Assembly (NCBI GenBank): GCA_951812825.1
Contig: OX638324.1
Coordinates: 878,459-942,458 of the forward strand
From: an uncultured Dehalococcoidia bacterium
GTDB taxonomy: Bacteria > Chloroflexota > Dehalococcoidia > Lucifugimonadales > GCA-2712585
DNA length: 64,000 nucleotides
Direction: 5' to 3'
A model generated the notes under the pieces. It saw nothing but the letters and a program-made list of their open reading frames with translations, had not been told where the DNA came from and made no database searches. Positions 1 through 64,000 of the stretch are shown one piece after another (positions within the stretch are counted from its first letter, which is position 1; each line of letters opens with the position of its first letter). A program made the position numbers and the translations under genes.

Positions 1-1
1 C

Positions 2-1345
2 TACCACCGCCTCTCAGACTCCGCCCGCACCGCCGCCGCCGATGTTCTCATGGACACCATCGGCGCAATCATCGGCGGCAGCCGCATCTCCGAAAATGCC
101 AACCTGGCCCGCCTCGCCGCCGGCAACTCCAACACGGGCTCAGCCACCCTCCTTGGCCACAACCTCAAGGCCCAACCTCCCATGGCCGCCCTCGCTAACG
201 CCACCGCCGGCGTCTCCCTCGAAATGGACGAAGGCACCCGACTTGGCGGCGGTCATCCCGCCATCCACGTCCTCCCCGGGGCGCTGGCAGTTGCCGAAGA
301 CCTGGGCTGCAGCGGCCCCCGGCTTGCCGAGGCACTAATCGCCGGCTACGAGGTCTCCTCCCGCATCGGCGGCGCCACCAAGACCCTGCCCAACGTCCAC
401 TCCCACGGCACCTGGGGCACCATCGGCACCGCCGTCGCCGCCGCCAGACTCATGGACTTCAACCCTCATCAGATGCGCGGCGTCATCAACCTCTCTGCAT
501 CCATGAGCCCCGCCAACACCTGGACCCCCTGCTTTCAGGGCGCCACCATCCGCAACGTCTACCCCGGTCGCTCGGGAATGCAGGGCGTCCTCGCCCCCCA
601 GCTTCTCCTCTGCGGCTTCACCCCGCCCTCCGACGCCCCTACCGACGTCTATACCACCATTCTAGGCGACGAATTCCACCCCGAAGCAACTGTTGCGGGA
701 CTGGGCAGCGGCCCCCTCCGCATCGAGCAGAACTACTTCAAGTTCCACGCCTGCTGCCTCTACAACCACCCCGTCCTCGACGCCGTCGAGGCCATCGCTG
801 CCCGCGAAAACCTTCAACACGCCGACATCCAGAACGTCAACGTCACCACCGTTCCCTTCGCCCAGCGCATGGCCCAGGACTACCCCCCAAACATGCTATC
901 CGCCAAGTTCCACGTCCCCTACGCCGTTGCCGCCCTCCTGGTATCCGGACGCTCCGACATAACCGCCTTCTACCAGAATTCCGTCGACAACCCAGCCATC
1001 CAGTCCCTCGCCGACCGCGTCTCCATCATCTCCGACCCCTCAATGGACCTTCAGAATCCCGATAAACCCTGCGCCCGCGTCGACGTTGCCCTGTCAGACG
1101 GACGCACCTTCTCCGAGTCCACCACTTTCCACCGGGGCGACTTCCAACGCAGACGAAGCCGAGTAGAGCTCGAAAACAAATTCCGCTTCCTAACCTCCCC
1201 AACCCTCAGCCCCGACCAAACCGAATCCGTCATCCGCACAACCGCGAACTTCGCCAATCTGGAAAACGTCCAAACCCTAACCGCCCTCCTCCAACCACCC
1301 CCATCCCGTGTCCTCGCAAACGCGGGAACCCATCCCTCCTCGTAG
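2..1345 (+). CDS. MmgE/PrpD family protein (5' partial)
   Basis: The reading frame is open from base 2, so the start lies outside the window; about 447 residues are visible, close to the family's usual length of about 450. The opening residues (AADVLMDTIGAIIGGS) and the later GGHPAIHVLPGALA, HSHGTWGTIGTAVAAARL and FKFHACCLYNHPVLDA stretches are typical of MmgE/PrpD, the fold of 2-methylcitrate dehydratase. Family members dehydrate or isomerise small carboxylic acids; the substrate cannot be told here. The last ~15 codons run through a dispersed intergenic repeat (about 1310-1345), so the C-terminus was probably extended by repeat insertion. Nothing upstream is visible to define an operon. Confidence 0.85.
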   Translation, partial: YHRLSDSARTAAADVLMDTIGAIIGGSRISENANLARLAAGNSNTGSATLLGHNLKAQPPMAALANATAGVSLEMDEGTRLGGGHPAIHVLPGALAVAEDLGCSGPRLAEALIAGYEVSSRIGGATKTLPNVHSHGTWGTIGTAVAAARLMDFNPHQMRGVINLSASMSPANTWTPCFQGATIRNVYPGRSGMQGVLAPQLLLCGFTPPSDAPTDVYTTILGDEFHPEATVAGLGSGPLRIEQNYFKFHACCLYNHPVLDAVEAIAARENLQHADIQNVNVTTVPFAQRMAQDYPPNMLSAKFHVPYAVAALLVSGRSDITAFYQNSVDNPAIQSLADRVSIISDPSMDLQNPDKPCARVDVALSDGRTFSESTTFHRGDFQRRRSRVELENKFRFLTSPTLSPDQTESVIRTTANFANLENVQTLTALLQPPPSRVLANAGTHPSS

Positions 1346-1555
1346 GGGCCGTTCGCAAACTAACCTCCCCCAAAAGACGCCGGTGCCGCAAGTCCAACCC
1401 CGCAGGTTTGGAGCCGCTACAGGACCAGGTAGCGCATCTATGTCTTCTGGAACAGGGACAACTCTTCAACGGTCAGGCAATGGACCTATTCCGCCTTTCC
1501 CGCCCAACCTTCCGTCATTCCCCCGTAGGCGGGAATCCAGTCCCCTCCCTGCCCC
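1346..1555. repeat. Convergent intergenic spacer with dispersed repeats
   Basis: No gene is seen. At 1341-1365 there is a copy of the GTAGGGGCNGTTCGCNAAC repeat, and at 1514-1540 an imperfect palindrome with GTCATTCCC and GGGAATCC arms. Both families recur through the window. The two flanking genes converge here. Confidence 0.6.
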
Positions 1556-1774
1556 CTACCTCCTCCGTCTCTTCCGCAGCCACCGGTTATACACAAACCC
1601 GTAGGCAACTCCAAAAATCGTCCCGAAAATCAGCGTGTGCCGGACCAATCCGCCCAAAGTCAGATCATCGTTCAACAAGCCGTTAATCACCCCGCTTATG
1701 ATGCCGGCCACAATCCCAACAGGCAGGTAAATCAGAATATCTCGAATCAGCGGGACCCGTGGCTCTTCATTCAT
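1556..1774 (-). CDS. Small hydrophobic membrane protein
   Basis: This 72-residue protein has two likely membrane segments (residues ~12-35 and ~45-63) with Gly-rich helices (GIVAGIISGVINGLL, FGTIFGVAYGFVYNRW) and a basic RKRRRR tail that should lie in the cytoplasm. Its start codon overlaps the stop of the upstream oxidoreductase as ATGA (1771-1774), so the two are probably translationally coupled. I do not recognise a family. The function is unknown. Confidence 0.6.
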   Translation of the reverse strand: MNEEPRVPLIRDILIYLPVGIVAGIISGVINGLLNDDLTLGGLVRHTLIFGTIFGVAYGFVYNRWLRKRRRR

Positions 1775-2727
1775 AGCAAAACCCCCTCCACCAGCGGCAT
1801 CACCCGCTCGGCAAACTCCTCCATCACCCCCACCGTCTCCGCAACCTCATCCCTCCGGAAATCAAACACCAGATGACCAACCCCAACACCCGCAAACTCC
1901 GCCACGTCCGACGCAATCTGCTCCGCCGTCCCCATGAACGGCTGCGACCTGTCCTCAGCCGCCCCCAGCAGATACCTCGGCGGCCTGTACGCCACCCCAA
2001 TCGCCGAAGGGTCTCGCCCTGCCCTATCCGCGTACCGACGCAGACGCTCCACCGACCGGCCCATCTGCTCTGCCGTCACCAGCGGAAACCGCGGGTTCGA
2101 CCCAATGGGATGCCACGCGTCTCCTAGCGTCGCCGCCCGACGCAGCGCCGGCCCGCTTTCTCCCCCAACCCAGATCGGCGGATGCGGCTTCTGCACCGGC
2201 TTCGGCTCAAACCGAATGTCGGAGAAGCTGCAATACTTCCCCTCGAAGCTGGGATTCTCCTGCGTCCACAACTCCTTGAACGCCCGCAAATACTCGTTCC
2301 CCACCGCCCCCCGCTCCGTAAACGGTGGCAGCCCCAGCGCCTCGAACTCCTCCCGCAGCCATCCCACGCCCACGCCCACAATCAGACGCCCCTTCGAGAG
2401 CACGTCCATCGTCGCCAGCATCTTGGCCGTCACCACCACATTCCGATGCGGCAGAATCAACACCCCGGTGCCCAACCGGATCCGTTCCGTTAACGCCCCC
2501 ACGTACGTCAACACCGTAAGCTGGTCCAGCCACTCCCCCGACGCCAACCCTGTGAATTCCCCCGTCGCGCTATACGGATACTCGGAAATGAACGAGTCCG
2601 GTATCACCACGTGGTCTCCAACGAAAGCCGAGTCGAAGCCCAGCTCCTCCGCCTTCTTCGCCACCAGCGCCAGGTTCTCCGGCGATGCCCCAGCTCCCCG
2701 GTTCGGCAAACCAACTCCAAACTTCAT
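1771..2727 (-). CDS. LLM class F420-dependent oxidoreductase
   Basis: The 318-residue protein begins MKFGVGLPNRGAGASPENLALVAK and has FVGDHVVIPDSF, GTGVLILPHRNVVVTAKMLATMDVLSKGRLIVGVGVGWLREEFEALG and FEPKPVQKPHPPIWVGGE. These are hallmarks of the luciferase-like TIM-barrel family that uses F420H2 or FMN. Such enzymes are numerous in SAR202-type Chloroflexota, where they are thought to oxidise recalcitrant organics. An in-frame TTG lies one codon upstream, but the ATG at 2727 sits better behind the AAGGA/GGAGG ribosome-binding sequence. The substrate is unknown. It forms an ATGA-coupled pair with the small membrane protein downstream. Confidence 0.88.
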   Translation of the reverse strand: MKFGVGLPNRGAGASPENLALVAKKAEELGFDSAFVGDHVVIPDSFISEYPYSATGEFTGLASGEWLDQLTVLTYVGALTERIRLGTGVLILPHRNVVVTAKMLATMDVLSKGRLIVGVGVGWLREEFEALGLPPFTERGAVGNEYLRAFKELWTQENPSFEGKYCSFSDIRFEPKPVQKPHPPIWVGGESGPALRRAATLGDAWHPIGSNPRFPLVTAEQMGRSVERLRRYADRAGRDPSAIGVAYRPPRYLLGAAEDRSQPFMGTAEQIASDVAEFAGVGVGHLVFDFRRDEVAETVGVMEEFAERVMPLVEGVLL

Positions 2728-2890
2728 CAATCCTTAACCTCCAACCAACTCATCAGACGTCAATACCGTCAAAATATCCCATTCCACTTCCACAAATCCC
2801 TTCCCCCTTGATGGGGGAAGGTTCCAAACCTGCCTTCCCTATTGCGCTCACACCACAGAATTACGCTGGTTGCCCTCGCACCCCCCCAAC

Positions 2891-3784
2891 CTACGGCTCC
2901 ACCGAAAGCAGCACCTCCACCCTCACCTCGTCCTCGATGCTCTGCACCGGCCCCACCACCGGCGGCGTAATCTCCATATCCTGCCACGTAAACGTCGTCC
3001 TCCCCAGAATGAACACCCGGTCACCGTCATCCCTCGCCTCAATCTCAAACACCAGCGGCACAGTAATCCCTCGAATCTCCAAGCTCCCCTCCACCTGCGC
3101 CTCCACTTCCTCCCCATCTGCGAACCCATCAGGCAGTTCCGACACCGAAGGCACCGTAAACGTCGCCGTTGGGTAGTCTCCAAACATCCGCGTCCGAACG
3201 TACCTGTCCCGGTTCCCCTGATCGCTCGTCATAGAATGCAGGTCCAACGCTATCGAAGAAGCCCCGCCGTCCAGCCGCACCTCCCCGGTCAGCGACGTTG
3301 TCCGCATCACCGCGTCGTTGGGCAGCGACAGCCTCGCCAGCTTCTCCGTGACCGTGAACGTCGCCTCAGACCCCTCCGAAACCACGAACGTCACCCCCTC
3401 GTATTCCCCCATCGCCCGCGAACTGCCCTCAGACGTGTCGGCAGCCACCGGCGTAGCCGTCGCCATAGGTGTCGCCGCCACCGCCGTGGCTGTAGTCAAT
3501 GGGGTAGCCGTAGCCATCGGCGTAGCCGCCATGGGAGTCGCTGTCGGCAGCGGTGTCGCCGTAGCCATCGGCGTCGCCCTAGGCACTGGCGCTACCGTCT
3601 GTGGCGAGGAAGGCGGCGGTGTTTCAAACCCCTCCGTAGCCGGTGTCTCGAATCCCTCGTTGTCCGACACTCCAAACCCTTCTTCCGTTGCCCCGGCGCA
3701 CCCTGCAATCACCAGGCATAACGCCACCGACGACAGGACCAACGCTGCCCAACCACTCCGCATTAAACGCTTAAGTCTCTTCAT
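2891..3784 (-). CDS. YceI-like domain lipoprotein
   Basis: I chose the ATG at 3784, 117 codons inside a longer open frame, because it opens a proper lipoprotein signal (MKRLKRLMRSGW, hydrophobic core, lipobox VIAGC with Cys29) and overlaps the upstream stop as ATGA. After the Cys comes a low-complexity linker (residues ~60-110) of repeated ATPMATATP-like units. The C-terminal ~170 residues resemble a YceI lipocalin-like domain: the substituted TSLTGEVRLDGG, DRYVRTRMFGDYPTATFTVP, EVEGSLEIRGITVPLVFEIEAR and TTFTWQDMEITPPVV strands. YceI proteins bind isoprenoid or amphiphilic ligands. It would be a surface-anchored binding protein; the ligand is unknown. Confidence 0.8.
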   Translation of the reverse strand: MKRLKRLMRSGWAALVLSSVALCLVIAGCAGATEEGFGVSDNEGFETPATEGFETPPPSSPQTVAPVPRATPMATATPLPTATPMAATPMATATPLTTATAVAATPMATATPVAADTSEGSSRAMGEYEGVTFVVSEGSEATFTVTEKLARLSLPNDAVMRTTSLTGEVRLDGGASSIALDLHSMTSDQGNRDRYVRTRMFGDYPTATFTVPSVSELPDGFADGEEVEAQVEGSLEIRGITVPLVFEIEARDDGDRVFILGRTTFTWQDMEITPPVVGPVQSIEDEVRVEVLLSVEP

Positions 3785-4332
3785 AACCTGCTGACTCCCA
3801 TTCCCTGAACTATCATCGAATTCCTGGGCGGAAGCTCCAACCGCCCGTCTTCCTGGTCTCCCTGGCCCGCAAGCGCTACTCCCAGCGCCAGCGCAATCGC
3901 CGCCGTCGCAAACGCCAGCCGCCAGGGCAGCGCCCGACCCATCCGCATAAGGACTAGCGTCAACACCCAGATTGTCCCCAGCGACAACGCCGCCAGAGGC
4001 AGGATGAATGACGTCGACCTTTCCAGATAGGTGTCCATCGCCAGCGCAGCCGCGATCACTATCACGGAAAGGATCCCCATTACCACGTTGAAATACATCA
4101 GACGATTCCGCCCGCTCACCGACAGAATCCGCCACAGCAGCCCCGCACCCAATCCCGCCCCCAGCGACGCTATCGACACCGAGGCGCTGTTGAAGTATGC
4201 GTCGCTTGGCGATTCCAGCGGGATGCTGACCGCAACGGCGGCGATTGCCGCAACGGAACCGGCGAGCAGTCCCGCCGCCGCCGTACCCGGCTCATCGTCC
4301 AGCACGTCCCTGCGTCTCCCGAAAAACCCCAT
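3781..4332 (-). CDS. Polytopic membrane protein of unknown function
   Basis: This protein of about 183 residues starts at the ATG at 4332; a TTG three codons upstream (4341) is an alternative. It has four to five hydrophobic segments, for example AAAGLLAGSVAAIAAVAVSI, VSIASLGAGLGAGLLWRIL, VVMGILSVIVIAAALAM and LPLAALSLGTIWVLTLVLM. No conserved catalytic motif is visible and I do not recognise the family. Its stop overlaps the start of the YceI lipoprotein (ATGA at 3781-3784), so the two form a coupled pair. A TATAAT hexamer lies just upstream of the start on the minus strand (about 4341-4346), suggesting a short or absent leader. Confidence 0.65.
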   Translation of the reverse strand: MGFFGRRRDVLDDEPGTAAAGLLAGSVAAIAAVAVSIPLESPSDAYFNSASVSIASLGAGLGAGLLWRILSVSGRNRLMYFNVVMGILSVIVIAAALAMDTYLERSTSFILPLAALSLGTIWVLTLVLMRMGRALPWRLAFATAAIALALGVALAGQGDQEDGRLELPPRNSMIVQGMGVSRL

Positions 4333-4543
4333 CGCCCCCAATTATACCCGCCCAACGCCCACAAAAGCATCGCCCCCCTCTTTCCCCGCGAAGGCAGAAA
4401 CCCATCTTTCGTCCCCACATTTCATTCCGAGCGCAGCGTAGCGAAGTCGAGAAACCTTATTGCCATCACGCCTCTCCTCTCCCTTCTCCCTCTTTCCGCT
4501 ATACTAACCCGGAGAACGGACTATTGACTTCTGGAGGCATCCG

Positions 4544-4789
4544 ATGGGCGTAGCAGGAATTATCTTCGCCGTCTTGGCCATAGCCTTCCCCATAATCCCC
4601 ACCATCGGTTGGGCTCTTACCGTAATCTCTCTCCTCACTGGCGCGTCCCTCTCCACCATCGGCCTCATGCGCTATCGCAAGGGGACCCGGGATCACAGCG
4701 CCGCCATCCTCGGCATCGCAACCAACATAGCTGTCATCCTCATCATAGCTCTCTGGGCTTATTTCCTTGGAGATTACAACGGCGGATAA
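4544..4789 (+). CDS. Small two-helix membrane protein
   Basis: This 81-residue protein has a TCTGGAGG ribosome-binding sequence 7-8 bases before the ATG. The first half holds two hydrophobic helices (GIIFAVLAIAFPIIPTIGWAL and TVISLLTGASLSTIGLM). A basic RYRKGTRDHS loop and a third helix (AAILGIATNIAVILIIALWAYFL) follow. The layout recalls DUF4190-like small membrane proteins, but the assignment is weak. It is monocistronic and convergent with the histidine kinase gene. Confidence 0.6.
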   Translation: MGVAGIIFAVLAIAFPIIPTIGWALTVISLLTGASLSTIGLMRYRKGTRDHSAAILGIATNIAVILIIALWAYFLGDYNGG

Positions 4790-4854
4790 AATCCAGAATA
4801 ATCCCCCCACAATAAGCCCAGAACCCCAATTTAGCTGCGCACACCGCTCCATCC

Positions 4855-6192
4855 CTAATCCTCCTCACTCCCCACCGGAATCTCAAACACAAACCGGCTC
4901 CCCCCTTCCTGCCTCCTCTCCGCCCGGATAGACCCCCCGTGGGCCTCCACCAACTGCCGGGCAATCGTAAGCCCCAACCCCGTCCCCCCCGTTGCTCTCG
5001 TCCTCGAAGGGTCAACCCGGTAGAACCTGTCGAAAATCTGCCCCACCTCCTCCTCCGGCACCCGCACTGACTCACCCACCGCTTCCACCGAAACCGATAC
5101 CTCGCCCCCCTCCGGCGTGTGCCTCACTGCGTTGTCCAACAAATTCCCCAACGCTTGCGATATCCGCGTCCGGTCCATCCGCGTCCGTGGCAACCCCAGC
5201 GGCGACTCCACCCTCAACGCCACCCCCTTCCCCTCCGCCGCCGGACGAAACGCCTCCACCGACATCTTGGCCAGTTCGCCCATCGACTCTTCCTGCAAGT
5301 CCAGCGTCAGCGCCCCCGCGTCCGCCTGGGCAATCAGCCCCACGTCCTCCACCAGCCGCCCCAGGTGCATAGCCTGCTGGTGCGCTACCTCAATCGCCGC
5401 CGGAGTAGGCGTCAACACCCCGTCACGCATCGCCTCCAGATAGCCCCGCACGTTCGTCAGCGGCGTCCGCAGTTCGTGCGCCACGTCCGACATCAGCCTC
5501 ACCCGCTGCTCTTCGGCCGTCTGCAGCCGGTCAGCCATCGTATTGAAAGTTCTACCCAGCTGCCCTATCTCGTCCGATGACGACGCCTCCACCCGCTCCT
5601 CCAGGCTCCCCATCCCCAGCCTCCCCGCCGCCCCCGTCAACGCCCGCACCGGCGAAAGAATCCGGCGGGAGAGCATAGTTACCAGCAACACGCCCCCTAT
5701 CCACGCCCCCAGACCCGCCCACACCAACGCCCAGTTCACCGAAGACACCACCCTGGAAATCGCCGGCTCTGCCACTTCTGTTTCCACCTGGCCGGGGGCC
5801 AGCGAAAGAAATCCTATCTCCTGGTTCCCCGTGCGAATTGGCCGAAATCTGCCCGTCCCCCTCCACACCACCGGTACCCTCTCGTATCCCGCTTGCGAGT
5901 CCGCAATCAAGCGTCCCTGGGCGTCCCTCACCACAATTCGACGATCATACAGGTCTCCTGCCCTCTCCACGATTCCCTGAATGCCGCTCCAGTCCCTGTT
6001 ACGGGTATAGGCCAGGGAAATCATCTCCTCCACCCGTGCTGCCCGTGCCTCCTCCAGCCTGTCCGAAAACTGCTCCACCTCCCGGTTGGCCGAATACCCC
6101 GTGTACACGCCCACCGCAGCCAGCGCCAGACCCAGCGCCAGCGTGAACCCCAATATCAGGCGAAACTGGATCCCCTGAAACCACCTAACCAT
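4855..6192 (-). CDS. Sensor histidine kinase with missing ATP-lid G1 box
   Basis: A 445-residue membrane kinase. TM1 is at ~11-30, a sensor region runs ~31-150, TM2 is at ~155-175, then HAMP (~178-230). The HisKA box is SDVAHELRTPLTNVRGYL with His239 as phosphate acceptor. The N box (QALGNLLDNAVRHTPEGG), F box (IFDRFYR) and G2 box (GGTGLGLTIA) are all present. The G1 motif (DxGxG) normally found between N and F boxes is absent: after EVSVSVEAVGESVRV the sequence goes straight to PEEEVGQIF, as if about ten codons were deleted in frame. The gene overlaps the response regulator by 8 bases and should be co-expressed with it. Autokinase activity is doubtful. Confidence 0.9.
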   Translation of the reverse strand: MVRWFQGIQFRLILGFTLALGLALAAVGVYTGYSANREVEQFSDRLEEARAARVEEMISLAYTRNRDWSGIQGIVERAGDLYDRRIVVRDAQGRLIADSQAGYERVPVVWRGTGRFRPIRTGNQEIGFLSLAPGQVETEVAEPAISRVVSSVNWALVWAGLGAWIGGVLLVTMLSRRILSPVRALTGAAGRLGMGSLEERVEASSSDEIGQLGRTFNTMADRLQTAEEQRVRLMSDVAHELRTPLTNVRGYLEAMRDGVLTPTPAAIEVAHQQAMHLGRLVEDVGLIAQADAGALTLDLQEESMGELAKMSVEAFRPAAEGKGVALRVESPLGLPRTRMDRTRISQALGNLLDNAVRHTPEGGEVSVSVEAVGESVRVPEEEVGQIFDRFYRVDPSRTRATGGTGLGLTIARQLVEAHGGSIRAERRQEGGSRFVFEIPVGSEED

Positions 6193-6880
6193 TGCCGAAT
6201 CTGTAACCCACGCCGTACACCGTCTGGATTCGCTTCTGCCCCTTTCCTCCCTTCCCGTCCGAAATCCGCTTCCTCAGGTTTGAAACGTGCACGTCGATAG
6301 TCCTGTCGAATCCGTCGAAGTCGTACCCGAATACCCGATCGATGATCTGGTCCCGCGTGAAAGTCCGTCCCGGCTCCTTCATGAACATCGCCAGAATCCT
6401 GAACTCCGTCGGAGTCATCCCAATCTCACTCCCGTCCATCCACACCTTCCGGCTCATCAGGCTCAGCTTCAACCCGTTGCGCGTCAACGTAGAAGGCCCT
6501 TCTTCCGTCTTCTCCCTCGCCGTTCGACGCAACACCGCCCGCACCCTGGCCGTCAGCTCCCTCGGACTGAAGGGCTTCGTCACGTAATCGTCCGCCCCCA
6601 TGTCCAGCCCTTCCAGACGGTGAGGCTCGTCCGCCCGTGCCGTCAGCATCACGATAGGCACGTCCGACTCCTCCCGAAGCATGCGGCATACGCTCATCCC
6701 GTTCAGCTTCGGCAGCATAAGGTCCAGGACAACCAGGTCCGGCTGAGCCTCCCGCGCCAGACGCAGTCCGTCGATTCCGTTGCCCACCGAAAGCACCTCG
6801 TGACCGTCCTGCTCCAGGTACAGGCGCAACAGCCTCACCACGTGGGCGTCGTCCTCAACTATCAGAACCTTACTTCCCAT
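6185..6880 (-). CDS. OmpR/PhoB-family response regulator
   Basis: A 231-residue protein. The receiver domain (1-120) has the acidic pocket E9-D10-D11, phosphoacceptor D53 in VVLDLMLPKLNG, the T80 position in VMLTARAD and K102 in DDYVTKPFSP. The winged-helix DNA-binding domain (~130-231) carries MTPTEFRILAMF, RTFTRDQIIDRVFGYDFDGFDRTIDVHVSNLRKRI and the terminal VYGVGYRFG. It is the first gene of a two-gene operon with the overlapping kinase gene. A terminator at 6924-6965 separates it from the gene upstream. Its targets are unknown. Confidence 0.95.
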   Translation of the reverse strand: MGSKVLIVEDDAHVVRLLRLYLEQDGHEVLSVGNGIDGLRLAREAQPDLVVLDLMLPKLNGMSVCRMLREESDVPIVMLTARADEPHRLEGLDMGADDYVTKPFSPRELTARVRAVLRRTAREKTEEGPSTLTRNGLKLSLMSRKVWMDGSEIGMTPTEFRILAMFMKEPGRTFTRDQIIDRVFGYDFDGFDRTIDVHVSNLRKRISDGKGGKGQKRIQTVYGVGYRFGNG

Positions 6881-6923
6881 TTCGCAACCTTTGCCAGATC
6901 CTCAATCTTCCTTTAGAGGAAAA

Positions 6924-6965
6924 CACAGGCGGGGAGACCCGGGGGTGCAAGTCTCCCCGCCTGTG
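6924..6965 (-). terminator. Rho-independent terminator
   Basis: A perfect 15-bp stem (CACAGGCGGGGAGAC and its complement) encloses a 12-base loop. On the minus strand it is followed by TTTTCCTC. It lies just after the DUF2680-like gene and before the response regulator gene. Confidence 0.85.
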
Positions 6966-6983
6966 GGTTGAGCCTGAAGCGTC

Positions 6984-7577
6984 CTATGACTCAGTATAGC
7001 TTGTCGAAGAGTCCTCCTCATCCGGTGGCTCAGACCTATCCATATCTTTGTCCCACAACCCACCACCCCGTTTCCCCCTGTGATGTCCGCCCCGCCAATC
7101 TCCCCTGGAGGCGCCCCTATGCACTCTGGTCCCCTTCATCCAGCCGCCCCGGTCAAGAAATTCCGGCCGGTCCTCGAACCACTCTATGTATCCGTCCGCC
7201 TCTTCCTGGCTGATAAGCTCCTTCTCCACCATGGCGTCCATTCTGGCCCGGACCGCCTCATTCGCCATCGCGCGCCCGGCCTGCGTCAAGGCGTCCTCCA
7301 ACTCAGACTCCTCCACCCCCAGAATCTCCGCCGCCTCGGCAATGAAGTCCGTATCCTTGTCCCAACTCTCCTTCACCGACTCGAAAGCGTCCGTAACGTC
7401 GCTGGCTTCCATTTCAAGAATCTCCGCCACCCGCACCGCCAGGCTCGTCCCATTATCGCCGCCCTTCCCCAATCCGCCGCCCCCCTTGCCGCCGTGCGCC
7501 AGAATCACCCCGCCGCCGACTCCCACCACCATCAGCCCCGCAAGAATTACTGCTACAATCCAACCTCTCTTGCCCAC
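6984..7577 (-). CDS. Exported DUF2680-like protein
   Basis: A 197-residue protein starts at GTG 7577, with AAGGAG seven bases upstream. Residues ~5-27 form an uncleaved or cleavable signal helix (GWIVAVILAGLMVVGVGGGVIL). Two short helical repeats follow: AVRVAEILEMEASDVTDAFESV and AEAAEILGVEESELEDALTQA. Then comes RARMDAMVEKELISQEEADGYIEWFEDRPEF, a pattern like DUF2680 (a short helix with a Trp and RP near its end). The C-terminus is rich in Gly, His, Arg and acidic residues (GGHHRGKRGGG), which might bind metal. The function is unknown. A strong terminator follows. Confidence 0.7.
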   Translation of the reverse strand: MGKRGWIVAVILAGLMVVGVGGGVILAHGGKGGGGLGKGGDNGTSLAVRVAEILEMEASDVTDAFESVKESWDKDTDFIAEAAEILGVEESELEDALTQAGRAMANEAVRARMDAMVEKELISQEEADGYIEWFEDRPEFLDRGGWMKGTRVHRGASRGDWRGGHHRGKRGGGLWDKDMDRSEPPDEEDSSTSYTES

Positions 7578-7696
7578 TTCATTGCTCCTTCACGTACTCT
7601 AAGCTGTTGCCATACGGTGAAGGAGGATACGGGCTAACCTTTAAGGGAATATGAAGGACTCCATCCTGATATCATTCTGAGCCCACTGCCCCAACC

Positions 7697-7730
7697 TGTC
7701 ATTCTGAGGAGGCCCCGCGACGAAGAATCT
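7697..7730. repeat. Dispersed TCATTCTGAG...GAAGAATCT repeat
   Basis: One copy of a ~34-base element (TGTCATTCTGAGGAGG then CCCCGCGACGAAGAATCT). Related copies lie at 9264-9296, 10310-10338, 16161-16187, 18546-18581, 38612-38646 and 47864-47896. All seen are intergenic. Confidence 0.7.
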
Positions 7731-7759
7731 CGCTGCCCTTCAACACCCGCCCGCATTGA

Positions 7760-9178
7760 TCAGCACACTGGCGGCCGCAGATGCGCCCAGGGCAGCTCCT
7801 CCTCGAAGGCCGCCGACGCTCTCAGCACCGTCGCCTCATCTCCTGTACGCCCAACAATGTGCAGCCCGATGGGCATTCCGTCCTCCGTGAATCCGCAGGG
7901 TACCGATGCTGCTGGCTGTCCCGTAAGGTTGAACACCGGCGTGTACGGCATGTATCCCAGCCGTGGGTCCACCGACTGTCCGCCGATTACCCTCGGATGC
8001 TGCCCTATCCCGAACGCCGGCACCGACATCGTAGGTGTCAGCAGCAGGTCGTACTCTTCCATCACGTCGTCCGCCTGGCTCTTCAGCCTCTGGGAAGCCA
8101 GCATCGCCTTCACAAAGTCCACCCCCGTGGTTGACTCGCCCAGCGCCATGTTTCCCTTCACGTAGCTCGTCAGCAAATCCCTCTGATTCTCGTACAACTC
8201 CCTGTAGGAAACATACGCCCCCGTGGAGAAGATAGTCATGAAGTATTCGATGGGATGCTGGAGCGAAATCTGCGGTTCCTCCACCTCGCAGCCCAACTCC
8301 TCGAACGCCTGCGCCCCCGCGTATGCGATGCTCGCCACCTCCGGGTCCACCGCGGCGTATCCTAGGTCAACGCTCCACGCCACCTTTAGGCCCTCCACCC
8401 CCTTGTCCAACCCCTCGGAGAAGTTCGGCGGCTTCTCCCGCATCGCATTGATGTCCCTGGAATCGTAGCCCGCCAGCGCCTGCAGCAGCGTGGCCGCGTC
8501 TCGAACGTTCCGCGCCATCGGCCCCGATTGCGATGTGAAGTTGGGCGCGGCATTCCCCACGCCCCCGAACTTCGCCACCCGCCCCAGGGTGGGCTTGATG
8601 CCATAAACCCCGCAGAAACTGGCCGGGATCCGAATTGACCCTCCCCCGTCGCTCCCCGTCGCCAGCGCACACAACCCCGACACTAGGGCCGCCGCCGCGC
8701 CACCGCTCGACCCACCGCTGGTACGGTCGATGTTCCACGGGTTCCGGCATGCGTCCCCCAGCCGGTTCTCCGTCGTCCCCAAAAGCCCGAACTCCGGCGT
8801 ATTCGTCTTTCCCAGAATCACCGCCCCGGACTTCCGGACCCGCTCCGATGTCAACGAGTCTATCTCCGGCACGTAGTCGCGATATGCCAGGGATCCCATC
8901 GTGCTCCGGATTCCCTTTGTTAGCTCCAGGTCCTTGATGGACACGGGAATCCCCAGGAGCGGCGGTATCTCCTCCCCACCACCAATCCTCTTGTCCGCCC
9001 GCCTCGCCGACTCCATTGCCTCCTCGCCGCTGACCGTCAGGTAGGCATTCAAGACCGGATTCAACTCATCGATTCGCCCCAGAAACATCTCCGTCAGCTC
9101 CACCGAAGACACCTCCCGCGAGTCCAACAGCTCCCTCAACTCATAAGCCGGAGCAAACGCCAATTCTCCACTGTCCAT
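7760..9178 (-). CDS. Amidase (amidase signature family)
   Basis: A 472-residue protein of typical family length, starting at an ATG with GGAGG seven bases upstream. The Ser-cisSer-Lys machinery is visible: Lys in PVSIKDLELTKG, the Gly/Ser-rich signature RTSGGSSGGAAAALVSGLCALATGSDGGGSIRIPA, and the following GVYGIKPTLGRV. The C-terminal NLTGQPAASVPCGFTEDGMPIGLHIVG is also canonical. It hydrolyses a carboxamide. It is not part of a gatCAB set, so a GatA role is unlikely, and the substrate is unknown. A second, diverged amidase lies at 10750-12153. Confidence 0.92.
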   Translation of the reverse strand: MDSGELAFAPAYELRELLDSREVSSVELTEMFLGRIDELNPVLNAYLTVSGEEAMESARRADKRIGGGEEIPPLLGIPVSIKDLELTKGIRSTMGSLAYRDYVPEIDSLTSERVRKSGAVILGKTNTPEFGLLGTTENRLGDACRNPWNIDRTSGGSSGGAAAALVSGLCALATGSDGGGSIRIPASFCGVYGIKPTLGRVAKFGGVGNAAPNFTSQSGPMARNVRDAATLLQALAGYDSRDINAMREKPPNFSEGLDKGVEGLKVAWSVDLGYAAVDPEVASIAYAGAQAFEELGCEVEEPQISLQHPIEYFMTIFSTGAYVSYRELYENQRDLLTSYVKGNMALGESTTGVDFVKAMLASQRLKSQADDVMEEYDLLLTPTMSVPAFGIGQHPRVIGGQSVDPRLGYMPYTPVFNLTGQPAASVPCGFTEDGMPIGLHIVGRTGDEATVLRASAAFEEELPWAHLRPPVC

Positions 9179-9325
9179 TACAATCCCTCCATTTCGATAT
9201 CCCTCATTTCCGTCATTCCGGCGAAAGCCGGAATCCAGTCCCTCCCTTCCCCCTCAACCCACGTGTCATTCTGAGGAGGCCCGCGACGAAGAATCTCGCC
9301 CCAGCAGCACACCCAAACCCTACCA
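9179..9325. repeat. Spacer carrying two dispersed repeats
   Basis: At 9212-9239 there is a palindromic repeat (GTCATTCCGGC and GCCGGAATCC arms around GAAA). At 9264-9296 there is a TCATTCTGAG...GAAGAATCT element. No gene is seen. Confidence 0.6.
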
Positions 9326-10144
9326 TCATCCATAAACCTGATGCTGCGCCAACGGCGTCGACGTTACCGGCGTCGTCACGCTCAACCCGGCGTCCACCGG
9401 TATCACCACCCCCGTCACCCAACGCGACTCGTCGCTCGCCAGATACACCGCCGCCCATGCCACGTCCCACGCCGTCCCCTCCGTCCCCAGAGGCGCCGAC
9501 TCACGACGCGTCCGACGAAGCTCATCGTCCATCCGCGGCGCAACCATCGGCGTATACACCAACCCCGGCGCAATGCAGTTCACTCGAATGTTGTCCCGCC
9601 CGTGGTCTCCCGCCATCGAAAACGTAAGCCCAATCACCGCCGCCTTCGACGTGCTGTACGGCGTCGTGCCGTTGGCCCTCAAGCCCGCAATGGACGAAAT
9701 GTTGATGATCGACCCGCCGCCGCTCTCAATCATGGCCGGAATCGCGTGCCGGCTGGTCAGCATAATGCTCTTCACGTTCACCTCCATCACCCTGTCCCAC
9801 TCCTCCTCTCTGACCTCCACCACCCTCGCCCGGTGCGAAATCCCCACGTTGTTGTCCAGCACGTCCAGCCGCCCGTACCTCTCCACCGCCGCCTCCACCA
9901 TCGCCCGGCAATCATCCGAGCTGGTAACGTCCCCCTCGAACACCGAGGCTCTCCCTCCTTCTTCTCGGATAAGCCCGAGCGTCTCTCGTGCCCTCGCCTC
10001 CACGTTGTCCGCCAGCAGAACCTTCGCTCCCTCCCTGGCGAACAGAATTGCCGTCGCCTTTCCGTTCCCCACCCCCGACCCGCTGGAACCCGCCCCCGTA
10101 ACGATGGCCACCTTGCCTTCCAGACGACCTCTACCCTCTGCCAT
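9326..10144 (-). CDS. SDR family oxidoreductase
   Basis: A 272-residue classical short-chain dehydrogenase. I start it at ATG 10144 because GGGAGG lies four bases upstream; the open frame extends 21 codons further without a better signal. Nucleotide-binding motif: VTGAGSSGSGVGNGKA (an insertion-bearing TGxxxGxG). NNVG replaces NNAG. Active site: Ser in NISSIAG and the YSTSK pair. It ends with GVVIPVDAGLSV. Family enzymes oxidise or reduce alcohols and ketones with NAD(P). It sits between two amidase genes on the same strand, but the gaps are long and repeat-filled, so no operon is implied. Confidence 0.9.
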   Translation of the reverse strand: MAEGRGRLEGKVAIVTGAGSSGSGVGNGKATAILFAREGAKVLLADNVEARARETLGLIREEGGRASVFEGDVTSSDDCRAMVEAAVERYGRLDVLDNNVGISHRARVVEVREEEWDRVMEVNVKSIMLTSRHAIPAMIESGGGSIINISSIAGLRANGTTPYSTSKAAVIGLTFSMAGDHGRDNIRVNCIAPGLVYTPMVAPRMDDELRRTRRESAPLGTEGTAWDVAWAAVYLASDESRWVTGVVIPVDAGLSVTTPVTSTPLAQHQVYG

Positions 10145-10749
10145 TGCGCCTCCCATCGAAAGTTGCCGACTCGCCCAAAATATACCAGCCAACCAACCCC
10201 CCGTCACCCACCCAATTCCCCACTTCCCCCCTGGGAGCGCCCCTCCTCGTCATTCCCGCGAAGAGCCTGCCCCCGCGGAGGCGGGGGATGGGGGTGATCC
10301 CCCTCTCTTTTTTGAGGAGGCCCCGCAACGAAGAATCTGGCGGCGGGGGGCTCCTCCCCTCTTCACCCTTCCACCTCAATGGGGGATTCCCCCTCCTCCA
10401 AAAGTGACAACTTTTCCTTGCCACAAACCCCCTCCCTCTGCTACCCTCACTCTCATGAAACATATAGTCGCATTACACCACTTCACGGGACGACTCGCCG
10501 GACGCCTCCTCCGCGCCGTCCATGCCCTCGCCAAACTCATGCCCGTCCAGCGTCCCTGCCTCTACGGCAAAAACACCATCCGTTTTCACCACAGAAAATA
10601 TCGAATCCCCGATTACGAAGGAAAATACCCTTCGTTTCCACCACCCAGCAAAACGAATCCCAAAAAACGAATCATCTCTACAACAACAGCCCCACATGGC
10701 ATTCTGTGCGCAGCGAAGAATCTAGCGCCTGCAGCGCCCAACCTCCCCC
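10145..10749. other. Long spacer with repeats and promoter-linked element A
   Basis: No convincing gene is seen. It holds a palindromic repeat around 10248-10300 that carries an extra GC-rich insert, a GAGGAGGCCCC...GAAGAATCT element (10310-10338), and promoter-linked element A (10405-10457). An A+T-richer tail follows with ATCCGTTTTCACCAC and TTCGTTTCCACCACC motifs and AAAACGAATC/AAACGAATC words around 10575-10680. A 104-codon frame opens at 10455, but its composition is not gene-like and it overlaps the next gene's end. Confidence 0.55.
10405..10457 (+). promoter_or_regulatory. Promoter-linked repeat element A
   Basis: TGACAACTTTTC, then TTGCCA (10418-10423), an 18-base spacer and TACCCT (10442-10447) preceded by TG; an ATG follows 7 bases after the -10. 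The same layout recurs at 18281, 38889 and 50098 with TGACAA always exactly 13 bases before the -35. Confidence 0.5.
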
Positions 10750-12153
10750 CTATCCCAACGACGGCTTAAACCGGTGCCAACCCGTCTCTTCCTCGTAAGC
10801 GTGGGCCACTCGCAGAACCAACTCCTCCTCCCGATGTCTGCCCATGATATGCAGTCCTATGGGCAGCCGCCCCTCTCCGAATCCGCACGGGATCGAAATC
10901 GCCGGTAGCCCCGCGTCCGAAGCTATCGCCGTGCACGTCAGACTCAACGATCCCGCCGACACTTCCCGACCCCGCACCATCGTTGTCCCCCGCGTCTCCG
11001 GCACCTTCAACGCCGTCGTCAACGTAGTTGGCGAAACCACCACGTCCACCTTCCTCATCACCCGCGCCACCTCCCTCTTCAGCAGCGCCAGCCGGCGCTG
11101 CGCGTCCAGATAGTCCGCCATCGGTATGGCAGCCCCCCGCTCCAACCGCAGCTTCATATCGTCGTCTATCCGCGCCATCCTCTCCGGCGGGAACACTTCC
11201 CGGTAGTAGACCGCGGATTCCGGCTCCACAATCGTGTTGTGAATGTCCGACACCCCCGCAGCCCCCGCGATGGACACCTCCTCCACCTCTGCGCCCATGT
11301 CAGAAAGCGCCGCTACAGCCCTCCTCACCGCCCGCTCCACCTCCTCCGTGCAGCCGCTTCCTGTAAACTCCTCCAACACCCCTACCTTCACTCCCTCGAT
11401 ACCGCCCCACAGCGCCCCTCGGTAGTCCGGGAACGGCCCCCGCAGACTCACCGGGTCCTCCGGGTCATGCACCGCCAGCGCCTGCAACGTCAGCGCCGTA
11501 TCCTCCACCGTCTTCGCCAACGGCCCCGCCTGGTCGAAGGACCACGACGGCCCGAACAGGTTGTGCCTGCTTATCAGCCCGAAGGTCCCCCTCAGACCCA
11601 CCACCCCTGTCCACGCCGCCGGAATCCGCACCGACCCGCCCGTGTCCGACCCAATCGACACCAACCCCATCGACGATGCAACCGCCAGCCCCGACCCCGC
11701 ACTCGAGTGCCCCGGCGACCGGCTCACGTCCCACGGGTTGAAGCACGTCACCGCCACGTCCCGCCGGAAGTGACAGTTCACCTTCCCCACCAGAATTCCC
11801 CCCGCCCCCTCCATCAGCTCATGCACCCGCGCGCTCGTCTCCGGCACGTAGTCCTCATGGCTCTTGTACCCGTAGGTAGTGCGAATCCCCGCCGTGTCTA
11901 TCAGGTCCTTCAATGTGTAAGGAATCCCATGCAGCGGCCCCCGATAATCACCCCGCCGGATCTCCTCCTCAGCCTCCCGGGCCCGCCCCAGGGCATACTC
12001 CGCCGTAACCGTCGTAAACCCCTTCAACGGCCTGTCCACCCTGTCTATGCGATCCAGCGTCGCCTGCGTCAGCTCCACCGGCGAAAGCTCCCTCGATTCC
12101 AGCAGTCCCGCAAATCCCGCAACCGTCCCGTTCGCCAAATCCAGTCCGCTCAT
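10750..12153 (-). CDS. Amidase (amidase signature family), second copy
   Basis: A 467-residue protein with Lys in GIPYTLKDLIDTAG, the signature SRSPGHSSAGSGLAVASSMG, the catalytic region GSDTGGSVRIPAAWTGVVGLRGTFG, and the C-terminal SDAGLPAISIPCGFGEGRLPIGLHIMG. The usual SGGSSGG is changed to SPGHSSAGSG, but the Ser and cis-Ser positions are kept. It starts at an ATG preceded by GGGGGG. It is clearly diverged from the amidase at 7760-9178, so an old paralogue rather than a recent duplicate. The substrate is unknown. Confidence 0.9.
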   Translation of the reverse strand: MSGLDLANGTVAGFAGLLESRELSPVELTQATLDRIDRVDRPLKGFTTVTAEYALGRAREAEEEIRRGDYRGPLHGIPYTLKDLIDTAGIRTTYGYKSHEDYVPETSARVHELMEGAGGILVGKVNCHFRRDVAVTCFNPWDVSRSPGHSSAGSGLAVASSMGLVSIGSDTGGSVRIPAAWTGVVGLRGTFGLISRHNLFGPSWSFDQAGPLAKTVEDTALTLQALAVHDPEDPVSLRGPFPDYRGALWGGIEGVKVGVLEEFTGSGCTEEVERAVRRAVAALSDMGAEVEEVSIAGAAGVSDIHNTIVEPESAVYYREVFPPERMARIDDDMKLRLERGAAIPMADYLDAQRRLALLKREVARVMRKVDVVVSPTTLTTALKVPETRGTTMVRGREVSAGSLSLTCTAIASDAGLPAISIPCGFGEGRLPIGLHIMGRHREEELVLRVAHAYEEETGWHRFKPSLG

Positions 12154-12460
12154 GCCAACCCCCCGTTACAGATAATCCCTTCCCCTAAGCTAAGGTTTGG
12201 CGCCCTCCCCGTCAACGCCAACCGCCATCGGACAACCCATCTCCCCCACTACGCAAGGGCCTCCCTTGTGAGCGCCCGCCTCCCCCGTCATTCCCGTGCA
12301 GACGGGAATCCATCCACCTCTTCCGTAAGGGCCATTCGCCAACCGCCCGCCCATGCCCCCAAGCTTCACCCTGGTCTCAGCACCATGCAAATCTCACTCT
12401 AAGCGCAGCCGAAGAATCTCCTCCCCAATCCCCCATTCCACCAACCACGGACCCCTGGAA
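12154..12460. repeat. Spacer with several dispersed repeats
   Basis: It contains a palindrome (12287-12311; GTCATTCCCGT and ACGGGAATCC arms), a CGTAAGGGCCATTCGCCAACC element (12327-12350), and a shortened CTCTAAGCGCAGCCGAAGAATCT element near 12395. No gene is seen. Confidence 0.5.
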
Positions 12461-12489
12461 TTGACAACCTCCCCTCTTTGGGGTGAAAT
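12461..12489 (+). promoter_or_regulatory. Sigma70-type promoter
   Basis: TTGACA (12461-12466), a 17-base spacer and TGAAAT (12484-12489). It lies just before the ribosome-binding site of the coiled-coil gene at 12512. Confidence 0.6.
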
Positions 12490-12511
12490 TGCCCTAGCAG
12501 GAGGTGATTCT

Positions 12512-12889
12512 TTGGAGAGCGAGCAGAGGGAGGAACAGGAAAGAATCAACAAGGCCCTGAAGTCAATCGTCACTGAAATTCAACGGGACCACGTCAAGCT
12601 GAAGAAGTCTTTGGCCCGCATAGAGGAAGACCAGGGCCAACTTCGGGAGATGATAGGCCAGGTGAAACAGCTGCAGGAAGAGCTGCGGGAGACCATGTTC
12701 GGCGTTCACCAGGACCACACCCACGCCGCAGCCGGTGTGCTGGAACTGCAAAGGTACTGCGTACGAGTCGACGATAGGCTGCATCGTCTGGAAGAGAGCC
12801 AGGAGGACATCAAGGTTTCGGTGGCCGCCCTAAGCCCGCCAGACCCGGACCAGGACCCCCAACCCCCCAAGTGGAAATTCTGGGCCTAG
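12512..12889 (+). CDS. Small coiled-coil protein
   Basis: I start it at TTG 12512, because a full AGGAGGTGA ribosome-binding sequence (12499-12507) sits four bases upstream; the open frame continues upstream only through repeat DNA. The 125-residue product is charged and heptad-rich (INKALKSIVTEIQRDHVKLKKSLARIEEDQGQLREMIGQVKQLQEELRETM and VDDRLHRLEESQEDIKVSV), so it should form a long coiled coil. It ends in a Pro-rich PPDPDQDPQPPKWKFWA tail. There is no signal peptide. The function is unknown; it may be structural or an adaptor. It is convergent with the hydrolase gene, with a gap of 13 bases. Confidence 0.7.
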   Translation: MESEQREEQERINKALKSIVTEIQRDHVKLKKSLARIEEDQGQLREMIGQVKQLQEELRETMFGVHQDHTHAAAGVLELQRYCVRVDDRLHRLEESQEDIKVSVAALSPPDPDQDPQPPKWKFWA

Positions 12890-12902
12890 CCCCGCATCGC
12901 CC

Positions 12903-13691
12903 CTAAAGCGCCTCCCTTGCAAAGGCCAGCATCTCCGCGTTGAACTTCTCCTTCTCCGTCCACGGCAGCAGATGACCGCTGTGCTCAAAGAACACCTCCT
13001 TTGAGTTATTCAAGCTCCCCAGCAGCAACCTCGCCGTCGGCTCGTCGATAACCCCGTACTTCGCCCAGAAAACCCGGCTCGGCGACTTCATCGTCTTCAA
13101 CACCGGCCGAAAGTCGGCAAAGTACGATTCCCACGCCGCCGCCCGGTGCGTCGCCGTCGGCGTCTTCATGCACTCGTAGGACATCCAGTCAATCAACTCG
13201 TCGGAGACTTCCGCCTCCGGCCCGAAGTAGTCCACCACCGCCTTACGATGATCTTCCAACCGACGATGCTTTATGGCATCCAGCTTCTCCAGCAGGTCCT
13301 CCAGGGCCTGAAACCGGTACGGTCGCTGGTCCACGTCCGCAAACCCCGCCATCCTGTCCTCTCCGTATAGCTGCACGTATCTCCACAGAATCGCGCTGCC
13401 CATGGACCACCCCGCCGCCACCACCCGTTCCAGCCCCAAACCCTCCAGCATAAACCGGAAGTCGTGGGCGTACTGCGTCAGGGTCAGACCCTCGTCCGTC
13501 TTGCCCGATTCCCCCCGTCCCCGAACGTCCATCGACACCACCCTTACCTCCTCCGACATCGGGCCGATGTTCTTCTGCCAGAACTTCGTGTTGAACGGTT
13601 CTGCATGAATCAGGAATATCGCCCTGTTTTCCCTCCGCCCTTCGTCCTCGTAGTAGAGGGGTACTCCGTCCGGCGTTACCAGGTATGGCAT
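12903..13691 (-). CDS. Alpha/beta hydrolase
   Basis: A 262-residue single-domain hydrolase with AGGAGG six bases before the ATG. The nucleophile elbow is GWSMGS; the general-base His is in HSGHLLPW; the acid is probably Asp in YGVIDEP. The oxyanion-hole region LIHAEPFNTKFW replaces the usual HGxP. A cap domain lies at ~120-190. The fold fits esterases, haloalkane-type hydrolases or perhydrolases; the sequence does not decide which. It is not in an obvious operon. Confidence 0.85.
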   Translation of the reverse strand: MPYLVTPDGVPLYYEDEGRRENRAIFLIHAEPFNTKFWQKNIGPMSEEVRVVSMDVRGRGESGKTDEGLTLTQYAHDFRFMLEGLGLERVVAAGWSMGSAILWRYVQLYGEDRMAGFADVDQRPYRFQALEDLLEKLDAIKHRRLEDHRKAVVDYFGPEAEVSDELIDWMSYECMKTPTATHRAAAWESYFADFRPVLKTMKSPSRVFWAKYGVIDEPTARLLLGSLNNSKEVFFEHSGHLLPWTEKEKFNAEMLAFAREAL

Positions 13692-13736
13692 GATAGTCCT
13701 CCTATTTATTCAACTTGCGAATGTGGACGGCGCCCA

Positions 13737-14723
13737 TCAATCCTCCTGGCCCCGCTCAATCGACAGTTTCAACCTGCGGTACTCCGATGCAATCTCCGCG
13801 CCCAGGATCAGAATAAAGGCCGAGAAGTACGCCCACACCATCAGCACCACCACCGACGCCACGCTCCCGTACAGTTCGCTATAGTCGGCAAAGTTGTCCA
13901 GGTACCAGATGAACAGGTGCTTTCCGGCCTCGAAGAGGACGGCGGCAACTACGGCGCCCAACCACAGGTATCTCCAGTGCGTCTTGGTGTTGGGCAGAAA
14001 CTTATAGATGATTGCGAATATGAGGAAGTTCACCAGCAGCACCGGAATCTCCATCAATATCGCCATCCCCCAGCCGCCCAGATACTCTTCCAAAGGGACG
14101 CCTCCCACAGTATAGGAAGTCGCCAATCGGAACAGCGAAGTCGTGCCGACGGAGACGAAAAACAGCAGCGACACTCCCGCAGCCATAAGAAGCTGCCTCG
14201 GCTTGTTCTTGTAGAAGGGCGGGTCCTTCTCCACGTCCCACGCCCGGTTCACCGCTCGGGTAATGCCTCCGAAGACCGCACTTCCCGCCCACAACAGACT
14301 GAAGAAGGAAACAATCCCGAAGGCTGCGTTATACCTCGCCAGACTCGACAGAGTGTCACGCACGAAGGCCTCCGAGCCGGGCAGATAGTCTACAATGAAC
14401 GCTATCACCTGTTCCTGCCGGTCCGGCGAGTTGGCCACCGTGCTGATGATGGTGCTCAACCCCAGCACCAACGGAAACAGGGAAAGCACGGCGTAGTAGC
14501 TCACGCTGGCCGCCATGTGCGTGGCGTCGTCGTCACCCAGTTCCTGGACAACCCGCACTGACAGTCTGGCCACCGTGCTTCTTCCCAGCCTGGTAGCCCC
14601 CAGTTCCCGCTTCAGTCTTTCAACCCCTATTCCAAAGACCCCAGCCACCAGTCGAAACCTCTGGATTATTCGCCGGAACCGGGCAGCCGCCGGGGCCGTT
14701 GCCAGTCTTTTTCTAGGATTCAT
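13737..14723 (-). CDS. YihY/virulence factor BrkB family membrane protein
   Basis: A 328-residue polytopic membrane protein with six hydrophobic segments. Family marks are DDATHMAASVSYYAVLSLFPLVLGL, FGIVSFFSLLWAGSAVFGGITRAVNRAWDVE, and FAIIYKFLPNTKTHWRYLWLGAVVAAVLFEAGKHLFIWYL, ending with GSVASVVVLMVWAYFSAFILILGAEIASEYRR. The family was once called ribonuclease BN, but that assignment was retracted. A role in the envelope or transport is assumed. Stop and start spacing with its neighbours suggests a separate transcript. Confidence 0.9.
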   Translation of the reverse strand: MNPRKRLATAPAAARFRRIIQRFRLVAGVFGIGVERLKRELGATRLGRSTVARLSVRVVQELGDDDATHMAASVSYYAVLSLFPLVLGLSTIISTVANSPDRQEQVIAFIVDYLPGSEAFVRDTLSSLARYNAAFGIVSFFSLLWAGSAVFGGITRAVNRAWDVEKDPPFYKNKPRQLLMAAGVSLLFFVSVGTTSLFRLATSYTVGGVPLEEYLGGWGMAILMEIPVLLVNFLIFAIIYKFLPNTKTHWRYLWLGAVVAAVLFEAGKHLFIWYLDNFADYSELYGSVASVVVLMVWAYFSAFILILGAEIASEYRRLKLSIERGQED

Positions 14724-14801
14724 CTACCATTGCGCCCTTGTGATTCCACTGTCTGCTGACTGAAGTTAGCGCCACCCAAGTGACTAGAATTTTCAACAGA
14801 A

Positions 14802-14836
14802 GGGGCCAGCCGCCGACCATTCCTGCGACTGGCCCC
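14802..14836 (-). terminator. Candidate terminator after the 22-mer repeat gene
   Basis: GGGGCCAG and CTGGCCCC arms (8 bp) enclose a 19-base loop, followed on the minus strand by TTCTGTTGAAAATTC. The U-tract is weak. Confidence 0.45.
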
Positions 14837-14882
14837 AGGTTATTCCCTGAAGTTTACGGACTTCCGCCCGGAATACCCCCAG

Positions 14883-15983
14883 CTAAGCCTTATCTCCGCC
14901 CTGGTTGAACGGAGCCTTCACCACCACTGTCACTCCACTGATCGTGCCGGTGACAGCGTCCCGAACCGTCCGGCCGGCGGAATCGCTGATTGCGCTTGCC
15001 GCTTCCACGGCGCCCGTAGCAGCAGCCGATGCCGCGTCTTCGGCCTTAACTCCAACGGACTTCGCGCTGTCTATAGCTCCCTCGACCACGCCACGAGCTG
15101 CGGCGGCCAGATCTCCGCCCACGTCGGACGTTCCCTGAATCACGCCCCGTGCGCTGTTGGATACCGCCGAAGTCACGCTTTCGCCGATCTCCTCCGCCCC
15201 GTTGGCGCTGCCGACTACCACCGACTTTGCCGTATCGATTACGTCCGCGCCCACCTCGTGGGTGGCCTTGATGGCCCCGCGGGAAACGCTGGACGCTGCA
15301 TCCTCCAGGCTCACTGCAACGGACTTGCTGGTGCTGATGGCGCCTTCAGCGGCGCTCCCCGCCACTCCAGCCACGTCTCCACCTACGTCCGAGGCCCCCC
15401 TGATCAGTCCCTGGGCGCTGTTGCTGATGGCCGATGTCACACTGCCGCCTATCTCTTCGGCGCCGTTGACGCTGCCAACAACCACCGACTTTGCCGTGGT
15501 AGTCAGCTCGCTCCCAACCTCGTGGGCGCCGCGAATGGCCCCGCGAGAGACCTCCGTCGCCGCTTCCTCCAGGCTGACGGACAAATCCTTAGTTGTGGAG
15601 ATTGCGCCCTCTGCAGCGCCCCGACCGGCCTCGGCAACGTCCCCGCCTACTTCGCGGGTACCCTTGATGGCCGCTCGAACCGTGTCGCTGAGCGTCCCGG
15701 CCGTAACCGTCGTCACTTCGCCGACGCCCTGAATGGTCCCGATAACTGCTCCCTTAGCTGCGCCACCCACGTCGCCACCAACTTCTACAACTCCCTGTAC
15801 CACCCCGCCAATCACGTCGGTGACTGCTCCCGTAGCCTCACCGCTAATGTCGCGGACCCCCTGCAGGGCCTTGACCGTACTCCCCCTTGTCGCATCGATA
15901 CTCGCCCCAACCACGTCCCCCACGCCCCGAATGGTCCCAACAATACTATTCCTGATGCTGTTTCCCAGATTGCCTAGAGGCAT
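14883..15983 (-). CDS. Apolipoprotein-like 22-residue repeat protein
   Basis: A 366-residue protein starts at an ATG with GGGAGG six bases upstream. After 15 N-terminal residues it is built of 15 gap-free 22-residue units, then a 21-residue tail. Typical units are GAIRGAHEVGSELTTTAKSVVV and GLIRGASDVGGDVAGVAGSAAE; the pattern is roughly G-A/T-I-x-G-a-x-E/D-V-G-G/x-x-V followed by small residues. Units 6-9 (15345-15608) and 10-13 (15081-15344) match each other in order, so an 88-residue block was duplicated. There is no signal peptide, Cys, Trp or Tyr. Eleven- and 22-residue periods are known from apolipoproteins, synucleins and LEA proteins, where they form amphipathic helices on lipid or under desiccation. 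The function here is unknown. Confidence 0.8.
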   Translation of the reverse strand: MPLGNLGNSIRNSIVGTIRGVGDVVGASIDATRGSTVKALQGVRDISGEATGAVTDVIGGVVQGVVEVGGDVGGAAKGAVIGTIQGVGEVTTVTAGTLSDTVRAAIKGTREVGGDVAEAGRGAAEGAISTTKDLSVSLEEAATEVSRGAIRGAHEVGSELTTTAKSVVVGSVNGAEEIGGSVTSAISNSAQGLIRGASDVGGDVAGVAGSAAEGAISTSKSVAVSLEDAASSVSRGAIKATHEVGADVIDTAKSVVVGSANGAEEIGESVTSAVSNSARGVIQGTSDVGGDLAAAARGVVEGAIDSAKSVGVKAEDAASAAATGAVEAASAISDSAGRTVRDAVTGTISGVTVVVKAPFNQGGDKA

Positions 15984-16209
15984 CTTTACCCTCCCGTTTT
16001 CTTGCTTTGAACTACTACAATTTTATCACACTTGGCCCAATGCCAATTTCCACCTCCCCGCGTCCCTGCAAACGAAGGCCCATGCCCTCCAAGGGAGACC
16101 TTTGAACAACCCTCTCAAGAGCGCGAACAAGCCCCTTCCCCCTCCACCCTCCACCCACATTTCATCCTGAGCGCAGCCGATGGATCTAGCCATCCCCCTT
16201 TAAATACTC
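15984..16209. repeat. Spacer with a dispersed repeat
   Basis: A TTCATCCTGAGCGCAGCC...GGATCT element lies at 16161-16187, and a GGGAGACCTTTGAACAACC element near 16095-16115. No gene is seen. Confidence 0.45.
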
Positions 16210-16770
16210 TTACCTGCCAGTCCTTCCCCCGTGCTCCTCCAGCAACTCCCGAATCTTAGCCCGGTTCTCGATAAACGCCTCTACGTCATCCTTCCCCACA
16301 AAAGGATTCTGCACGCTAGCCCCAACCAACGGTGTGCTGCCGTTGACATCCGGCGCGTTCACGTCCGCGCCTTCCTCCAGCAACAGCTTGGCCATCTCAT
16401 ACAACCCCCAGAATGCGGCCCACGTCAACGGCGTACTCTGAAACTGGTCCTTGGCCTTGATCTCTATCTTCGCCCCGTTGTCCAGCAGCAGCTTCACAAT
16501 CTCCCCGTTATCCTTCAACACCGCCAGATGCAACGCAGACGCCCCGGCGAATGGAAACCCCTCCGGAATGTACACCACGTTCGGGTCCGTCCCGTAGTCC
16601 AAGTGTTGCTGTACAATTTCCACGTTTTCAAACTCAATCGCCTGCAGCAGCGTAATGTCCGGCTGCACCTTCTCCTCAGCCGGCGGAGAAGTATCTGAAC
16701 CCCCGCAGGCCGCCAAACCCAGCGCTACGAAAGTCAGGCAAGCAACTACCGCCACAATTCTCAATTTCAT
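16210..16770 (-). CDS. Ankyrin-repeat lipoprotein
   Basis: A 186-residue protein. I start it at ATG 16770, where MKLRIVAVVACLTFVALGLAACGG forms a clean lipoprotein signal with a LAAC lipobox; the open frame runs 59 codons further with no signal. Three to four ankyrin repeats follow: ALHLAVLKDNGEIVKLLLDNGAKIE, TPLTWAAFWGLYEMAKLLLEEGADVN and TPLVGASVQNP...IRELLEEHGG. It should be membrane-anchored on the outer side and bind a partner protein. A TATACT hexamer (16799-16804, minus strand) could be its -10. It is divergent from the substrate-binding lipoprotein gene. Confidence 0.85.
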   Translation of the reverse strand: MKLRIVAVVACLTFVALGLAACGGSDTSPPAEEKVQPDITLLQAIEFENVEIVQQHLDYGTDPNVVYIPEGFPFAGASALHLAVLKDNGEIVKLLLDNGAKIEIKAKDQFQSTPLTWAAFWGLYEMAKLLLEEGADVNAPDVNGSTPLVGASVQNPFVGKDDVEAFIENRAKIRELLEEHGGRTGR

Positions 16771-16824
16771 CTCCTCTGTCTCATCATTTCGGCGTCCGAG
16801 TATATCACCGGACGCCCTGAACCA

Positions 16825-16853
16825 TTGAAAGACCAACCGCCTCCCCTTATCAT
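16825..16853 (+). promoter_or_regulatory. Sigma70-type promoter
   Basis: TTGAAA (16825-16830), 17 bases, TATCAT (16848-16853). It lies 30 bases before the substrate-binding lipoprotein gene. Confidence 0.6.
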
Positions 16854-16882
16854 CACCTCCAATCCTCTCAACGGTGGTAACA

Positions 16883-18118
16883 ATGCTCCCAATCATAACT
16901 AGAATCTTCGCTCTCCTTCTCCTGTCCCTCACCATCGGCATCATCATTGCGTGCGGTGACGACTCGGACTCGGCCCAGGATCACCTGAAAATCGGCCTCG
17001 TCCTGAACTTCACCGACTCCTCCGAGGCCTCCCAGGCCCGACAGAAGGCCTTCGACTTCGCCATCAAGCAGCTGAACGAAGCTGGGGGCATCCTGGGCCA
17101 ACCCGTCGAAGGCTTCACCGTCGATGCCACCAGCGACCCCGACGTGGCCGTCGAACGCGTCCTCCTTCTCGTCGACGCCGCCAGCGTCCAGGCCATCGTC
17201 GGCCCCAACGCCAGCTCCGCCTCCCTCCCCGTCGCCCGGCAAGTCTCCGGCCCCAGGCAGGTCCCCACCATCAGCCCCTCCGCCACCTCTCCCCTCCTCT
17301 CCACCGTCGAAGACAACGACTTCTTCTTCCGCACCGCCCTCTCAGACAGCGCCCAGGGGCCGGTCCTTGCCCAGGTAAACCGCGACCAGGGCTTCGACAA
17401 CGTTGGCCTCATATATCAGAACGACGCCTGGGGTCAAGGCCTCGCCCAAACTTTCCAGGACGCCTGGACCGGCCAAGTCCGCGCCGTCTCTGTCGAACTC
17501 GACCAGGACTCCTTCCTGACCCAGCTTCAGGAAAGCGCCGCCGACAACCCCCAATCCCTCGTCGTCATCGCCTTCGAGTCCGTCGCACTCCCCCTCGTCA
17601 AGGAAGCCATCGACAGCGGCCTCTACGACAATTTCACCTTCGGCGACGCCGCCAAGCGGTTCAGCCTCGTCCAGTTCGTCGGCGCGGAACACCTCGCCGG
17701 AATGTACGGCACCGCTGGCGAACCCACCCCACCAAGCGAAGCCACCCGAGCCTGGGATAGCGCCTTCATCGACGAGTACGGCAATCTTCCCCACGTGCCC
17801 TACACGAAGGAAACCTACGACGCCGTAATTGCCATCGCCTTTGCAGCCCAGGCCGCCGGAAGCCTTGATGGAGCCAATATCCGCGACCAACTGCGCCAAA
17901 TCGGCTCCCCCCCGGGCCAGGTAGTCCAAGCCACCCCCGCAGGCATCGCCGAAGCCCTCGAACTTCTCAGCAACGGGGAAAAAATAAACTACGAAGGGGT
18001 CGCCGTCTCCGCCGACTGGGACGCCAACGGCGACCTCAGCCGCGGTTACATCGGAGTTTGGCGCTTCACCGCCGACGGCGACATCGAAGACGTCAAATCC
18101 GTCCTCTTCGAATTCTAA
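16883..18118 (+). CDS. ABC transporter substrate-binding lipoprotein (Peripla_BP_6)
   Basis: A ~411-residue protein. ATG 16883 has GGTGG upstream; a GTG three codons earlier is possible. The signal is MLPIITRIFALLLLSLTIGIIIACG with a lipobox Cys. The body is a type I periplasmic-binding fold of the branched-chain amino acid type: KIGLVLNFTDSSEASQARQKAFDFAIKQLNEAGGILGQPVE, ASVQAIVGPNASSASLPVARQVSGPRQVPTISPSATSP, and FFFRTALSDSAQGPVLAQ. No permease or ATPase gene is adjacent, so its transporter is encoded elsewhere or it acts as a sensor. The ligand is unknown. Confidence 0.88.
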   Translation: MLPIITRIFALLLLSLTIGIIIACGDDSDSAQDHLKIGLVLNFTDSSEASQARQKAFDFAIKQLNEAGGILGQPVEGFTVDATSDPDVAVERVLLLVDAASVQAIVGPNASSASLPVARQVSGPRQVPTISPSATSPLLSTVEDNDFFFRTALSDSAQGPVLAQVNRDQGFDNVGLIYQNDAWGQGLAQTFQDAWTGQVRAVSVELDQDSFLTQLQESAADNPQSLVVIAFESVALPLVKEAIDSGLYDNFTFGDAAKRFSLVQFVGAEHLAGMYGTAGEPTPPSEATRAWDSAFIDEYGNLPHVPYTKETYDAVIAIAFAAQAAGSLDGANIRDQLRQIGSPPGQVVQATPAGIAEALELLSNGEKINYEGVAVSADWDANGDLSRGYIGVWRFTADGDIEDVKSVLFEF

Positions 18119-18590
18119 CTATCCCTTGTCCCCGCGAAGGGAGACCTTTGCATAACCGTCATCCCAGCGGAAGCCAGAATCCATCCCTCCCCCTCCCTTC
18201 TTCACCCTTCCCTCTCCATGGAGACCTTTCAATAACCGCCATTCCCGCGAAGCCGGGGACCCACTCTTCACCCCTATTATTGACAACTTCTCCTTGCCAA
18301 TACTCCACAACCCCTGTTATCCTGATCTCATGAAACACATATTCGCAACAAAAGGGAGTCCCCCTCATCCACTCACTCCTGCGCCGGGCTTTTGTCCACG
18401 GAAAGGCTGCATGACCGCACAAAAAATACCATTCGTTTCAACCACTGAAAATAACTAACCGCGCCGGAACGAATGCCAGCCCCGTGCCAATGTGGTGGCA
18501 GGAACTCGCCCACTCTCATCTCACCCTGAACTCGCCCACCCTCATGCCATCCTGAGCGTAGCGAAACGCAGCCGAAGGATCTATCTCCTC
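18119..18590. other. Spacer with repeats and promoter-linked element B
   Basis: Three GAGACCTTT(G/C)NATAACC elements or near-copies and two palindromic repeats (18158-18183; near 18239-18265) come first, then promoter-linked element B (18280-18332). After it a 42-codon frame (18330-18458) ends near a CATTCGTTTCAACCACTGAAAA motif shared with the spacer at 10.6 kb. A TCCTGAGCG...GAAGGATCT element is at 18546-18581. No convincing gene is seen. Confidence 0.5.
18280..18332 (+). promoter_or_regulatory. Promoter-linked repeat element B
   Basis: TGACAACTTCTC, TTGCCA (18294-18299), an 18-base spacer, TATCCT (18318-18323) with TG before it, then CTCATGAAACA as in element A. The overlapping TTGACA at 18280 is too far from the -10 to be its -35. 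Confidence 0.5.
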
Positions 18591-19079
18591 CTACCCTCCG
18601 CTCTTCTTCCTACGCCCGCTCGCCGTCCGCCTCTTCCGCGGCCTCCGTGACGCCTCGTATACCCCAATCCAGTCCTCCATCGGCGTCTTCCCCACCGCCT
18701 CCCCAATCAACTCCAGCGGCAGGTCCTCCAGCTTCTTGAACCTCACGCAGGACTTCCCCATGTTCATCCGCTTCCCCGTAGCCTTGTAGCTCTCCAAAAA
18801 CCACCGCTGCGTATCCTGGTGGGCGTAGATGTTCATCAGATGCACCGATACGTAGTTCTTCTCGGACGCTATCGCCGCGTACATCAGCGGATGCCCGTTG
18901 TACGTCTTGGGCACCACGGACAAAGGCACCACGTAGGCAATCATCCCGAAGTCCATCACCTCCTCGTACCCTTCGGGAAGGTTCGCCAGCACCACCTCCC
19001 GCACCGTCGAAACCGCCTCCCGACGCTCCTCGCTCAACTCCGAAATATACTCCTCCACCGTCGTCGCATCACTCTTCAT
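18591..19079 (-). CDS. DUF1801 family protein (copy 1)
   Basis: A 162-residue protein. ATG 19079 is seven bases after GGAGG; a TTG two codons upstream is less likely. It has the DUF1801/YdhG-like core: EEYISELSEERREAVSTVREVVLANLPEGYEEVMDFGMIAYVVPLS, KTYNGHPLMYAAIASEKNYVSVHLMNIY, and KRMNMGKSCVRFKKLEDLPLELIGEAV. A basic tail (RRPRKRRTASGRRKK) follows. The family includes a proposed iron chaperone fold (frataxin-like), but the function is unproven. A frameshifted near-copy lies at 20266-20759. Confidence 0.85.
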   Translation of the reverse strand: MKSDATTVEEYISELSEERREAVSTVREVVLANLPEGYEEVMDFGMIAYVVPLSVVPKTYNGHPLMYAAIASEKNYVSVHLMNIYAHQDTQRWFLESYKATGKRMNMGKSCVRFKKLEDLPLELIGEAVGKTPMEDWIGVYEASRRPRKRRTASGRRKKSGG

Positions 19080-19118
19080 AGCCAAACCTCCTGACTCGTC
19101 CCTGGCTGCCTGCTCTCA

Positions 19119-19529
19119 TTATGCCTGTTGGAAAAGGGGCGGTACAACCATTTGACAAACGGGACCGTAGGCGCGGCTGAGCTTCAGATCGAGGGTCGCC
19201 AATGGACAATCTAACGCCTCAGCCAGTGCGACATACCATGCGTCGTAGCTTGTCAGGTTGCCCCGCAACTCCCACACCCGCTCAGCGAAAGGAGCGAAAG
19301 GGAACAACTCGATGTCCAGCCGGAGCAAGTCTGTATGAGCGAAGGTGGCTTCAACTCGCGAAATCTGCTGCTTATGCTCCAACTGCCGTAAGACGTTGGT
19401 CGCCTCAACCAGTACCAATTCAGGCGCGACCAGACCCCCTCCGATCAGCACAGATTGCGCCCACCCGCCATCGCTCCCGGAATCCACCAACGCTGCTACG
19501 AGTACGGACGCGTCGGCAACGGTGGTCAC
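19119..19529 (-). CDS. PIN-domain toxin (VapC-like)
   Basis: A 136-residue protein with the PIN acidic quartet: D6 (VADASVLV), E42 (LVEATNVLRQLE), D96 (TSYDAWYVALAEAL) and D114 (CPLATLDLKLSRA). VapC toxins are Mg-dependent ribonucleases that cut tRNA or rRNA. Its start overlaps the antitoxin stop (ATGA at 19526-19529), the usual toxin-antitoxin arrangement. A truncated copy of its C-terminal half lies at 20783-21000. Confidence 0.9.
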   Translation of the reverse strand: MTTVADASVLVAALVDSGSDGGWAQSVLIGGGLVAPELVLVEATNVLRQLEHKQQISRVEATFAHTDLLRLDIELFPFAPFAERVWELRGNLTSYDAWYVALAEALDCPLATLDLKLSRAYGPVCQMVVPPLFQQA

Positions 19530-19762
19530 TTCCGGCCTTCGTCACGTGCGCGCAGTATGTCTTCCGCAGACACCCGTGTATTGTATAAGGCCTTGCGCTC
19601 GCTGACCGCTTCCAGCACCATTTCCATGGACGGCTTGGAAGCGATACGCTCCAACTCTCCTCGCAAGAACTCCTGCATCGACTGACGCTTATGCGCCGCC
19701 CGCGCGGCAATCTCGTTCCGAACGTCCTCAGGAACTCCTCTTATTGTTATCTGCACAGCCAT
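19526..19762 (-). CDS. Antitoxin of the VapBC module (FitA/RHH-like)
   Basis: A 78-residue protein. MAVQITIRGVPEDVRNEIAARAAHKRQSMQEFLRGELERIA is a ribbon-helix-helix DNA-binding domain as in FitA-type antitoxins. The C-terminal ALYNTRVSAEDILRARDEGR should wrap the toxin's active site. It is first in the operon and would repress its own promoter with the toxin as co-repressor. Confidence 0.88.
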   Translation of the reverse strand: MAVQITIRGVPEDVRNEIAARAAHKRQSMQEFLRGELERIASKPSMEMVLEAVSERKALYNTRVSAEDILRARDEGRK

Positions 19763-19805
19763 GACTGCATTATGACAGCACAGCAGTCAATTTACAACCC
19801 CCCCC

Positions 19806-20261
19806 TCAGAACCCGTCCCAGCCCGGGATTGCCGCCGCCTGCCTCACCCACTCTTCCATCTGCTTCTCGTCCAACTCTCCCTCGTAGATGTCCACCCACC
19901 GCGACTCCGGGTCCTTCCCTGAACCCGGCGGCTCCGGACTAAGCGACGCTCCGTTCACGAACGTCACCTTCACGTAACGGGCGAACACGTGATAGCTGAC
20001 GAACCACCCCATCCCCTCGACACCGTACCACGGCGAATTCCACCTCACAGCCTTCCTGATGTTAGGCGCCGTCCGCACGATAAGCTCGTCCAAGCGACGC
20101 CCCAACTCCCTCTTCCACTCCGGCATCAACCCAATGTACGCCTGCACGGGGGCGTCCCCGTCCCCCTTGGGAATCTGCGGATTGCCCCCCGATAGCAATA
20201 CGATCTTCTCGGGAGCCTTCCACTCCTTAGGTGCAGCCTTCCGAGCCCTTCTCCTGGCCAT
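19806..20261 (-). CDS. DUF1801 family protein (distinct paralogue)
   Basis: A 151-residue protein: basic N-terminus (MARRRARKAAPKEWKAPEK), PVQAYIGLMPEWKRELGRRLDELIVRTAPNIRKAVRWNSPWYGVEGMGWFVSYHVFARYVKVTFVNGASL, and a C-terminal helix ending AAAIPGW. It belongs to DUF1801 but is far from the two near-identical copies around it. Its start is a few bases after the stop of the frameshifted copy, so they were probably one transcript. The function is unknown. Confidence 0.82.
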   Translation of the reverse strand: MARRRARKAAPKEWKAPEKIVLLSGGNPQIPKGDGDAPVQAYIGLMPEWKRELGRRLDELIVRTAPNIRKAVRWNSPWYGVEGMGWFVSYHVFARYVKVTFVNGASLSPEPPGSGKDPESRWVDIYEGELDEKQMEEWVRQAAAIPGWDGF

Positions 20262-20265
20262 TCGA

Positions 20266-20759
20266 CTATTTCCGCTTACTCGTAGCCTTCCTGCGTTTGG
20301 GAGCAGGCTTCCTCTTGCGCGGCTGACGTGACGCCTCGTAGATAGCTACCCATTCGTCCATAGACATCTTCCCCACCGCTTCCCCAATCAGCTCCAGGGG
20401 CAGGTCATCCAGCTTGCGAAACCGCACGCAGGACTTGCCCATGTTCATCCGCTTCCCCGTCGCCTTGTAGCTGTCTACAAACCACCGCTGCGTCTCCTGG
20501 TTGGCGTAGATATTCATCAGGTGCACCGACACGTAGTTCTTCTCCGACGCAATCGCCGCATACATCAGCGGATGCCCGTTGTACGTCTTGGGAACGACGG
20601 ACAAGGGCACCACGTAGGCGATCATCCCAAAGTCCATCACCTCTTCGTACCCCTCGGGGAGATTCTCCAACAGCACCTCCCGCACCGTCGAAACCCACTC
20701 CCGACGCTCCTGCTCAACCCGGAAATATACTCCTCAACCGTCGACGCATCACTCTTCAT
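20266..20759 (-). pseudogene. Frameshifted DUF1801 gene (copy 2)
   Basis: The DNA is a close copy of 18591-19079, including ATG 20759 and the upstream GGTTTGG. Around 20710-20725 the copy reads CTCCTGCTCAACCCGG where copy 1 has CTCCTCGCTCAACTCCG, a net loss of one base. Translation from the original start therefore leaves the frame after about 16 codons. The rest (EVLLENLPEGYEEVMDFGMIAYVVPLS onward, to a Lys-rich tail) is intact and could still be made from an internal GTG at 20685. It is either a pseudogene, a shortened protein or a sequencing error. Confidence 0.7.
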
Positions 20760-20782
20760 AACCAAACCTCCAAATATGTCTT

Positions 20783-21028
20783 CTATGTGGAACGTGCTGG
20801 AACTATCAGCCTACAAGCTGGGCCTTTGGCACGACTGAGCCTCCGACCCAGCGTCGCCAGCGGACAATCCAGAGCCTCCGCCAGAGCAACGTACCACGCA
20901 TCGTAGCTCGTGAGGTTGCCGCGCAACGCCCATACACGGTCAGCGAAAGGGGCAAAAGGAAAAAGCGGCATCTCAAGCCGAAGAAGCTCTTCATGACTAA
21001 ACTGTCTAAGATTTTGGAATTGGCTCAT
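20783..21028 (-). pseudogene. Truncated PIN-domain gene
   Basis: The frame encodes only the C-terminal half of the VapC-like toxin: ELLRLEMPLFPFAPFADRVWALRGNLTSYDAWYVALAEALDCPLATL, nearly identical to the intact copy at 19119-19529. The first catalytic Asp and the Glu are missing, and Asp114 is replaced (ATLGRRL). No antitoxin gene is next to it. It should be inactive. Confidence 0.75.
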
Positions 21029-21074
21029 GACTCTTGTTTTCTAAGACCTAACGCTTTTGGCAAGCGCGCGTTTT

Positions 21075-21734
21075 TCAGCGTCGCCTGGCTAAACTTGTTA
21101 ATCCCTTTATGGTGAATGGCAATTCCTTAAACGTAGCGACCTTGGCAGTTGCCTTGGACAAATCGTGAGCTGCAGTGAACTCGTTCGCAACCACGATGCA
21201 GTCAATTCCCGCCGCTATTGCCGACTTCAACCCTCTCGCCGAGTCTTCAATAACCACCGTTTCAGCGGCAGTAGCACCAAAGCGTTGGAGTCCTCTCAAA
21301 TAGGGCTCGGGATCTGGTTTAGCTCGCTCGTAATCCTCCCGAGTCAAATAGAATTCCATATGATCCAGGATTGATCGCCTTTCGTGTATTAAGGTGAAAT
21401 CAGGCGGTTTGGAGGTAGTAATTATTCCCATCCTGTATTCACCTGCGAGAACGTCTAGCGTTTCCAAGACACCCTCGATTTCGATGTCTTCGGTCATCAG
21501 ATATTCCTGGTAGTATCGGTTTCTTAGTTCTCGGCCACGCTTGATTTCAGATTCGGATATTCCTGAAACTCGTGCCGCCTCCCACGCGGAAACTCCATTA
21601 GCCATATTCTCCAAATATGCGTCTCGTGGGAGATCAATTCCGAGAGCTGCCAGCGCTCGCTTGTTTGCTATGTAATACCAATATTCTGTTTCGACTAAAA
21701 CCCCATCATGGTCGAATAGAATGTATTTTTTCAC
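21075..21734 (-). CDS. HAD-superfamily phosphatase/phosphoglycolate-type hydrolase
   Basis: A 219-residue HAD subfamily IA hydrolase starting at GTG 21734. Motif I is FDHDGVLVETE (DxDG), motif II T in IITTSKPP, motif III Lys in RAKPDPEPY, motif IV VVIEDSARGLKSAIAAGIDCIVV. The cap is the helical insertion after motif I. The start abuts the purC stop with no gap, so the two are co-transcribed. Base composition is A+T-richer than the flanks. The substrate is unknown, perhaps a nucleotide or sugar phosphate. Confidence 0.85.
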   Translation of the reverse strand: MKKYILFDHDGVLVETEYWYYIANKRALAALGIDLPRDAYLENMANGVSAWEAARVSGISESEIKRGRELRNRYYQEYLMTEDIEIEGVLETLDVLAGEYRMGIITTSKPPDFTLIHERRSILDHMEFYLTREDYERAKPDPEPYLRGLQRFGATAAETVVIEDSARGLKSAIAAGIDCIVVANEFTAAHDLSKATAKVATFKELPFTIKGLTSLARRR

Positions 21735-22724
21735 TCAGGCGATCTCTTCAAGGTTGCTTTCCAAACGTGTCTCGATCGGTTGGTCCGCCTCTGGAAACTC
21801 GAAAGAGCGACCGGTGATCTTCTCATAAAGGTAGATGTAACGTCTTGAGAGCTCGATTACAAGTTCATCCGGTGCTGGTGGTAGGACCTCATCCTCGTAG
21901 GGGTTGCAGTTCGCCCTGAACCAGAGCCGGAGGAATTCTTTGTCGACACTGTCGGGTTCCTGTCCCTCCCGCATGCGCTGTTGATAAGAGTCGGCGATCC
22001 AGTAGCGACTAGAGTCAGGGGTGTGGATCTCGTCGATCAGAAGGATCTCACCGTTCTCGTCACGTCCCATCTCATATTTGGTATCGACGAGAACCAGGCC
22101 TTGCTCGGCGGCCTTGGCTTGACCGAAGGCGAAAAGTTTCTGCGCGATGCGGCTACATTGTTCCCAATCATCGGCCGTCATCCAGTGCTCGGACAGAATG
22201 TCGTCAGGGCTGATCGGACGGTCGTGATCCTCCTCCTTGGTGGTCGGTGTGAGGTAATTCGTCGGGAGCTTCTGGTTTTTCATTAGGCCGTCGGGCAAAT
22301 CGTTGCCACAGTAGTGACGCTGACCACTCTGGTAGACCGTCCAGAGGGAGGTGCTCGTGGTTCCGGTGATGTATCCACGCACCACGAACTCAATCGGGAA
22401 GACGGTACATTTTTTGGCAATTGTGACGTTTGGATCGGGGATGGATAGAACCTGATTTGGCACAATATGGCGGGTCTGTTCAAACCACCATGCGCTCGTC
22501 ATGTTGAGGACCTGCCCTTTGAAGGGGATAGCGGCCAGCACCCGGTCGAAGGCACTCTGTCGGTCGGTGGTGATGAGTACCATACGATCCCCAAGATCGT
22601 ATCGATCCCGTACTTTGCCTATGAACTTCTCACCTTGAGAAAGATTCGTCTCAATGAGGCAGTTTCCGAGCTCTTGTCGTATTCGATCCGTGTAGCTCTT
22701 TGGGGTACAAATAGCGTTCTCCAT
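21735..22724 (-). CDS. purC: Phosphoribosylaminoimidazolesuccinocarboxamide synthase
   Basis: A 329-residue SAICAR synthetase of the long form, converting CAIR plus aspartate and ATP to SAICAR in purine synthesis. Evidence: GKVRDRYDLGDRMVLITTDRQSAFDRVLAAIPFKGQVLN, VVRGYITGTTSTSLWTVYQSG, LPTNYLTPTTKEEDHDRPIS, LVDTKYEMGRDENGEILLIDEIHTPDSSRYW. ATG 22724 follows GGAGG by 9 bases; a TTG five codons upstream is less likely. G and C are balanced on the + strand here, unlike the C-rich surroundings, suggesting transfer from another lineage. It is followed directly by the HAD gene. Confidence 0.93.
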   Translation of the reverse strand: MENAICTPKSYTDRIRQELGNCLIETNLSQGEKFIGKVRDRYDLGDRMVLITTDRQSAFDRVLAAIPFKGQVLNMTSAWWFEQTRHIVPNQVLSIPDPNVTIAKKCTVFPIEFVVRGYITGTTSTSLWTVYQSGQRHYCGNDLPDGLMKNQKLPTNYLTPTTKEEDHDRPISPDDILSEHWMTADDWEQCSRIAQKLFAFGQAKAAEQGLVLVDTKYEMGRDENGEILLIDEIHTPDSSRYWIADSYQQRMREGQEPDSVDKEFLRLWFRANCNPYEDEVLPPAPDELVIELSRRYIYLYEKITGRSFEFPEADQPIETRLESNLEEIA

Positions 22725-22791
22725 GATAATTGCCTCCAATCAGTGATCCAATGACAACCTCAGCGTGAAGGTTCTTGATTTTGTCAAGCTA

Positions 22792-22822
22792 AATGGGCCC
22801 GGCAGGGTTCGAACCCACGACC
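22792..22822 (-). repeat. tRNA-Met 3'-end remnant (candidate attachment site)
   Basis: This 31-base stretch matches 24318-24348 at 30 of 31 positions. It contains the T-loop TTCGAAC and the CGGGCCC acceptor strand of the tRNA-Met, in the same orientation, but no 5' half. With the intact tRNA it makes a direct repeat flanking the reductive dehalogenase gene. Confidence 0.7.
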
Positions 22823-22901
22823 GATAACGCTGGTCCACCTGAACTGCAGAATGCGTTGCTTCCTCCTTGGAATCGCGGCCTACACCCGCGACCCCATCAA
22901 G

Positions 22902-24185
22902 CTAACGGTTACTCGCTACCCAGAAGTCATCAGCCTTCTTGTCAAACTTTCCATTTCCTGCCCTATCGTCGAGCCACACCCAGAACTTGTTCAGCCACCT
23001 CCACCGGAAGTTTCGGATAACAAAACGAGGAATGGCGTATATCCTGCGGGGCGGCTTAGTCCAGGCGCACATGCGGACGCAGGTGCTGCAGGTAGTCCCG
23101 ACGCGGTTCTGGAAGGTCATACACTTCTTTGCATCTACCTTCCAGGAAAGTACGCCAGTTGAATTGTGCTCGTTTAAGGCCTCCAAACTTCGGTTCCCGG
23201 TTGTGATGGCTTTCGTTCCACACTTCGGGACACATTTCAGACATGCGTTGCAGAACTCTGTGATACCGGAGTCCACCGCGCCTGCGAATTCAAGCGGAAG
23301 ATCGGTGAAGATCTTGGAAATGCGGCAGCGTGCCCCCACCTTCGGGTTGATTAAAAGGCCATGCCTCCCAAGCTGGCCGAGGCCAGCATCGACAGCCAGG
23401 GGAATGCTTAAGGCAGTGTCATTAGCCGCGGGGATGGCGTTATACCCCATACCTCGTATGAACTCAGCCAGCATCCATAGGGTCGGAGCCATCCGGGCAT
23501 ATGCTAGTGTGCTGAGTCCTTCAGTAAGGAGGGACGGCGCGTGCTCAGTGCCATCTATGTCCTTGCCCCACTCGTGGAGCAACACCACCACATATTTCAT
23601 TTCCTTCGGAATGACCCGAGTCCCATCTTCTAGACGAATGGGCTGGCTGTGCTCTTCATAGCCGGGTTCGTCAGAGAACTTGATGGGGTAGTCCTTCTTC
23701 GTCTTCTCATCGAAGTAACGGGAATACACCCAGCGACGGTCCAACTCAGCGAAGCCTACCTGGTCCGCTCCAAGCACTTGGGCGGCCTTGCGTACAATCT
23801 GAGAACCCTCTTTGGGCGAAATTTCCGGTCGACCGGTGGGCGCGGGCTCAACCTTGGTTTGCCATGCAGTAGCTCTGGAATCCGCCTGATTCTTTGAGAA
23901 GCCCATAATCGTTAGGAGGGAATCTGCTGCAGAGTCCAAGCCCCACGCCGGGGCCTCGAAACCGGCGCGTCCCTTCTCCGCCAGCTTTCTCTGCTTGTCC
24001 TTTAGCTTTTCTCGTTCATTCTCCAGGTGAGCATCCCACCTCATCTGCGAGCCTATATGATCTTTCTGATTGAACCGCACGTACGTATCTTGCACTCTGT
24101 ACATTTCGGCGGCCGTCACCCGCCCATTCGCCTTAGAATTCTTTTCCGACTGAGATTTGGCGTGACGCCTCAGCTTAAGTTTCAT
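22902..24185 (-). CDS. Reductive dehalogenase-like protein (RdhA family)
   Basis: A 427-residue protein. ATG 24185 follows AGGAGG; an upstream TTG is less likely. Two [4Fe-4S] motifs are seen: C312-C315-C318-C322 (FCNACLKCVPKC) and C355, C366, C369, C373 (KKCMTFQNRVGTTCSTCVRMC). The corrinoid-enzyme core region GMGYNAIPAANDTALSIPLAVDAGLGQLGRHGLLINPKVGARCRISKIFTDLPLEF is typical of RdhA. Such enzymes remove halogens from organohalides using cobalamin. No TAT signal and no RdhB anchor gene are visible, so it may be cytoplasmic and not respiratory. It sits alone between tRNA-Met and a copy of that tRNA's 3' end. Epoxyqueuosine reductase is a related alternative, but the RdhA motifs fit better. 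Confidence 0.8.
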   Translation of the reverse strand: MKLKLRRHAKSQSEKNSKANGRVTAAEMYRVQDTYVRFNQKDHIGSQMRWDAHLENEREKLKDKQRKLAEKGRAGFEAPAWGLDSAADSLLTIMGFSKNQADSRATAWQTKVEPAPTGRPEISPKEGSQIVRKAAQVLGADQVGFAELDRRWVYSRYFDEKTKKDYPIKFSDEPGYEEHSQPIRLEDGTRVIPKEMKYVVVLLHEWGKDIDGTEHAPSLLTEGLSTLAYARMAPTLWMLAEFIRGMGYNAIPAANDTALSIPLAVDAGLGQLGRHGLLINPKVGARCRISKIFTDLPLEFAGAVDSGITEFCNACLKCVPKCGTKAITTGNRSLEALNEHNSTGVLSWKVDAKKCMTFQNRVGTTCSTCVRMCAWTKPPRRIYAIPRFVIRNFRWRWLNKFWVWLDDRAGNGKFDKKADDFWVASNR

Positions 24186-24319
24186 GCCACGATACCTCCT
24201 GGCAGTCAAGGCTAATCACATTCTGGGGTCTGTTCCACTGTGTTGCAAGTATCTAGACAACCAGGAATACAGTCCCCACAGCCTTTGAAGACAATTTGGC
24301 GTTTGCCAGCAGAATTTAA

Positions 24320-24391
24320 TGGGCCCGGCAGGGTTCGAACCTACGACCAACCGGTTATGAGCCGGCCGCTCTACCACTGAGCTACGGGCCC
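24320..24391 (-). tRNA. tRNA-Met (CAT)
   Basis: The minus strand folds as a complete cloverleaf: acceptor GGGCCCG/CGGGCCC, D arm GCTCAGTGGTAGAGC, anticodon stem GCCGG/CCGGT around CTCATAA (anticodon CAT), and T arm GTAGG-TTCGAAC-CCTGC. No CCA is encoded. The stem lacks the initiator's three G-C pairs, so it is an elongator tRNA-Met or a tRNA-Ile2 read by lysidine modification. Confidence 0.9.
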
Positions 24392-24458
24392 CACCCTTCT
24401 AGCCTAAGCATCCCCTCTGCCACTGTCAACAAATCTCTCCCCGCCGACGCCTCTCCCC

Positions 24459-24487
24459 TTTACACCCAACAACCCGCTTGCTACCCT
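24459..24487 (+). promoter_or_regulatory. Probable glyS promoter
   Basis: TTTACA (24459-24464), 17 bases, TACCCT (24482-24487) with TGC before it. It lies 28 bases upstream of the glycyl-tRNA synthetase start. Confidence 0.55.
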
Positions 24488-24515
24488 CATCCCACCTTCA
24501 AAATCAGGAGCAAGC

Positions 24516-25856
24516 GTGACCACCACCTCCCAACCCGTCACCATGGACAAGCTTCTCTCCCTCGCCAAGCGACGCGGCTTTCTCTTCCAGAGCAGCGAAA
24601 TCTACGGCGGCCTCAACGCCACCTGGGACTACGGCCCCCTCGGCGCCCAGCTCAAGCGCAACGTCAAGGACGCCTGGTGGCGCTCCATCCTCCAACACCG
24701 CGACGACGTCGTCCCATTCGACGCCGCCATCCTCATGCACCCCGCCACCTGGGAGGCCAGCGGCCACCTGGGCAGCTTCACCGACCCCCTCGTCGAATGC
24801 CGCTCCTGCCATCAGCGCTTTCGCGCCGACCATATCGATTCCAACAACTGCCCCAACTGCCAGGGCGAGCTCACTGCCCCTCGCCAGTTCAACCTCATGT
24901 TCAAGACCTTCATGGGCGCCGTCGAAGACACCGCCTCGGAGATCTATCTCCGGCCCGAAACCGCCCAGGGCATCTACGTCAACTTCAAAAACGTCCTCGA
25001 CACCTCCCGCCGCAAGCTCCCCTTCGGCATCGCCCAGGTCGGCAAAGCCTTCCGCAACGAAATCACCCCCGGCAACTCCACCTTCCGCACCCGCGAGTTC
25101 GAAATCATGGAGCTCGAATTTTTCGTCAAACCCGGCGACGACGACGACTGGCTACAGTATTGGACCGAGCAGCGCATGGACTGGTTCGTCTCCCTGGGCG
25201 TCGACCGCGCCAACCTACGCCTCCGCAAGCACGAGTCCGACGAACTCGCCCACTATGCCAAGGAGGTCTACGACATCGAATACCGCTTTCCCTGGGGCTG
25301 GGCCGAGCTCGAAGGCATCGCCAACCGTACCGACTACGACCTGCGCCAGCACGCCGACCACAGCGGCCAGGACCTCACCTACTTCGACGACCAGGCCCAG
25401 GAACGCTACTACCCCTACGTCATCGAACCTTCCTGCGGCGCGGACCGGGCCGCCCTCGTCTTCCTCATAGACGCCTACCAGGAAGAAAAAATTCCTCCCA
25501 GGAAGCCCGGCGGCAAGACCGAGACCCGCAGCGTGCTGAAACTCCACCGGTCCCTGGCTCCCGTCACCGTCGCCGTGCTGCCCCTCAGCCGTAACGAGCG
25601 ACTCGTCCCCACAGCCCGCCGCGTCCACGAGATTCTCCGCCAGCGCTTCAACACCCTCTTCGACGACGCCCAGAGCATCGGACGCCGCTATCGCCGCCAG
25701 GACGAAATCGGCACCCCCTTCTGCGTCACCGTGGACTTCGACACCATTGACGACGAGCAGGTCACCCTCCGCGAACGGGACACCATGTCCCAACTCCGCA
25801 TCCCCGTCAACCGGATAGTAGACGCCATAGAAGACAAGCTCCGCCACGGCTGGTAG
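24516..25856 (+). CDS. glyS: Glycyl-tRNA synthetase (class II, single chain)
   Basis: A 446-residue dimeric-type GlyRS that attaches glycine to tRNA-Gly. GTG 24516 has AGGAG five bases before it. Motifs: KRRGFLFQSSEIYGGLNATWDYGPLGAQLKRNVKDAWW, a zinc-like CRSCHQRFRADH...CPNC insertion, motif 2 QVGKAFRNEITPGNSTFRTREFEIMELEFF, WAELEGIANRTDYDL, and motif 3 VIEPSCGADRAALVFL. The anticodon-binding domain is at ~345-446. It starts an operon with sbcD and the CopD-like gene (gaps of 2 bases). Confidence 0.97.
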   Translation: MTTTSQPVTMDKLLSLAKRRGFLFQSSEIYGGLNATWDYGPLGAQLKRNVKDAWWRSILQHRDDVVPFDAAILMHPATWEASGHLGSFTDPLVECRSCHQRFRADHIDSNNCPNCQGELTAPRQFNLMFKTFMGAVEDTASEIYLRPETAQGIYVNFKNVLDTSRRKLPFGIAQVGKAFRNEITPGNSTFRTREFEIMELEFFVKPGDDDDWLQYWTEQRMDWFVSLGVDRANLRLRKHESDELAHYAKEVYDIEYRFPWGWAELEGIANRTDYDLRQHADHSGQDLTYFDDQAQERYYPYVIEPSCGADRAALVFLIDAYQEEKIPPRKPGGKTETRSVLKLHRSLAPVTVAVLPLSRNERLVPTARRVHEILRQRFNTLFDDAQSIGRRYRRQDEIGTPFCVTVDFDTIDDEQVTLRERDTMSQLRIPVNRIVDAIEDKLRHGW

Positions 25857-25858
25857 CC

Positions 25859-27127
25859 ATGCGCGTCATCCACTTTGCCGACCTTCATATTGGGGTCGAA
25901 AACTACAGCCGCACCGACCCCGAGACCGGCCTCTCCACCCGTCTCCTCGACTTCCTCAACGCCCTCGACCAGCTCGTCGAATACGCCCTCACCCACAAAG
26001 CTGACCTCGTCCTCCTCGCGGGCGACGCCTACAAGAACCGCGACCCCAACCAGACCCAGCAGCGCGAGTTCGCCCGCCGCCTCGCAACCCTCGCAACCGC
26101 CGGCATCCCCGTCTTCCTCCTCGTCGGCAACCACGACCTCCCCAACGCCATGGGCCGCGCCACCGCCATAGAGATCTTCAACACCCTCGAAGTCCCCCAC
26201 CTCCACGTCGGCGACGCCATCAAGACCAATCTCATCGAAACCCCAAGCGGCCCCCTCCAGATATCCGCCCTCCCCTGGCCCAGGCGCAGCGCCCTCCTCA
26301 CCCGCGAAGACACCCGCGGCCTCTCCATCGAAAAGGTCAACGAACGACTCCAGTCCCTCCTCTCCCAGGGCATCCGCTCCCTCTCCAAAAAACTCGACCC
26401 CAACGTCCCCGCCATCCTCGCCGCCCACGTTACTCTCAACGGCGCGAAGCTGGGCTCCGAACGCGCCATGATGCTCGGCCAGGACCATGCCCTCCGCCCC
26501 AGCGACCTCCATCTCCCCACCTACGACTACATAGCCCTCGGCCACATCCACAAGCACCAGGTCGTCCGCGACAACCCCCTCATGGTCTACTCCGGCAGCC
26601 TCCAGCGGGTAGACTTCGGCGAAGAAAACGACCCCAAGGGCTTCTGCGTAATTGACCTGAATCCCCAGCGCCCCCAGGGCCGCCGCCTGACGAACTTCCA
26701 GTTCGAAGAAGTATCCGCCCGCGCCTTCACCACCATCCACGTCGACCTTCCCCCCACAACCCCAGACCCCACCAGACACGTCCTCCGCGCCATCCAACGC
26801 AGCGCCATTGCCGACGCAATCGTCCGCCTCCGCATCTCCCTCACCGCAAACCAGGCCGTCCAGCTCAGAATGGGCGAAATCCGGGAGGCCCTATCCTCCG
26901 CCCACCACGTCGCTGCAATCCAACCCCAGGTCTCCGACGAACGCCGCGGCCGCCTCCCCACCAACGCTGCCCGTAATCTCGACACCATCACCGCCCTATC
27001 CCACTACCTCGAAAGCCGCAACACCGAATCCGGTCGCCAGGAGAAGCTCATAACCTACGCCAAATCCCTAATCGACGATGATCACCCCCAAGAAATCCCC
27101 GAACACGGCCCCTCTCCTGCAACCTGA
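25859..27127 (+). CDS. sbcD: SbcD/Mre11-like DNA repair exonuclease
   Basis: A 422-residue calcineurin-like phosphoesterase. The metal ligands are in FADLHIG (D8, H10), LLAGDAYKNRDP, LVGNHDLP, AAHVTL and LGHIHKHQ. The SbcD core is followed by the capping region (YSGSLQRVDFGEENDPKGFCVIDL). It normally works with the SbcC/Rad50 ATPase to process DNA ends and hairpins; no sbcC gene is next to it. The ATG is two bases after the glyS stop. The C-terminal ~60 residues are low in conserved features. Confidence 0.85.
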   Translation: MRVIHFADLHIGVENYSRTDPETGLSTRLLDFLNALDQLVEYALTHKADLVLLAGDAYKNRDPNQTQQREFARRLATLATAGIPVFLLVGNHDLPNAMGRATAIEIFNTLEVPHLHVGDAIKTNLIETPSGPLQISALPWPRRSALLTREDTRGLSIEKVNERLQSLLSQGIRSLSKKLDPNVPAILAAHVTLNGAKLGSERAMMLGQDHALRPSDLHLPTYDYIALGHIHKHQVVRDNPLMVYSGSLQRVDFGEENDPKGFCVIDLNPQRPQGRRLTNFQFEEVSARAFTTIHVDLPPTTPDPTRHVLRAIQRSAIADAIVRLRISLTANQAVQLRMGEIREALSSAHHVAAIQPQVSDERRGRLPTNAARNLDTITALSHYLESRNTESGRQEKLITYAKSLIDDDHPQEIPEHGPSPAT

Positions 27128-27129
27128 CC

Positions 27130-27591
27130 ATGAGCCTTAACGACATCCTCTTCCTCGTCATGCGCTGGATCCACAACCTTGCCGCCGTCGCTTGGGTCGG
27201 CGGCGGCATCTACTACCTCCTGATCCTCCGCCCCCGCCTCCGACGTTCCCCCGACGACACACCCAACCCTGGCCGCGACTACCTCTCCCTCGTCAACACC
27301 GCCTTCGGCGTCCTCCTCGTCACCGGCGCCGTCCTCACCTTCCACCGCGTCACCTCCGGCTTCATCGGCGTACCCTACGTCGCCGTCCTCGCCGTCAAAG
27401 TCCTCCTCGCCTTCTGCATGTTCTACCTCGTCAGATTCCTCCCCAACCGCCACCCCAAAGACCCAAAGACCCCATCCCGCCGCTGGCTCCCCACCGTCTC
27501 CAACGCCACCGCTGTAGTCATCCTCGGTGTCATCGTCCTCCTCCTCGCCGACGTCCTCAGTTCCCTCTTCGAACAGGGCCTCAGAGGCTAA
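27130..27591 (+). CDS. CopD-like four-helix membrane protein
   Basis: A 153-residue protein with four hydrophobic helices. MRWIHNLAAVAWVGGGIYYLLIL and the later VNTAFGVLLVTGAVLTFHRV, VAVLAVKVLLAFCMFYLVRFL resemble the copper-resistance D family, where a His in WIH and the VGG motif are typical. It may take part in copper handling or bind haem. It is the last gene of the glyS-sbcD operon, two bases after sbcD. Confidence 0.65.
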   Translation: MSLNDILFLVMRWIHNLAAVAWVGGGIYYLLILRPRLRRSPDDTPNPGRDYLSLVNTAFGVLLVTGAVLTFHRVTSGFIGVPYVAVLAVKVLLAFCMFYLVRFLPNRHPKDPKTPSRRWLPTVSNATAVVILGVIVLLLADVLSSLFEQGLRG

Positions 27592-27680
27592 CCGACCCCC
27601 ACTTCCATCATTCCCGCGAAAACGGGAATCCTTGACTCAACCCTTCACCCGCTCATCCCCCCACACAATTTACCCAATGC

Positions 27681-27686
27681 TATAAT
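27681..27686 (+). promoter_or_regulatory. Extended -10 promoter for the Trm112-like gene
   Basis: TGCTATAAT (TG at 27678-27679, TATAAT at 27681-27686), 18 bases before the ATG. There is no clear -35. A palindromic repeat at 27608-27631 lies upstream. Confidence 0.5.
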
Positions 27687-27704
27687 CAGCCCGCAGGAAC
27701 TCAA

Positions 27705-27890
27705 ATGAGAAAAGAAATCATGGACATCCTCGCCTGCCCCCAATGCAAGGGCCGCCTCAACCTCACGGTGGAAGAAGAACGCGACCAACGAATCATCACC
27801 GGCGCCCTCGCCTGCCCCAAATGCGCCGAGACCTACCCCATCCGAGATGCAATCCCCAACCTCCTACCACCCCACCTGCGCTCCCTCTAG
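27705..27890 (+). CDS. Trm112-family small zinc protein
   Basis: A 61-residue protein with two Cys pairs, ILACPQCKGRL and GALACPKCAETYPIRDAIPNLLP, the UPF0434/Trm112 pattern. In bacteria this family is found as free-standing proteins; in eukaryotes Trm112 activates methyltransferases. It is monocistronic with its own extended -10 promoter. The partner here is unknown. Confidence 0.85.
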   Translation: MRKEIMDILACPQCKGRLNLTVEEERDQRIITGALACPKCAETYPIRDAIPNLLPPHLRSL

Positions 27891-27924
27891 TCCCCCAATC
27901 GCCCAGGACTCCTTCCCCCTCTCG

Positions 27925-28497
27925 TCATTCCCCCGCAGAGCCTGGCCTCGTGCCACGACACGGGGGCGGGAATCCAGGCCTCCCCAACTCCGGCGACGGC
28001 GAATGCCACCTAACCCCCTCCTGCCCCTCCACATCAGCAACCATCCTTCCCACCGTCAGCCCCAACCCTGGATGCACAAAATCCTCCGCTATCTCCGCCA
28101 GCGGCACAAGCACAAACGCCCGCTGCGGTATCCGGGGATGCGGCACAGTCAGATGCGGCAGGTTAACGATTCGGCGGCCGTAGAAGAGCAGGTCAGCGTC
28201 TAACACCCGCGGCCCCCATTCAAAGGAAGCCCGCCGTCCTACTTTTTGCTCGGCCTCCTTTAAAAATTGCAGCACCCTTTCCGGCGAAGCCGACGTTTCG
28301 CCCTCAACAACACAGTTCAGAAACGCCGGCTGGTCCGCAAATCCCCACGGCTCCGTCTCATACATCGACGAAACCCTCACCAACCTAATCCGCTCTCCCA
28401 GAATCCGCAGACCCCGCTCCAGGTTGCCCATCCTGTCCCCCAGGTTAGACCCCAAACCCAAAAAGACCCTTACCGACTCCAACCCTGGGGCCTCCAC
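27925..28497 (-). CDS. folK: 2-amino-4-hydroxy-6-hydroxymethyldihydropteridine pyrophosphokinase
   Basis: A 190-residue HPPK that transfers pyrophosphate from ATP in folate synthesis. Motifs: FLGLGSNLGDRMGNLERGL, SSMYETEPWGFADQPAFLNCVVEGET, EWGPRVLDADLLFYG, LTVPHPRIPQRAFVLVPLAEIA. It overlaps folP by 28 bases. The last ~25 residues (HSPSPELGRPGFPPPCRGTRPGSAGE region) are encoded by a dispersed palindromic repeat at 27934-27979, so the C-terminus is probably repeat-derived. Confidence 0.92.
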   Translation of the reverse strand: MEAPGLESVRVFLGLGSNLGDRMGNLERGLRILGERIRLVRVSSMYETEPWGFADQPAFLNCVVEGETSASPERVLQFLKEAEQKVGRRASFEWGPRVLDADLLFYGRRIVNLPHLTVPHPRIPQRAFVLVPLAEIAEDFVHPGLGLTVGRMVADVEGQEGVRWHSPSPELGRPGFPPPCRGTRPGSAGE

Positions 28498-29300
28498 CCC
28501 CGCACAATCGCGTCGCTCATTCGCACCACCCGCGTCATCTCCCTCACGTCGTGCACCCGCACAATGTCCGCTCCCCCCGCAATAGCCAGCGCCACCGTCG
28601 CCGCCGTTCCCTCCAGCCGTTCCTCAACCGGCAAGTCCAGCACCAGCCCAATCGTAGACTTTCGAGATGTCCCCACCAGCAGCGGAAATCCCAAGTCCTT
28701 AAACTCCCCCAGCCTGTTTAGAATTTCCAGGTTGTGGTCCGCCGTCTTACCGAACCCGATGCCCGGGTCCAGAATTATCCTCTCCCTGTGCACCCCCACC
28801 GATTGTGCCATCCGTGCCGCCAACCTCAAACTCTTGGCCACCTCCCGCACCAGGTCGACGTACTCCGTCCCAACCTGATTGTGCATCAACACCAACGGGA
28901 ACCCGGTCTCCGCCGCAACCTCCGCCATACCCTCGCCCACCCTTGGCCCCCAAACGTCGTTAATCATCGAAACACCCCATTCCACCGCCCTGCTCGCAAC
29001 CTCCGGTTTGTAAGTGTCCACGCTAACCGGTATCGAAACAGCCCCAATTACCCCCTCCAAAACCGGCTGCAGCCGCGACAGCTCCTCCTCCACCGAAACC
29101 GCCGCATGACCCGGCCTCGTCGACTCCGCCCCCACGTCGATGATATCCGCCCCCTCAGCCTCGAAGGCCACCGCCTGCTCCACCACATCCGCCGTCCTTC
29201 CCACCAACCCGTCGCCCGAAAACGAGTCCGGCGTCACGTTCACCACCCCCATCACGTAGGTGCGGCTGCCCCACACAAACTCCCGCCCACCGCAAATCAT
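28470..29300 (-). CDS. folP: Dihydropteroate synthase
   Basis: DHPS joins the pteridine pyrophosphate to p-aminobenzoate. Motifs: VMGVVNVTPDSFSGDG, GADIIDVGAESTRPGH, VSVDTYKPEVASRAVEWG, INDVWG, LVLMHNQVG, IILDPGIGFGKTADHN, LLVGTSRKSTIG. I place the start at ATG 29300 from the family's usual length (276 residues); no ribosome-binding site is clear there, and a TTG at 29327 after AGGA is an alternative. It is directly upstream of and overlaps folK. Confidence 0.9.
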   Translation of the reverse strand: MICGGREFVWGSRTYVMGVVNVTPDSFSGDGLVGRTADVVEQAVAFEAEGADIIDVGAESTRPGHAAVSVEEELSRLQPVLEGVIGAVSIPVSVDTYKPEVASRAVEWGVSMINDVWGPRVGEGMAEVAAETGFPLVLMHNQVGTEYVDLVREVAKSLRLAARMAQSVGVHRERIILDPGIGFGKTADHNLEILNRLGEFKDLGFPLLVGTSRKSTIGLVLDLPVEERLEGTAATVALAIAGGADIVRVHDVREMTRVVRMSDAIVRGWRPQGWSR

Positions 29301-29409
29301 GGCATTTTCGATTCCGTTGTCGATCAAATTCCTGCTATTCTCCTCGCTTGCTGTGTTAGACTTTCCCGCATGCAGGCTCCCGGCCAGTGTAGCATCCCGC
29401 CTGATTTTC

Positions 29410-29438
29410 TTGCACCACCCAACCCCATCTGATAGCAT
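29410..29438 (+). promoter_or_regulatory. Sigma70-type promoter
   Basis: TTGCAC (29410-29415), 17 bases, TAGCAT (29433-29438) with TG before it, 20 bases upstream of the carboxyltransferase ATG. Confidence 0.55.
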
Positions 29439-29458
29439 TCCCCAACTGAGAAACTCAC

Positions 29459-31021
29459 ATGGCAATCCAACCTAAATCAGACGAGCGCCTCAAGAAGCTG
29501 GATGAACTTCGCCACCAGTCCCGCCTCGGCGGCGGGCAGAGGCGCATCCAGCAGCAGCACGCCAAGGGCAAGCTCACCGCCCGCGAGCGGCTTGACCTCC
29601 TCTTCGACCCCGGCGCCTTCGAAGAGCTGGACCCCTTCGCCACCCATCGCACCACCAGCTTCGGCCTGGATAAGAACCGCCCTCCCGGCGACGCTGTAGT
29701 CGCAGGCCACGGCAAGATCAACGGCCGCCTAGTATTCGCCTACGCCCAGGACTTCACCGTTCTGGGCGGTTCCGTCTCCGAGACCGTCGGCAAGAAAATA
29801 TGCAAGGTCATGGATCTCGCCATGAAGGTCGGCGCGCCCATCATCGGCATCAACGACTCCGGCGGCGCACGCATCCAGGAGGGCGTCCTCAGCCTCGCCG
29901 CCTACGGCGACATCTTTCTTCGCAACACCATGGCCTCCGGCGTCGTCCCCCAGATTTCCGTCATCCTAGGCCCCAGCGCCGGCGGTGCAGTCTATTCCCC
30001 CGGCATCACCGACTTCGTCTTCATGGTCCAGGGTGTGGGCCAGATGTACATCACTGGCCCCGATGTCATTCGGGCCGTCATGGGCGAAGAGGTCACCCAC
30101 GAGGAGCTTGGCGGCGCGTCCGCCCACGCTATCCAAAGCGGAGTGGCCCACTTCGTCTACGAGACCGAAGAGGAGTGCATTAAGGAACTCCGCCGCCTCC
30201 TCTCCTTCCTCCCAAGCAACAACATGGATGATCCCCTGTTCCAGGAACCGTTGGACCCTTCCGATCGTCTCGACCCGGACCTCCTCGACGTGGTGCCCAC
30301 GGAACCCAATAAGGCCTACGACGTTCGTGAAATAATGTCCCGCGTGGTGGACGATGGCGACCTCATGGAAGTTCACCAGAACTTCGCCCCGAACATCGTC
30401 GTCGCCTTCGCCCGCATGGCCGGCAAGCCCGTCGGCCTCGTCGGCAACCAGCCCTCCCACCTCGCCGGCGTCCTCGACATCGACGCCTCCGTCAAGGCCG
30501 CCCGCTTCATCCGCTTCTGCGACGCCTTCAACATCCCCATCGTCACCTTCATCGACGTTCCCGGCTTCCTTCCCGGCACCGACCAGGAGCACGGCGGCAT
30601 CATCCGCCACGGCGCGAAACTCCTCTACGCCTACGCCGAGGCCACCGTGCCCAAGGTCAGCGTCATGATACGCAAGGCCTACGGCGGCGCCTACATCGTC
30701 ATGAGCAGCAAGCACCTCCGCGGCGACGTCAACCTCGCCTGGCCCACCGTTCAGATTGCCGTCATGGGGCCCGATGGTGCCGTCAACATCATCTTCAGGG
30801 AAGCCATCTCCAACTCCTCCAACCCGGAGAAGACCAGGGCCAAGTTCATACGCGAATACGAAGAAGAGCTCGCCACCCCCTACGTCGCCGCAGGCTACGG
30901 GTTCCTCGACGACGTCATAGACCCCGCCGAGACCCGCCCACGCATCATCGCCGCCCTGGACATGCTCAAGGACAAGAAGGACACCCTCCCTCCCAAGAAG
31001 CACGGCAACATCCCCCTCTAA
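29459..31021 (+). CDS. Acyl-CoA carboxylase carboxyltransferase subunit
   Basis: A 520-residue PccB/MmdA-type carboxyltransferase, moving CO2 from biotin to propionyl- or another acyl-CoA. Motifs: [175 protein letters not shown]. No biotin carboxylase or biotin carrier gene is adjacent, so the partner lies elsewhere. A methylmalonyl-CoA decarboxylase alpha role is an alternative. Confidence 0.93.
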
Positions 31022-31125
31022 CCCGAATCCAGCCCCTTCTTCCCCCTCTCATCTCCCTCACCTGCAATCCACCCACCCGCCCTCCACGTATCACTACCAG
31101 AAACTCCAAACATAGGCGGAGGATT

Positions 31126-32448
31126 ATGACAAATACCCGCGCTCCCAAGGTTGCCCTGGCTCTGACTGCTTCCCTCCTCGCCCTGGCCCTCCTTATCGTC
31201 GCCGCCTGCTCATCCGAGCGCCCCGAATCCACCCCCGTGGCCGCCTCTGTGCCCGCGCCAACGGCCATGCCTACCGCTGCTCCGGCCCCCACCTCCGCCC
31301 CTACTCAAGCGCCCGCAGCTACCTCCACACCCGCTCAAACCCCTGCAATCACCGCCACTCCTGTCCCCACCCCCACAACCCCCGAGCCCACGCCCAATCC
31401 AACCTCGCCGGCAGGCCCCCTCGCCCCTGAACTCGTGGGCACCCAGGAATGGGTCAACTCAGACCCCCTCACCATCGAAGGATTGCGCGGCAAAATTGTC
31501 CTCGTCGACTTCTGGACCTACACCTGCGTCAACTGCATCCGCACCCTCCCCTACCTCAAGGTTTGGCACTCCAAGTACGCCGACGATGGACTTGTCATCC
31601 TCGGCGTCCACACCCCCGAGTTCAGGTTCGAGCACGACATTGACAACGTCCGGCAGGCCGTCTCCGACTACAGCCTCACCTATCCCATAGTCCAGGACAA
31701 CAACTTCGACACCTGGGACGCCTTCAACAACCGCTACTGGCCCGCCAAGTATCTCATCGACCAGAACGGCGTCATCCGCTACCAGCACTACGGCGAGGGC
31801 GCCTACGCCGAGACCGAAGCAATGATCCGAGAACTCCTCCAGGAAACCGGCGTCAACGTATCCGCCATTACCCCTCTGCTGGCCCCCGACCAGGATCTGG
31901 ACTTCGCCTTCAAGAACAACATAGGCGCGGAGATAACCGCCGAGCTCTACGGAGGCTACGAACGAAGCTGTAGCCTCTACAGCCTCTACTCCAACAGCTA
32001 CATCGCCGCCCCGGATTACTGCAAGTCCAAAGACCAGGTCGTCGAGTACACCGACGACGGCTCTCGCAAGGCCCACGCCCTCTATCTGCAAGGTCCTTGG
32101 CTCGCCGGCAAGGAAAGCCTTCGGCACGCCCGCGACACCAACGACTACGAAGACTACATGGCCTTGCGCTTTGCCGCCAAAAGCGTAAATGTCGTCCTTA
32201 CCCCCGAGCAGGAAGAGACCTTCAAGGTCCTCGTCAAGCTCGACGACGAATACCTCAATGAGTTCAACAAGGGCGAAGACGTGGTCATAGAGGACGACGG
32301 CAAGAGCTACCTCATCGTCGACAAGCCCCGTCTCTACGCCGTCGTCGAAGCGCCGGAGTACGGCGCCTACGAACTGGAGCTTAGCTCCAACTCCTCCGAT
32401 TTCGCCGTCTTTGCCTTCACCTTCGGCGTCTACACCAAGGGCATATAG
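31126..32448 (+). CDS. DipZ-like thioredoxin-domain lipoprotein
   Basis: A 440-residue protein with a CGGAGG ribosome-binding site. Lipoprotein signal with LLIVAAC (Cys28), then a Pro/Thr/Ala linker (~31-98). A TlpA/redoxin domain follows with WTYTCVNCIRTLPYL (active-site C134 and C137), LGVHTPEFRFEHDIDNVRQAV and the cis-Pro region YWPAKYLIDQNG. The C-terminal ~170 residues match the extra domain found after thioredoxin in DipZ proteins (YERSCSLYSLYSNSY, ALYLQGPWLAGKESL). It should act as an extracytoplasmic thiol oxidoreductase; the CcdA protein at 53058-53948 could feed it electrons. Confidence 0.85.
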   Translation: MTNTRAPKVALALTASLLALALLIVAACSSERPESTPVAASVPAPTAMPTAAPAPTSAPTQAPAATSTPAQTPAITATPVPTPTTPEPTPNPTSPAGPLAPELVGTQEWVNSDPLTIEGLRGKIVLVDFWTYTCVNCIRTLPYLKVWHSKYADDGLVILGVHTPEFRFEHDIDNVRQAVSDYSLTYPIVQDNNFDTWDAFNNRYWPAKYLIDQNGVIRYQHYGEGAYAETEAMIRELLQETGVNVSAITPLLAPDQDLDFAFKNNIGAEITAELYGGYERSCSLYSLYSNSYIAAPDYCKSKDQVVEYTDDGSRKAHALYLQGPWLAGKESLRHARDTNDYEDYMALRFAAKSVNVVLTPEQEETFKVLVKLDDEYLNEFNKGEDVVIEDDGKSYLIVDKPRLYAVVEAPEYGAYELELSSNSSDFAVFAFTFGVYTKGI

Positions 32449-32638
32449 CCTCCAGGTTGCATCACGCCCGCCGTGTCCCCGCCGATGGAACCCTTTGCAT
32501 AACCGTCATTCCGCCCCCCCTTCGTCATTCCGGCGCAAGCCGGAATCTATCTCTTCCCCTCCCTGGAGACAATTCTGGAACCACCCATCTCTTGCCATAC
32601 CCCCTTTACATCCCGCCCTGACGCGGCATAATTAGGCC
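32449..32638. repeat. Spacer with dispersed repeats
   Basis: It holds a GAACCCTTTGCATAACCGTCATTCC element (near 32487-32513) and a palindrome (32524-32547; CATTCCGGC and GCCGGAATC arms). TTTACA...CATAAT with a 16-base spacer (about 32606-32633) is a probable pyrD promoter, ending just before the pyrD ATG. Confidence 0.5.
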
Positions 32639-33652
32639 ATGCTCTACAAGGCCTTCCTGCGGCCTCTCCTCTGGTCCCTTCCTCCCGAGCTTGCCCACGC
32701 CTTGGGAGAGTGGGCGTTACGCAGGAAGCTCCTCTGGAAGCTGCTCGCTCCCTTCCACAACACCCGCGACCCAGTCCTCGCCACGTCCCTCGCCGGCATC
32801 CCCATCCCAAACCCGTTGGGCGTAGCCGCAGGCTCCGACAAAGACTGCGCCTACCTCGATTCCCTCATGAATCTCGGCTTCGGCTACGCCGTAGGCGGCA
32901 CCGTCACCCTCCACCCCCGCCCGGGGAACCCCCGCCCCCGCCTCCTCCGCCGTCCCCGCCAGAAGGCCCTGGTCAACGCCCTCGGCTTCCCCAGCCTTGG
33001 AATCGACGTCGTCGAAGCCAATCTCCGAAAGCAGTCCGCCGTTCCTACGGTCCTCAGCATCTCCGGCCTCACCGTGGACGAATTCCGCCGGTGCTATCAA
33101 AGGTCCGCTCCCCTCGCCCGGAGCATAGAGCTCAACGTCAGCTCCCCAAACACCGCCGGCCTCCGCGTGTTCCACGACCCCTCCGCCTTCCGGGAACTCC
33201 TCGAAAGCGTCAACAGTCGCCGCACCACTCCCCTCTTCGTCAAAATACCGCCTTACTCCGACCCCCAAGAGCAGCAAAACGTCCTGACCCTCGTTCGCAT
33301 CGCCCGTGAACTGGGCGTCGACGGCATCACCGCCGCCAACACCCGCCCCGTGGAGGAACCCGCCGTCAAGATGGGCCGCGGCGGCCTCAGCGGTAAACCC
33401 CTCCTCCCCGACACCCTCCGCATCGTAGCCGACGTGCGAAACGAGGTGGGCGAGACCATGACTGTCAACGCCTGTGGCGGCATATCCACCGCCGATGACG
33501 TGGTCAAGGCCCTCAAGGGCGGCGCAGACACCGTCCAGATATACACCGCCCTCGTTTACGAAGGGCCCGGGCTGGCCCGGAGAATAAATCGAGACCTCAG
33601 CCGCCTCCTCAGAAATCGCTCCCTACCCACCATCCACCACCTCAAACCCTGA
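32639..33652 (+). CDS. pyrD: Dihydroorotate dehydrogenase (class 2-like)
   Basis: A 337-residue FMN enzyme of pyrimidine synthesis. The N-terminal amphipathic extension (LYKAFLRPLLWSLPPELAHALGEWALR) is that of membrane-associated, quinone-dependent enzymes. Motifs: NPLGVAAGSDKDCAYLDSLMNLGFGYAVGGTVT, KALVNALGFPSLG, SIELNVSSPNTAGLR, FVKIPPY, GGLSGKPLLP, VNACGGISTADDVVKALKGGADTVQIYTAL. GSDKD replaces the common GFDKN/GFDKD. No other pyr gene is adjacent. Confidence 0.9.
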   Translation: MLYKAFLRPLLWSLPPELAHALGEWALRRKLLWKLLAPFHNTRDPVLATSLAGIPIPNPLGVAAGSDKDCAYLDSLMNLGFGYAVGGTVTLHPRPGNPRPRLLRRPRQKALVNALGFPSLGIDVVEANLRKQSAVPTVLSISGLTVDEFRRCYQRSAPLARSIELNVSSPNTAGLRVFHDPSAFRELLESVNSRRTTPLFVKIPPYSDPQEQQNVLTLVRIARELGVDGITAANTRPVEEPAVKMGRGGLSGKPLLPDTLRIVADVRNEVGETMTVNACGGISTADDVVKALKGGADTVQIYTALVYEGPGLARRINRDLSRLLRNRSLPTIHHLKP

Positions 33653-33908
33653 CCCCCAATTCTCCTTCACCCTTCCCACGCTCCACCCCATCGTAGCCGC
33701 CCAACTTCCCCGTGTCCTCGCGGATACGGGGACCCACTCCTCTTCCCCAACCATCATCCTCCCACGTAAGGTCGTTCGCGAACCGCCTCCCCCCTTTCCC
33801 CCATCTCATCCTGAGCGTGCCAAAGGACTTCGCTGCCGCCATTCCCCCTTTTCTACCCCCACTGACCCCTCCGTGTTATCATAAGCAAAATCCCTGAAAG
33901 GCCAATGC
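33653..33908. repeat. Spacer with repeats and promoter for the first small Cys protein
   Basis: A GTGTCCTCGCGGATACGGGGACCCACTC element (~33711-33738), a GTAAGGTCGTTCGCGAACCGCC element (33765-33786) and a TCATCCTGAGCGTGCCAAAGGA element (~33804-33826). TGTTATCAT (33874-33882) is an extended -10 shared in form with the one before the second small gene. Confidence 0.5.
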
Positions 33909-34073
33909 TTGTCGTTTCTCAAAGCCGCAATCGGAACCGTCAGACGCACCCTCAACAACCTTTCAGCTTCCTCCCCAATTTCGGAAAAAATGCGCCTGTC
34001 CATAAGAAACTATTCCATCAAGATATTTCGACTTAGCTGGTGCTGTGGCAACCATGGCCAGCCCGGATGTTGA
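33909..34073 (+). CDS. Small Cys-rich protein, copy 1 (CCGNHGQPGC tail)
   Basis: A 54-codon frame starts at TTG 33909 after GAAAGG and an extended -10 TGTTATCAT (33874-33882). The product is basic, with an N-terminal half lacking clear motifs (SFLKAAIGTVRRTLNNLSA) and a tail reading IKIFRLSWCCGNHGQPGC. The last ten residues are identical to those of the gene 200 bases downstream while the rest has diverged, which points to selection on the tail. Four Cys-type residues in such a tail (CC...C plus His) could bind metal, or the tail could be processed. No known family is recognised. Confidence 0.6.
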   Translation: MSFLKAAIGTVRRTLNNLSASSPISEKMRLSIRNYSIKIFRLSWCCGNHGQPGC

Positions 34074-34270
34074 CAGCCCTCAGACACCTCGTCCGGTTCG
34101 GGCGACCATAACCACTAGACACCCCCCCCCCGCCTCTCGCCCACATCTGCAATTCTGCAGCGCAGCGCAGCCAAGTCCAGGAATCTCGTTGTCCTGTCAT
34201 CGCCCCCCTTTCCACAACGTCCAACGCATCGTGCTATCATTAGACAATCCCTCTGAAAGGCCCTCCTTAG
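34074..34270. other. Spacer between the two small Cys-rich genes
   Basis: After the first stop, CGTCCGGTTCGGGCGACCATAACCACTAG is shared in form with the sequence after the second gene, so the duplicated unit is about 230 bases. A shortened CAGCGCAGCC...GGAATCT repeat lies near 34157-34188. TGCTATCAT (34232-34240) is the extended -10 for the second gene. Confidence 0.5.
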
Positions 34271-34432
34271 TTGCATCCTCCAGAACCAAAAAGAAGCCTG
34301 AGACAAGCCTTCAAGAACCTGCTGGTTTCCCTTCCGTTCCGGGTGAAATCCCGGCTCTTCCTTACCAACAACTGCACCAAGATTTTCGGACTCCAACTAT
34401 GCTGCGGCAACCACGGCCAGCCCGGCTGTTGA
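34271..34432 (+). CDS. Small Cys-rich protein, copy 2 (CCGNHGQPGC tail)
   Basis: A 53-codon frame from TTG 34271, with GAAAGG upstream and TGCTATCAT (34232-34240) before that. The product HPPEPKRSLRQAFKNLLVSL...RVKSRLFLTNNCTKIFGLQLCCGNHGQPGC shares with copy 1 the KIF(R/G)L(S/Q) motif and the identical CCGNHGQPGC end, plus a central basic, hydrophobic stretch. The two units are tandem duplicates diverged except at the C-terminus, promoter and TTG start. It lies 84 bases before the thioredoxin-like gene, on the same strand. The function is unknown. Confidence 0.6.
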   Translation: MHPPEPKRSLRQAFKNLLVSLPFRVKSRLFLTNNCTKIFGLQLCCGNHGQPGC

Positions 34433-34516
34433 AAGCCCCCCGACTCTCCGTCCGGTCCGGGCGGCCATCACCACTAGAAACCTGCCCGCAACCGGCGTTG
34501 CCACCTCCCTCCCCTG

Positions 34517-35479
34517 ATGTTCGCTAGACTCAGAAACGCCCACCTCCGTCGTCCTTGGGTAGCCATCCTGGTTCTTTCCGTTGCCCTCACGGCTGCAATT
34601 TCCACCTGGCTCCTGCTGGACGATCCCGACCCATCCCTCAGGGAGCTTCCCCGGCACAATTCCTTCCACGGGGCCAGCGAATTCGTCGTGGGCGAAAACC
34701 GGTTCCCCTTCGCCCTCGCCTCCGTGGAAGGAGAACCCCTCGTCAACGCCCACATTTCCGTCAGCTTCTACTATCTGCAAGACTCCGAGTGGCAATACAG
34801 GTTCCGCAGAAACGCCGAATACCGCGAGGTCGAAGGTGTCACCCCACACCTCCACGACGACGGCTCCCTTCACAAGCACCTGGACGTCCGCGGTCAGTAC
34901 CTGGCAACAGTCAACTTCCAAAGCCCGGGCATCTGGCAGGCCAGGTTCACCCTGAATACCGGCGGCGAATCTGGCTCAACCGTCGGCGACCTCGCCTTCA
35001 ACGTCCTCCCGGAACCCATCGCTCCGGGCGTGGGCCAACCCGCGCCCCCTACCTACAACCTCACCCTCCGTGACGTTTCAACCATCAACGAAATCGAGAC
35101 CCGCGACCCTCCCGACGACATGCACCACCTTTCCGTCGTTCAGGCTCTGGAGCTGCAAAAACCCTTCGTAGTTGTCTGGAGCGCGCCCATGTTCTGCACC
35201 AGCGCCATCTGCGGCCCCGTCCTCGACGCCGCCGTGCGCCTTCAGGACAAATTCGGCGAAAGGGTCAACTTCATCCACATAGAGCCTTGGGACCTCAAAA
35301 CCGCCCGCACCGAAGGTCGCCTGGCCCCCATCCCCGAATTCACGGAATGGGGTCTGACCACCGAGCCGTGGGTCTTCATCGTAAACGCACAGGGTCTGGT
35401 CCACGCCAGGTTCGAAGGCCTGGTCACCGACGAGGAACTGGAGCAAGCAGTGACGGCCGTCCTGCTGGAAACCACCTAG
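34517..35479 (+). CDS. Membrane-anchored thioredoxin-like protein with CX4C motif
   Basis: A 320-residue protein with an N-terminal anchor (residues 13-34, WVAILVLSVALTAAISTWLLL). Residues ~55-165 form a beta-rich domain (FVVGENRFPFALASVEGEPLVNAHISVSFYYL...ATVNFQSPGIWQARFTL). A thioredoxin-like domain follows (~200-320): PFVVVWSAPMFCTSAICGPVLDAAVRLQDKFGERVNFIHIEPWD, then EWGLTTEPWVFIVNAQGLVHARFEGLVTDEEL. The active site is CTSAIC (C227, C232), four residues apart rather than two. It should act outside the membrane, perhaps on metal or thiol chemistry. It is next to the small Cys-rich genes. Confidence 0.75.
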   Translation: MFARLRNAHLRRPWVAILVLSVALTAAISTWLLLDDPDPSLRELPRHNSFHGASEFVVGENRFPFALASVEGEPLVNAHISVSFYYLQDSEWQYRFRRNAEYREVEGVTPHLHDDGSLHKHLDVRGQYLATVNFQSPGIWQARFTLNTGGESGSTVGDLAFNVLPEPIAPGVGQPAPPTYNLTLRDVSTINEIETRDPPDDMHHLSVVQALELQKPFVVVWSAPMFCTSAICGPVLDAAVRLQDKFGERVNFIHIEPWDLKTARTEGRLAPIPEFTEWGLTTEPWVFIVNAQGLVHARFEGLVTDEELEQAVTAVLLETT

Positions 35480-35552
35480 CCCATCGCGCCATTCCCATCT
35501 TACTTCCTCTCCCTTGATGGGAGAGGATTGAGGTGAGGGTGACTCCCCTTCC

Positions 35553-37181
35553 CTAAATTGCCATCTCCGCCAACCCCTTCAGCGATTCTGCCCCAACGTC
35601 ATCAAGGCGCACGTGCGCCACCCGCCGGTCGATAGCCCGCAGCGCCCGGAAGTCCGCCAGCGCCTGCGCCTCCAGCAGCGTCCCGAACGAGTACTCCTCC
35701 CCCGGTATCTCCAGGTCTAACCGGCTATCGCACGTCACCTGAATGAACAGCCCCTCGTCAGGCCCACCCTTGTGCATCTGCCCCGTCGAATGAAGAATAC
35801 GCGGCCCGTAGCCCACGGTAACGGGCACCCCGTACCCCTCGGTGATTCTCCTCCTCAACGTGGCCAGCGCCTCGTCCATCTCCGCCGTCTTGCGCGCGTA
35901 CGCCATCACCGCCACGTAGTTGCCGGGCACGGCCTCGGCCAGCAGCTCCTCGACGGAAGCGCTCGGCTTTCTCGCGGGCAGACTCCCCGACTCCAGATAC
36001 TCCGCCAGCACCGCGTCCGTCATGTCCTTGGCAAGCTGCACGCTGGGCTGATCGAAAGGATGTATCCCCATTACCGCACCCGCCACCGCCGTCGCAAACT
36101 GCCACCGGAAGAACTCCGCCCCTATCCGGTAGACGTCCTCCACCTCAATCCTCACCCACGGATGTCCCGAAGCCTCCACCTCCCCCATCGTCTCGTGCAG
36201 CGACGAGTCCTGGTCGTCACTCAACTGCATGAATACAAAGAACCTGTCGGAGCCGTACTGTTCCGCCGAAAAAGGCGTCTCGCCCCTCACCGGAACAATC
36301 CCCTTCCCCCCCTTGCCCGTACTCTCCGCCAGCATCTGTTCCCCCCAAAGCCCAAAGATCTCCAGGCCGGGCGAAGTCGCCAGCGTCAGCTTGTCCCTTC
36401 CCTCGGCGGCCATAACGGCAATAACCACGCCCAGCCACGCTCCCGGATTCTCGGAGATACTTCTCCCCGGCCTGCACAGTTCCGCCATATCTCCGGCCCC
36501 CTCGACAATCCGGGGCGCGTCCATTCCCGCCAACACCGCCGGCGTCAACCCAAGCGGAGACAGGACGGAGTACCTGCTTCCCACGTCTTCAGGGTTATAA
36601 ACAACCTCACGAAATCCGTCCTCCCCCGCCAACCGGTCCAGTGGCGTCCCGGGCGAGGTTATCGCTACAAAGCTGTCCCCAGCCGAAGCCACCCCGCTAT
36701 CCTCCACCAGCTTGCGGAAGAACTTGTAGAAGCACGTCGTCTCAAGCGTAGAACCCGACTTGGACGAGATCACGAACAACGTCTTTGCCGGATCGATTTC
36801 CCGCACCACCCCATCAATCCATTCGGGACAGGTGGAGTCCAGCACCAGAATCTGAGGACATCCCTCGGCGGACCCCAACAACATCCGCAGCACCTCCGAC
36901 CCCACGCTGCTGCCCCCCATTCCGGCCAGCACTATGTGTCGAAACCCCTCGCCCCGTATCTCCTCCCCCAGCCTCTGCAACTCCGGTAGCCGCCGCCCCA
37001 TCCCCTCAGGAGCGTGAAGCCACCCCAGTCTGTCCGTTATCTCCGTGGGGTCCAGACTCCAGACCGTGTGGTCCTTGGCCCAGATGCGGGAGACCACGTC
37101 CCCCGCCTCAATCTCACCTAATGCAGCCTTAACGGCGTTCGAGTATATTCCCAAGTCCGCTCTATATCCGCCTTGCTGCAA
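35553..37181 (-). CDS. pgi: Glucose-6-phosphate isomerase
   Basis: A 542-residue protein starting at TTG 37181, ten bases after AGGAGG. Motifs: FRHIVLAGMGGSSVGSEVLRMLLG, LFVISSKSGSTLETTCFYKFF, FREVVYNPEDVGSRYSVLSPLGLTPAVLAGMD, ENPGAWLGVVIAVMAAEGRDKLTL, FGLWGEQMLAESTGKGGKGIVPV, GIHPFDQPSVQLAK. This is the PGI form usually found as the C-terminal half of transaldolase-PGI fusions; here no transaldolase domain precedes it. It interconverts glucose 6-phosphate and fructose 6-phosphate. Confidence 0.88.
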   Translation of the reverse strand: MQQGGYRADLGIYSNAVKAALGEIEAGDVVSRIWAKDHTVWSLDPTEITDRLGWLHAPEGMGRRLPELQRLGEEIRGEGFRHIVLAGMGGSSVGSEVLRMLLGSAEGCPQILVLDSTCPEWIDGVVREIDPAKTLFVISSKSGSTLETTCFYKFFRKLVEDSGVASAGDSFVAITSPGTPLDRLAGEDGFREVVYNPEDVGSRYSVLSPLGLTPAVLAGMDAPRIVEGAGDMAELCRPGRSISENPGAWLGVVIAVMAAEGRDKLTLATSPGLEIFGLWGEQMLAESTGKGGKGIVPVRGETPFSAEQYGSDRFFVFMQLSDDQDSSLHETMGEVEASGHPWVRIEVEDVYRIGAEFFRWQFATAVAGAVMGIHPFDQPSVQLAKDMTDAVLAEYLESGSLPARKPSASVEELLAEAVPGNYVAVMAYARKTAEMDEALATLRRRITEGYGVPVTVGYGPRILHSTGQMHKGGPDEGLFIQVTCDSRLDLEIPGEEYSFGTLLEAQALADFRALRAIDRRVAHVRLDDVGAESLKGLAEMAI

Positions 37182-37209
37182 GGGCTTTTCGCCTCCTGGA
37201 CTCCGATTT

Positions 37210-38346
37210 TTAGCTTGGCAGATTATAGAGCCTCACGCAGTTGTCCCACAATATCTTTTTCTTCGTCTCCCTGTTGAACCCGTCCATAGACAGAAACTCG
37301 TCCAGCGCGTGCGGATACGCTGAATCATGGTGCGGGTAGTCCGTCGAAAGCACCAGGTTGTCCGGCCCAAGCTGCTCCACCGTATGCGCCCCCAGATACT
37401 CGTCCACGTCAATCGAAGCGAACCCCTGCCGCTTGAAGTACTCCGTAGGCATAAACTCCAGGTTCGCCGCCTCCCACGGCCCGAAAATCTCCCGCTCCTC
37501 GTCCAGCCGCCACAACCACCAGGGCAGCCAGCTGCAATTCCCCTCCAGAAAGCCCACTCGCAGGTTCGGATGACGGTCCATCACGCCCCCGCAGATGACC
37601 CCCGCCAGGTCCAGCATCAGCTCCATCGGATGCGTTGCCGCGTGGGCCACCACAAAGGAATCCAGAAAGCGGTTCCCAATGTGCTGCTGGTACGCCCCGT
37701 GAATCCCGTGGAAGCAGACCGGCACGTTCAACTCCTCGGCGGCAGCCCAAAGCGGCTCGTAATAGGGGTGATACCAGGGCCGTCTGTTCACCGGATTCGA
37801 TGGCAGCACCAGCGCCACCGCCCCCAAATCGTTCACAGCCCTACGCGCTTCCCTTACCGCCAGTTCCACGTCCTGTAGCGGCATCTGGGCCGTCCCCCTC
37901 AGCCGGGTTCGGTCTACGGCGCAGAAGTCGTACAGCCAGTCGTTGAAGGCCCGACAGATGGCCAAAGCCAGGTCCCCGTCCATTCCGTCCAGCGCTATCA
38001 CATGTGCGCCGAAAGTCCGAAACAGCACCGCCACGTCTATCCCCTCCACCTCCAGCGCCTTAAGCTGCGATGTCGCGTCGAAGCGCTTGGCCCTCGCCTC
38101 CGCAAACCTGTCCGTGATGTTCTCGTGCCGTCCCGCCAGACTCCCCGTCCGAGCCTTCGTTTCCGAGTGGGCGGGGAAGACCTTCCCCTCCACGTGCCAC
38201 CGGTTAGCGAACCCCTGGCTCAGCGGGTCCCCCCGAAACACCGGCGCTCTTTCCTTATAGGCGGGGTCGATATAGTTCTGCCACAGGTCGTTGGGCTCCA
38301 TAACGTGCATGTCGCTGTCCACAACCTTGAATCCGTCCTTTGCCAT
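37210..38346 (-). CDS. Amidohydrolase-related metal hydrolase/decarboxylase
   Basis: A 378-residue amidohydrolase-2 family TIM barrel. The N-terminal metal site is VVDSDMHVMEP (DxH instead of the usual HxH); other ligands are in VPVCFHGIHGAYQ, SFVVAHAATHPMELMLDLAGVICGGVMDRHPNLRVGFLEGNCSWLPWWL and the Asp in LVLSTDYPHHDS. Members hydrolyse or decarboxylate aromatic or related acids, as in ACMSD. The substrate is unknown. The gene is 28 bases upstream of pgi on the same strand, but the enzymes have no known link. Confidence 0.88.
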   Translation of the reverse strand: MAKDGFKVVDSDMHVMEPNDLWQNYIDPAYKERAPVFRGDPLSQGFANRWHVEGKVFPAHSETKARTGSLAGRHENITDRFAEARAKRFDATSQLKALEVEGIDVAVLFRTFGAHVIALDGMDGDLALAICRAFNDWLYDFCAVDRTRLRGTAQMPLQDVELAVREARRAVNDLGAVALVLPSNPVNRRPWYHPYYEPLWAAAEELNVPVCFHGIHGAYQQHIGNRFLDSFVVAHAATHPMELMLDLAGVICGGVMDRHPNLRVGFLEGNCSWLPWWLWRLDEEREIFGPWEAANLEFMPTEYFKRQGFASIDVDEYLGAHTVEQLGPDNLVLSTDYPHHDSAYPHALDEFLSMDGFNRETKKKILWDNCVRLYNLPS

Positions 38347-39238
38347 CAGGTCAGTCCCACCTTTCTTGCTGGTCCATCATTCCCAGAGGACTCGTCCGCT
38401 CGCCCGACTCATCGTCCGCCGCGGAAAATCCCCCATACATTCTATGCCCTTTCCCAACAAATTGGCACCTGTAACATTCCCTATCACAGATCTCTTGTCT
38501 TCGCGGAGGGGCCCTCCCTCCGCCATTCTGCTAGGGCGGGCTTCAAACCCGCCCTACCCATCCCGTGTCACCACGAAGGCAGAAGCCCACTCTTCATCCC
38601 TATCGCTTCACATGTCATTCTGAGGAGGCCCCGCGACGAAGAACCTGGCGGTGGGGCCTCTCCCCTCTTCTCCCTTCCCTATCCGTTCACCCCACCCCTT
38701 ACGTCATTCCCGCGCAGGCGGGAATCCAGTCCCCAAACCCTCCCCCGTAAGGCCGATTCGCCAACCACCCTCCCTCTCCACCCACAATCTCCTTAACCAC
38801 AGAGACCCCAATCCTCCCCCACGCCCAACCCCAAACTTGCCGTCATGCAATGACCCGTCACGCAGTGACCCATCCCCCTCCCACAAAGTGACAACTTTCC
38901 ATTGTCAGGAATCCCCCTCCCCTGCTACCATACCTTCATGCCTATCCCCTTCCCTCCTGATGTCATTCTGAGCGCAGCAAAGAATCTCACCGCGCCCCTG
39001 CCACCATTTGCTTGCCAAACTTTCTTCAAACGAATCTCACGCCTGAAACGAACCATTCTAGGCACGGAATCGATTCCGCTAACGAATCGCTTGCACACCT
39101 GAAGTCGCGAAAACCCATGACAGGCCCACCTACCCCCTCCACCCATCCATTCCCCTGGTGACTTCGTATAAACTTATGGACAACGTCCACTCCACATCCT
39201 CAATCACGACCGCCCAATTCAGTATAGAGAGGCCCTCA
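38347..39238. other. Long repeat-rich spacer
   Basis: No gene is seen in ~890 bases. It carries an AGGGCGGGCTTCAAACCCGCCCT palindrome (38532-38554), a TCATTCTGAGGAGG...GAAGAACCT element (38612-38646), a palindrome (38703-38729), a GTAAGGCCGATTCGCCAACC element (~38746-38767), two GTCA(T/C)GCA(A/G)TGAC palindromes (~38840-38870), promoter-linked element C (38889-38940) and, after it, AAACGAATCTCACGCCTGAAACGAACC (39028-39054; given here only as its core words AAACGAATC and CACGCCTGAA). Confidence 0.5.
38889..38940 (+). promoter_or_regulatory. Promoter-linked repeat element C
   Basis: TGACAACTTTCC, TTGTCA (38902-38907), an 18-base spacer, TACCAT (38926-38931) with TG before it, and an ATG starting 7 bases after the -10. 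Confidence 0.5.
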
Positions 39239-40618
39239 TTGACGAAGTTCCGGCTGGCCGACATCACCGCCTTCCTGCTCACCCTCTCACTTGCCCTCGC
39301 CTTAACCGCCTGCGGACAGGACTCCACCTTAGAGCCCGCACCCACGTCACAGCCCGCTCAAGCCACCCCATCATCCCAATCCCCCGCCACGCCCTCCGCC
39401 GCTGCTGCCGAAACTCCCGCGTCGTCCCCGAGCCCATCGCCATCCCCAACCACCTACGCCCCCACCCCCATCAACCGGCCAACCTCCTTCGCTCCCAGAA
39501 GTCCTGACCCCACACCCCTGCCTGATACCCCTTCGCCCACCTCCACACCTCCCCCAACAAGAACCCCGATAGCAACCCCAACCCCAATAACCTCCACCCC
39601 GGCACCTACCCTGACTGCAACGGCACAACCCACACCCACATTCGACGACCCCTACGATGACCTCAACGTCATCACCCTCCTGCCCAAGGACGGCATTCCC
39701 GCCATCCTCGATCCCACCTTCATCAGCGCCGAGGAGGCGTGGGATCAGTATCTCCCCGACGAAGCCGTCCTGGGCGTCTCCATAAACGGCGAGCACAGAG
39801 CCTACTCTGTCCCCTACCTGAGCTCCCGCGAAATTGTCAACGACGAGCTTGGAGGTGTGGCCATCGCGGCCACCTGGTGACCCCTCTGCTTTACGGGCAT
39901 GGTTTTTGCCCGCGATATCGGCAACCAGACCCTCACCTTCGGCGTCTCCGGCAAGCTCGTCATGAACGCCCTTGTCATGTACGACCACCAGACCGATAGC
40001 CTCTGGAGCCAGTTCCTCAGCAGCGGCATCCGCGGCGAATTTCGAGGGACTCAACTCGAACTCCTCCCCGCCCTCATGACCGATTGGCAGACCTGGGCAG
40101 AACTTCACCCGGACACCCTCGTCCTCAACAAGGGCGGAAGATATAGCCGCGACTCTTACGAACGATACTATGAGTCTTCCGACGCTGGCGTTCTTGGCGA
40201 AACCAGGTCAGACGACCGCCTCTACACCAAGGAGTACGTCGTCGGCCTCGTCCACAACAACGTTATCCGCGCCTACCCCTTCAGCGCCCTCAACGACACC
40301 CCGGTAGTGAACGACATCGTCGGCGACGACCCGGTCCTCGTAACCTTCGATGCCCACTCCGGCGCCGGCGTGGTCTTCAGCCGCGTCGTCGACGGCCAGA
40401 CCTTAACCTTCGAGGCCATCGACGACGAAGGCGATTCCACCAACGGACTGCTCTACGTCCAGGACGCCGAGACGCAAACTCGTTGGCTCGCCCTAACCGG
40501 CGAAGCTGTCGAAGGAGAACTCGCAGGCACAACCCTACAGCAAATCCCCACCACCCTCTCATTCTGGTTCGGCTGGAAAGACTTCTTCCCCAACACCGAA
40601 ATCTACCAAGCAAACTAG
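39239..40618 (+). CDS. DUF3179 lipoprotein, probable selenoprotein (UGA at 39878)
   Basis: Two open frames (to 39880 and from 39881) are in the same phase, separated by one TGA. Read through as Sec, they give one 459-residue protein: signal with LTAC lipobox (Cys25), a Pro/Thr/Ser linker (~27-140), then a DUF3179 domain. TGA falls exactly on the first Cys of the family's WCPLC motif, giving TW-U-PLCFTGMVF (Sec214, Cys217). The family continues on both sides (REIVNDELGGVAIAATW and FGVSGKLVMNALVMYDHQTDSLWSQFL). A hairpin at 39894-39912 fits a bacterial SECIS. TTG 39239, six bases after AGAGAGG, gives the best signal peptide; starts at 39158 or 39176 are possible. A nonsense mutation is the alternative. 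The role is probably thiol/selenol redox outside the membrane. Confidence 0.75.
39894..39912 (+). promoter_or_regulatory. Candidate bacterial SECIS element
   Basis: CGGGCA and TGCCCG (6 bp) enclose the loop TGGTTTT. The loop begins 20 bases after the UGA and has G as its second base followed by GU, matching the usual bacterial rule (short stem, G within the first two loop bases, loop 16-37 bases from the UGA). Confidence 0.6.
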
Positions 40619-40634
40619 ATGAAGACGGTCAATC

Positions 40635-41498
40635 ATGTCTGAGCATCCCACATTCGGCGAATTTGTCCTAGGCTTGGAGGGACTCGCAATCCTTCGCTCC
40701 TGGATGACAGACCCTGCAACAGTTAAAGCCAGATCAAAGATGATCGCGGAAATCGTCAGGCAGCTTGAAAAGCCTCCTTGGTCCAACGCTATCGAGGGAA
40801 TGGAGCGCACTACCATAACGGGTTACGCTGAATGGGCAACCACCTATGACAATTCAAGCAGCCCACCGATTCTGGCGGAACAGCCCATCGTACGCAGTCT
40901 CATCACCAATCATCCCGTCGGCAAGGCCCTCGATGCGGCCTGTGGCACAGGGCGGCATGCTGAATACCTCGCCTCCTTGGGTCACCGGGTAACTGGTATC
41001 GACGCCACCTCCGAAATGCTCGAAGTAGCCAAGGCAAAGGTGCCCGGAGCAAAGTTTGAGCTTGCGGAGTTGGACTCCATTCCGCTGCCGGACGACGCAA
41101 TTGACCTGGCTGTTTGCTCGCTGTCGCTGACGCACTGCCCCAACCTCATCCCTCCCATCACCGAACTTTCGCGAGTCATCCGCCCGGGAGGAACCCTGAT
41201 CATCTCCGATGTCCATCCTTTCCTCATAATGCTGGGTGCGCACGCTGACTATCAACTGGGTCAAACCACGACCAGGTTCGTGAGGAACCACGCCCATCAA
41301 GTATCGGCTTATCTGTCTGCCTTTCAAGAAGCTGGACTCAACATCGTACAATGTATTGAGCCCCTCTATGGCGATCAGGAAATTTCCGCCGGGAACTTGG
41401 GGAGGCAGATTGAAGACCTTCACCTGGACGGATTGATGGAAGTTGCAGAAAAGGGAATCCCCATCGTGATAATATGGGAACTCCAAAAGGGTGCATAA
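40635..41498 (+). CDS. SAM-dependent methyltransferase (class I)
   Basis: A 287-residue protein. Residues ~1-60 are a variable cap. Motif I is KALDAACGTGRHAEYLASLGHRVTGIDATSEMLEVAKAKVPGAKFELAELDSIPLPDDAIDLAVCSLSLTHC (UbiE/Methyltransf_11 type), then ELSRVIRPGGTLIISDVHPF. The substrate is unknown; the TTRFVRNHAHQVSAYLSAFQEAGL end is shared with small-molecule methyltransferases. It lies 16 bases after the DUF3179 gene on the same strand. Its base composition is less C-biased than that of its neighbours. Confidence 0.88.
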   Translation: MSEHPTFGEFVLGLEGLAILRSWMTDPATVKARSKMIAEIVRQLEKPPWSNAIEGMERTTITGYAEWATTYDNSSSPPILAEQPIVRSLITNHPVGKALDAACGTGRHAEYLASLGHRVTGIDATSEMLEVAKAKVPGAKFELAELDSIPLPDDAIDLAVCSLSLTHCPNLIPPITELSRVIRPGGTLIISDVHPFLIMLGAHADYQLGQTTTRFVRNHAHQVSAYLSAFQEAGLNIVQCIEPLYGDQEISAGNLGRQIEDLHLDGLMEVAEKGIPIVIIWELQKGA

Positions 41499-41547
41499 CC
41501 CAATTCAGGAAACATCAAGAACCCACCGAAAATAGGCGCCCACAACC

Positions 41548-42045
41548 ATGACCAACCCTCCCACTCCCAAAACCCTCGCCATAGGCGCCGACCACGGCGG
41601 CTTTCCCCTCAAGCAGCAACTCCTCCACTTCCTCAAGGGCCTCGGCTACAACATCCACGACGCCGGAGCCTACTCCCTCGATCCCCTCGACGACTTCCCC
41701 GACTTCGCCCGCGCCGTCGCCGAATCCGTCGCCTCCGGTCACGCCTGGCGCGGCATCATAATCTGCGGCAGCGGCGTCGGCGCATCCGTAGCCGCCAACA
41801 AGGTCCCAGGCGTCCGCGCCTCCGTCTGCCACGACGAATATTCCGCACGCCAGGGCGTAGAGCACGACGACATGAATGTCCTCTGCCTCGGCGCTCGCAT
41901 CATCTCAACAGAACAGGCAAAGAAGTTCGTCACAGAGTTCCTCGACGCCCGCCTCCTGCCCGATGAGAAGTACCAGCGTCGCCTCAACAAAGTCCTCTCC
42001 CTCGAGCGCGCCTACCTCAAAACTTCCCATACCCGTCCCTCCTAG
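41548..42045 (+). CDS. rpiB: Ribose 5-phosphate isomerase B
   Basis: A 165-residue RpiB/LacAB family enzyme interconverting ribose 5-phosphate and ribulose 5-phosphate. Motifs: LAIGADHGGFPLKQQLLHFL (substrate His/Asp), IIICGSGVGASVAANKVPGVRASVCHDEYSARQGVEHDDMNVLCLGARII. CGSGVG carries the catalytic Cys, and the HDDMNVL stretch is the usual one. The C-terminal ~20 residues are extra. It is 10 bases before the ROK gene. Confidence 0.95.
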   Translation: MTNPPTPKTLAIGADHGGFPLKQQLLHFLKGLGYNIHDAGAYSLDPLDDFPDFARAVAESVASGHAWRGIIICGSGVGASVAANKVPGVRASVCHDEYSARQGVEHDDMNVLCLGARIISTEQAKKFVTEFLDARLLPDEKYQRRLNKVLSLERAYLKTSHTRPS

Positions 42046-42055
42046 AAAACGCGCC

Positions 42056-42919
42056 TTGTCTGACCAGCACGTACTCGCCTGCGACCTCGGCGGCACCCGT
42101 ATGCGGATTGCCCTCGTTTCCCTGAATGGACGCGTGAATGAGCGTCAAGTCGTCCGCAGCCCCGACAACAACCCCGATTCCCTCATCGACGCCCTCCGCA
42201 CCGCCCACCAACAGTCCCCTTACCAGGTAGCCGGCGCAGTGGTCGGCGTCCCGGGCATGGTCGACTACCGCAACCAGGAAGTCGTCACACTCCCCAACCT
42301 GCCCGCCTGGGAGGGCGCAATCAGCAGCAGCCGACTCTCAGACGCCCTCGGCCTGGATACTCTCCTCGCCAACGACGCCGACCTCGGCGCCCTCGGCGAA
42401 TTCCGCTACGGCGCCGGACGCGGCACCCAGGACATGATATACATCGCCGCAGGCACCGGCGTCGGCGCAGGCGTTGTACTCAACGGGCGCATGCTCAGAG
42501 GAAGGTATTCCCTGGGCGAAATCGGCCACACCATCATCGACAGAACCACCGGCGAAACCGTCGAGCAGCTGGCCTCCGGCATAGCCCTCCAGAAATCCCT
42601 GGGCCTCGACGTCTCCCAAGTAGCCGAACGCGCCGCCCAAGACGACCCCCAAGCCAAAAAAGTCTTCGATCAACTCCGCAGAGATCTGGCCATCGGCATC
42701 CGCAACTTGGTGCTATGCTTCTCCCCGGAACTCGTCGTCGTCGGTGGCGGTATGACCACCGCCGGCGAACCACTGCTTCAACCCCTGAGGGCCCTGCTGG
42801 CCAACGCGGGCCCCTACCACATCACCTCCCGCGTCCGCGTTGCCCTCGCCCAAACCGGCGACGACGTCGGCCTCCTCGGTGCCGCCGCCCTCTGGTCCGA
42901 AACCCACCCAACCACCTGA
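42056..42919 (+). CDS. ROK family sugar kinase/regulator
   Basis: I start it at TTG 42056, after the rpiB stop; the open frame extends upstream only as an overlap with rpiB. The 287-residue product has the ATPase fold: LACDLGGTRMRIALVS, GVPGMVDYRNQEVVTLPNLPAWEG, NDADLGALGEFRYGAGRGTQDMIYIAAGTGVGAGVVLNGRMLRGRYSLGEIGHTII, and VVVGGGMTTAGEPLL. The ROK zinc site (CxCGxxGCxE) that normally follows GH is missing (GHTIIDRTTGETVEQLASG). There is no HTH domain, so it is more likely a glucokinase-like enzyme than a repressor. It forms an operon with rpiB. Confidence 0.85.
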   Translation: MSDQHVLACDLGGTRMRIALVSLNGRVNERQVVRSPDNNPDSLIDALRTAHQQSPYQVAGAVVGVPGMVDYRNQEVVTLPNLPAWEGAISSSRLSDALGLDTLLANDADLGALGEFRYGAGRGTQDMIYIAAGTGVGAGVVLNGRMLRGRYSLGEIGHTIIDRTTGETVEQLASGIALQKSLGLDVSQVAERAAQDDPQAKKVFDQLRRDLAIGIRNLVLCFSPELVVVGGGMTTAGEPLLQPLRALLANAGPYHITSRVRVALAQTGDDVGLLGAAALWSETHPTT

Positions 42920-42937
42920 CCAACTCGCACGCCCTGC

Positions 42938-42965
42938 CTCTGGTAGGGGCGGTTCGCGAACCACC
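42938..42965. repeat. Dispersed GTAGGGGCGGTTCGCGAACC repeat
   Basis: A copy of the inverted-repeat element centred on TTCGCGAA, also seen at 1341, 12327, 33765, 38746 and 47822. It lies between the convergent ROK and gamma-carbonic anhydrase genes. A GTCACGCAGTGAC palindrome follows near 43038-43050. Confidence 0.55.
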
Positions 42966-43049
42966 CGTCCCCCCACCACAAACCTCAACCCCCTTGACGC
43001 AAACCCCAAACAACGCCCAACCCTGCCAAACTTAGCCGTCACGCAGTGA

Positions 43050-43559
43050 CTAGACCCCCTCCTCCTTGAACACCTTCGCCTTCGCCGCCAGACTCCGCGC
43101 CGTCCGCATCATCCGTTCAATCTGCGCCTCCGTCACCGGACGCTTCACCCTGCCGGGCACCCCCGTCACAAATGATCCCTCCGGCACCTCCGAATTCGCC
43201 AACACCACCGCATTCGCCGCCACCAGGCTCCGCTTCCCCACCGTCGTACCGTTCAAAATCGTGCTGTTATTCCCCATAAGCGACCCCGTCCCAATCCGCA
43301 GGCAGTGCACCACCACGCAGTGCCCTACCGTCACGTAGTCCTCGATAACCATGTGACTCCCGTGGATCACCGATCCTTCCTGCACGTTAACGTAGTTGCC
43401 CAGCACCACCGGCCCGTCCCCGTCCCCGCGAATCGTCACCCCCGGCCAAACGCTCGAATACTCCCCAATCTCCACGTCGCCGATAACGTAGGCAAACTCG
43501 CTCACCCACGCCGTATCTGCAATGCGCGGCTTCTTTCCGCCAAGGCTCCTTATCAACAC
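43050..43559 (-). CDS. Gamma-carbonic anhydrase family protein
   Basis: A 169-residue left-handed beta-helix protein with hexapeptide repeats (WVSEFAYVIGDVEIGEYSSVWPGVTIRGD). The zinc His positions are seen in VIHGSH and VGHCVVVHCLRIG. Then comes SLMGNNSTILNGTTVGKRSLVAANAVV. GTG 43559 is listed; a TTG one codon later is better spaced from AGGAGG. It could hydrate CO2 or be a related acyl-binding protein, and activity cannot be judged. It lies 29 bases after the MFS gene, on the same strand. Confidence 0.92.
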   Translation of the reverse strand: MLIRSLGGKKPRIADTAWVSEFAYVIGDVEIGEYSSVWPGVTIRGDGDGPVVLGNYVNVQEGSVIHGSHMVIEDYVTVGHCVVVHCLRIGTGSLMGNNSTILNGTTVGKRSLVAANAVVLANSEVPEGSFVTGVPGRVKRPVTEAQIERMMRTARSLAAKAKVFKEEGV

Positions 43560-43587
43560 ACTCCTCCTTCTCGAGAAAATATCCGGC

Positions 43588-44883
43588 TCACCCTGCCGCC
43601 CTCTCCCTGTTCTTCTTCACGGGCTGCCTCATTATCAAAAACAGAATCGAACCCATCGCCACCAGCCCCGCGATAATCAGAAATCCGCTCTGATAACTGT
43701 AGTTGTCCGCCATGTATCCCGCCACCAGCGGCCCCACAATCATCCCCATCATCATTATCACCTGCGAATACCCGTTGATGAGGGCAAAATCCTTACGCCC
43801 GAAGTAGTCCCCCCGCATCGCCGTGATTATCGGCCCGCGAGTCCCCCAGGACAGCCCCTGCACCACCGCGTAGATCATCAGGAACCCGAAACCCGTCGCC
43901 ATCGCCAGCAGCACCATCGCCACCCCGTGCCCCAGCAGACACAACGCCGCGATATGCCTCTTGGAATACCTGTCCCCCAGAAATCCCCCCACCGGCTGGC
44001 ACACCATCATGACCGACGAAAGCACCACTACCACCAGCGCCGCGCTCGCCCCCGACAACCCCAGGTCTTCCTCCATGTACGCCACCTGGTGCACCCCCGT
44101 TGCCGAGATGGCCACCAACGCCAGCGCGTGACACACGGAGATTATCCAGAACGCCGGCGTCTGCAACGCTTCCTTCCACGTAAAGTCCTCGTCCGCCATC
44201 GGATCCACCCGGCGCCTCGGCCTCTCCTCCGTTGACGATTCCTCCTCTTCCTCCGGGGCGTCCCCGTCCGGCAATAGGCCGTACGGCTCCGGGCTGTATC
44301 GCACCATCATGGAGATGGGAAGGCCCACAATCAGCAGAATCCCCGCGGAATACAGCGCAGTCATCTCCCACCCATACTCCGCTATCGACCATGCTAGAAA
44401 CGACGAGAAAATCACCCCTCCCAACCCAAGCCCGAGCATGGATATCCCGAATGCCTTGGTTTTGTTCCGCCGGAACCAGTTGTTGATGGCAGCCACCACC
44501 GCCGCGAACCCCGCCAACCCCGAACCCAACGCCATCACCAGTATCGCCAAATAGAAAATCACAATGTGGTTGGACTGGCTCAGCAGTGCGAACCCCGCCG
44601 CAAACACCAGGTACCCCACCAACATCACTCTTTGCGGCCCGTAACGCTGGATCAGATACCCCTCCAAAGGCCCCAATAAGCCGCTCTCCAGCCTCGAAAG
44701 GGAAACGGCGCCAGACATCGCCGTGCTGCTCCACCCGAACTGCGACTGTATGGGCAGAAAGTAAAACCCGAACCCGTTGAAGAACAGCCCGGAAGACAGC
44801 GTCATGCTCACCAGGCCCGCGCCCACAATCCACCAGCCATAGAAAAGATTCCTCGGTTTGGAAATGAGCCAGCCTACAATCAC
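43588..44883 (-). CDS. MFS transporter (monocarboxylate/oxalate type)
   Basis: A 431-residue transporter of 12 membrane segments, starting at GTG 44883. The first is FYGWWIVGAGLVSMTLSSGLFFNGFGFYFLPIQ; the motif-A-like loop is YLIQRYGPQRVMLVGY. A central acidic loop (DGDAPEEEEESSTEERPRRRVDP) splits the two halves, and FLGDRYSKRHIAALCLLGHG is the second motif A. It resembles the OxlT/monocarboxylate branch, which moves small organic acids. The substrate is unknown. It is upstream of the gamma-carbonic anhydrase gene. Confidence 0.9.
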   Translation of the reverse strand: MIVGWLISKPRNLFYGWWIVGAGLVSMTLSSGLFFNGFGFYFLPIQSQFGWSSTAMSGAVSLSRLESGLLGPLEGYLIQRYGPQRVMLVGYLVFAAGFALLSQSNHIVIFYLAILVMALGSGLAGFAAVVAAINNWFRRNKTKAFGISMLGLGLGGVIFSSFLAWSIAEYGWEMTALYSAGILLIVGLPISMMVRYSPEPYGLLPDGDAPEEEEESSTEERPRRRVDPMADEDFTWKEALQTPAFWIISVCHALALVAISATGVHQVAYMEEDLGLSGASAALVVVVLSSVMMVCQPVGGFLGDRYSKRHIAALCLLGHGVAMVLLAMATGFGFLMIYAVVQGLSWGTRGPIITAMRGDYFGRKDFALINGYSQVIMMMGMIVGPLVAGYMADNYSYQSGFLIIAGLVAMGSILFLIMRQPVKKNRERAAG

Positions 44884-44945
44884 GGACGGGCCATCAACTA
44901 CGATTCATATCTATGATTCGAGCTCTCGCTGCTTCCTCGCAGCCC

Positions 44946-45173
44946 CTAAGCCCCCGCACTGCCTGTCGAGCGGGAAGGGGACCTCAGCCGTCCCAACAAC
45001 CGCTCGGATGCCGCCGCCACCTCCCGCACCGCCTCGTCGAAAGCCGCTGTGTTTACCCTGGAAGGCTTCCGGTATCCACTGATCTTCCGCACGAATTGCA
45101 ACGCCGCCACCTCTATCTCTTCCGGACCGGCCACACCCTCAGCCTGCCGTAACCTCTTGATACTCCTACACAT
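44946..45173 (-). CDS. DUF2277 family protein
   Basis: A 75-residue protein. I start it at ATG 45173, where the family's own start MCRSIKRLRQAEG begins. The rest (EEIEVAALQFVRKISGYRKPSRVNTAAFDEAVREVAAASERLLGRL) matches DUF2277 throughout. The function is unknown. Directly upstream is a tandem array in which the first ~20 bases of this gene, ATGTGTAG(G/A)AGTAT, recur every 70 bases. Confidence 0.88.
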   Translation of the reverse strand: MCRSIKRLRQAEGVAGPEEIEVAALQFVRKISGYRKPSRVNTAAFDEAVREVAAASERLLGRLRSPSRSTGSAGA

Positions 45174-45535
45174 CGCATCCTCTGCGTTGGCGACTCGGTT
45201 CAACTGGTTGAAGCAAAGCACAAACTGACATACTTCTACACATGACTATCAGAGTCCTGGCAGATCGACGTCGCCAGTTCAACGTCTGCAATAACTGACA
45301 TACTTCTACACATCGCATCCTCTGCGTTGGCGACTCGGTTCAACTGGTTGAAGCAAAGCACAAACTGACATACTTCTACACATGACTATCAGAGTCCCGG
45401 CAGATCGACGTTGCCAGTTCAACGTCTGCAATAACTGACATACTTCTACACATCGCATCCTCTGCGTTGGCGACTCGGTTCAACTGGTTGAAGCAAAGCA
45501 CAATCTGACATACTTCTACACATGACGACCCCGAC
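45174..45535. repeat. 70-bp tandem array (140-bp super-repeat)
   Basis: The word CTGACATACTTCTACACAT recurs at 45225, 45295, 45365, 45435 and 45505, exactly 70 bases apart. The 51-base intervals alternate between two sequences, giving a 140-base period. One interval has TTCAAC-TG-GTTGAA; the other has CTGGC...GCCAG (copies differ by single bases). A diverged first copy overlaps the DUF2277 start (about 45155-45173). Read on the minus strand, each unit carries ATGTGTAGAAGTATGTCAG. Confidence 0.9.
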
Positions 45536-46885
45536 CTACAGCCGGATGACTCCCACGTCTCCCTCTATGCTTATCTCCGTACCATACGGCTTCGAAACCT
45601 GCTGAAGCCACCGAAGCGACTGCTGCGCCACTGGCCCGTGGGCCATCACCGGCCGTCCCCTCTGACTCATCGGCTGCTGGAATCCCAGGTCGATGGGATG
45701 CAGACGGATCTCCTTCAGGTCGCCGTCCTCGTAATCGCAAAGCGCCACCACGCTCCGGTAAAAGACCGGGTCCGCCGCAAAGCCGAACTGCCCGTCGCCG
45801 GAGCGCGCCAGCCCCCAGTCCCCGGGGTTGTGCTCAGCGCCCAGATTCAGCCCCCGGTACACCGGCTCCGGCACCCACTGCACCGTCTCGTTCTGAAATA
45901 TAAAATTCCCCAGACTGTAGAAAATCGGACGGCCCTTGTATATCTCAATGCCCCTCAGAAAGTGCGGCCCGTGTGCGAAAAACAGGCTGCACCCCTGGTC
46001 GATGCTGAAGTGCGCGAACTCCTCCAGGAAGCTCGGCGGCGCAATCCGCGACGCCCCGTGGAACTCCCCTTCATCCCCGCTTTCGTGACAATGCACGCCA
46101 TAAATCGGCCAGTCTGCCGCCTTCTTCGCCCCCCTGATCCAGTTGCCGATTCCAGTCAGGTCGTCCTTGTTGCACGCCGTCGTGATGCCGAACTCCTCCG
46201 CCAACGAAAACTTGCCCCCCATGAACCGCACCTCCCGACGTGGGTCGTACTCGTCCACGTTAACCGGATGGAACCGCCGGGCCGACATCTCCGTATCACT
46301 GAACCCCAACTCCCGGTTCGCCTTCTGCAGCGCGTCGAAAACGTCCATCTCCACGTTATGCATCACGTTGTGCCGCAGCGCGTTCACTCCGGGCTTCCCT
46401 GGAAAATCCTGCCGGCCGTGCCCCGCCGGCGAGTCCTTGGAAAACGTCGTCGTTGCGCTCATCACCGCCACCCGTCCCCCCGCCGTATCCAGGTACGCCG
46501 GAGCTCGGGCGTGCTCCAGGTCCCTGCCGCCCCCCGCCTGCTTCAACCCTCGTTCTCGGCAGTTCTCCAACGTCTTCAGAAACCCCGCCTCCGAGTAGTC
46601 GTAGGAGTGATTGTTGGCCGTGGTCACCACGTCGAACCCCATCCACTGCAGCTCCGTGATATTGGCTGGCTCCGAAACCTGGAAAGACACCGTATCCTTG
46701 TACTCCCAGCTCATCTCGTAGTCGTGAAAGAGCATCTCCAGATTTACCACGCTGGCGTCCGCCCCCTTAAGCAACCCCACCAGTTCCAGGAAGGACTGCT
46801 CGCGATACATCCGCATGGGACGGGTTATCATGGCGTCCCCCGCCACGGCGATGGTTATATTCCCTTGGGCCGAATCGTAAATCAT
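45536..46885 (-). CDS. CapA family protein
   Basis: A 449-residue metallophosphatase-fold protein. ATG 46885 follows GGAGGGG; a frame extends 20 codons upstream. Metal-site motifs: VAGDAMITR, SVVNLEMLFHD, VVTTANNHSYDYSEAGFLKTLENCRERG, YGVHCHESGDEGEFH, FFAHGPHFLRGIEIYKGRPIFYSLGNFIFQ. CapA proteins help make or export poly-gamma-glutamate, but many are of unknown role. There is no signal peptide. No cap operon is present. The tandem array follows directly after its stop. Confidence 0.88.
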   Translation of the reverse strand: MIYDSAQGNITIAVAGDAMITRPMRMYREQSFLELVGLLKGADASVVNLEMLFHDYEMSWEYKDTVSFQVSEPANITELQWMGFDVVTTANNHSYDYSEAGFLKTLENCRERGLKQAGGGRDLEHARAPAYLDTAGGRVAVMSATTTFSKDSPAGHGRQDFPGKPGVNALRHNVMHNVEMDVFDALQKANRELGFSDTEMSARRFHPVNVDEYDPRREVRFMGGKFSLAEEFGITTACNKDDLTGIGNWIRGAKKAADWPIYGVHCHESGDEGEFHGASRIAPPSFLEEFAHFSIDQGCSLFFAHGPHFLRGIEIYKGRPIFYSLGNFIFQNETVQWVPEPVYRGLNLGAEHNPGDWGLARSGDGQFGFAADPVFYRSVVALCDYEDGDLKEIRLHPIDLGFQQPMSQRGRPVMAHGPVAQQSLRWLQQVSKPYGTEISIEGDVGVIRL

Positions 46886-47031
46886 CTTCCCCTCCACAAC
46901 TATTGCTCTACCGCCACCCACTCCTCCGGTTGGATTCTGAACCAACCCATCCCCGTAGTCAATAGCGGCCCAACCCTGTCTCCCTCCTGTACAATAGGGC
47001 TACAAATCCGCTAACTCAGGAGAGCCCCTCC

Positions 47032-47448
47032 GTGCACTACATTTTCTGGACTCTTATCGCCATGTCCGCCTACGCCGTCATGGTCATCCTGCTCAAGTTC
47101 TCCCTTCGCAGCATCCCGCCTGAGGCCGCCGTCGTCGTCACCAACACCTTCCTCGTAGTCGGGGCGCTCCTTTGGGCAATCTTCCGGGGCGTCAAGATTA
47201 CGGATCACCTTGGCATGAACCAGCCTACCCTTCTGCTCGTAATCTCGGGAATAGCCTTGACTGTTGCTATCGTCAGCCAGTACGTCGCCCTCAGCCGCGG
47301 CCCCGTCTCTACAGTCTATCCCCTCTTCGGCATGAACATCGCCATCGTCGCGGTCCTCGGATTCCTCATCCTCAAGGAACCCATCAGCATCGAAAGGATC
47401 GCCGGCGTCGTCCTGGCCGCCGGGGCCATATTCCTGCTGGCCAGATAA
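47032..47448 (+). CDS. EamA/DMT-type half transporter
   Basis: A 138-residue protein starting at GTG 47032 after AGGAG. It has four or five hydrophobic helices and EamA marks: YVALSRGPVSTVYPLFGMNIAIVAVLGFLILKEPISIERIAGVVLAAGAIFLL. With only half of the usual ten helices, it should work as a dimer, as small multidrug resistance proteins do. The substrate is unknown. Confidence 0.85.
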   Translation: MHYIFWTLIAMSAYAVMVILLKFSLRSIPPEAAVVVTNTFLVVGALLWAIFRGVKITDHLGMNQPTLLLVISGIALTVAIVSQYVALSRGPVSTVYPLFGMNIAIVAVLGFLILKEPISIERIAGVVLAAGAIFLLAR

Positions 47449-47484
47449 CCCCAATTCCCAATCCACCCATCGAAAGGAGATACC

Positions 47485-47772
47485 ATGATTGGCGTTTTAA
47501 CCCACCACTGGGCCAAGGACGATAAAATCGAAGAAGCTCGAAGGCTGCTCGAAGGTAACGGACGTGCCCAGAGCATGGCCCCGGGCTTCGGTTCGCGAAC
47601 TACCCTCTACTCCCTCACCGACCCTGCAAAAATCACTTCCCTCGTCACCTGGGACAGCAACGAAATCTACGACCAGTGGCGCGCCAGCCCAGAACGAGCC
47701 GCCGCCATGGCCGGCGCACCCGACCTATGGTCTCGCCCCCCAGAATCCGAACGCTTCCACATAGCCCCCTAA
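47485..47772 (+). CDS. ABM-like small dimeric protein
   Basis: A 95-residue protein with GAAAGGAGATACC before the ATG. MIGVLTHHWAKDDKIEEARRLLEGNGRAQSMAPGFGSRTTLYSLTDPAKITSLVTWDSNEIYDQWRASPERAA fits an antibiotic biosynthesis monooxygenase-type ferredoxin-like fold (beta-alpha-beta with W near the last strand). Such proteins may be cofactor-free oxygenases. It is 36 bases after the transporter gene and may be co-transcribed with it. Confidence 0.7.
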   Translation: MIGVLTHHWAKDDKIEEARRLLEGNGRAQSMAPGFGSRTTLYSLTDPAKITSLVTWDSNEIYDQWRASPERAAAMAGAPDLWSRPPESERFHIAP

Positions 47773-47820
47773 CCAATAACCCCTCCCCCTCTCCGCTCCA
47801 CACCTACACACAACTTACTC

Positions 47821-48002
47821 CCGTAGGGGCGGTTCGCGAACCACCCTCCCCCCCAACCCAAATATCACCCTGAGGAGACCCCGCGACGAAGAATCTCGCC
47901 CCCGGTCCTCGCCCAACCCCCCACACACAACACCCTCACACAGGCACCCTCCACGCAAAATCCCCCCAAACCAATAGGGGCGGGTTCCAAACCCGCCCCT
48001 AT
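47821..48002. repeat. Convergent spacer with repeats and a perfect palindrome
   Basis: GTAGGGGCGGTTCGCGAACC element at 47822-47842, a TCACCCTGAGGAGA...GAAGAATCT element at 47864-47896, and a perfect palindrome at 47974-48002 (ATAGGGGCGGGTT and AACCCGCCCCTAT around CCA). The palindrome lies between convergent genes and could act as a bidirectional terminator. Confidence 0.6.
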
Positions 48003-48034
48003 CTCATGGCATTACCCCAATTTCGACCGAATCC

Positions 48035-49930
48035 CTACACCCCGGTGAACTTCTTGAAATGCGCCGCCATCCGACGCATCGAGTCACGCACATTCTCCGG
48101 ACGCCAGTGGTACCAGCCGTGAGGCTCGCAGTTGTACTGAATGTACTCCGTGTACAACCCCCGCTCCTTGGAGGCCCGGAAATAATCGTCCGCCATGCTG
48201 ATCCGCACCCCGTCCCGGTCGCCCCACAGAATCAATAGCGGCGTCTTCACCTTGTCCAGGTTGTAAATCGCGGAACGCTCCCGCCAGTGGTCCGGCGCCA
48301 TGTCCGGCCCTCCCCGGTCCCCCGCCACCACGTCTCCCAGCACCGGCTTCCCACCGCCCGTGGAGTACCTGTCCGAGTGAATCAGGTCCGGCGGCCCGTA
48401 GAAGCACACTGCCGCATTCAGCAGGTCCGGGTACCGGTAGAGCATGCACAGCGTGAAGTAACCGCCCGTGGAACCGCCGTGCATCACCACCTTTTCCGGG
48501 TCGGCCAGCCCCTCCTCAATCAGGTGGTACGCTCCGTATGCGAAGTCGTCGATGTCGCCCCCGCCCCAGTCGCCGAAGTTCAGAAACTCATACTGCTTGC
48601 CCAGTCCCGCCGAACCCCTTACCAGCGGCGCTATCACCGAATAACCCTTGTGCACCCAGTACTGTATGTACGGGTAGAACCCCCGCACGTGCAGCCCCTT
48701 CGTGTTCGCCCGGGCGTAAATCACCAGCGGCGTCCTTCCCTCCGCCCCCTCCGGCCTATACAGCCACGCCGGCACCTCCAACCCGTCCTTCGACTTGTAA
48801 TGAATCAGCGTCGACTTCACAAACGGGAAGTCCTCCAAAGCCTGGGGCATGTGATGCGTAACCTGCTTCGGCTCTCCCCCGTCCGCAGAAATCAAATACA
48901 GGTCCGACGTATTGGCGTGGTCCATGTGCGTGTATAGAATGCTCTTGCTGTCGGGAGTCCACCGAATCGACCCCCTCACCTGGTAGGCGTCGAAGCCGCC
49001 ATTGATGCTGTCTCCCTGCGTCAGTTGCATCGGCTCCCCGGAGCCGTCCGCCGCCACCTTCATTATGTGGAAGCTCCACTCCTTGTTGGCCACGTAGGCA
49101 ACCCATTTGCCGTCCGGCGAATACCTCGGATTGTACTGGTCGCACTCTTCGTCCGTCAGGAAGTTGATCTCTCCGCTCTCCACGTCGATGGTCCCCACCC
49201 GACGCCAGCCCGAGCGGTCCGACGTGAACACCAGCTTCTTTCCGTCGGGAGACCACCTCGGCCGGTACTCGTAGTTGTTTAATGTATACGGCGTCATGCA
49301 CCGCGCCTGACCGCCCTCGATGGGCGCAATCCACACGTCCATCCGCTTGAAGTCCTCATACACCGAGCGGTCCGACATGAACGTCACGTGCTTCCCGTCC
49401 GGCGATACGAATACGTCCGTGCTGTTGGCCTCCTCGTTGGTGATGAAGTGCGGCTGCACCTTCCCCGTGGGGATGTCGGTGGACAGCGACACTACCTGGT
49501 TGTACCCGTTGGAACCCCCCGTAACGTAAACAATCCGCTTTCCGTCCGGCGTCCAACGAATGAACTCGTGGCCGCGCGAAGGGCCATGTCCGTAGCTGAG
49601 GTTGATCGGAGGCTCCGACCCGTCCGCACGCACCTTGAAGGCATCATAGCGCGACGTATAGGCGATCCACTCCCCGTCGGGCGACCAGGAAGGATTCAGA
49701 CACTCCTCCGGGTACATCGCCACCACCCGCCGGTTGTTCCCGCCGTCGATGTCGCACACCCACAGGTCATATCCCCCGGATTCGGCAGACGAATACGCAA
49801 TCCTCTGTCCGTCCGGCGAAAGGTCAAAATGCTCTACCTTGGCGTTTGTCTGCGCCAGAAGGTCAATGAGCGGGTCATCAGGCAACTGTACTTCTTCAGT
49901 GAAAGTGGCTCCTCTATTGAAATGCGTCAC
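48035..49930 (-). CDS. S9 family peptidase (prolyl oligopeptidase type)
   Basis: A ~631-residue protein; I start it at GTG 49930 with GGGAG upstream, since the longer frame adds 15 codons without a signal. The N-terminal ~350 residues form a beta-propeller of PD40 repeats (for example LSPDGQRIAYSSAESGGYDLWVCDIDGG, YSPDGKWVAYVANK). The C-terminal hydrolase has the nucleophile HGGSTGGYF, Asp in LLILWGDRDGVRIS and His in NCEPHGWYHW. It cleaves peptides or acylated amino acids. There is no signal peptide, so it is probably cytoplasmic. The gene is alone. Confidence 0.93.
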   Translation of the reverse strand: MTHFNRGATFTEEVQLPDDPLIDLLAQTNAKVEHFDLSPDGQRIAYSSAESGGYDLWVCDIDGGNNRRVVAMYPEECLNPSWSPDGEWIAYTSRYDAFKVRADGSEPPINLSYGHGPSRGHEFIRWTPDGKRIVYVTGGSNGYNQVVSLSTDIPTGKVQPHFITNEEANSTDVFVSPDGKHVTFMSDRSVYEDFKRMDVWIAPIEGGQARCMTPYTLNNYEYRPRWSPDGKKLVFTSDRSGWRRVGTIDVESGEINFLTDEECDQYNPRYSPDGKWVAYVANKEWSFHIMKVAADGSGEPMQLTQGDSINGGFDAYQVRGSIRWTPDSKSILYTHMDHANTSDLYLISADGGEPKQVTHHMPQALEDFPFVKSTLIHYKSKDGLEVPAWLYRPEGAEGRTPLVIYARANTKGLHVRGFYPYIQYWVHKGYSVIAPLVRGSAGLGKQYEFLNFGDWGGGDIDDFAYGAYHLIEEGLADPEKVVMHGGSTGGYFTLCMLYRYPDLLNAAVCFYGPPDLIHSDRYSTGGGKPVLGDVVAGDRGGPDMAPDHWRERSAIYNLDKVKTPLLILWGDRDGVRISMADDYFRASKERGLYTEYIQYNCEPHGWYHWRPENVRDSMRRMAAHFKKFTGV

Positions 49931-50476
49931 TAAAGCTTCACTCCCTTTCTGTGAAATTCCCGCCCATTCTATCACACCATCCCTCCCCCTCCTTCTTCAC
50001 CCCAACTCCAAATCACACGCCAACCTCCCCCTCTCTTAAGCCTTCCCCTTGACGAGGGAAGGTTTGGATGGGGGTGACCTCCCCCAACACCCAGGAGTGA
50101 CAACTTTTCGTTGCCCACAACCTTCCTACCCTGTTAACATTCCTCAATGACAAATCCGCCCGTACCACCTCGCAGCCAATATCCATCCACCACGCCCGAT
50201 CTATCAACGCAAAACCCATTCCATTCCACAATTTTTCGCAAAACGAATACGAATGCCCCAAACACAGAAATCCACGCCTGAAACTCCCCAAATGTCCCCC
50301 ATCTTCGTCTCCGAAACGAATCAATCCCACGCCTGAATCCAATCATTCAATTCCTTGAAACGAATCCAAATCCCCCTTCATTCCCTCAAGACGAAAGCTT
50401 CCCCGCTCCCCCTACCCACGTCCCCTTCCATCGGTTAAACTAACTTTCCTTACGTCCGAAATCTGAAAGGCGGCCT
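49931..50476. other. Spacer with promoter-linked element D and AAACGAATC repeats
   Basis: A CCTTCCCCTTGACGAGGGAAGG palindrome (~50041-50062) precedes element D (50098-50149). A 44-codon frame (50147-50281) opens at its ATG. Downstream are AAAACGAATACGAAT, CCACGCCTGAAAC, GAAACGAATC and CCCACGCCTGAAT words (50235-50360), the same words as in the spacer at 39.0 kb. No convincing gene is seen. Confidence 0.5.
50098..50149 (+). promoter_or_regulatory. Promoter-linked repeat element D
   Basis: TGACAACTTTTC, TTGCCC (50111-50116), an 18-base spacer, TAACAT (50135-50140) with TG before it, and an ATG starting 7 bases after the -10. Confidence 0.5.
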
Positions 50477-51463
50477 TTGGACCTTACCCTGGCCCTCATT
50501 GTCTTCCTCGGCACCTCCGTCCTGGTGGTCTCCGCCGCCCGATTCCTCGTCACTTCCGGCGACGTCATTGCCATAAGAACCGGCTGGGGTCACGTCTGGG
50601 TCGGCGCTCTCCTCCTCGCCGGTGCCACCTCTCTCCCGGAACTCGTCGCCACCAGCACCGCCGCCCTTCTCGGCAACGCCGGCATGGCCGGAGGCAACGT
50701 CTTCGGCTCCAACATGCTCAACATGACCATCCTCACCCTCGCCCTAGGCCTCCTCGGCGGCGGCCTCGTCCTCCAGAAAATCCTCCCCCAGCAGCAGCGC
50801 GTTGCATTCTTCGCCACTTTCCTCACCATCGTCGCCCTCGCCATGGCCGCCCTCAAGCTCGACGTTAAGTGGTGGATTGTCAGCCCCGCCGCGCTGATCA
50901 TTTTCGCCCTCTACATCGTCGGCTCCTGGCGCCTCTTCACAGAAACCTCCGACGCCGAAGGGGGAGACGACGACGCCTCCACCGACCGCACTCTCCGCTG
51001 GGGATGGACGGTCTTCGCCCTCTCCTCAGCCGTCATCTTCGTCGCCACCTATTTCATGACCAACAGCGCCGACGAAATCGCCGAAATCACCGGCATCGGT
51101 GGCAGCTTCATCGGCGTCCTCGCCCTCGCCTTCGTCACCTCCCTCCCGGAAGTCTCCACCTCCATAGCCGCCCTCCGGCAAAACGCCCCCGACCTCGCCG
51201 TCTCCAACCTCTTCGGCAGCAACTCTTTCAACGTCCTCGTCCTCGCCGTCGCCGATTTCTTCTATACCGACGGCTCCATCTTCGGCAACATGGACAATGG
51301 CGCCCTCATAGCAGGCCTCTTCGCCACCCTCATAATGGCCCTCAGCATCTGGATGCTCCTTCTCAAGCGACCCGTCAGAGTCTTCTCCTTTTCGTCCCCC
51401 AGCATGGCCCTTATAACGGCCCTCTACGGCGCGGGCCTCTTCCTGGTGTTCTACCTCGGCTAG
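50477..51463 (+). CDS. Sodium/calcium exchanger family protein
   Basis: A 328-residue protein starting at TTG 50477 with AAGGCGG three bases upstream. It has about ten helices and the two alpha-repeats of the Ca/cation antiporter superfamily: GATSLPELVATSTAALLGNAGMAGGNVFGSNMLNMTILTLALG and AFVTSLPEVSTSIAALRQNAPDLAVSNLFGSNSFNVLVLAVADFF. A central acidic loop (TSDAEGGDDDAS) separates them. It exchanges Na+ or H+ for Ca2+ or other cations. Confidence 0.92.
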   Translation: MDLTLALIVFLGTSVLVVSAARFLVTSGDVIAIRTGWGHVWVGALLLAGATSLPELVATSTAALLGNAGMAGGNVFGSNMLNMTILTLALGLLGGGLVLQKILPQQQRVAFFATFLTIVALAMAALKLDVKWWIVSPAALIIFALYIVGSWRLFTETSDAEGGDDDASTDRTLRWGWTVFALSSAVIFVATYFMTNSADEIAEITGIGGSFIGVLALAFVTSLPEVSTSIAALRQNAPDLAVSNLFGSNSFNVLVLAVADFFYTDGSIFGNMDNGALIAGLFATLIMALSIWMLLLKRPVRVFSFSSPSMALITALYGAGLFLVFYLG

Positions 51464-51508
51464 CACTGACAAATGGAAGCCGGACTACGAGAAAATGGCT
51501 CCCTCAGG

Positions 51509-51537
51509 TTGCACCTGTCGGATATATCAAGTACATT
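51509..51537 (+). promoter_or_regulatory. Sigma70-type promoter
   Basis: TTGCAC (51509-51514), 17 bases, TACATT (51532-51537). A possible 18-codon leader frame starts at ATG 51551, and its TAG overlaps the TTG start of the following MFS gene. Confidence 0.5.
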
Positions 51538-51599
51538 CACTCGTGGCATTATGACTGCAATCTCGCTGGCTGTTGGTCGAAGAAAGTTGACCGCCCTCA

Positions 51600-52916
51600 T
51601 TGGATAGCCCCGCCCCTCGGGAGGATCCACCCGCCCAGGGCACGCCCCAACACGCCCCTTCGGACCGCAGCGCTCCACGCCCTCCCACGACGAGCCACCC
51701 GGCTCCGCCCACCCAACGCTCCCTCGGCCTTATGCTGGGCCTCGCCGCGGGCCACGGCATCAAACACTTCTACTCCCAGGCCTTCCTCCTCCTTCTCCCC
51801 GCCGTAAAGACCTACCTCGGCCTAAGCGACATCGAAGTCGGCGTCATCGGCAGCACCCGCACCGTGTTCGGCGCCGTAATCAACATCCCCGCCGGAATAA
51901 TGGCCGACATGTGGCGAAGCAAGGTTGGCCTCATGCTCACCGCCAGCCTCACCTCCCTCGCCATCGGCTACCTCATCATCGGCACATCCCCCAGCTACTG
52001 GCTGCTGCTCGTCGGCGTAGCCATCACCGGTGCGGGCGCGTCCATCTGGCACGCCCCCGCCTTCGGCACCCTCGCCATCGCCTACCCCAACAAACGCGCC
52101 ACCTCCTTCGCCGTCCACCGTATGGGCGGCTCCTCCGGCGACAGCCTCGCCCCCCTCGTCATGGGCCTCATCCTCGGCGGATTCGCCTTCTGGGGCCTCG
52201 AATGGAACGGACTCGAATGGCGCACCCTCTCCTACTTCCTCGTCATCCCCGCCGGTCTCGCCGCCCTCGCCGTCCTCATCAGCTTCCGAAGAATCGAGGG
52301 CGCGTCCAGGGACAGTCCCAGCTTCCGCAACTACGTCAAATCAGCACGCGCCATGCTCAGCAACACAACCGTCCTCGGCATGGTCGGCATCTCCGGCGTC
52401 CGCGCCATGGCCCACAACAGCCTCAGCATCTTCCTCGTCATCTACATGGCCGAGGACTTGGGCTTCTCCGAGTTAAAAATCGGCTTCCACGTAGCCCTTC
52501 TTACCCTGTTCGGCGTCGCCTCCTCTCCCATGCTGGGCTGGATCTCCGACCGGGTAAACCGGCGGCCCGTCATGTTCATCAGCCTCCTGACCATGGCCCT
52601 GCTCATCTACTCCCTCCTCTTCTTCGGCAGCGGCTGGAGCTTCACCCTCATCCTCGCCCTCATCGGCCTCTTCCTCTACTCTGTCAACCCCATCATGATG
52701 GCCGCAGCCATCGACGCCACAAAGAAGGGCACCGAAGCCTCCGGCGTTGCCCTCATGTTTGCCGGTTCCGCCGTCTTCGGCTCCATATCCCCCATCATCG
52801 CCGGCTGGCTCCGAGAGTCCTTCGGCATGGACGGCGTCTTCTACTATTCCGGAATCATCGTTACCATCGTCGCCTTCGCCGCCCTCTTCGTCCCCCTCCG
52901 AAAAGCCACCGACTAA
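51600..52916 (+). CDS. MFS transporter
   Basis: A 438-residue transporter starting at TTG 51600. The Pro-rich N-terminus (APREDPPAQGTPQHAPSDRSAPRPPT) is unusual; membrane segments begin near residue 45. Motifs: GIKHFYSQAFLLLLPAVKTYLGLSDIEVGVIGSTRTVFGAVINIPAGIMADMWRSKVGLMLTASL, SIWHAPAFGTLAIAYPNKRATSFAVHRMGGSSGDSLAPLV, and MLGWISDRVNRRPVMFISL. It resembles the fosmidomycin-resistance/tripartite branch. The substrate is unknown. No clear ribosome-binding site precedes TTG. Confidence 0.88.
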   Translation: MDSPAPREDPPAQGTPQHAPSDRSAPRPPTTSHPAPPTQRSLGLMLGLAAGHGIKHFYSQAFLLLLPAVKTYLGLSDIEVGVIGSTRTVFGAVINIPAGIMADMWRSKVGLMLTASLTSLAIGYLIIGTSPSYWLLLVGVAITGAGASIWHAPAFGTLAIAYPNKRATSFAVHRMGGSSGDSLAPLVMGLILGGFAFWGLEWNGLEWRTLSYFLVIPAGLAALAVLISFRRIEGASRDSPSFRNYVKSARAMLSNTTVLGMVGISGVRAMAHNSLSIFLVIYMAEDLGFSELKIGFHVALLTLFGVASSPMLGWISDRVNRRPVMFISLLTMALLIYSLLFFGSGWSFTLILALIGLFLYSVNPIMMAAAIDATKKGTEASGVALMFAGSAVFGSISPIIAGWLRESFGMDGVFYYSGIIVTIVAFAALFVPLRKATD

Positions 52917-53057
52917 CCCGCCCTCCCCTCAAATCCCTTGGCCTCAATCCGTCGTATTACAAGCAGGGAATTAGCAGAGCAGCAACGACGAAACCCGTTG
53001 CCCCTCGATTCCAGAGGCGGTAAAATCCAGCACACACCCCAAAAGAGGCTCAGCGAT

Positions 53058-53948
53058 ATGGCCATGATGAATACCCTGGTACAGAGGGCCAAACCCTATA
53101 AAGGCTACGGACTCGCCTTCCTCGTGGGTGCTCTTGCGCTTCTGGCTTCATTCATGGCCGCCCTCGCCACCGGCGCCGAAAACATCGGCTTCATCAACAA
53201 TTTCGTCGAAGGTCTTTCAGGGCGTTCCAGCTCCGGCCTGGACCGGGTGGGCAACCTGCTCCCCCTCGGCCTCCCCTTCGTCGCAGGCATGGTCTCCACC
53301 GTCAACCCCTGCGGCTTCGCCATGCTCCCCGCGTACCTCGGCCTCTACATCGGGTCCAACGACCCCCAGGCCGGTATGCCAAAGAAGATCTACCGCGCCC
53401 TCCTCGTCGGACTCATCGTCACATCCGGCTTTGTCATCCTCTTCGGCATCTCAGGCGCCATCGTCAGCGCGGGAACCCGTGCCATCATAGACTTCATCCC
53501 CTGGGTTGGACTCGGCATCGGCATCCTTCTGGTGGCCGTCGGTTCCTGGCTTCTGGGAGGCGGCAAACTCTATTCCGCCTTCGCCAGCCAGACCGCCGCC
53601 CGCATCGGCACCCCGGGCCAGGTCAGCACCAAGGAATTCTTCCTCTTCGGCCTCAGCTACGGCATCGCCTCTCTCAGCTGCACCCTGCCCATATTCCTCT
53701 CCGTCATCGGCGTCTCCCTCGCGGGCACCAGCATCCTTACCAGCATCCAGCAATTTATCCTTTACGCCTTGGGCATGGGCCTCGTCATCGTCCTCATGAC
53801 CGTCAGCATGGCCATCTTCAAAGAGCTTATAGTCCGCTTTCTCCGCAAGGTGCAGCCATACGTTCAGCCCGTAAGCGCTGTATTCATGATCATCGCTGGC
53901 TGCTACATCGTCTACTACTGGATGACCCTGGGCCGCACCCTCCTCTAA
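53058..53948 (+). CDS. CcdA-like cytochrome c biogenesis/thiol-electron transporter
   Basis: A 296-residue protein; I start it at ATG 53058 with AGAGG upstream, since the upstream frame is spacer-like. It has about seven helices. The two redox Cys of the CcdA/DsbD membrane domain are C85 in STVNPCGFAMLPAYLGLYIG and C208 in IASLSCTLPIFLSVIG. It moves electrons from cytoplasmic thioredoxin across the membrane. Likely clients here are the CVNC lipoprotein and the CX4C thioredoxin-like protein. It stands alone. Confidence 0.88.
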   Translation: MAMMNTLVQRAKPYKGYGLAFLVGALALLASFMAALATGAENIGFINNFVEGLSGRSSSGLDRVGNLLPLGLPFVAGMVSTVNPCGFAMLPAYLGLYIGSNDPQAGMPKKIYRALLVGLIVTSGFVILFGISGAIVSAGTRAIIDFIPWVGLGIGILLVAVGSWLLGGGKLYSAFASQTAARIGTPGQVSTKEFFLFGLSYGIASLSCTLPIFLSVIGVSLAGTSILTSIQQFILYALGMGLVIVLMTVSMAIFKELIVRFLRKVQPYVQPVSAVFMIIAGCYIVYYWMTLGRTLL

Positions 53949-53997
53949 CCGACACACCTCGCCCGTCCCCGAAATACAACTACTAGTGCCAAGGTTC

Positions 53998-54027
53998 TTG
54001 ACATCTCGCCTCCTCCTTCAGTAGAAT
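53998..54027 (+). promoter_or_regulatory. Sigma70-type promoter
   Basis: TTGACA (53998-54003), 18 bases, TAGAAT (54022-54027). A 19-codon frame (54037-54096, starting ATGAAGAAGGGC) opens 9 bases later, before the gene at 54103. Confidence 0.65.
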
Positions 54028-54102
54028 GGGCGTACTATGAAGAAGGGCGACTCCCACCTCGCCAGAAAATTCTCGGATTCAACCGGATCTGCATAATTCC
54101 AG

Positions 54103-54459
54103 GTGCAGCTTCCAAGGCATAGCGAAGGTTGGTTTCTTCTACTCTTCAGCATTCAATTCTTCGTAGGACTTGCACTCGCAATTGACTACGTCGGGCCGAA
54201 TTCCGCAATCTGGCCCAATCGAATAGTAGAAGTGATATTATTGATGCCGTACGTCGTGGTCGTTAGCGCGACAACCACAACGATGGCAGTGGAGGCAATC
54301 TATATGCTGGCAGAACGATATCTCCGAAGGCGCTTCCAAGAGGGAAAGCAGGAAGGGCGCAAGGAAAAGTCCGAGGAGTTCCGCGCCTGGAATGAGCGCC
54401 GCTTGCAAGCCGAGAGCCGAGGGGAGAAGTTCGACGAACCCCCACCCATCGATGTCTAG
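54103..54459 (+). CDS. Small membrane protein with charged tail
   Basis: A 118-residue protein from GTG 54103. Two membrane helices (GWFLLLFSIQFFVGLALAIDYV and IVEVILLMPYVVVVSATTTTMAVEAIYML) are followed by a charged helix (AERYLRRRFQEGKQEGRKEKSEEFRAWNERRLQAESRGEKFDEPPPI). I do not recognise a named family. The ribosome-binding site is weak. Its end overlaps the end of the convergent aldo/keto reductase gene by 4 bases. Confidence 0.65.
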   Translation: MQLPRHSEGWFLLLFSIQFFVGLALAIDYVGPNSAIWPNRIVEVILLMPYVVVVSATTTTMAVEAIYMLAERYLRRRFQEGKQEGRKEKSEEFRAWNERRLQAESRGEKFDEPPPIDV

Positions 54460-55274
54460 CCGCTAAAGCAGCGTTGCGCCTCCGAGGCCACGTGCTCCCG
54501 CAGCTCCGACGGTAGCGTCGGCAACGTCCCCGCCACCGCATTCTGAAGTATCCGCTCAGGCCGCGTGCTGGAAGGGATCAGAATCCCGATTCGCGGGTCA
54601 GCCAGCACCCACGCCAAGAGCGCCTGCGGCCACGTGGTTATCCCGAACTCCGCCAGCGGCGTCAGGTCCGGCTGCTCCTTCAAATCCTTCGCCAGCGCCC
54701 CCGAACCCAGAGGCCGCATCACAATCACGCCAATCCCCAGCTCCTCCGCCAGCGGCAGCATCTCCTCCTCCGCCTCCCGCTCCAAAGCGTTGTACGAAAT
54801 CTGGATGGTCTGAATCCGACCCGTCTTCATAATCTCCATCATCTCTGGAAATCCGGGCGGGTACGTGTAAGTGACGCCAATCAGGTCAATCTTCCCTTCG
54901 TCCTTCAGCCCCTCCAGGTAGGGTAAGTGAGTCTTCCAGTCCACCATGTTGTGAATCTGAAACGCCTCAATGTGGTCCGTCTTCAGCAATTCAAACGAGC
55001 GAGCAATCTGCCGCTGCCCCGTCTCCCTTCCAACGGCCCACACCTTCGTCGCAAACTGGAACTGGCCCGTCTTCCCCTCCATCGACACCCCCAGACACTG
55101 CTCCGCCCTCCCATACATCGGCGAGGTGTCAATGAAGGTGGAACCCGACTCGATGCAGTTGTCGATTATCTGCCGTCTAACCTCTATCCCATCCTCATCC
55201 TCCACGTCGAATGTACTGGCGCTGCCCATTCCGATGGCGGGCACCTCCAGGCTTGCTAGCATTCTGGTCTTCAA
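54456..55274 (-). CDS. Aldo/keto reductase (copy 1)
   Basis: A 272-residue protein. I start it at TTG 55274, six bases after GGGAGG; this aligns KTRMLASLEVPAIGMGSA with the start of its neighbour (RKRSLAGLEVSAIGMGSA). Motifs: SGSTFIDTSPMYGRAEQCLG (catalytic Asp, Tyr), FATKVW (Lys), FQIHNMVDWKTHLPYLEGLKDEGKIDLIGVTY (His region), IVMRPLGSGAL, IPSSTRPERILQNA. It reduces carbonyls with NADPH. It is a tandem duplicate of the gene at 55318. Confidence 0.9.
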   Translation of the reverse strand: MKTRMLASLEVPAIGMGSASTFDVEDEDGIEVRRQIIDNCIESGSTFIDTSPMYGRAEQCLGVSMEGKTGQFQFATKVWAVGRETGQRQIARSFELLKTDHIEAFQIHNMVDWKTHLPYLEGLKDEGKIDLIGVTYTYPPGFPEMMEIMKTGRIQTIQISYNALEREAEEEMLPLAEELGIGVIVMRPLGSGALAKDLKEQPDLTPLAEFGITTWPQALLAWVLADPRIGILIPSSTRPERILQNAVAGTLPTLPSELREHVASEAQRCFSG

Positions 55275-55317
55275 GTTCTGCCTCCCAATATCGTTGTCGA
55301 ATGAACGCCGCTCTTGA

Positions 55318-56130
55318 CTATGAGCAGCGTTCCGTCTCTTTCTCAATGTACGTCCGAAGCTCCGGCGGAAGCGGAGGAATCTCCCCCGGCAGGGCATTCT
55401 CAACTATCCGACTCGGCTTGGTCGTTGCCGGAATCGGCACAGTCACCCTTGAATCGGCCAAAAGCCACGCCAGCGCCGCCTGCCCCCACGTCCGAATCCC
55501 AAACTCCTGCAGCGGCCCCAAGTCCGGCTGTTGCTTCAAACCCGTCGCCAGCAGCCCCTTCCCCGTGGGCCTCATAACCACCACCCCGATGCCCAGACTC
55601 TCCGCCAGAGGAAGAATCTCATCCTCCACCGCCCGGTCCTGGATGTTGTAGGAAATCTGAATGGCGTCCACCCTCCGGGTCTTCATTATCTCCATCATCT
55701 CCGGAAACATGTCCGGATAGCCGTACGTTATGCCGATGAGCCCGATGCGCCCCTCAGACTTAAGCTGCTCCAGATAGGGCAGATGAGTACGCCAGTCTAC
55801 AAGATTGTGAATCTGAAAAAGATGTATGTAGTCCGTCCTCAGCAGCTGGAAGGAACGCTCAATCTGTGCCCTACCCGTCTCCTTGCCCGAACTCCATACC
55901 TTGGTGGCCAGCAGAAACTTGTCCACCCGCCCGTCCATGGTCTCGCCCAAGACCCGCTCGGCCCGTCCGTACATGGGAGAAGTATCAATGAAGGTAACTC
56001 CCTTCTCCAGGCACTTGTCCATAATCTTGCGTCGAACTTCCACGTCCTCGCGGGAATGCACGTCAAACGTCTGCGCGCTCCCCATTCCGATGGCGCTCAC
56101 TTCCAGGCCGGCAAGACTTCTTTTCCGCAT
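55318..56130 (-). CDS. Aldo/keto reductase (copy 2)
   Basis: A 270-residue protein, ATG 56130 with GGAGG upstream. TFIDTSPMYGRAERVLGETMDGRVDKFLLATKVWSSGKETGRAQIERSFQLLRTDYIHLFQIHNLVDWRTHLPYLEQLKSEGRIGLIGITYG shows the same layout and active-site residues as copy 1. The two genes are clearly paralogues and lie in the same direction, 44 bases apart, so they arose by tandem duplication and probably share a transcript. The substrate is unknown. Confidence 0.9.
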   Translation of the reverse strand: MRKRSLAGLEVSAIGMGSAQTFDVHSREDVEVRRKIMDKCLEKGVTFIDTSPMYGRAERVLGETMDGRVDKFLLATKVWSSGKETGRAQIERSFQLLRTDYIHLFQIHNLVDWRTHLPYLEQLKSEGRIGLIGITYGYPDMFPEMMEIMKTRRVDAIQISYNIQDRAVEDEILPLAESLGIGVVVMRPTGKGLLATGLKQQPDLGPLQEFGIRTWGQAALAWLLADSRVTVPIPATTKPSRIVENALPGEIPPLPPELRTYIEKETERCS

Positions 56131-56262
56131 AAAGTCGCTTCCTCCACTACGGCTTATTGGGGGTCATTATACCGCAAATTCTGCCCCTTTGATGGACGCC
56201 ACGTCCGAATATGCTAAAGTAGTATACGGACTCTCGTTACACACAACGGCTGGGAGGAAGTC

Positions 56263-57522
56263 ATGACCTATGCTGACGGGGTTATGAGCAAGACCGACAG
56301 GAATTTGTGGAACGCCATAATCGGCGAAGCCATGGCGTTGCTCAAATACAACGCCTACGCCGTCAAGGCCCTGGAAGAGGGCCACCCTGAGATCGCCCAG
56401 ATCTTCCAGGAGACCGCGGGAGCAGAGAACATCCACGGTATGAACCATCTGCGAACGGCGGGAGCCATTAAGTCGACCATCGACAACCTGAAGGAAGTCA
56501 CCAGCGGCGAGGCTAAGGAGATTACCAGCCGCTACCCCCGAATGATTCGCGAGGCCTTGGATGAAGGCCGACGCGACGCCGCCCGCGCCTTCACCGTGGC
56601 AATGGATAGAGAACGTCACCACCTTGAAAGCTTCATGAAAGCCACCGACGACCTCGTCGCGAAGCTCCAACGTATGGAGGACGCAGACAGACCCATTCTG
56701 GTACCGCCCGCAGTTCACGATGACGCTCCGGTGGAATCAGCGGTGGCAGTGGCGGAACAGGAGGAGCACCACGACGCTGCTCACATCATGAGGGCGGAGA
56801 GTGAGTTCCCTCAAGCCGTGCAGGAAGTGGCCACCGAACGGTGGCGGGTGGCAGCCTTCGGTCGCATTCGCGAGGTGGTCTTCGGCGCCCAGGACGGGCT
56901 TATAAGCACCCTCGCCCTGGTTACGGCTGTCGCCGCCGCCGTCACCGACAAAAGCACAATTGTCATCGCCGGCCTCGCCGGCGCGCTGGCCGGCATGATC
57001 TCCATGAGCACCGGCACCTATCTCGGCTCCAAAGCAGAACGGGAAATCTTCCAGTCAGAAATTGAAAAGGAAGCCAAAGAACTGGAAGAAAACCCCGCGG
57101 AGGAGATGGCGGAGCTGGTCTTCTTATACCACCAGCAGGGCTTGAGCTACCACGAGGCCCGGGAGATGGCGGAGCACATAGCTTCTGACAAGGAACTCTG
57201 GCTGCGCACCCTCGTGGAAAAAGAGCTCGGCATCGATCCGGACCTGGCCGTCAGCCCCGTCAAAGACGCCCTGACAATGGGCGGCACCTTCATCCTGGCG
57301 GCAATGGTGCCCATAATCCCCTACTTCTTCATGGGCGGCAATGTGGCAATCGGCATCTCAGCGGGTGCTACGCTGGCGGCCCTCTTCGCCTTGGGCTTGG
57401 GCAAAGGCCGCTTGGTCCAACGCTCACCCATCTTCCAAGGCCTGGAAATTCTTGCAATCGGCGCCGCAGCCGCAGGCCTCGGCTGGATACTGGGAGAAAT
57501 CGTCCCCAACCTGCTTACCTAA
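56263..57522 (+). CDS. Ferritin-like/VIT1 fusion iron transporter
   Basis: A 419-residue two-domain protein with GGGAGG five bases before the ATG. Residues ~10-145 are a ferritin/rubrerythrin-like four-helix domain (AIIGEAMALLKYNAYAVKALEEGHPEIAQIFQETAGAENIHGMNHLR; ARAFTVAMDRERHHLESFMKA). Residues ~195-419 are a VIT1/CCC1 domain: GRIREVVFGAQDGLISTLALVTAVAAAV, MISMSTGTYLGSKAEREIF, and VAIGISAGATLAALFALGLGKGRLV. The fusion resembles MbfA-type exporters in which the ferritin part senses or delivers iron. It is likely to move Fe2+ or Mn2+ across the membrane. Confidence 0.9.
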   Translation: MTYADGVMSKTDRNLWNAIIGEAMALLKYNAYAVKALEEGHPEIAQIFQETAGAENIHGMNHLRTAGAIKSTIDNLKEVTSGEAKEITSRYPRMIREALDEGRRDAARAFTVAMDRERHHLESFMKATDDLVAKLQRMEDADRPILVPPAVHDDAPVESAVAVAEQEEHHDAAHIMRAESEFPQAVQEVATERWRVAAFGRIREVVFGAQDGLISTLALVTAVAAAVTDKSTIVIAGLAGALAGMISMSTGTYLGSKAEREIFQSEIEKEAKELEENPAEEMAELVFLYHQQGLSYHEAREMAEHIASDKELWLRTLVEKELGIDPDLAVSPVKDALTMGGTFILAAMVPIIPYFFMGGNVAIGISAGATLAALFALGLGKGRLVQRSPIFQGLEILAIGAAAAGLGWILGEIVPNLLT

Positions 57523-57545
57523 CACAAGGTCAAGGAGTTGCATAA

Positions 57546-58502
57546 ATGAGCTTTCTTGAGAGGATGCGTAGGCTTGCATCACAGATTTGCGAGCGTATAG
57601 ACCATGTACGTGGTTCAAGTGAAGGGGATGCGAGGCAATATCTAATTCTGCCGTTCTTTGAGGCCTTCGGGTATGATCCTTTTGACCCAACCGAAGTTCA
57701 ACGAGAATTTAGTGCTTCAGTCGTAGCGGGAGGGGGAGAAAAGGTAGACTTTGCCTTATTCGTGAGCGGGAAGCCCCAGATCGCAGTAGAGACGAAGAAA
57801 CTGGGTAACAAACTTGGGGATAATGAAATAAGACAGCTCAGATACTATTTCACTTTCTCTGACGCACAAATTGGAATTCTAACCAATGGCCTTGAGTACC
57901 AATTCTTCACCGACTCGAATAAGATTAATGTGATGGATGATCGTCCATTCTTCGAATTCGATATGAGCAGCCTAGAGGAGGCAGAATTTGGAATTCTTGA
58001 ATGGTTGACCAAATCAAAGTTCAATAAGTGTGAATTAGTTCTCGCTGGCTTGGCGTACCAAGAGAAGGAAAAGACCGTTGTCAGCTTGAATCCAGAATCG
58101 GCTGAGAAAAATAGGGAGAGCGAAGTCATGCAACTCAACAGAATTGAAGGCGCAGGAGAGTCTCCGAGAGATCAATTGGACAGAATCATCAAGGATATCC
58201 TCCGCGATACGGTCAATATTGCTCTAGTACGAACCGAAGACAGCCGATCTATGTTAAGCGTTCACTTGGACGCAAACACTCTTGGAGGCAAGACTACAAG
58301 GTTCTTCCGGTTGGTTAAGAAGAGTGATTGGTGCAGTCTAGAGTTTACGGATACGCAACGCTCTGCTTCTGGTGGATGGGAAAGGGGTAGCCGCAAAATG
58401 AGCAGATTTGTAAAAATCAAGGATATGGATGATCTCTACAATTATGCGGATACCATCCAGGAGAGGGCTGCTCGCTTCTATTCTCCCAATGGTCGGGCGT
58501 AG
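57546..58502 (+). CDS. Orphan HsdR_N-like PD-(D/E)XK nuclease
   Basis: A 318-residue protein with AAGGAG before the ATG. Residues ~30-110 match the N-terminal nuclease domain of type I restriction R subunits: GDARQYLILPFFEAFGYDPFDPTEVQREFSA, EKVDFALFVSGKPQIAVETKKLG (core Asp, Glu-x-Lys) and QLRYYFTFSDAQIGILTNGLEYQFFTD. The C-terminal half (~190-318) is of unknown type. There is no helicase, HsdM or HsdS. Its A+T-rich codon use differs sharply from its neighbours, a sign of transfer. It could be an orphan defence nuclease or a solitary enzyme. Confidence 0.8.
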   Translation: MSFLERMRRLASQICERIDHVRGSSEGDARQYLILPFFEAFGYDPFDPTEVQREFSASVVAGGGEKVDFALFVSGKPQIAVETKKLGNKLGDNEIRQLRYYFTFSDAQIGILTNGLEYQFFTDSNKINVMDDRPFFEFDMSSLEEAEFGILEWLTKSKFNKCELVLAGLAYQEKEKTVVSLNPESAEKNRESEVMQLNRIEGAGESPRDQLDRIIKDILRDTVNIALVRTEDSRSMLSVHLDANTLGGKTTRFFRLVKKSDWCSLEFTDTQRSASGGWERGSRKMSRFVKIKDMDDLYNYADTIQERAARFYSPNGRA

Positions 58503-58517
58503 CTCGTAGGCAACTTC

Positions 58518-59201
58518 CTAACCAAGCGGCACACCAACCAGCGTAACCTTCGGCTCCACCTCCACCATCTTCAGCTTCAGCAGCCGCCCAAAGTGGTACT
58601 GAAGCGTGTACGCAACGGCATCCATGTCGATGGGTTGACCCAACAGCTTCTCCATCGATGTAACCGTAATGTCCGGACTCCCGCAGGGTATCACGTGCCT
58701 GTAGTAGCCTAAGTCCGGGTTCACGTTCAGCGAAAGCCCGTGGCTGGCAACGCCGCGGCTAACCTTCAACCCAATGGCCCCTATCTTGTCCTCACCCGCC
58801 CACACGCCCGTGCATCCCTCCTTGGCAGAAGCCCCAATCCCATAGTCGGCCAGAGTGCCGATCATCACCTGCTCAAGGGTACGCACAAACTTCACGGGGC
58901 CGCCAAACGGGCGAATGTTGACAATCGGGTAGGCCACAAGCTGTCCCGGCCCGTGGTACGTCGCCTCTCCGCCCCTGTCCACGTCGTAGATTGACACGTC
59001 CAACCGGGCAAGCTTCTCATCGCTCAACAGCACGTCGTCCCGTCTACCCCGTCGTCCTATGGTGTAGGTGTGCGGATGTTGGAGGACGAGCAGCGTGTCA
59101 GCCTCGGCCCCGTCAACAACTTTCCGAACCAGAGCCTTCTGCATGTCCCAGGCTCGCAGATAGTCCACGACACCAAGGTTGAGAACTCGGCAGATTCTCA
59201 C
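58518..59201 (-). CDS. lipB: Octanoyl-[ACP]:protein N-octanoyltransferase
   Basis: A 227-residue LipB. Motifs: LVLQHPHTYTIGRRG, VDRGGEATYHGPGQLVAYPIVNI, GCTGVWAGEDKIGAIGLKVSRGVASHGLSLNVNPDLGYYRHVIPCGSPD (catalytic Lys and Cys). It adds octanoyl groups that LipA turns into lipoyl groups on E2. GTG 59201 is 7 bases after the E2 stop, and it is the last gene of the operon, fitting its job of lipoylating the E2 encoded just upstream. No lipA gene is seen here. Confidence 0.95.
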   Translation of the reverse strand: MRICRVLNLGVVDYLRAWDMQKALVRKVVDGAEADTLLVLQHPHTYTIGRRGRRDDVLLSDEKLARLDVSIYDVDRGGEATYHGPGQLVAYPIVNIRPFGGPVKFVRTLEQVMIGTLADYGIGASAKEGCTGVWAGEDKIGAIGLKVSRGVASHGLSLNVNPDLGYYRHVIPCGSPDITVTSMEKLLGQPIDMDAVAYTLQYHFGRLLKLKMVEVEPKVTLVGVPLG

Positions 59202-59207
59202 CGTACG

Positions 59208-60494
59208 TTAGTTGATGGAAGTGTCCGGACCGATGGCTTCCAACCGGTCCTTCACCGACTTCAGGAACGACGAGGCTTCCGCTCCGTCCACAATGCGGTG
59301 GTCGAAGGACATGCACAGGTTCATCATCGACCGGATGGCGATGGCGTTGTTGATAATCACGGGACGTTGCACCACCGCCTCCGTGCTGAGAATGGCCGCC
59401 TGCGGGAAGTTGATGATGGGACTGGATACGGTGGTGCCTAGTGCGCCCGTATTGTTCAACGTAAACGTCCCGCCCTGCACCTGGTCCAGCGATAGGGTAT
59501 CCCTCCGGGCGTTTTCGGCCAACGTGCGCAGCTGCGAGTTGGCGGCCGATACTGATAGGGTGTCAGCATCCCGAATGACTGGCACGACAAGACCGCTCGG
59601 CGCAGAAACGGCGACTCCCAGGTGAATGCGATTCTTCAGGACTATCTTGTCGTCCATCCACGTTGCGTTCAGATAGGGGTGTTCCCGCAGAGACTGGGCA
59701 ACGACGTTGATTATGAAGGGGAAAATTGTTATGTCCTGACCTTGCTGCTTGAACTGGCCCCGGATGGCCTGCCTGAGTTCTACCAGACCCGTCACGTCCA
59801 CTTCCATCAAGGCCCAGGCATGAGGAATCTGCGTCGCGCTCTTCACCATGTTCTGTGCGATTATCCGGCGCTTCGGCGTTGGCTCTATGACAGTCTCTTC
59901 CGCGCCTGTTGCCACTGTCGCTCCAACTGCCGCAGCCGCTGGAGCGGGCGCTGGTTGGCCAGCCTCCAGATGCTTCATGACGTCCTTCTTGGTAACGCGC
60001 CCGTTAATGCCCGTACCCACCACCAGGCTCAGGTCAACGTTGTGCTCCGCAGCCAGTCGCATGACCACCGGCGAATAGACGGCACGACCTTGTGACGAAG
60101 GCGAGGGCGTTTGTGCAGGCGTCTCCTCCGCCGCAAGTGAGCCGGTGGGGCCCAGGCTTACGTTGCTCTCCACCAGAACTCCCATGGTGCTCATGATAGT
60201 CTCGCTGACCGGCGTTGGCTGAGTTTGGCTACCACCTTCACCGGCCCTGGTGTCTTCGGTGTCCATTTCGGCGATTACGCCCCCTACGGGGATGGTCGCG
60301 CCCTCCTCCGCCAGGATACGGGTAAGAGTCCCGGTGAATGGCGCGGGCATCTCCATATTCACCTTGTCCGTGACAACCTCAACCAGGGGATCGTATTTCT
60401 CAACCTGGTCTCCCGGCTTCTTCAGCCACTTTTCAATAATGCCTTCTACAACGGATTCGCCGACTTGGGGAAGTTCAATCGGTACAATTGGCAT
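59208..60494 (-). CDS. 2-oxoacid dehydrogenase E2 (dihydrolipoamide acyltransferase)
   Basis: A 428-residue E2. Residues 1-80: lipoyl domain with EVVTDKVNMEMPAPFTG (lipoylated Lys). A linker follows, then the peripheral-subunit-binding domain YSPVVMRLAAEHNVDLSLVVGTGINGRVTKKDVMKHL (~130-170), another linker, and the acyltransferase core ending MCMSFDHRIVDGAEASSFLKSVKDRLE with the HxxxDG active site. The start has AGAGG upstream. It may serve branched-chain oxoacids, pyruvate or 2-oxoglutarate; the E1 subunits fit a branched-chain or broad enzyme. It is the third gene of the operon, 10 bases after E1beta. Confidence 0.95.
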   Translation of the reverse strand: MPIVPIELPQVGESVVEGIIEKWLKKPGDQVEKYDPLVEVVTDKVNMEMPAPFTGTLTRILAEEGATIPVGGVIAEMDTEDTRAGEGGSQTQPTPVSETIMSTMGVLVESNVSLGPTGSLAAEETPAQTPSPSSQGRAVYSPVVMRLAAEHNVDLSLVVGTGINGRVTKKDVMKHLEAGQPAPAPAAAAVGATVATGAEETVIEPTPKRRIIAQNMVKSATQIPHAWALMEVDVTGLVELRQAIRGQFKQQGQDITIFPFIINVVAQSLREHPYLNATWMDDKIVLKNRIHLGVAVSAPSGLVVPVIRDADTLSVSAANSQLRTLAENARRDTLSLDQVQGGTFTLNNTGALGTTVSSPIINFPQAAILSTEAVVQRPVIINNAIAIRSMMNLCMSFDHRIVDGAEASSFLKSVKDRLEAIGPDTSIN

Positions 60495-60504
60495 GCATAA
60501 ACCT

Positions 60505-61488
60505 CTAGTAGGCCGCCAGCTTCAATAGAGCGTCGGATATCTTCTGGGTGTTGACCATGAAACCGTCTTCCAACGTGGGAGCAAAGGCCATGGCCGGCAA
60601 ATCAGGGCCGCACAACCTGCTTACGGGCGCGTCCAGGTATTCGAACGCTTCCTCCGCGATGATTGCGGAGACCTCTGCACCCACCCCACCCGTGATGCTC
60701 GCTTCGTGCACGATAAGCGCCTTCCCCGTTCTCTTGACGGATTCAAGGATCGTTTCGTTGTCCAGAGGCCTCAGGGTTCGCAGGTCCAGCACTTCCACGC
60801 TTACGTCCTCGTCCTCCAGCAGCATCGCGGCTTCCATACCGTAGTGTATGGCCAGCCCATAGCTGATCAGGGTGATGTCCTCCCCGGGACGCTTCACTTC
60901 TGCCTTGCCAATGGGAATGGTGTAGCTGGTATCCGGCACCTCGCCGCGAACGGCCCGGTATGTCTTCTTGTGCTCCAGGAAGATAACCGGATTATCGTCG
61001 CGAATGGCCGATTTCAGCAGCCCCTTGGCGTCATAAGGATTCGAAGGAGCAATCACCTTAAGGCCCGGGGTGTTGTAAAGATAGCTCTCGATATACTGAG
61101 AATGGAATAGACCCCCCCGTACGCCACCACCGTAAGGTATGCGTACAACAAAAGGTGCCGACAGGTAGCCGTTGGTCCCGTAATGAACGCGCGATGCCTC
61201 TCCCACAAGCTGGTTCGCCGCGTACCACCAGAAGTCGGAGAACTGAATCTCCGCTATGGGACGGAGCCCCTTGAAGGAAAGCCCCAGGGTAACGCCTGCA
61301 ATCGAGCATTCGGCCAGGGGGGTGTCGATAATGCGGTGCTCGCCAAACTCCTCTATGAAGTTTTGTGTAGCCAGAAAAACTCCGCCCCTCGTGCCCACGT
61401 CTTCCCCTAGAACCATCACGCGAGGGTCGGCGGCTAGCTCCTCTCGCATGGCTTCCCGAATGGCTTCGATGGTGGACTTGACGGTCAT
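60505..61488 (-). CDS. 2-oxoacid dehydrogenase E1 beta subunit
   Basis: A 327-residue transketolase-like pyrimidine-binding and C-terminal domain protein. Motifs: AIREAMREELAADPRVMVLGEDVGTRGGVFLATQNFIEEFGEHRIIDTPLAECSIAGVTLGLSFKGLRPIAEIQFSDFWWYAANQLVGEAS, PFVVRIPYGGGVRGGLFHSQYIESYLYNTPGLKVIAPSNPYDAKGLLKSAIRDDNPVIFLEHKKTYR, and the C-terminal VEVLDLRTLRPLD. It pairs with E1alpha to decarboxylate the oxoacid using thiamine diphosphate. It is 9 bases after E1alpha. Confidence 0.95.
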   Translation of the reverse strand: MTVKSTIEAIREAMREELAADPRVMVLGEDVGTRGGVFLATQNFIEEFGEHRIIDTPLAECSIAGVTLGLSFKGLRPIAEIQFSDFWWYAANQLVGEASRVHYGTNGYLSAPFVVRIPYGGGVRGGLFHSQYIESYLYNTPGLKVIAPSNPYDAKGLLKSAIRDDNPVIFLEHKKTYRAVRGEVPDTSYTIPIGKAEVKRPGEDITLISYGLAIHYGMEAAMLLEDEDVSVEVLDLRTLRPLDNETILESVKRTGKALIVHEASITGGVGAEVSAIIAEEAFEYLDAPVSRLCGPDLPAMAFAPTLEDGFMVNTQKISDALLKLAAY

Positions 61489-61497
61489 GGAAGCGGC

Positions 61498-62532
61498 CTA
61501 AGGTGCGTAGAGACGCCCATGAAGGTTGGACACGTCGGGCCACGGGGCGTTCTCGGCAGCGTCCGTCACCCGGTTGACCTCCGCCCTGGCTTCCTGCCGG
61601 AACTGCTCGTCCAGGTTCGGCGTAAGGATGCCCAGGCCCATGAGATAGACATTAAGCCGCATCAGCGGGTCCCGGCGGAGGGAGTCCTCCATATCCTCCG
61701 GGGTCCGATAGCGGGTGTCATCGTCGTCTGATGTGTGGGGTTTGAGCCGCTCCACTTTCAATTCCAGGAAGGTCGGCCCGCCCGAGGAATCCCTCGCCCT
61801 GTTGATAGCCTCTTTGGCGGCTCGAAAGACCTCCAGCGAATCCGTTCCGTCAACCACCACTCCCGGAAACCCATAGCCCGCGGCCCTGTCGGCCAGGTCT
61901 TCAATGGCCATCTGCTTCTCCTGGGGAACGGAGATGGCCAGCCGGTTGTTGTAGCAGCAGAAGACCACGGGCAACTTGTGAATGCCGGCGAAGTTCATTG
62001 CCTCGTGGCATTCTCCCTGGCTGGAGCCCCCATCGCCAAAACTCGCAAACACTACAGTATCTTCCCCCAGAATCTTGCATCCCATGGCGTAGCCAACGGC
62101 CTGGCTGAGGTTCGAACCCACCACATTGGAAAGATGAATCATTGGGAAATTGGGCGACGCCCCCTGCAGGAGAAACTGACGACCCCCGTTGAAGGTGTTT
62201 CCATCCTTCCCAATATGCCCAATCATCGTTTCCATAGGGCTCACGCCCATCACCAGCTTGAGCGGCATATCCCGGTAGTATGGGAAAAGGAAGCATGAGC
62301 CATCAGTCTTCGCAGCCAGAGCCAGCCCCATAGACGCCGCCTCCGAACCCTGGCACGAGGCAACCAGGGGCACCTTGCCCTGCCGGTTAAGCGCAATGAG
62401 CCTGTCGTCCATAACGCGTACGAGAACCATCTGGGCGTAGAAGCCAAGCAACTGGTCGTCCGTCAGACCCAGGCTCCGATGGGCAGGCATTGCCTTGGTG
62501 CTAGATGGCGACTTCTCCCCATTGGGGGACAT
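61498..62532 (-). CDS. 2-oxoacid dehydrogenase E1 alpha subunit
   Basis: A 344-residue thiamine-diphosphate subunit with GGAGG seven bases before the ATG. Motifs: MVLVRVMDDRLIALNRQGKVPLVASCQGSEAASMGLALA, FGDGGSSQGECHEAMNFAGIHKLPVVFCCYNNRLAISVP (the GDG...NN cofactor motif), and GVVVDGTDSLEVFRAAKEAINRARDSSGGPTFLELKVERLKPHTSDDDDTRYR, the phosphorylation-loop region. The S/D-rich loop and short chain resemble branched-chain rather than pyruvate E1alpha, though this is not certain. It is the first gene of the E1-E2-lipB operon, after a structured leader. Confidence 0.93.
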   Translation of the reverse strand: MSPNGEKSPSSTKAMPAHRSLGLTDDQLLGFYAQMVLVRVMDDRLIALNRQGKVPLVASCQGSEAASMGLALAAKTDGSCFLFPYYRDMPLKLVMGVSPMETMIGHIGKDGNTFNGGRQFLLQGASPNFPMIHLSNVVGSNLSQAVGYAMGCKILGEDTVVFASFGDGGSSQGECHEAMNFAGIHKLPVVFCCYNNRLAISVPQEKQMAIEDLADRAAGYGFPGVVVDGTDSLEVFRAAKEAINRARDSSGGPTFLELKVERLKPHTSDDDDTRYRTPEDMEDSLRRDPLMRLNVYLMGLGILTPNLDEQFRQEARAEVNRVTDAAENAPWPDVSNLHGRLYAP

Positions 62533-62780
62533 TCACAATCCTCCGTGTTTAAGCGTAAAAGGGGCAAAAATTAAGGGGCATCCTGCTAGATGCCCCAGGG
62601 CAGTCTCTCTTCACCCTGGGCAAATTATGCCCAAGGTCTGCGTAATTATGGATTCAATGATGATGTTGTCTTTAGAGGAAAATTTCAACGAATTACTCTG
62701 TCGAAAAGGAGATTATTGTTGTTTTTTCAGTTGCTTTCTTGCAGATTTTGGCCGGTTATACACTGCCCTCCAATAGGAAA
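62533..62780 (-). promoter_or_regulatory. Attenuator-like leader of the 2-oxoacid dehydrogenase operon
   Basis: On the minus strand, 5' to 3': a 16-codon leader frame (62763-62713; GTG after GGAGG; VYNRPKSARKQLKKQQ), a hairpin 62633-62617 (TGGGCA/TGCCCA), an alternative pairing 62620-62594 (CCCAGGG/CCCTGGG) that overlaps both its neighbours, then a terminator stem 62596-62575 (GGGGCATC/GATGCCCC) followed by TTAATTTTT, 43 bases before the start codon. The layout is that of transcription attenuation. No known riboswitch core is recognised. Confidence 0.6.
62575..62596 (-). terminator. Terminator stem within the leader
   Basis: A perfect 8-bp stem (GGGGCATC and GATGCCCC) with a 6-base loop, followed on the minus strand by TTAATTTTTG. 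Confidence 0.7.
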
Positions 62781-62810
62781 ATTCTAGTCAAGAATGTCGC
62801 TCCCTGTCAA
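62781..62810 (-). promoter_or_regulatory. Sigma70-type promoter of the 2-oxoacid dehydrogenase operon
   Basis: Minus strand TTGACA (62810-62805), 18 bases, TAGAAT (62786-62781). Same hexamers and spacer as the promoter at 53998. Confidence 0.75.
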
Positions 62811-62957
62811 GATACGACTGTTATTCGGAAGGGGCCTTCACTTCTGCGGTTTCCTCCGCTTCCCAACGCCTCTATTCACCTCCCTGATACCACTCGCCCT
62901 ATTTGGAGACGCTAACAGCTACAGCGTGGGAAAGAGATCCCTTGCGAAGGATGTCTG

Positions 62958-64000
62958 CTAGTCCCCTAACTCTCCCTGGAAAACCTCCGCCAATACCGCA
63001 ACTCCTTCGCGAAGCTCCTGCTCAGTAGGCAGCCCGTAGCAGATGCGAATGAAGTTGGACCCATAATTCTCCGGGTCCGCCGTCCACTCGGCGCCAGGGT
63101 TGTAAATCAAGCCCCGCTCCTTGGCCGCCTCCAGCGGCTCCATCGTGTCTACTCCCTCCGGGAACTTGAACCACATCACCATGCCCCCGCGTGGTTCGTA
63201 GAACTCCACAGTCGGGCCGAAGTGCTCCCGCATCGACGCCACCAACACGTCTTTCTTCCGGTGCAGCATGTCCCGCACCGTCTCGATGTGCTCTTCGTAG
63301 TTGTCCTCCAGGAACCCGGCTATCATCATCGGAGTCACCATGTTGGTGCCCACGTCAATCTTGCTCGACACAATCTGGTTGATCACGTCCTGGGGCGCAA
63401 CAATGTACCCCAACCGCACCCCAGGCGCCAACGATTTCGAGAAAGAGCCGATGTGCAGCACGTGGTTCGTGTCGTCCAGAGACCGGATGGCGTGCTCCCA
63501 CTCTCCCTCGAAGATCAGGTCCGCATAGCACTCGTCCTCAAAGATGGGCACGCCAAATTCCTGGCTGATGCGCAGCATCTCCCGGCGGCGCTCCATGGGG
63601 AGATTTGTGCCCGTGGGGTTCTGGCAGGTGGGAATGGTATAGATGTACTTCGGCTTAATCCCCTCATCCTGCAACTCTGTAAGAATCCGCTCGAGCTCGT
63701 CCGTCTTCATCCCGTCGTCATCCATGGGGACGCCCACAACGCGTGCGCCGCTCTTCTTGGCGTTGTTCAACGCGCCGGAATAGCTAAACAACTCCGTAAG
63801 GACCACGTCTCCTGGCTCCAACAGCGTGTCGTTTATCAGCAGAATGCACTGGGTCGAACCGGAGCAAATCATTACCTCGTCCACCGAAACGTCGATTCCC
63901 CGGTGCTTCTTCAGCTTCTTCACCAGGTATTCCCGGAGGGCCAAATTGCCCAGGGGTCCGCCGTCCGAGTAATAGACCGCCAGGTTCGGACCCTCTTTCT
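62958..64000 (-). CDS. PLP-dependent aminotransferase (class I/II; 5' partial)
   Basis: The frame stays open to the window edge: before a TTG at 63944 it reads EGPNLAVYYSDGGPLGN, a conserved part of the family, so the start lies beyond 64000. About 347 residues are visible. Motifs: CSGSTQCILLINDTLLEPGDVVLTELFSYSGALN, YTIPTCQNPTGTNLPMERR, the PLP-binding Lys in IGSFSKSLAPGVRLGYI, and FYEPRGGMVMWFKFP. It resembles 2-aminoadipate/MocR-type aminotransferases and could supply 2-oxoacids for the neighbouring dehydrogenase. It lies upstream of that operon's promoter and is a separate transcript. Confidence 0.9.
   Translation of the reverse strand, partial: KEGPNLAVYYSDGGPLGNLALREYLVKKLKKHRGIDVSVDEVMICSGSTQCILLINDTLLEPGDVVLTELFSYSGALNNAKKSGARVVGVPMDDDGMKTDELERILTELQDEGIKPKYIYTIPTCQNPTGTNLPMERRREMLRISQEFGVPIFEDECYADLIFEGEWEHAIRSLDDTNHVLHIGSFSKSLAPGVRLGYIVAPQDVINQIVSSKIDVGTNMVTPMMIAGFLEDNYEEHIETVRDMLHRKKDVLVASMREHFGPTVEFYEPRGGMVMWFKFPEGVDTMEPLEAAKERGLIYNPGAEWTADPENYGSNFIRICYGLPTEQELREGVAVLAEVFQGELGD

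Follow-up and report, generated by a model that had tools for sequence, protein, structure and literature searches.

A 1.5-kb reductive dehalogenase unit between tRNA-Met and a copy of its 3' end: probable tandem integration in a SAR202-type Dehalococcoidia genome

Reductive dehalogenase (rdh) genes of Dehalococcoides are found on genomic islands integrated at the 3' ends of RNA genes. The ssrA islands (vcr-GI and relatives) bear rdh genes, are arranged in tandem and are inserted in the T-loop; they are accompanied by a 20-bp repeat and by a CcrB-like serine recombinase, DsiB, the gene of which overlaps the attachment site with its end (PMC3146451). Other rdh islands of this genus display tRNA-Ala 3' fragments with truncated recombinases, and its tRNA-Ala, tRNA-Val and tRNA-Lys islands contain several rdh genes together with phage-related genes (PMC2764846). 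In CIMEs and tandem accretion, a stretch bounded by attachment (att) sites and devoid of a recombinase adjoins a further element, the two sharing one tRNA end (PMC5704250). We analysed a 64,000-nucleotide stretch of DNA (the window) from an uncultured Dehalococcoidia bacterium, in which a short unit carrying an rdhA gene invites comparison with these systems. In common with the ssrA islands, it combines rdh cargo, an RNA gene 3' end as target, a direct repeat on the far side, a putative CcrB-like serine recombinase end at the att site and a probable tandem arrangement. It differs in comprising a single gene within 1.5 kb, in lacking an integration module and rdhB, and in its SAR202-type host. 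Its target also differs, being tRNA-Met, from which the repeat at the other boundary derives, whilst integration at ssrA itself was seen for only one orthologue, L235. No ORFs of an integration module (dsiB, dsiA, parB-like, mom-like) were present in the unit or across 21.0-24.3 kb, where only a CcrB-like tail scar was found. The repeated tRNA 3' fragment near rdhA and the truncated recombinase recall the Dehalococcoides tRNA islands (PMC2764846), which in contrast hold several rdh and phage-related genes. As in CIMEs (PMC5704250), both attachment sites are present, integration and transfer genes are absent and another element adjoins at the same tRNA end, but this putative CIME is only one gene long. 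We regard the unit as a variant on the Dehalococcoides ssrA and tRNA-Ala island pattern with a new target, a single-gene unit and another host lineage, and consider it likely that it is a recombinase-less, att-bounded (CIME-like) element produced by tandem site-specific integration at the tRNA-Met 3' end.

The intact tRNA-Met (CAT) was located with ARAGORN at 24320-24391 on the minus strand; its 3' end faces the unit and CCA is not encoded (GGGCCCATTAAA). An initial sequence-only reading had proposed that 31 bases at 22792-22822 copy the 3' part of this tRNA, and this was borne out. The two repeat copies, at 24318-24348 (core inside tRNA-Met) and 22792-22822 (a displaced tRNA-Met 3' end comprising T arm and acceptor), both read on the minus strand, are identical at 30 of 31 positions in direct orientation with a spacing of 1526 bases, and the match ends sharply at the variable loop. 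When a 22-base part of the repeat was searched allowing up to three mismatches, only these two sites were recovered in the window and none in 100 shuffles. Exact matches to the core pattern in the 2.47-Mb genome were likewise confined to these two, those with one or two mismatches being other tRNAs. In a blind direct-repeat search of 450 bases on each side of rdhA, the 31-base repeat scored best (28.5 versus a shuffle maximum of 11.5). Together, the window, shuffle, genome and blind-repeat searches rule out a chance or low-complexity match. A census in which tRNA 3' ends of the genome were compared with the 6 kb downstream found an isolated copy at tRNA-Met only among the tRNAs examined, other high scores being due to adjacent tRNA genes in clusters, which rules out that such fragments are a usual feature of tRNAs in this genome. 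CCA is encoded at tRNA-Met in most relatives of the family but is absent from both repeat copies, so that its loss probably preceded or accompanied the event. Assembly errors may be conceivable, though the window sits inside a single 2.47-Mb contig.

The sole gene of the unit (22902-24185, minus strand; ATG start chosen from orthologues, with the frame open to 24209) encodes an RdhA homologue of 427 aa. The product exceeded the curated cut-off of TIGR02486 (169.1 versus 160.35 bits), matched the Pfam Dehalogenase family, gave a weaker match to Fer4_16 under its Pfam cut-off, and contained both Fe-S motifs (CNACLKCVPKC and CSTCVRMC), which upholds the earlier description of the only gene between the repeats. 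The nearest solved structure was PceA (E 5e-50). Likeness to PceA-type reductive dehalogenases extends over 355 residues and includes the equivalents of PceA Tyr246, Asn272 and Arg305, which we take to be the catalytic residues and which align with Tyr229, Asn255 and Arg288 of the window protein (positions counted by hand on the alignment). It differs from the PceA type in that the Tat motif RRxFxK was not found in the protein and no rdhB occurred among the ORFs of the unit; the Tat signal and rdhB membrane anchor characteristic of respiratory RdhA are thus both missing. Differences from orthologues fell mainly at third codon positions (e.g. 54/34/161), indicative of purifying selection. The unit had also been described as about 1.5 kb long and free of an integrase. 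This holds inside the unit, where the ORF list contained no recombinase or integrase, but not directly outside the repeat, where what look like the last codons of a recombinase survive.

The unit forms part of a block of foreign composition. GC content was approximately 0.47-0.56 across about 20.9-24.4 kb versus 0.60-0.67 on the side of the glycyl-tRNA synthetase gene (GlyRS; 24516-25856, plus strand), the old neighbour of tRNA-Met on the host side. GC3 was 0.64 for rdhA, 0.65 for purC and 0.47 for a HAD-family hydrolase gene, versus 0.75-0.87 for GlyRS, SbcD, carboxylase and folP, which belong to the host DNA on the right. The purC gene (21735-22724, minus strand), which we read as the first gene of an older element, is a second, foreign copy, the other purC of the genome being found at C1:123 kb. 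It moves together with the HAD gene (21075-21734, minus strand); the pair displayed 91 % DNA identity over 1697 bases to genome G045, a member of another family, and the purC proteins of the two genomes were 92 % identical versus 61 % for GlyRS. Homology to the G045 purC-HAD cassette ends on the left at 21028-21029, abutting a 5'-truncated PIN (vapC-like) gene (20783-21028). Duplicated DUF1801-PIN pairs were also observed at 18591-19529 and 20266-21028, the second PIN being the one truncated at the start of the foreign block. Orthologues of rdhA showed 77-84 % protein identity, with 79-84 % for those in other-family genomes whose GlyRS was only 60-69 % identical. They were found in a minority of genomes of the order, the named records being SAR202 and Dehalococcoidia genomes, whilst viral contigs gave no match to rdhA. 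None was found in the examined members of the window's genus and family, ruling out rdhA as a fixed resident of the locus. In three genomes (G003, G005 and G025) tRNA-Met stands beside GlyRS without rdhA, and this arrangement is ancestral. Separately, tRNA-Met and glyS (window 24320-25856) were noted as divergent neighbours in several relatives too, apparently an old arrangement.

Once duplicates had been merged, a hand count gave 16 distinct rdhA loci whose flanks were usable. In three of these, one being that of the window, rdhA lay no more than 190 bases from an RNA gene 3' end; assuming that approximately 1.5 % of genes directly adjoin the 3' end of an RNA gene, the chance of this is near 0.002 by our own arithmetic. 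In L235 (SAR202 AC-647-P02, genome G235; same sequence as L271), ssrA (5500-5849) is followed by rdhA (6001-7254) and a degenerate ssrA 3' end (7412-7441), the repeat matching at 23 of 30 positions, a score unequalled in 2000 shuffles. In L236 (SAR202 OSU_TB06, genome G236, of the same genus as G235), rdhA lies beside tRNA-Val and a repeat matching at 22 of 30 positions spans the tRNA end and flanking DNA; this repeat is weak, as the blind test placed it barely over the maximum reached by shuffles, and a second shuffle test in which it exceeded the null used a query picked post hoc. The gene points toward the tRNA in L236 and away from the RNA gene in the window and L235, and no end sequences shared by the three units were apparent by eye. 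As the repeats are of different types (31 bases of T arm and acceptor in the window, the ssrA 3' end in L235, the tRNA-Val end plus flank in L236), a single recombinase specificity does not account for all three. The remaining 13 loci had neither an RNA gene next to rdhA nor a repeat clearly above background, and RNA gene ends are therefore not the sole sites of rdhA. Clean empty sites were not recovered in any of the three cases. For the window unit no exact one was found, the left flank not being syntenic in relatives. Joined L235 flanks identified relatives without rdhA that had other neighbours at ssrA, and joined L236 flanks identified rearranged relatives in which the left MFS gene stands beside a different tRNA-Val (GAC).

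These loci bear on whether the unit was ever larger. It may be the residue of one large tRNA-Met island whose recombinase and other cargo were deleted, an explanation we take seriously whilst leaning somewhat against it. Decay is the usual route to a CIME (PMC5704250), the recombinase genes of the window's own genome are decayed, and most rdhA orthologues are located elsewhere without repeats. The three units are, however, of near-equal size (1526 bases in the window, about 1592 in L235 and about 1533 in L236), and to leave them at three different RNA genes, deletion would have had to proceed in parallel three times, sparing the same single gene each time.

Just outside the tRNA fragment, on the purC side, lies the putative scar of a large serine recombinase (22747-22827, plus strand; scar proper 22747-22791), the frame of which, SNDNLSVKVLDFVK, continues into the fragment as LNGPGRVRTHDR followed by a stop. 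It matches the last codons of CcrB/DsiB-like large serine recombinases and its frame agrees with that of recombinases at tRNA-Met in five genomes, the assignment being made through a shared motif, as approximately 14 codons survive. The 21-base motif, encoding KVLDFVK, gave 11 matches with up to two mismatches in six genomes and none for the reversed control. Elsewhere it occurs at recombinase C-termini (ending SESASVLDFVKSGVPDST and a stop in G048, and SESASVLDFVKPSPP in G012) and directly before a tRNA 3' end in G051 (tRNA-Lys). A search for recombinases using the tRNA-Met site elsewhere, as the sequence-only reading had suggested, was successful in five other genomes. Those reading into tRNA-Met (CAT) were decayed in G048 and intact in G229 (568 aa); G192, G184 and G019 yielded C-terminal portions, and the tail from G019 (TVLDFDPLGGPGRVRTYDQPVMSR) closely resembles the window scar. 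The G229 protein contains the Resolvase, Recombinase and Zn_ribbon_recom domains (PF00239, PF07508 and PF13408), and its best NCBIfam match was CcrB, with a score far under the equivalog cut-off. Large serine recombinases of the order often end inside other tRNA genes as well (Ile, Ala, Asp, Leu, Pro, Arg and Asn). CcrB-like recombinases ending in tRNA genes form a large family that is widespread in the order (e.g. L240:8712-10415 in G229), a single genome holding as many as 12 copies or more. The window's genome itself contains broken serine recombinase genes at G000:C1:488612-489663 (L162, ending near tRNA-Glu) and G000:C1:779295-780275 (L164). Immediately ahead of the fragment we also observed a sequence, TTCAGGTGGACCA (22832-22846, minus strand), that is similar to, but two bases shorter than, the TTCAGRSMGMRKCCA motif found next to Dehalococcoides ssrA repeats.

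Genome G045 displays the order tRNA-end scar, recombinase tail and then the purC-HAD pair, with 2.5 kb between. In the same genome, identical 35-base repeats consisting of a tRNA-end piece and a recombinase tail lie 6.76 kb apart (L113:110-144 and L113:6868-6902), which suggests tandem decayed islands. Recombinase elements of the family showed no long tRNA repeat at their distal end within the 20 kb or less examined, and the 31-base repeat is therefore no established hallmark of theirs. It could instead be the work of a tyrosine integrase: such enzymes typically give a repeat that covers the T arm and acceptor, whereas the serine-family scars in G045 retain only about 12 bases of the tRNA end. 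It is nonetheless rather unlikely, in our judgement, that a lost tyrosine integrase made the rdhA insertion and that the serine scar belongs to the older neighbour alone. The rdhA unit holds no integrase ORF, and the serine integrases of Dehalococcoides likewise leave a 20-bp ssrA repeat upon T-loop insertion (PMC3146451). The short G045 scars notwithstanding, the serine family provides the nearest candidate for the acting recombinase.

An ordinary tRNA-recombinase junction consists of the tRNA 3' end followed by the recombinase end. Such a junction is present at 22792-22822, except that one end of the rdhA unit occupies the place of the tRNA 5' half and the other end of the unit adjoins the complete tRNA, presumably because a second unit was inserted in the tRNA-proximal attachment site of the first, as in tandem accretion (PMC5704250). 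That the fragment is instead the leftover of a tandem tRNA-Met duplicate, with rdhA landing between the copies by chance, is very improbable: tandem tRNA copies do exist in this genome, but the match breaks off abruptly at the variable loop, the fragment is bordered on its outer side by the putative recombinase scar like other tRNA-recombinase junctions, and the orthologous units at ssrA and tRNA-Val are built in the same way.

Under the tandem integration that we favour, an element with a CcrB/DsiB-like large serine recombinase would first have integrated at the tRNA-Met 3' end, its remnants being the purC-HAD pair and the final codons of the recombinase gene. The 1.5-kb rdhA-only unit would then have been placed between tRNA-Met and the scar, bringing a new tRNA 3' half and leaving the old one as the 31-base fragment. 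Carrying no recombinase, it may have been moved in trans by that recombinase family (CIME-like), or it may be what deletion has left of a larger island. That the unit integrated at the 3' end of an RNA gene, in the manner of the Dehalococcoides islands and with tRNA-Met as target, had been proposed from the outset and gains support from the geometry, the foreign composition, the absence of rdhA from the examined members of the genus and family, the scar, the ssrA orthologue and, more weakly, the tRNA-Val orthologue. What the present analysis adds is a tandem site, at which the rdhA unit would have been placed beside an older recombinase-type element represented by the scar and purC-HAD. Whether the unit belongs to a wider class is a more speculative matter. 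That CcrB-like serine recombinases resident in SAR202-type Dehalococcoidia act in trans on a mobile rdhA cassette, which spans about 1.5 kb, holds this one gene and lacks a recombinase, and dock it at the 3' ends of different tRNA and tmRNA genes is an idea we put forward tentatively and think doubtful.

A central question in the organohalide chemistry of sediments and the ocean is by what means reductive dehalogenase genes spread. The mechanism has so far been known from the many-gene islands of Dehalococcoides, and the window seems to display the same principle with a single-gene unit, in another lineage and at a new target. In marine-type and SAR202-type Chloroflexota, too, very small integrated units thus seem to serve as vehicles of dehalogenase genes, and the orthologues at other RNA genes make trans-mobilization of a single dehalogenase gene directly testable.

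Follow-up and report, generated by a model that had tools for sequence, protein, structure and literature searches.

Predicted selenocysteine at an in-frame UGA of a putative DUF3179 lipoprotein from an uncultured Dehalococcoidia bacterium

The UGA codon at position 39878 of a DUF3179 gene is, judged from sequence comparisons, almost certainly translated as selenocysteine (Sec). The gene lies in a 64,000-nt stretch of the chromosome of an uncultured Dehalococcoidia bacterium, referred to here as the window. The complete reading, a 459-residue lipid-anchored DUF3179 selenoprotein with a putative Sec/Cys redox pair into which Sec is inserted by means of a SECIS element and SelB, is held with high confidence. 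Computation yielded a recoding signal, the machinery in the host genome, conservation of the site and a model of a duplicated fold.

Reading frame and protein architecture

The features of the gene are compiled in Table 1. Translation of the window revealed only one internal stop in the gene's frame, in agreement with the preliminary description, which had reported a single in-phase TGA between two open frames. The surrounding sequence reads AATW-U-PLCFTG, with the motif W-U-P-L-C. Standard gene calling cuts the gene at the TGA into two ORFs. Family sequence had been claimed on both sides of the codon, and the match to PF11376 (DUF3179) indeed runs unbroken across it (profile positions 1-292, 289.7 bits against a gathering score of 27, E 3.4e-86). 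TTG was taken as the presumable start codon; it is preceded by a Shine-Dalgarno-like GAGAGG at 39226-39231, and an alternative in-frame start is the ATG at 39176.

The proposal that the product is a lipoprotein was supported by the lipobox L-T-A-C, which agrees with the consensus [LVI]-[ASTVI]-[GAS]-C. An NCBIfam search with the window protein gave just a sub-threshold lipoprotein signal match. At the conserved His of the family motif HExxND, the window protein carries Arg (CGC, 39827-39829); His is found at this site in 123 of 133 relatives and Arg in 8 sequences of the set.

Table 1. Features of the DUF3179 selenoprotein gene (positions in the window)
Feature	Position	Strand	Remarks
DUF3179 selenoprotein gene	39239-40618	+	459 residues if the UGA is translated as Sec
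Signal peptide ending in lipobox L-T-A-C (Cys25 = 39311-39313)	39239-39313	+	Lipobox read by eye
Pro/Thr/Ser-rich linker	after lipobox, to about 39660	+	Sequence
DUF3179 domain	39686-40597	+	Pfam match, residues 150-453
Repeat 1 of DUF3179 domain, probable Rieske-like fold, holds Sec/Cys pair	39755-40138	+	hhalign duplication and model
UGA codon, predicted Sec214 (U of UxxC)	39878-39880	+	TGA/Cys column in homologues
Cys217, putative resolving partner, codon TGC	39887-39889	+	Cys kept in 125/125 U or C homologues
bSECIS hairpin	39894-39912	+	Folding, bSECIS rules, covariation
Repeat 2 of DUF3179 domain, probable Rieske-like fold, without CxxC	40223-40615	+	Model and hhalign

Conservation of the site in homologues

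Within the class, 197 genomes were searched; 76 of them have DUF3179, and in 21 of the 76 one or more copies contain an internal TGA. The homologue set comprised the TGA-bearing copies, many stop-free copies of the class and 21 named loci from GTDB genomes. The alignment of 131 domains has TGA at the site in 51, TGC in 66 and TGT in 8, and in 6 the codon specifies Ser, Asp or Gly. Because the set is enriched for TGA copies, these counts cannot be read as frequencies. The suggested replacement of the first Cys of WCPLC by Sec, giving U-x-x-C, thus stands on 51 TGA and 74 Cys codons, and the alignment proposed earlier as a check for UGA/Cys pairs returned one or the other in 125 of 131 domains. 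Other residues at this site had been named as a possible refutation. They do occur in the remaining 6 domains, which refutes nothing, since these have also lost the partner Cys.

The Cys three residues downstream is present in 125 of 125 Cys/Sec homologues and absent from all 6 others. The two residues are kept or lost jointly and so behave as one unit. In L114, L115, L127, L131, L150 and L151, where both CxxC residues are lost and Ser, Gly or Asp stands first, the protein perhaps has a non-redox role.

The closest relative (L056), on the chromosome of another uncultured Dehalococcoidia bacterium, is 68% identical and has TGA at the same place, and so do relatives with about 50% identity or less. 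Sec was clustered in a tree of 130 rows (8 changes vs 40 in shuffles), and the tree forces at least 5 transitions from or to Sec. On these sequences, Sec/Cys switching in DUF3179 is recurrent, not rampant. An earlier tree, which contained fewer Cys rows, had suggested that the window gene belongs to a clade of Sec proteins only; this idea was abandoned when three Cys proteins fell within the clade on wider sampling. Genome G190, of the same order (L082, L093, L105, L106, L113, L114), contains eight DUF3179 matches, several of them with TGA, and L105 has a second in-frame TGA; this set suggests lineage expansion and decay.

Recoding signal

The hairpin CGGGCA-TGGTTTT-TGCCCG lies 13 nt past the TGA and has a 6-bp stem and a folding energy of -10.8 kcal/mol; its loop, TGGTTTT, starts 19 nt after the UGA. 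According to the published bSECIS rules, the loop has 3-9 nt, carries G within its first two positions and lies 16-37 nt from the UGA, the stem has at least 4 bp, and the MFE is -7.5 or lower (PMC13188914). All of these constraints are satisfied, as expected from the preliminary description of a SECIS-like hairpin at this position.

By itself the window hairpin proves little, because its energy is ordinary (z about -1.3) and the generic rules are passed by 5 of the 44 comparable TGA sites in the 64-kb window, the DUF3179 site included. A site counted as comparable if its TGA codon was flanked by open stretches of 80 or more and 60 or more codons, and the remaining sites that pass were read as lying in non-coding frames. 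Given the amino acids encoded, the chance of the hairpin in the window sequence alone is about 6.5%, so that the SECIS argument is borne by the family evidence.

The hairpin rises above chance because it is conserved and covaries across homologues. For the covariation analysis, 31 TGA sequences that could be aligned gap-free were chosen from subfamilies with one common hairpin register. In these, 92.6% of the cells of a seven-pair stem are standard pairs, two-sided (compensatory) changes occur in 6 of the 7 pairs, and the covariation score is 0.410 vs 0.018-0.077 with the 3' arm slid by 1-3 nt. In the unselected set, all six outer pairs are formed in 32 of 53 TGA sequences vs 0 of 38 Cys sequences. 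When the TGA sequences were recoded synonymously (500 trials), 2.6 on average and at most 9 formed the six-pair stem. The stem is shifted by one base in distant subfamilies with UIxC motifs, and 15 of 51 TGA homologues (about 30%) fit neither tested register, the hairpin being shifted or imperfect.

These data bear on the possibility that a nonsense mutation or sequencing error converted TGC or TGT of a Cys gene to TGA and left a pseudogene. TGA is indeed one base away from either Cys codon, and the Arg in place of the conserved His is another unusual residue of the window gene. However, 51 homologues have TGA at the same codon, among them two other genes of the host and the more distant relatives; the hairpin covaries with TGA only and not with Cys, and the frame 3' of the TGA remains open and fully family-like. 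Such an origin is very improbable and appears, in practice, to be refuted by the homologue survey.

Selenocysteine machinery of the host

The host genome consists of a single contig of 2.47 Mb. A search of it for selA, selB, selC and selD, recommended in the preliminary description, recovered all four: selA (550 bits), selB (350 bits, cut-off 242), selD (375 bits) and tRNA-Sec (selC) with the anticodon TCA (UCA). Lack of selB or selC had been named as a refutation and does not apply here. The selD gene is itself a selenoprotein gene, with an in-frame TGA in CAG-U-ASKF (L022 1531). Four DUF3179 genes are present, three with TGA and one with Cys at the same site; the motifs are WUPLC in the window, YUTLC in L017 and L018, and YCPLC in the Cys form, L015.

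Of the 21 genomes in the class that carry a TGA copy, 19 have selB; the other two are 69% and 78% complete. The co-occurrence is consistent with Sec insertion but not significant alone (Fisher p 0.13), because selB is also present in 39 of 55 genomes that have uninterrupted DUF3179 copies only. It is frequent across the class (131 of 197 genomes).

Decoding of the UGA without the Sec machinery, either by a general reassignment of UGA to Trp or Gly or by unassisted read-through, would equally allow the frame to go on past the TGA. Its probability is considered negligible, given that the window holds only 44 TGA codons between open stretches of the lengths stated above, that the other hairpin-passing sites are in frames read as non-coding, that homologues have Cys and not Trp at the site, and that tRNA-Sec, SelA, SelB and SelD are all encoded by the host. 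For Sec insertion, the following course is proposed: SelA and SelD would make Sec-tRNA-Sec, which would load SelB, and SelB would bind the hairpin at 39894-39912, leading to insertion of Sec at the UGA.

Structure model

The AlphaFold2 model of the DUF3179 domain has a pLDDT of 95.7, and that of repeat 1 alone 96.7; both models are thus confident. The domain is internally duplicated (hhalign probability 99.9, E 3.5e-35, 125 columns). The U/CxxC motif is confined to repeat 1; repeat 2 has DAHS there. In comparisons with solved structures, the best 50 rows for repeat 1 were all Rieske proteins, as were essentially all top rows for the whole domain (repeat 2). Each repeat superposed on Rieske ferredoxins over approximately 92/103 residues with an rmsd of about 3 Å and a Z of 8.2-8.4, where values of 7-8 can be background. 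The Rieske-like fold of both repeats is therefore probable, not certain, Z being close to background and the best Foldseek E-values weak (0.015 and 0.14). PDB sequence searches with the window protein and with a profile gave no meaningful match.

The ligands of a Rieske cluster (CxH ... CxxH; two Cys and two His) are absent from the DUF3179 domain of the window protein. Its chalcogen residues are Sec214 and Cys217 alone, the latter being the sole remaining Cys of the domain, which leaves Sec/Cys as the sole redox pair. The residue offset, taken from aligned ranges, suggests that UPLC may be located before the position of the Rieske cluster loop. An even chance is given to the generalization that DUF3179 is a duplicated Rieske-fold family without Fe-S cluster that relies instead on a single Sec/Cys (or Cys/Cys) pair located in repeat 1. 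If true, DUF3179 would represent a cluster-free, selenium-based redox module on a Rieske scaffold.

Proposed function

The product would be a membrane-anchored extracytoplasmic lipoprotein of 459 residues, in which a lipidated N-terminus is followed by a flexible Pro/Thr-rich linker and the duplicated, putatively Rieske-fold DUF3179 domain. Within a loop of repeat 1, Sec214 and Cys217 would make up a selenol/thiol pair, most likely alternating between the reduced state and a selenenylsulfide. The protein would thus be an envelope redox protein of the thiol-disulfide type. The proposal of a redox role is based on the motif and on the habit of the family.

Binding of a metal or metalloid (e.g., Hg, Cu or As) by the Sec/Cys pair of a true selenoprotein, instead of thiol-disulfide exchange, is the main rival for the function, not for the Sec assignment. 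Joint keeping or loss of both residues would be expected of ligands too, and the closest structural matches are Rieske proteins (all of the best 50 rows for repeat 1) and not thioredoxins. Metal binding is nevertheless rather unlikely, with just two chalcogen ligands available in the domain and with prokaryotic selenoproteins thought to be mostly redox proteins, according to PMC9312934. Thiol-disulfide chemistry is accordingly the preferred role.

Comparison with known families

The preliminary description knew of no selenoprotein in the DUF3179 family, and this has to be corrected. DUF3179 (pfam11376) is tabulated as a prokaryotic selenoprotein with UxxC/T (PMC9312934; Biomolecules 2022 12:917) and tabulated again in PMC13188914 (Appl Environ Microbiol 2026 92:e00556-26); the former credits Zhang and Gladyshev 2007 (its reference 63), on an Olavius symbiont. 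The window gene is therefore not a new selenoprotein family; it is a further, well-supported member of one already listed, and the recoding itself involves no new principle.

The known members share the Pfam domain and Sec as the first residue of UxxC. They were reportedly first found in a deltaproteobacterial worm symbiont, whereas the nearest named relatives of the present host are Chloroflexota MAGs and the host has three Sec copies. Within the class, the Sec form is common. Sec-containing DUF3179 proteins are easily overlooked or taken for broken genes, because gene calling splits the gene at the TGA. The two table entries give neither structure nor function, and in the accessible literature, where three papers mention the domain, neither a function nor the duplicated Rieske-like fold nor the joint loss of the pair was found. 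The new part may be structural, namely the internal duplication and the Rieske-like halves without cluster ligands; the fold model and the joint pair loss are a first structural lead for a family of no known function.

Each repeat superposes on Rieske [2Fe-2S] ferredoxins such as the naphthalene dioxygenase ferredoxin (2qpz), but DUF3179 differs by the missing CxH...CxxH ligands and is only about 4-15% identical with the best matches. With TlpA/ResA-type thiol-disulfide lipoproteins it shares the lipid-anchored envelope location and a CxxC-like redox motif; those have a thioredoxin fold, whereas DUF3179 models as a Rieske-like sandwich.

Gene neighbourhood

No constant neighbour of DUF3179 was found across relatives. 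A TlpA-like gene is located at 31126-32448 in the neighbourhood of the window gene, and another near DUF3179 in L056. Only this closest relative shares the nearby TlpA-like, dihydroorotate dehydrogenase-like and carboxyltransferase genes (L056 5705-8948, window 29459-33652), their orientation relative to the DUF3179 gene being opposite. The window ORF at 34517-35479, without a Pfam family match, encodes a membrane-anchored protein of thioredoxin-like look with a CTSAICGP motif.

A methyltransferase gene (40635-41498) comes after the DUF3179 gene of the window. A relative of it is located 3' of the Sec-DUF3179 paralogue L017 (L017 2482-3205; G000:C1 about 2360989-2361712); it is split over more than one frame and is therefore probably a frameshifted pseudogene. 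The DUF3179-methyltransferase gene pair looks duplicated in the host genome.
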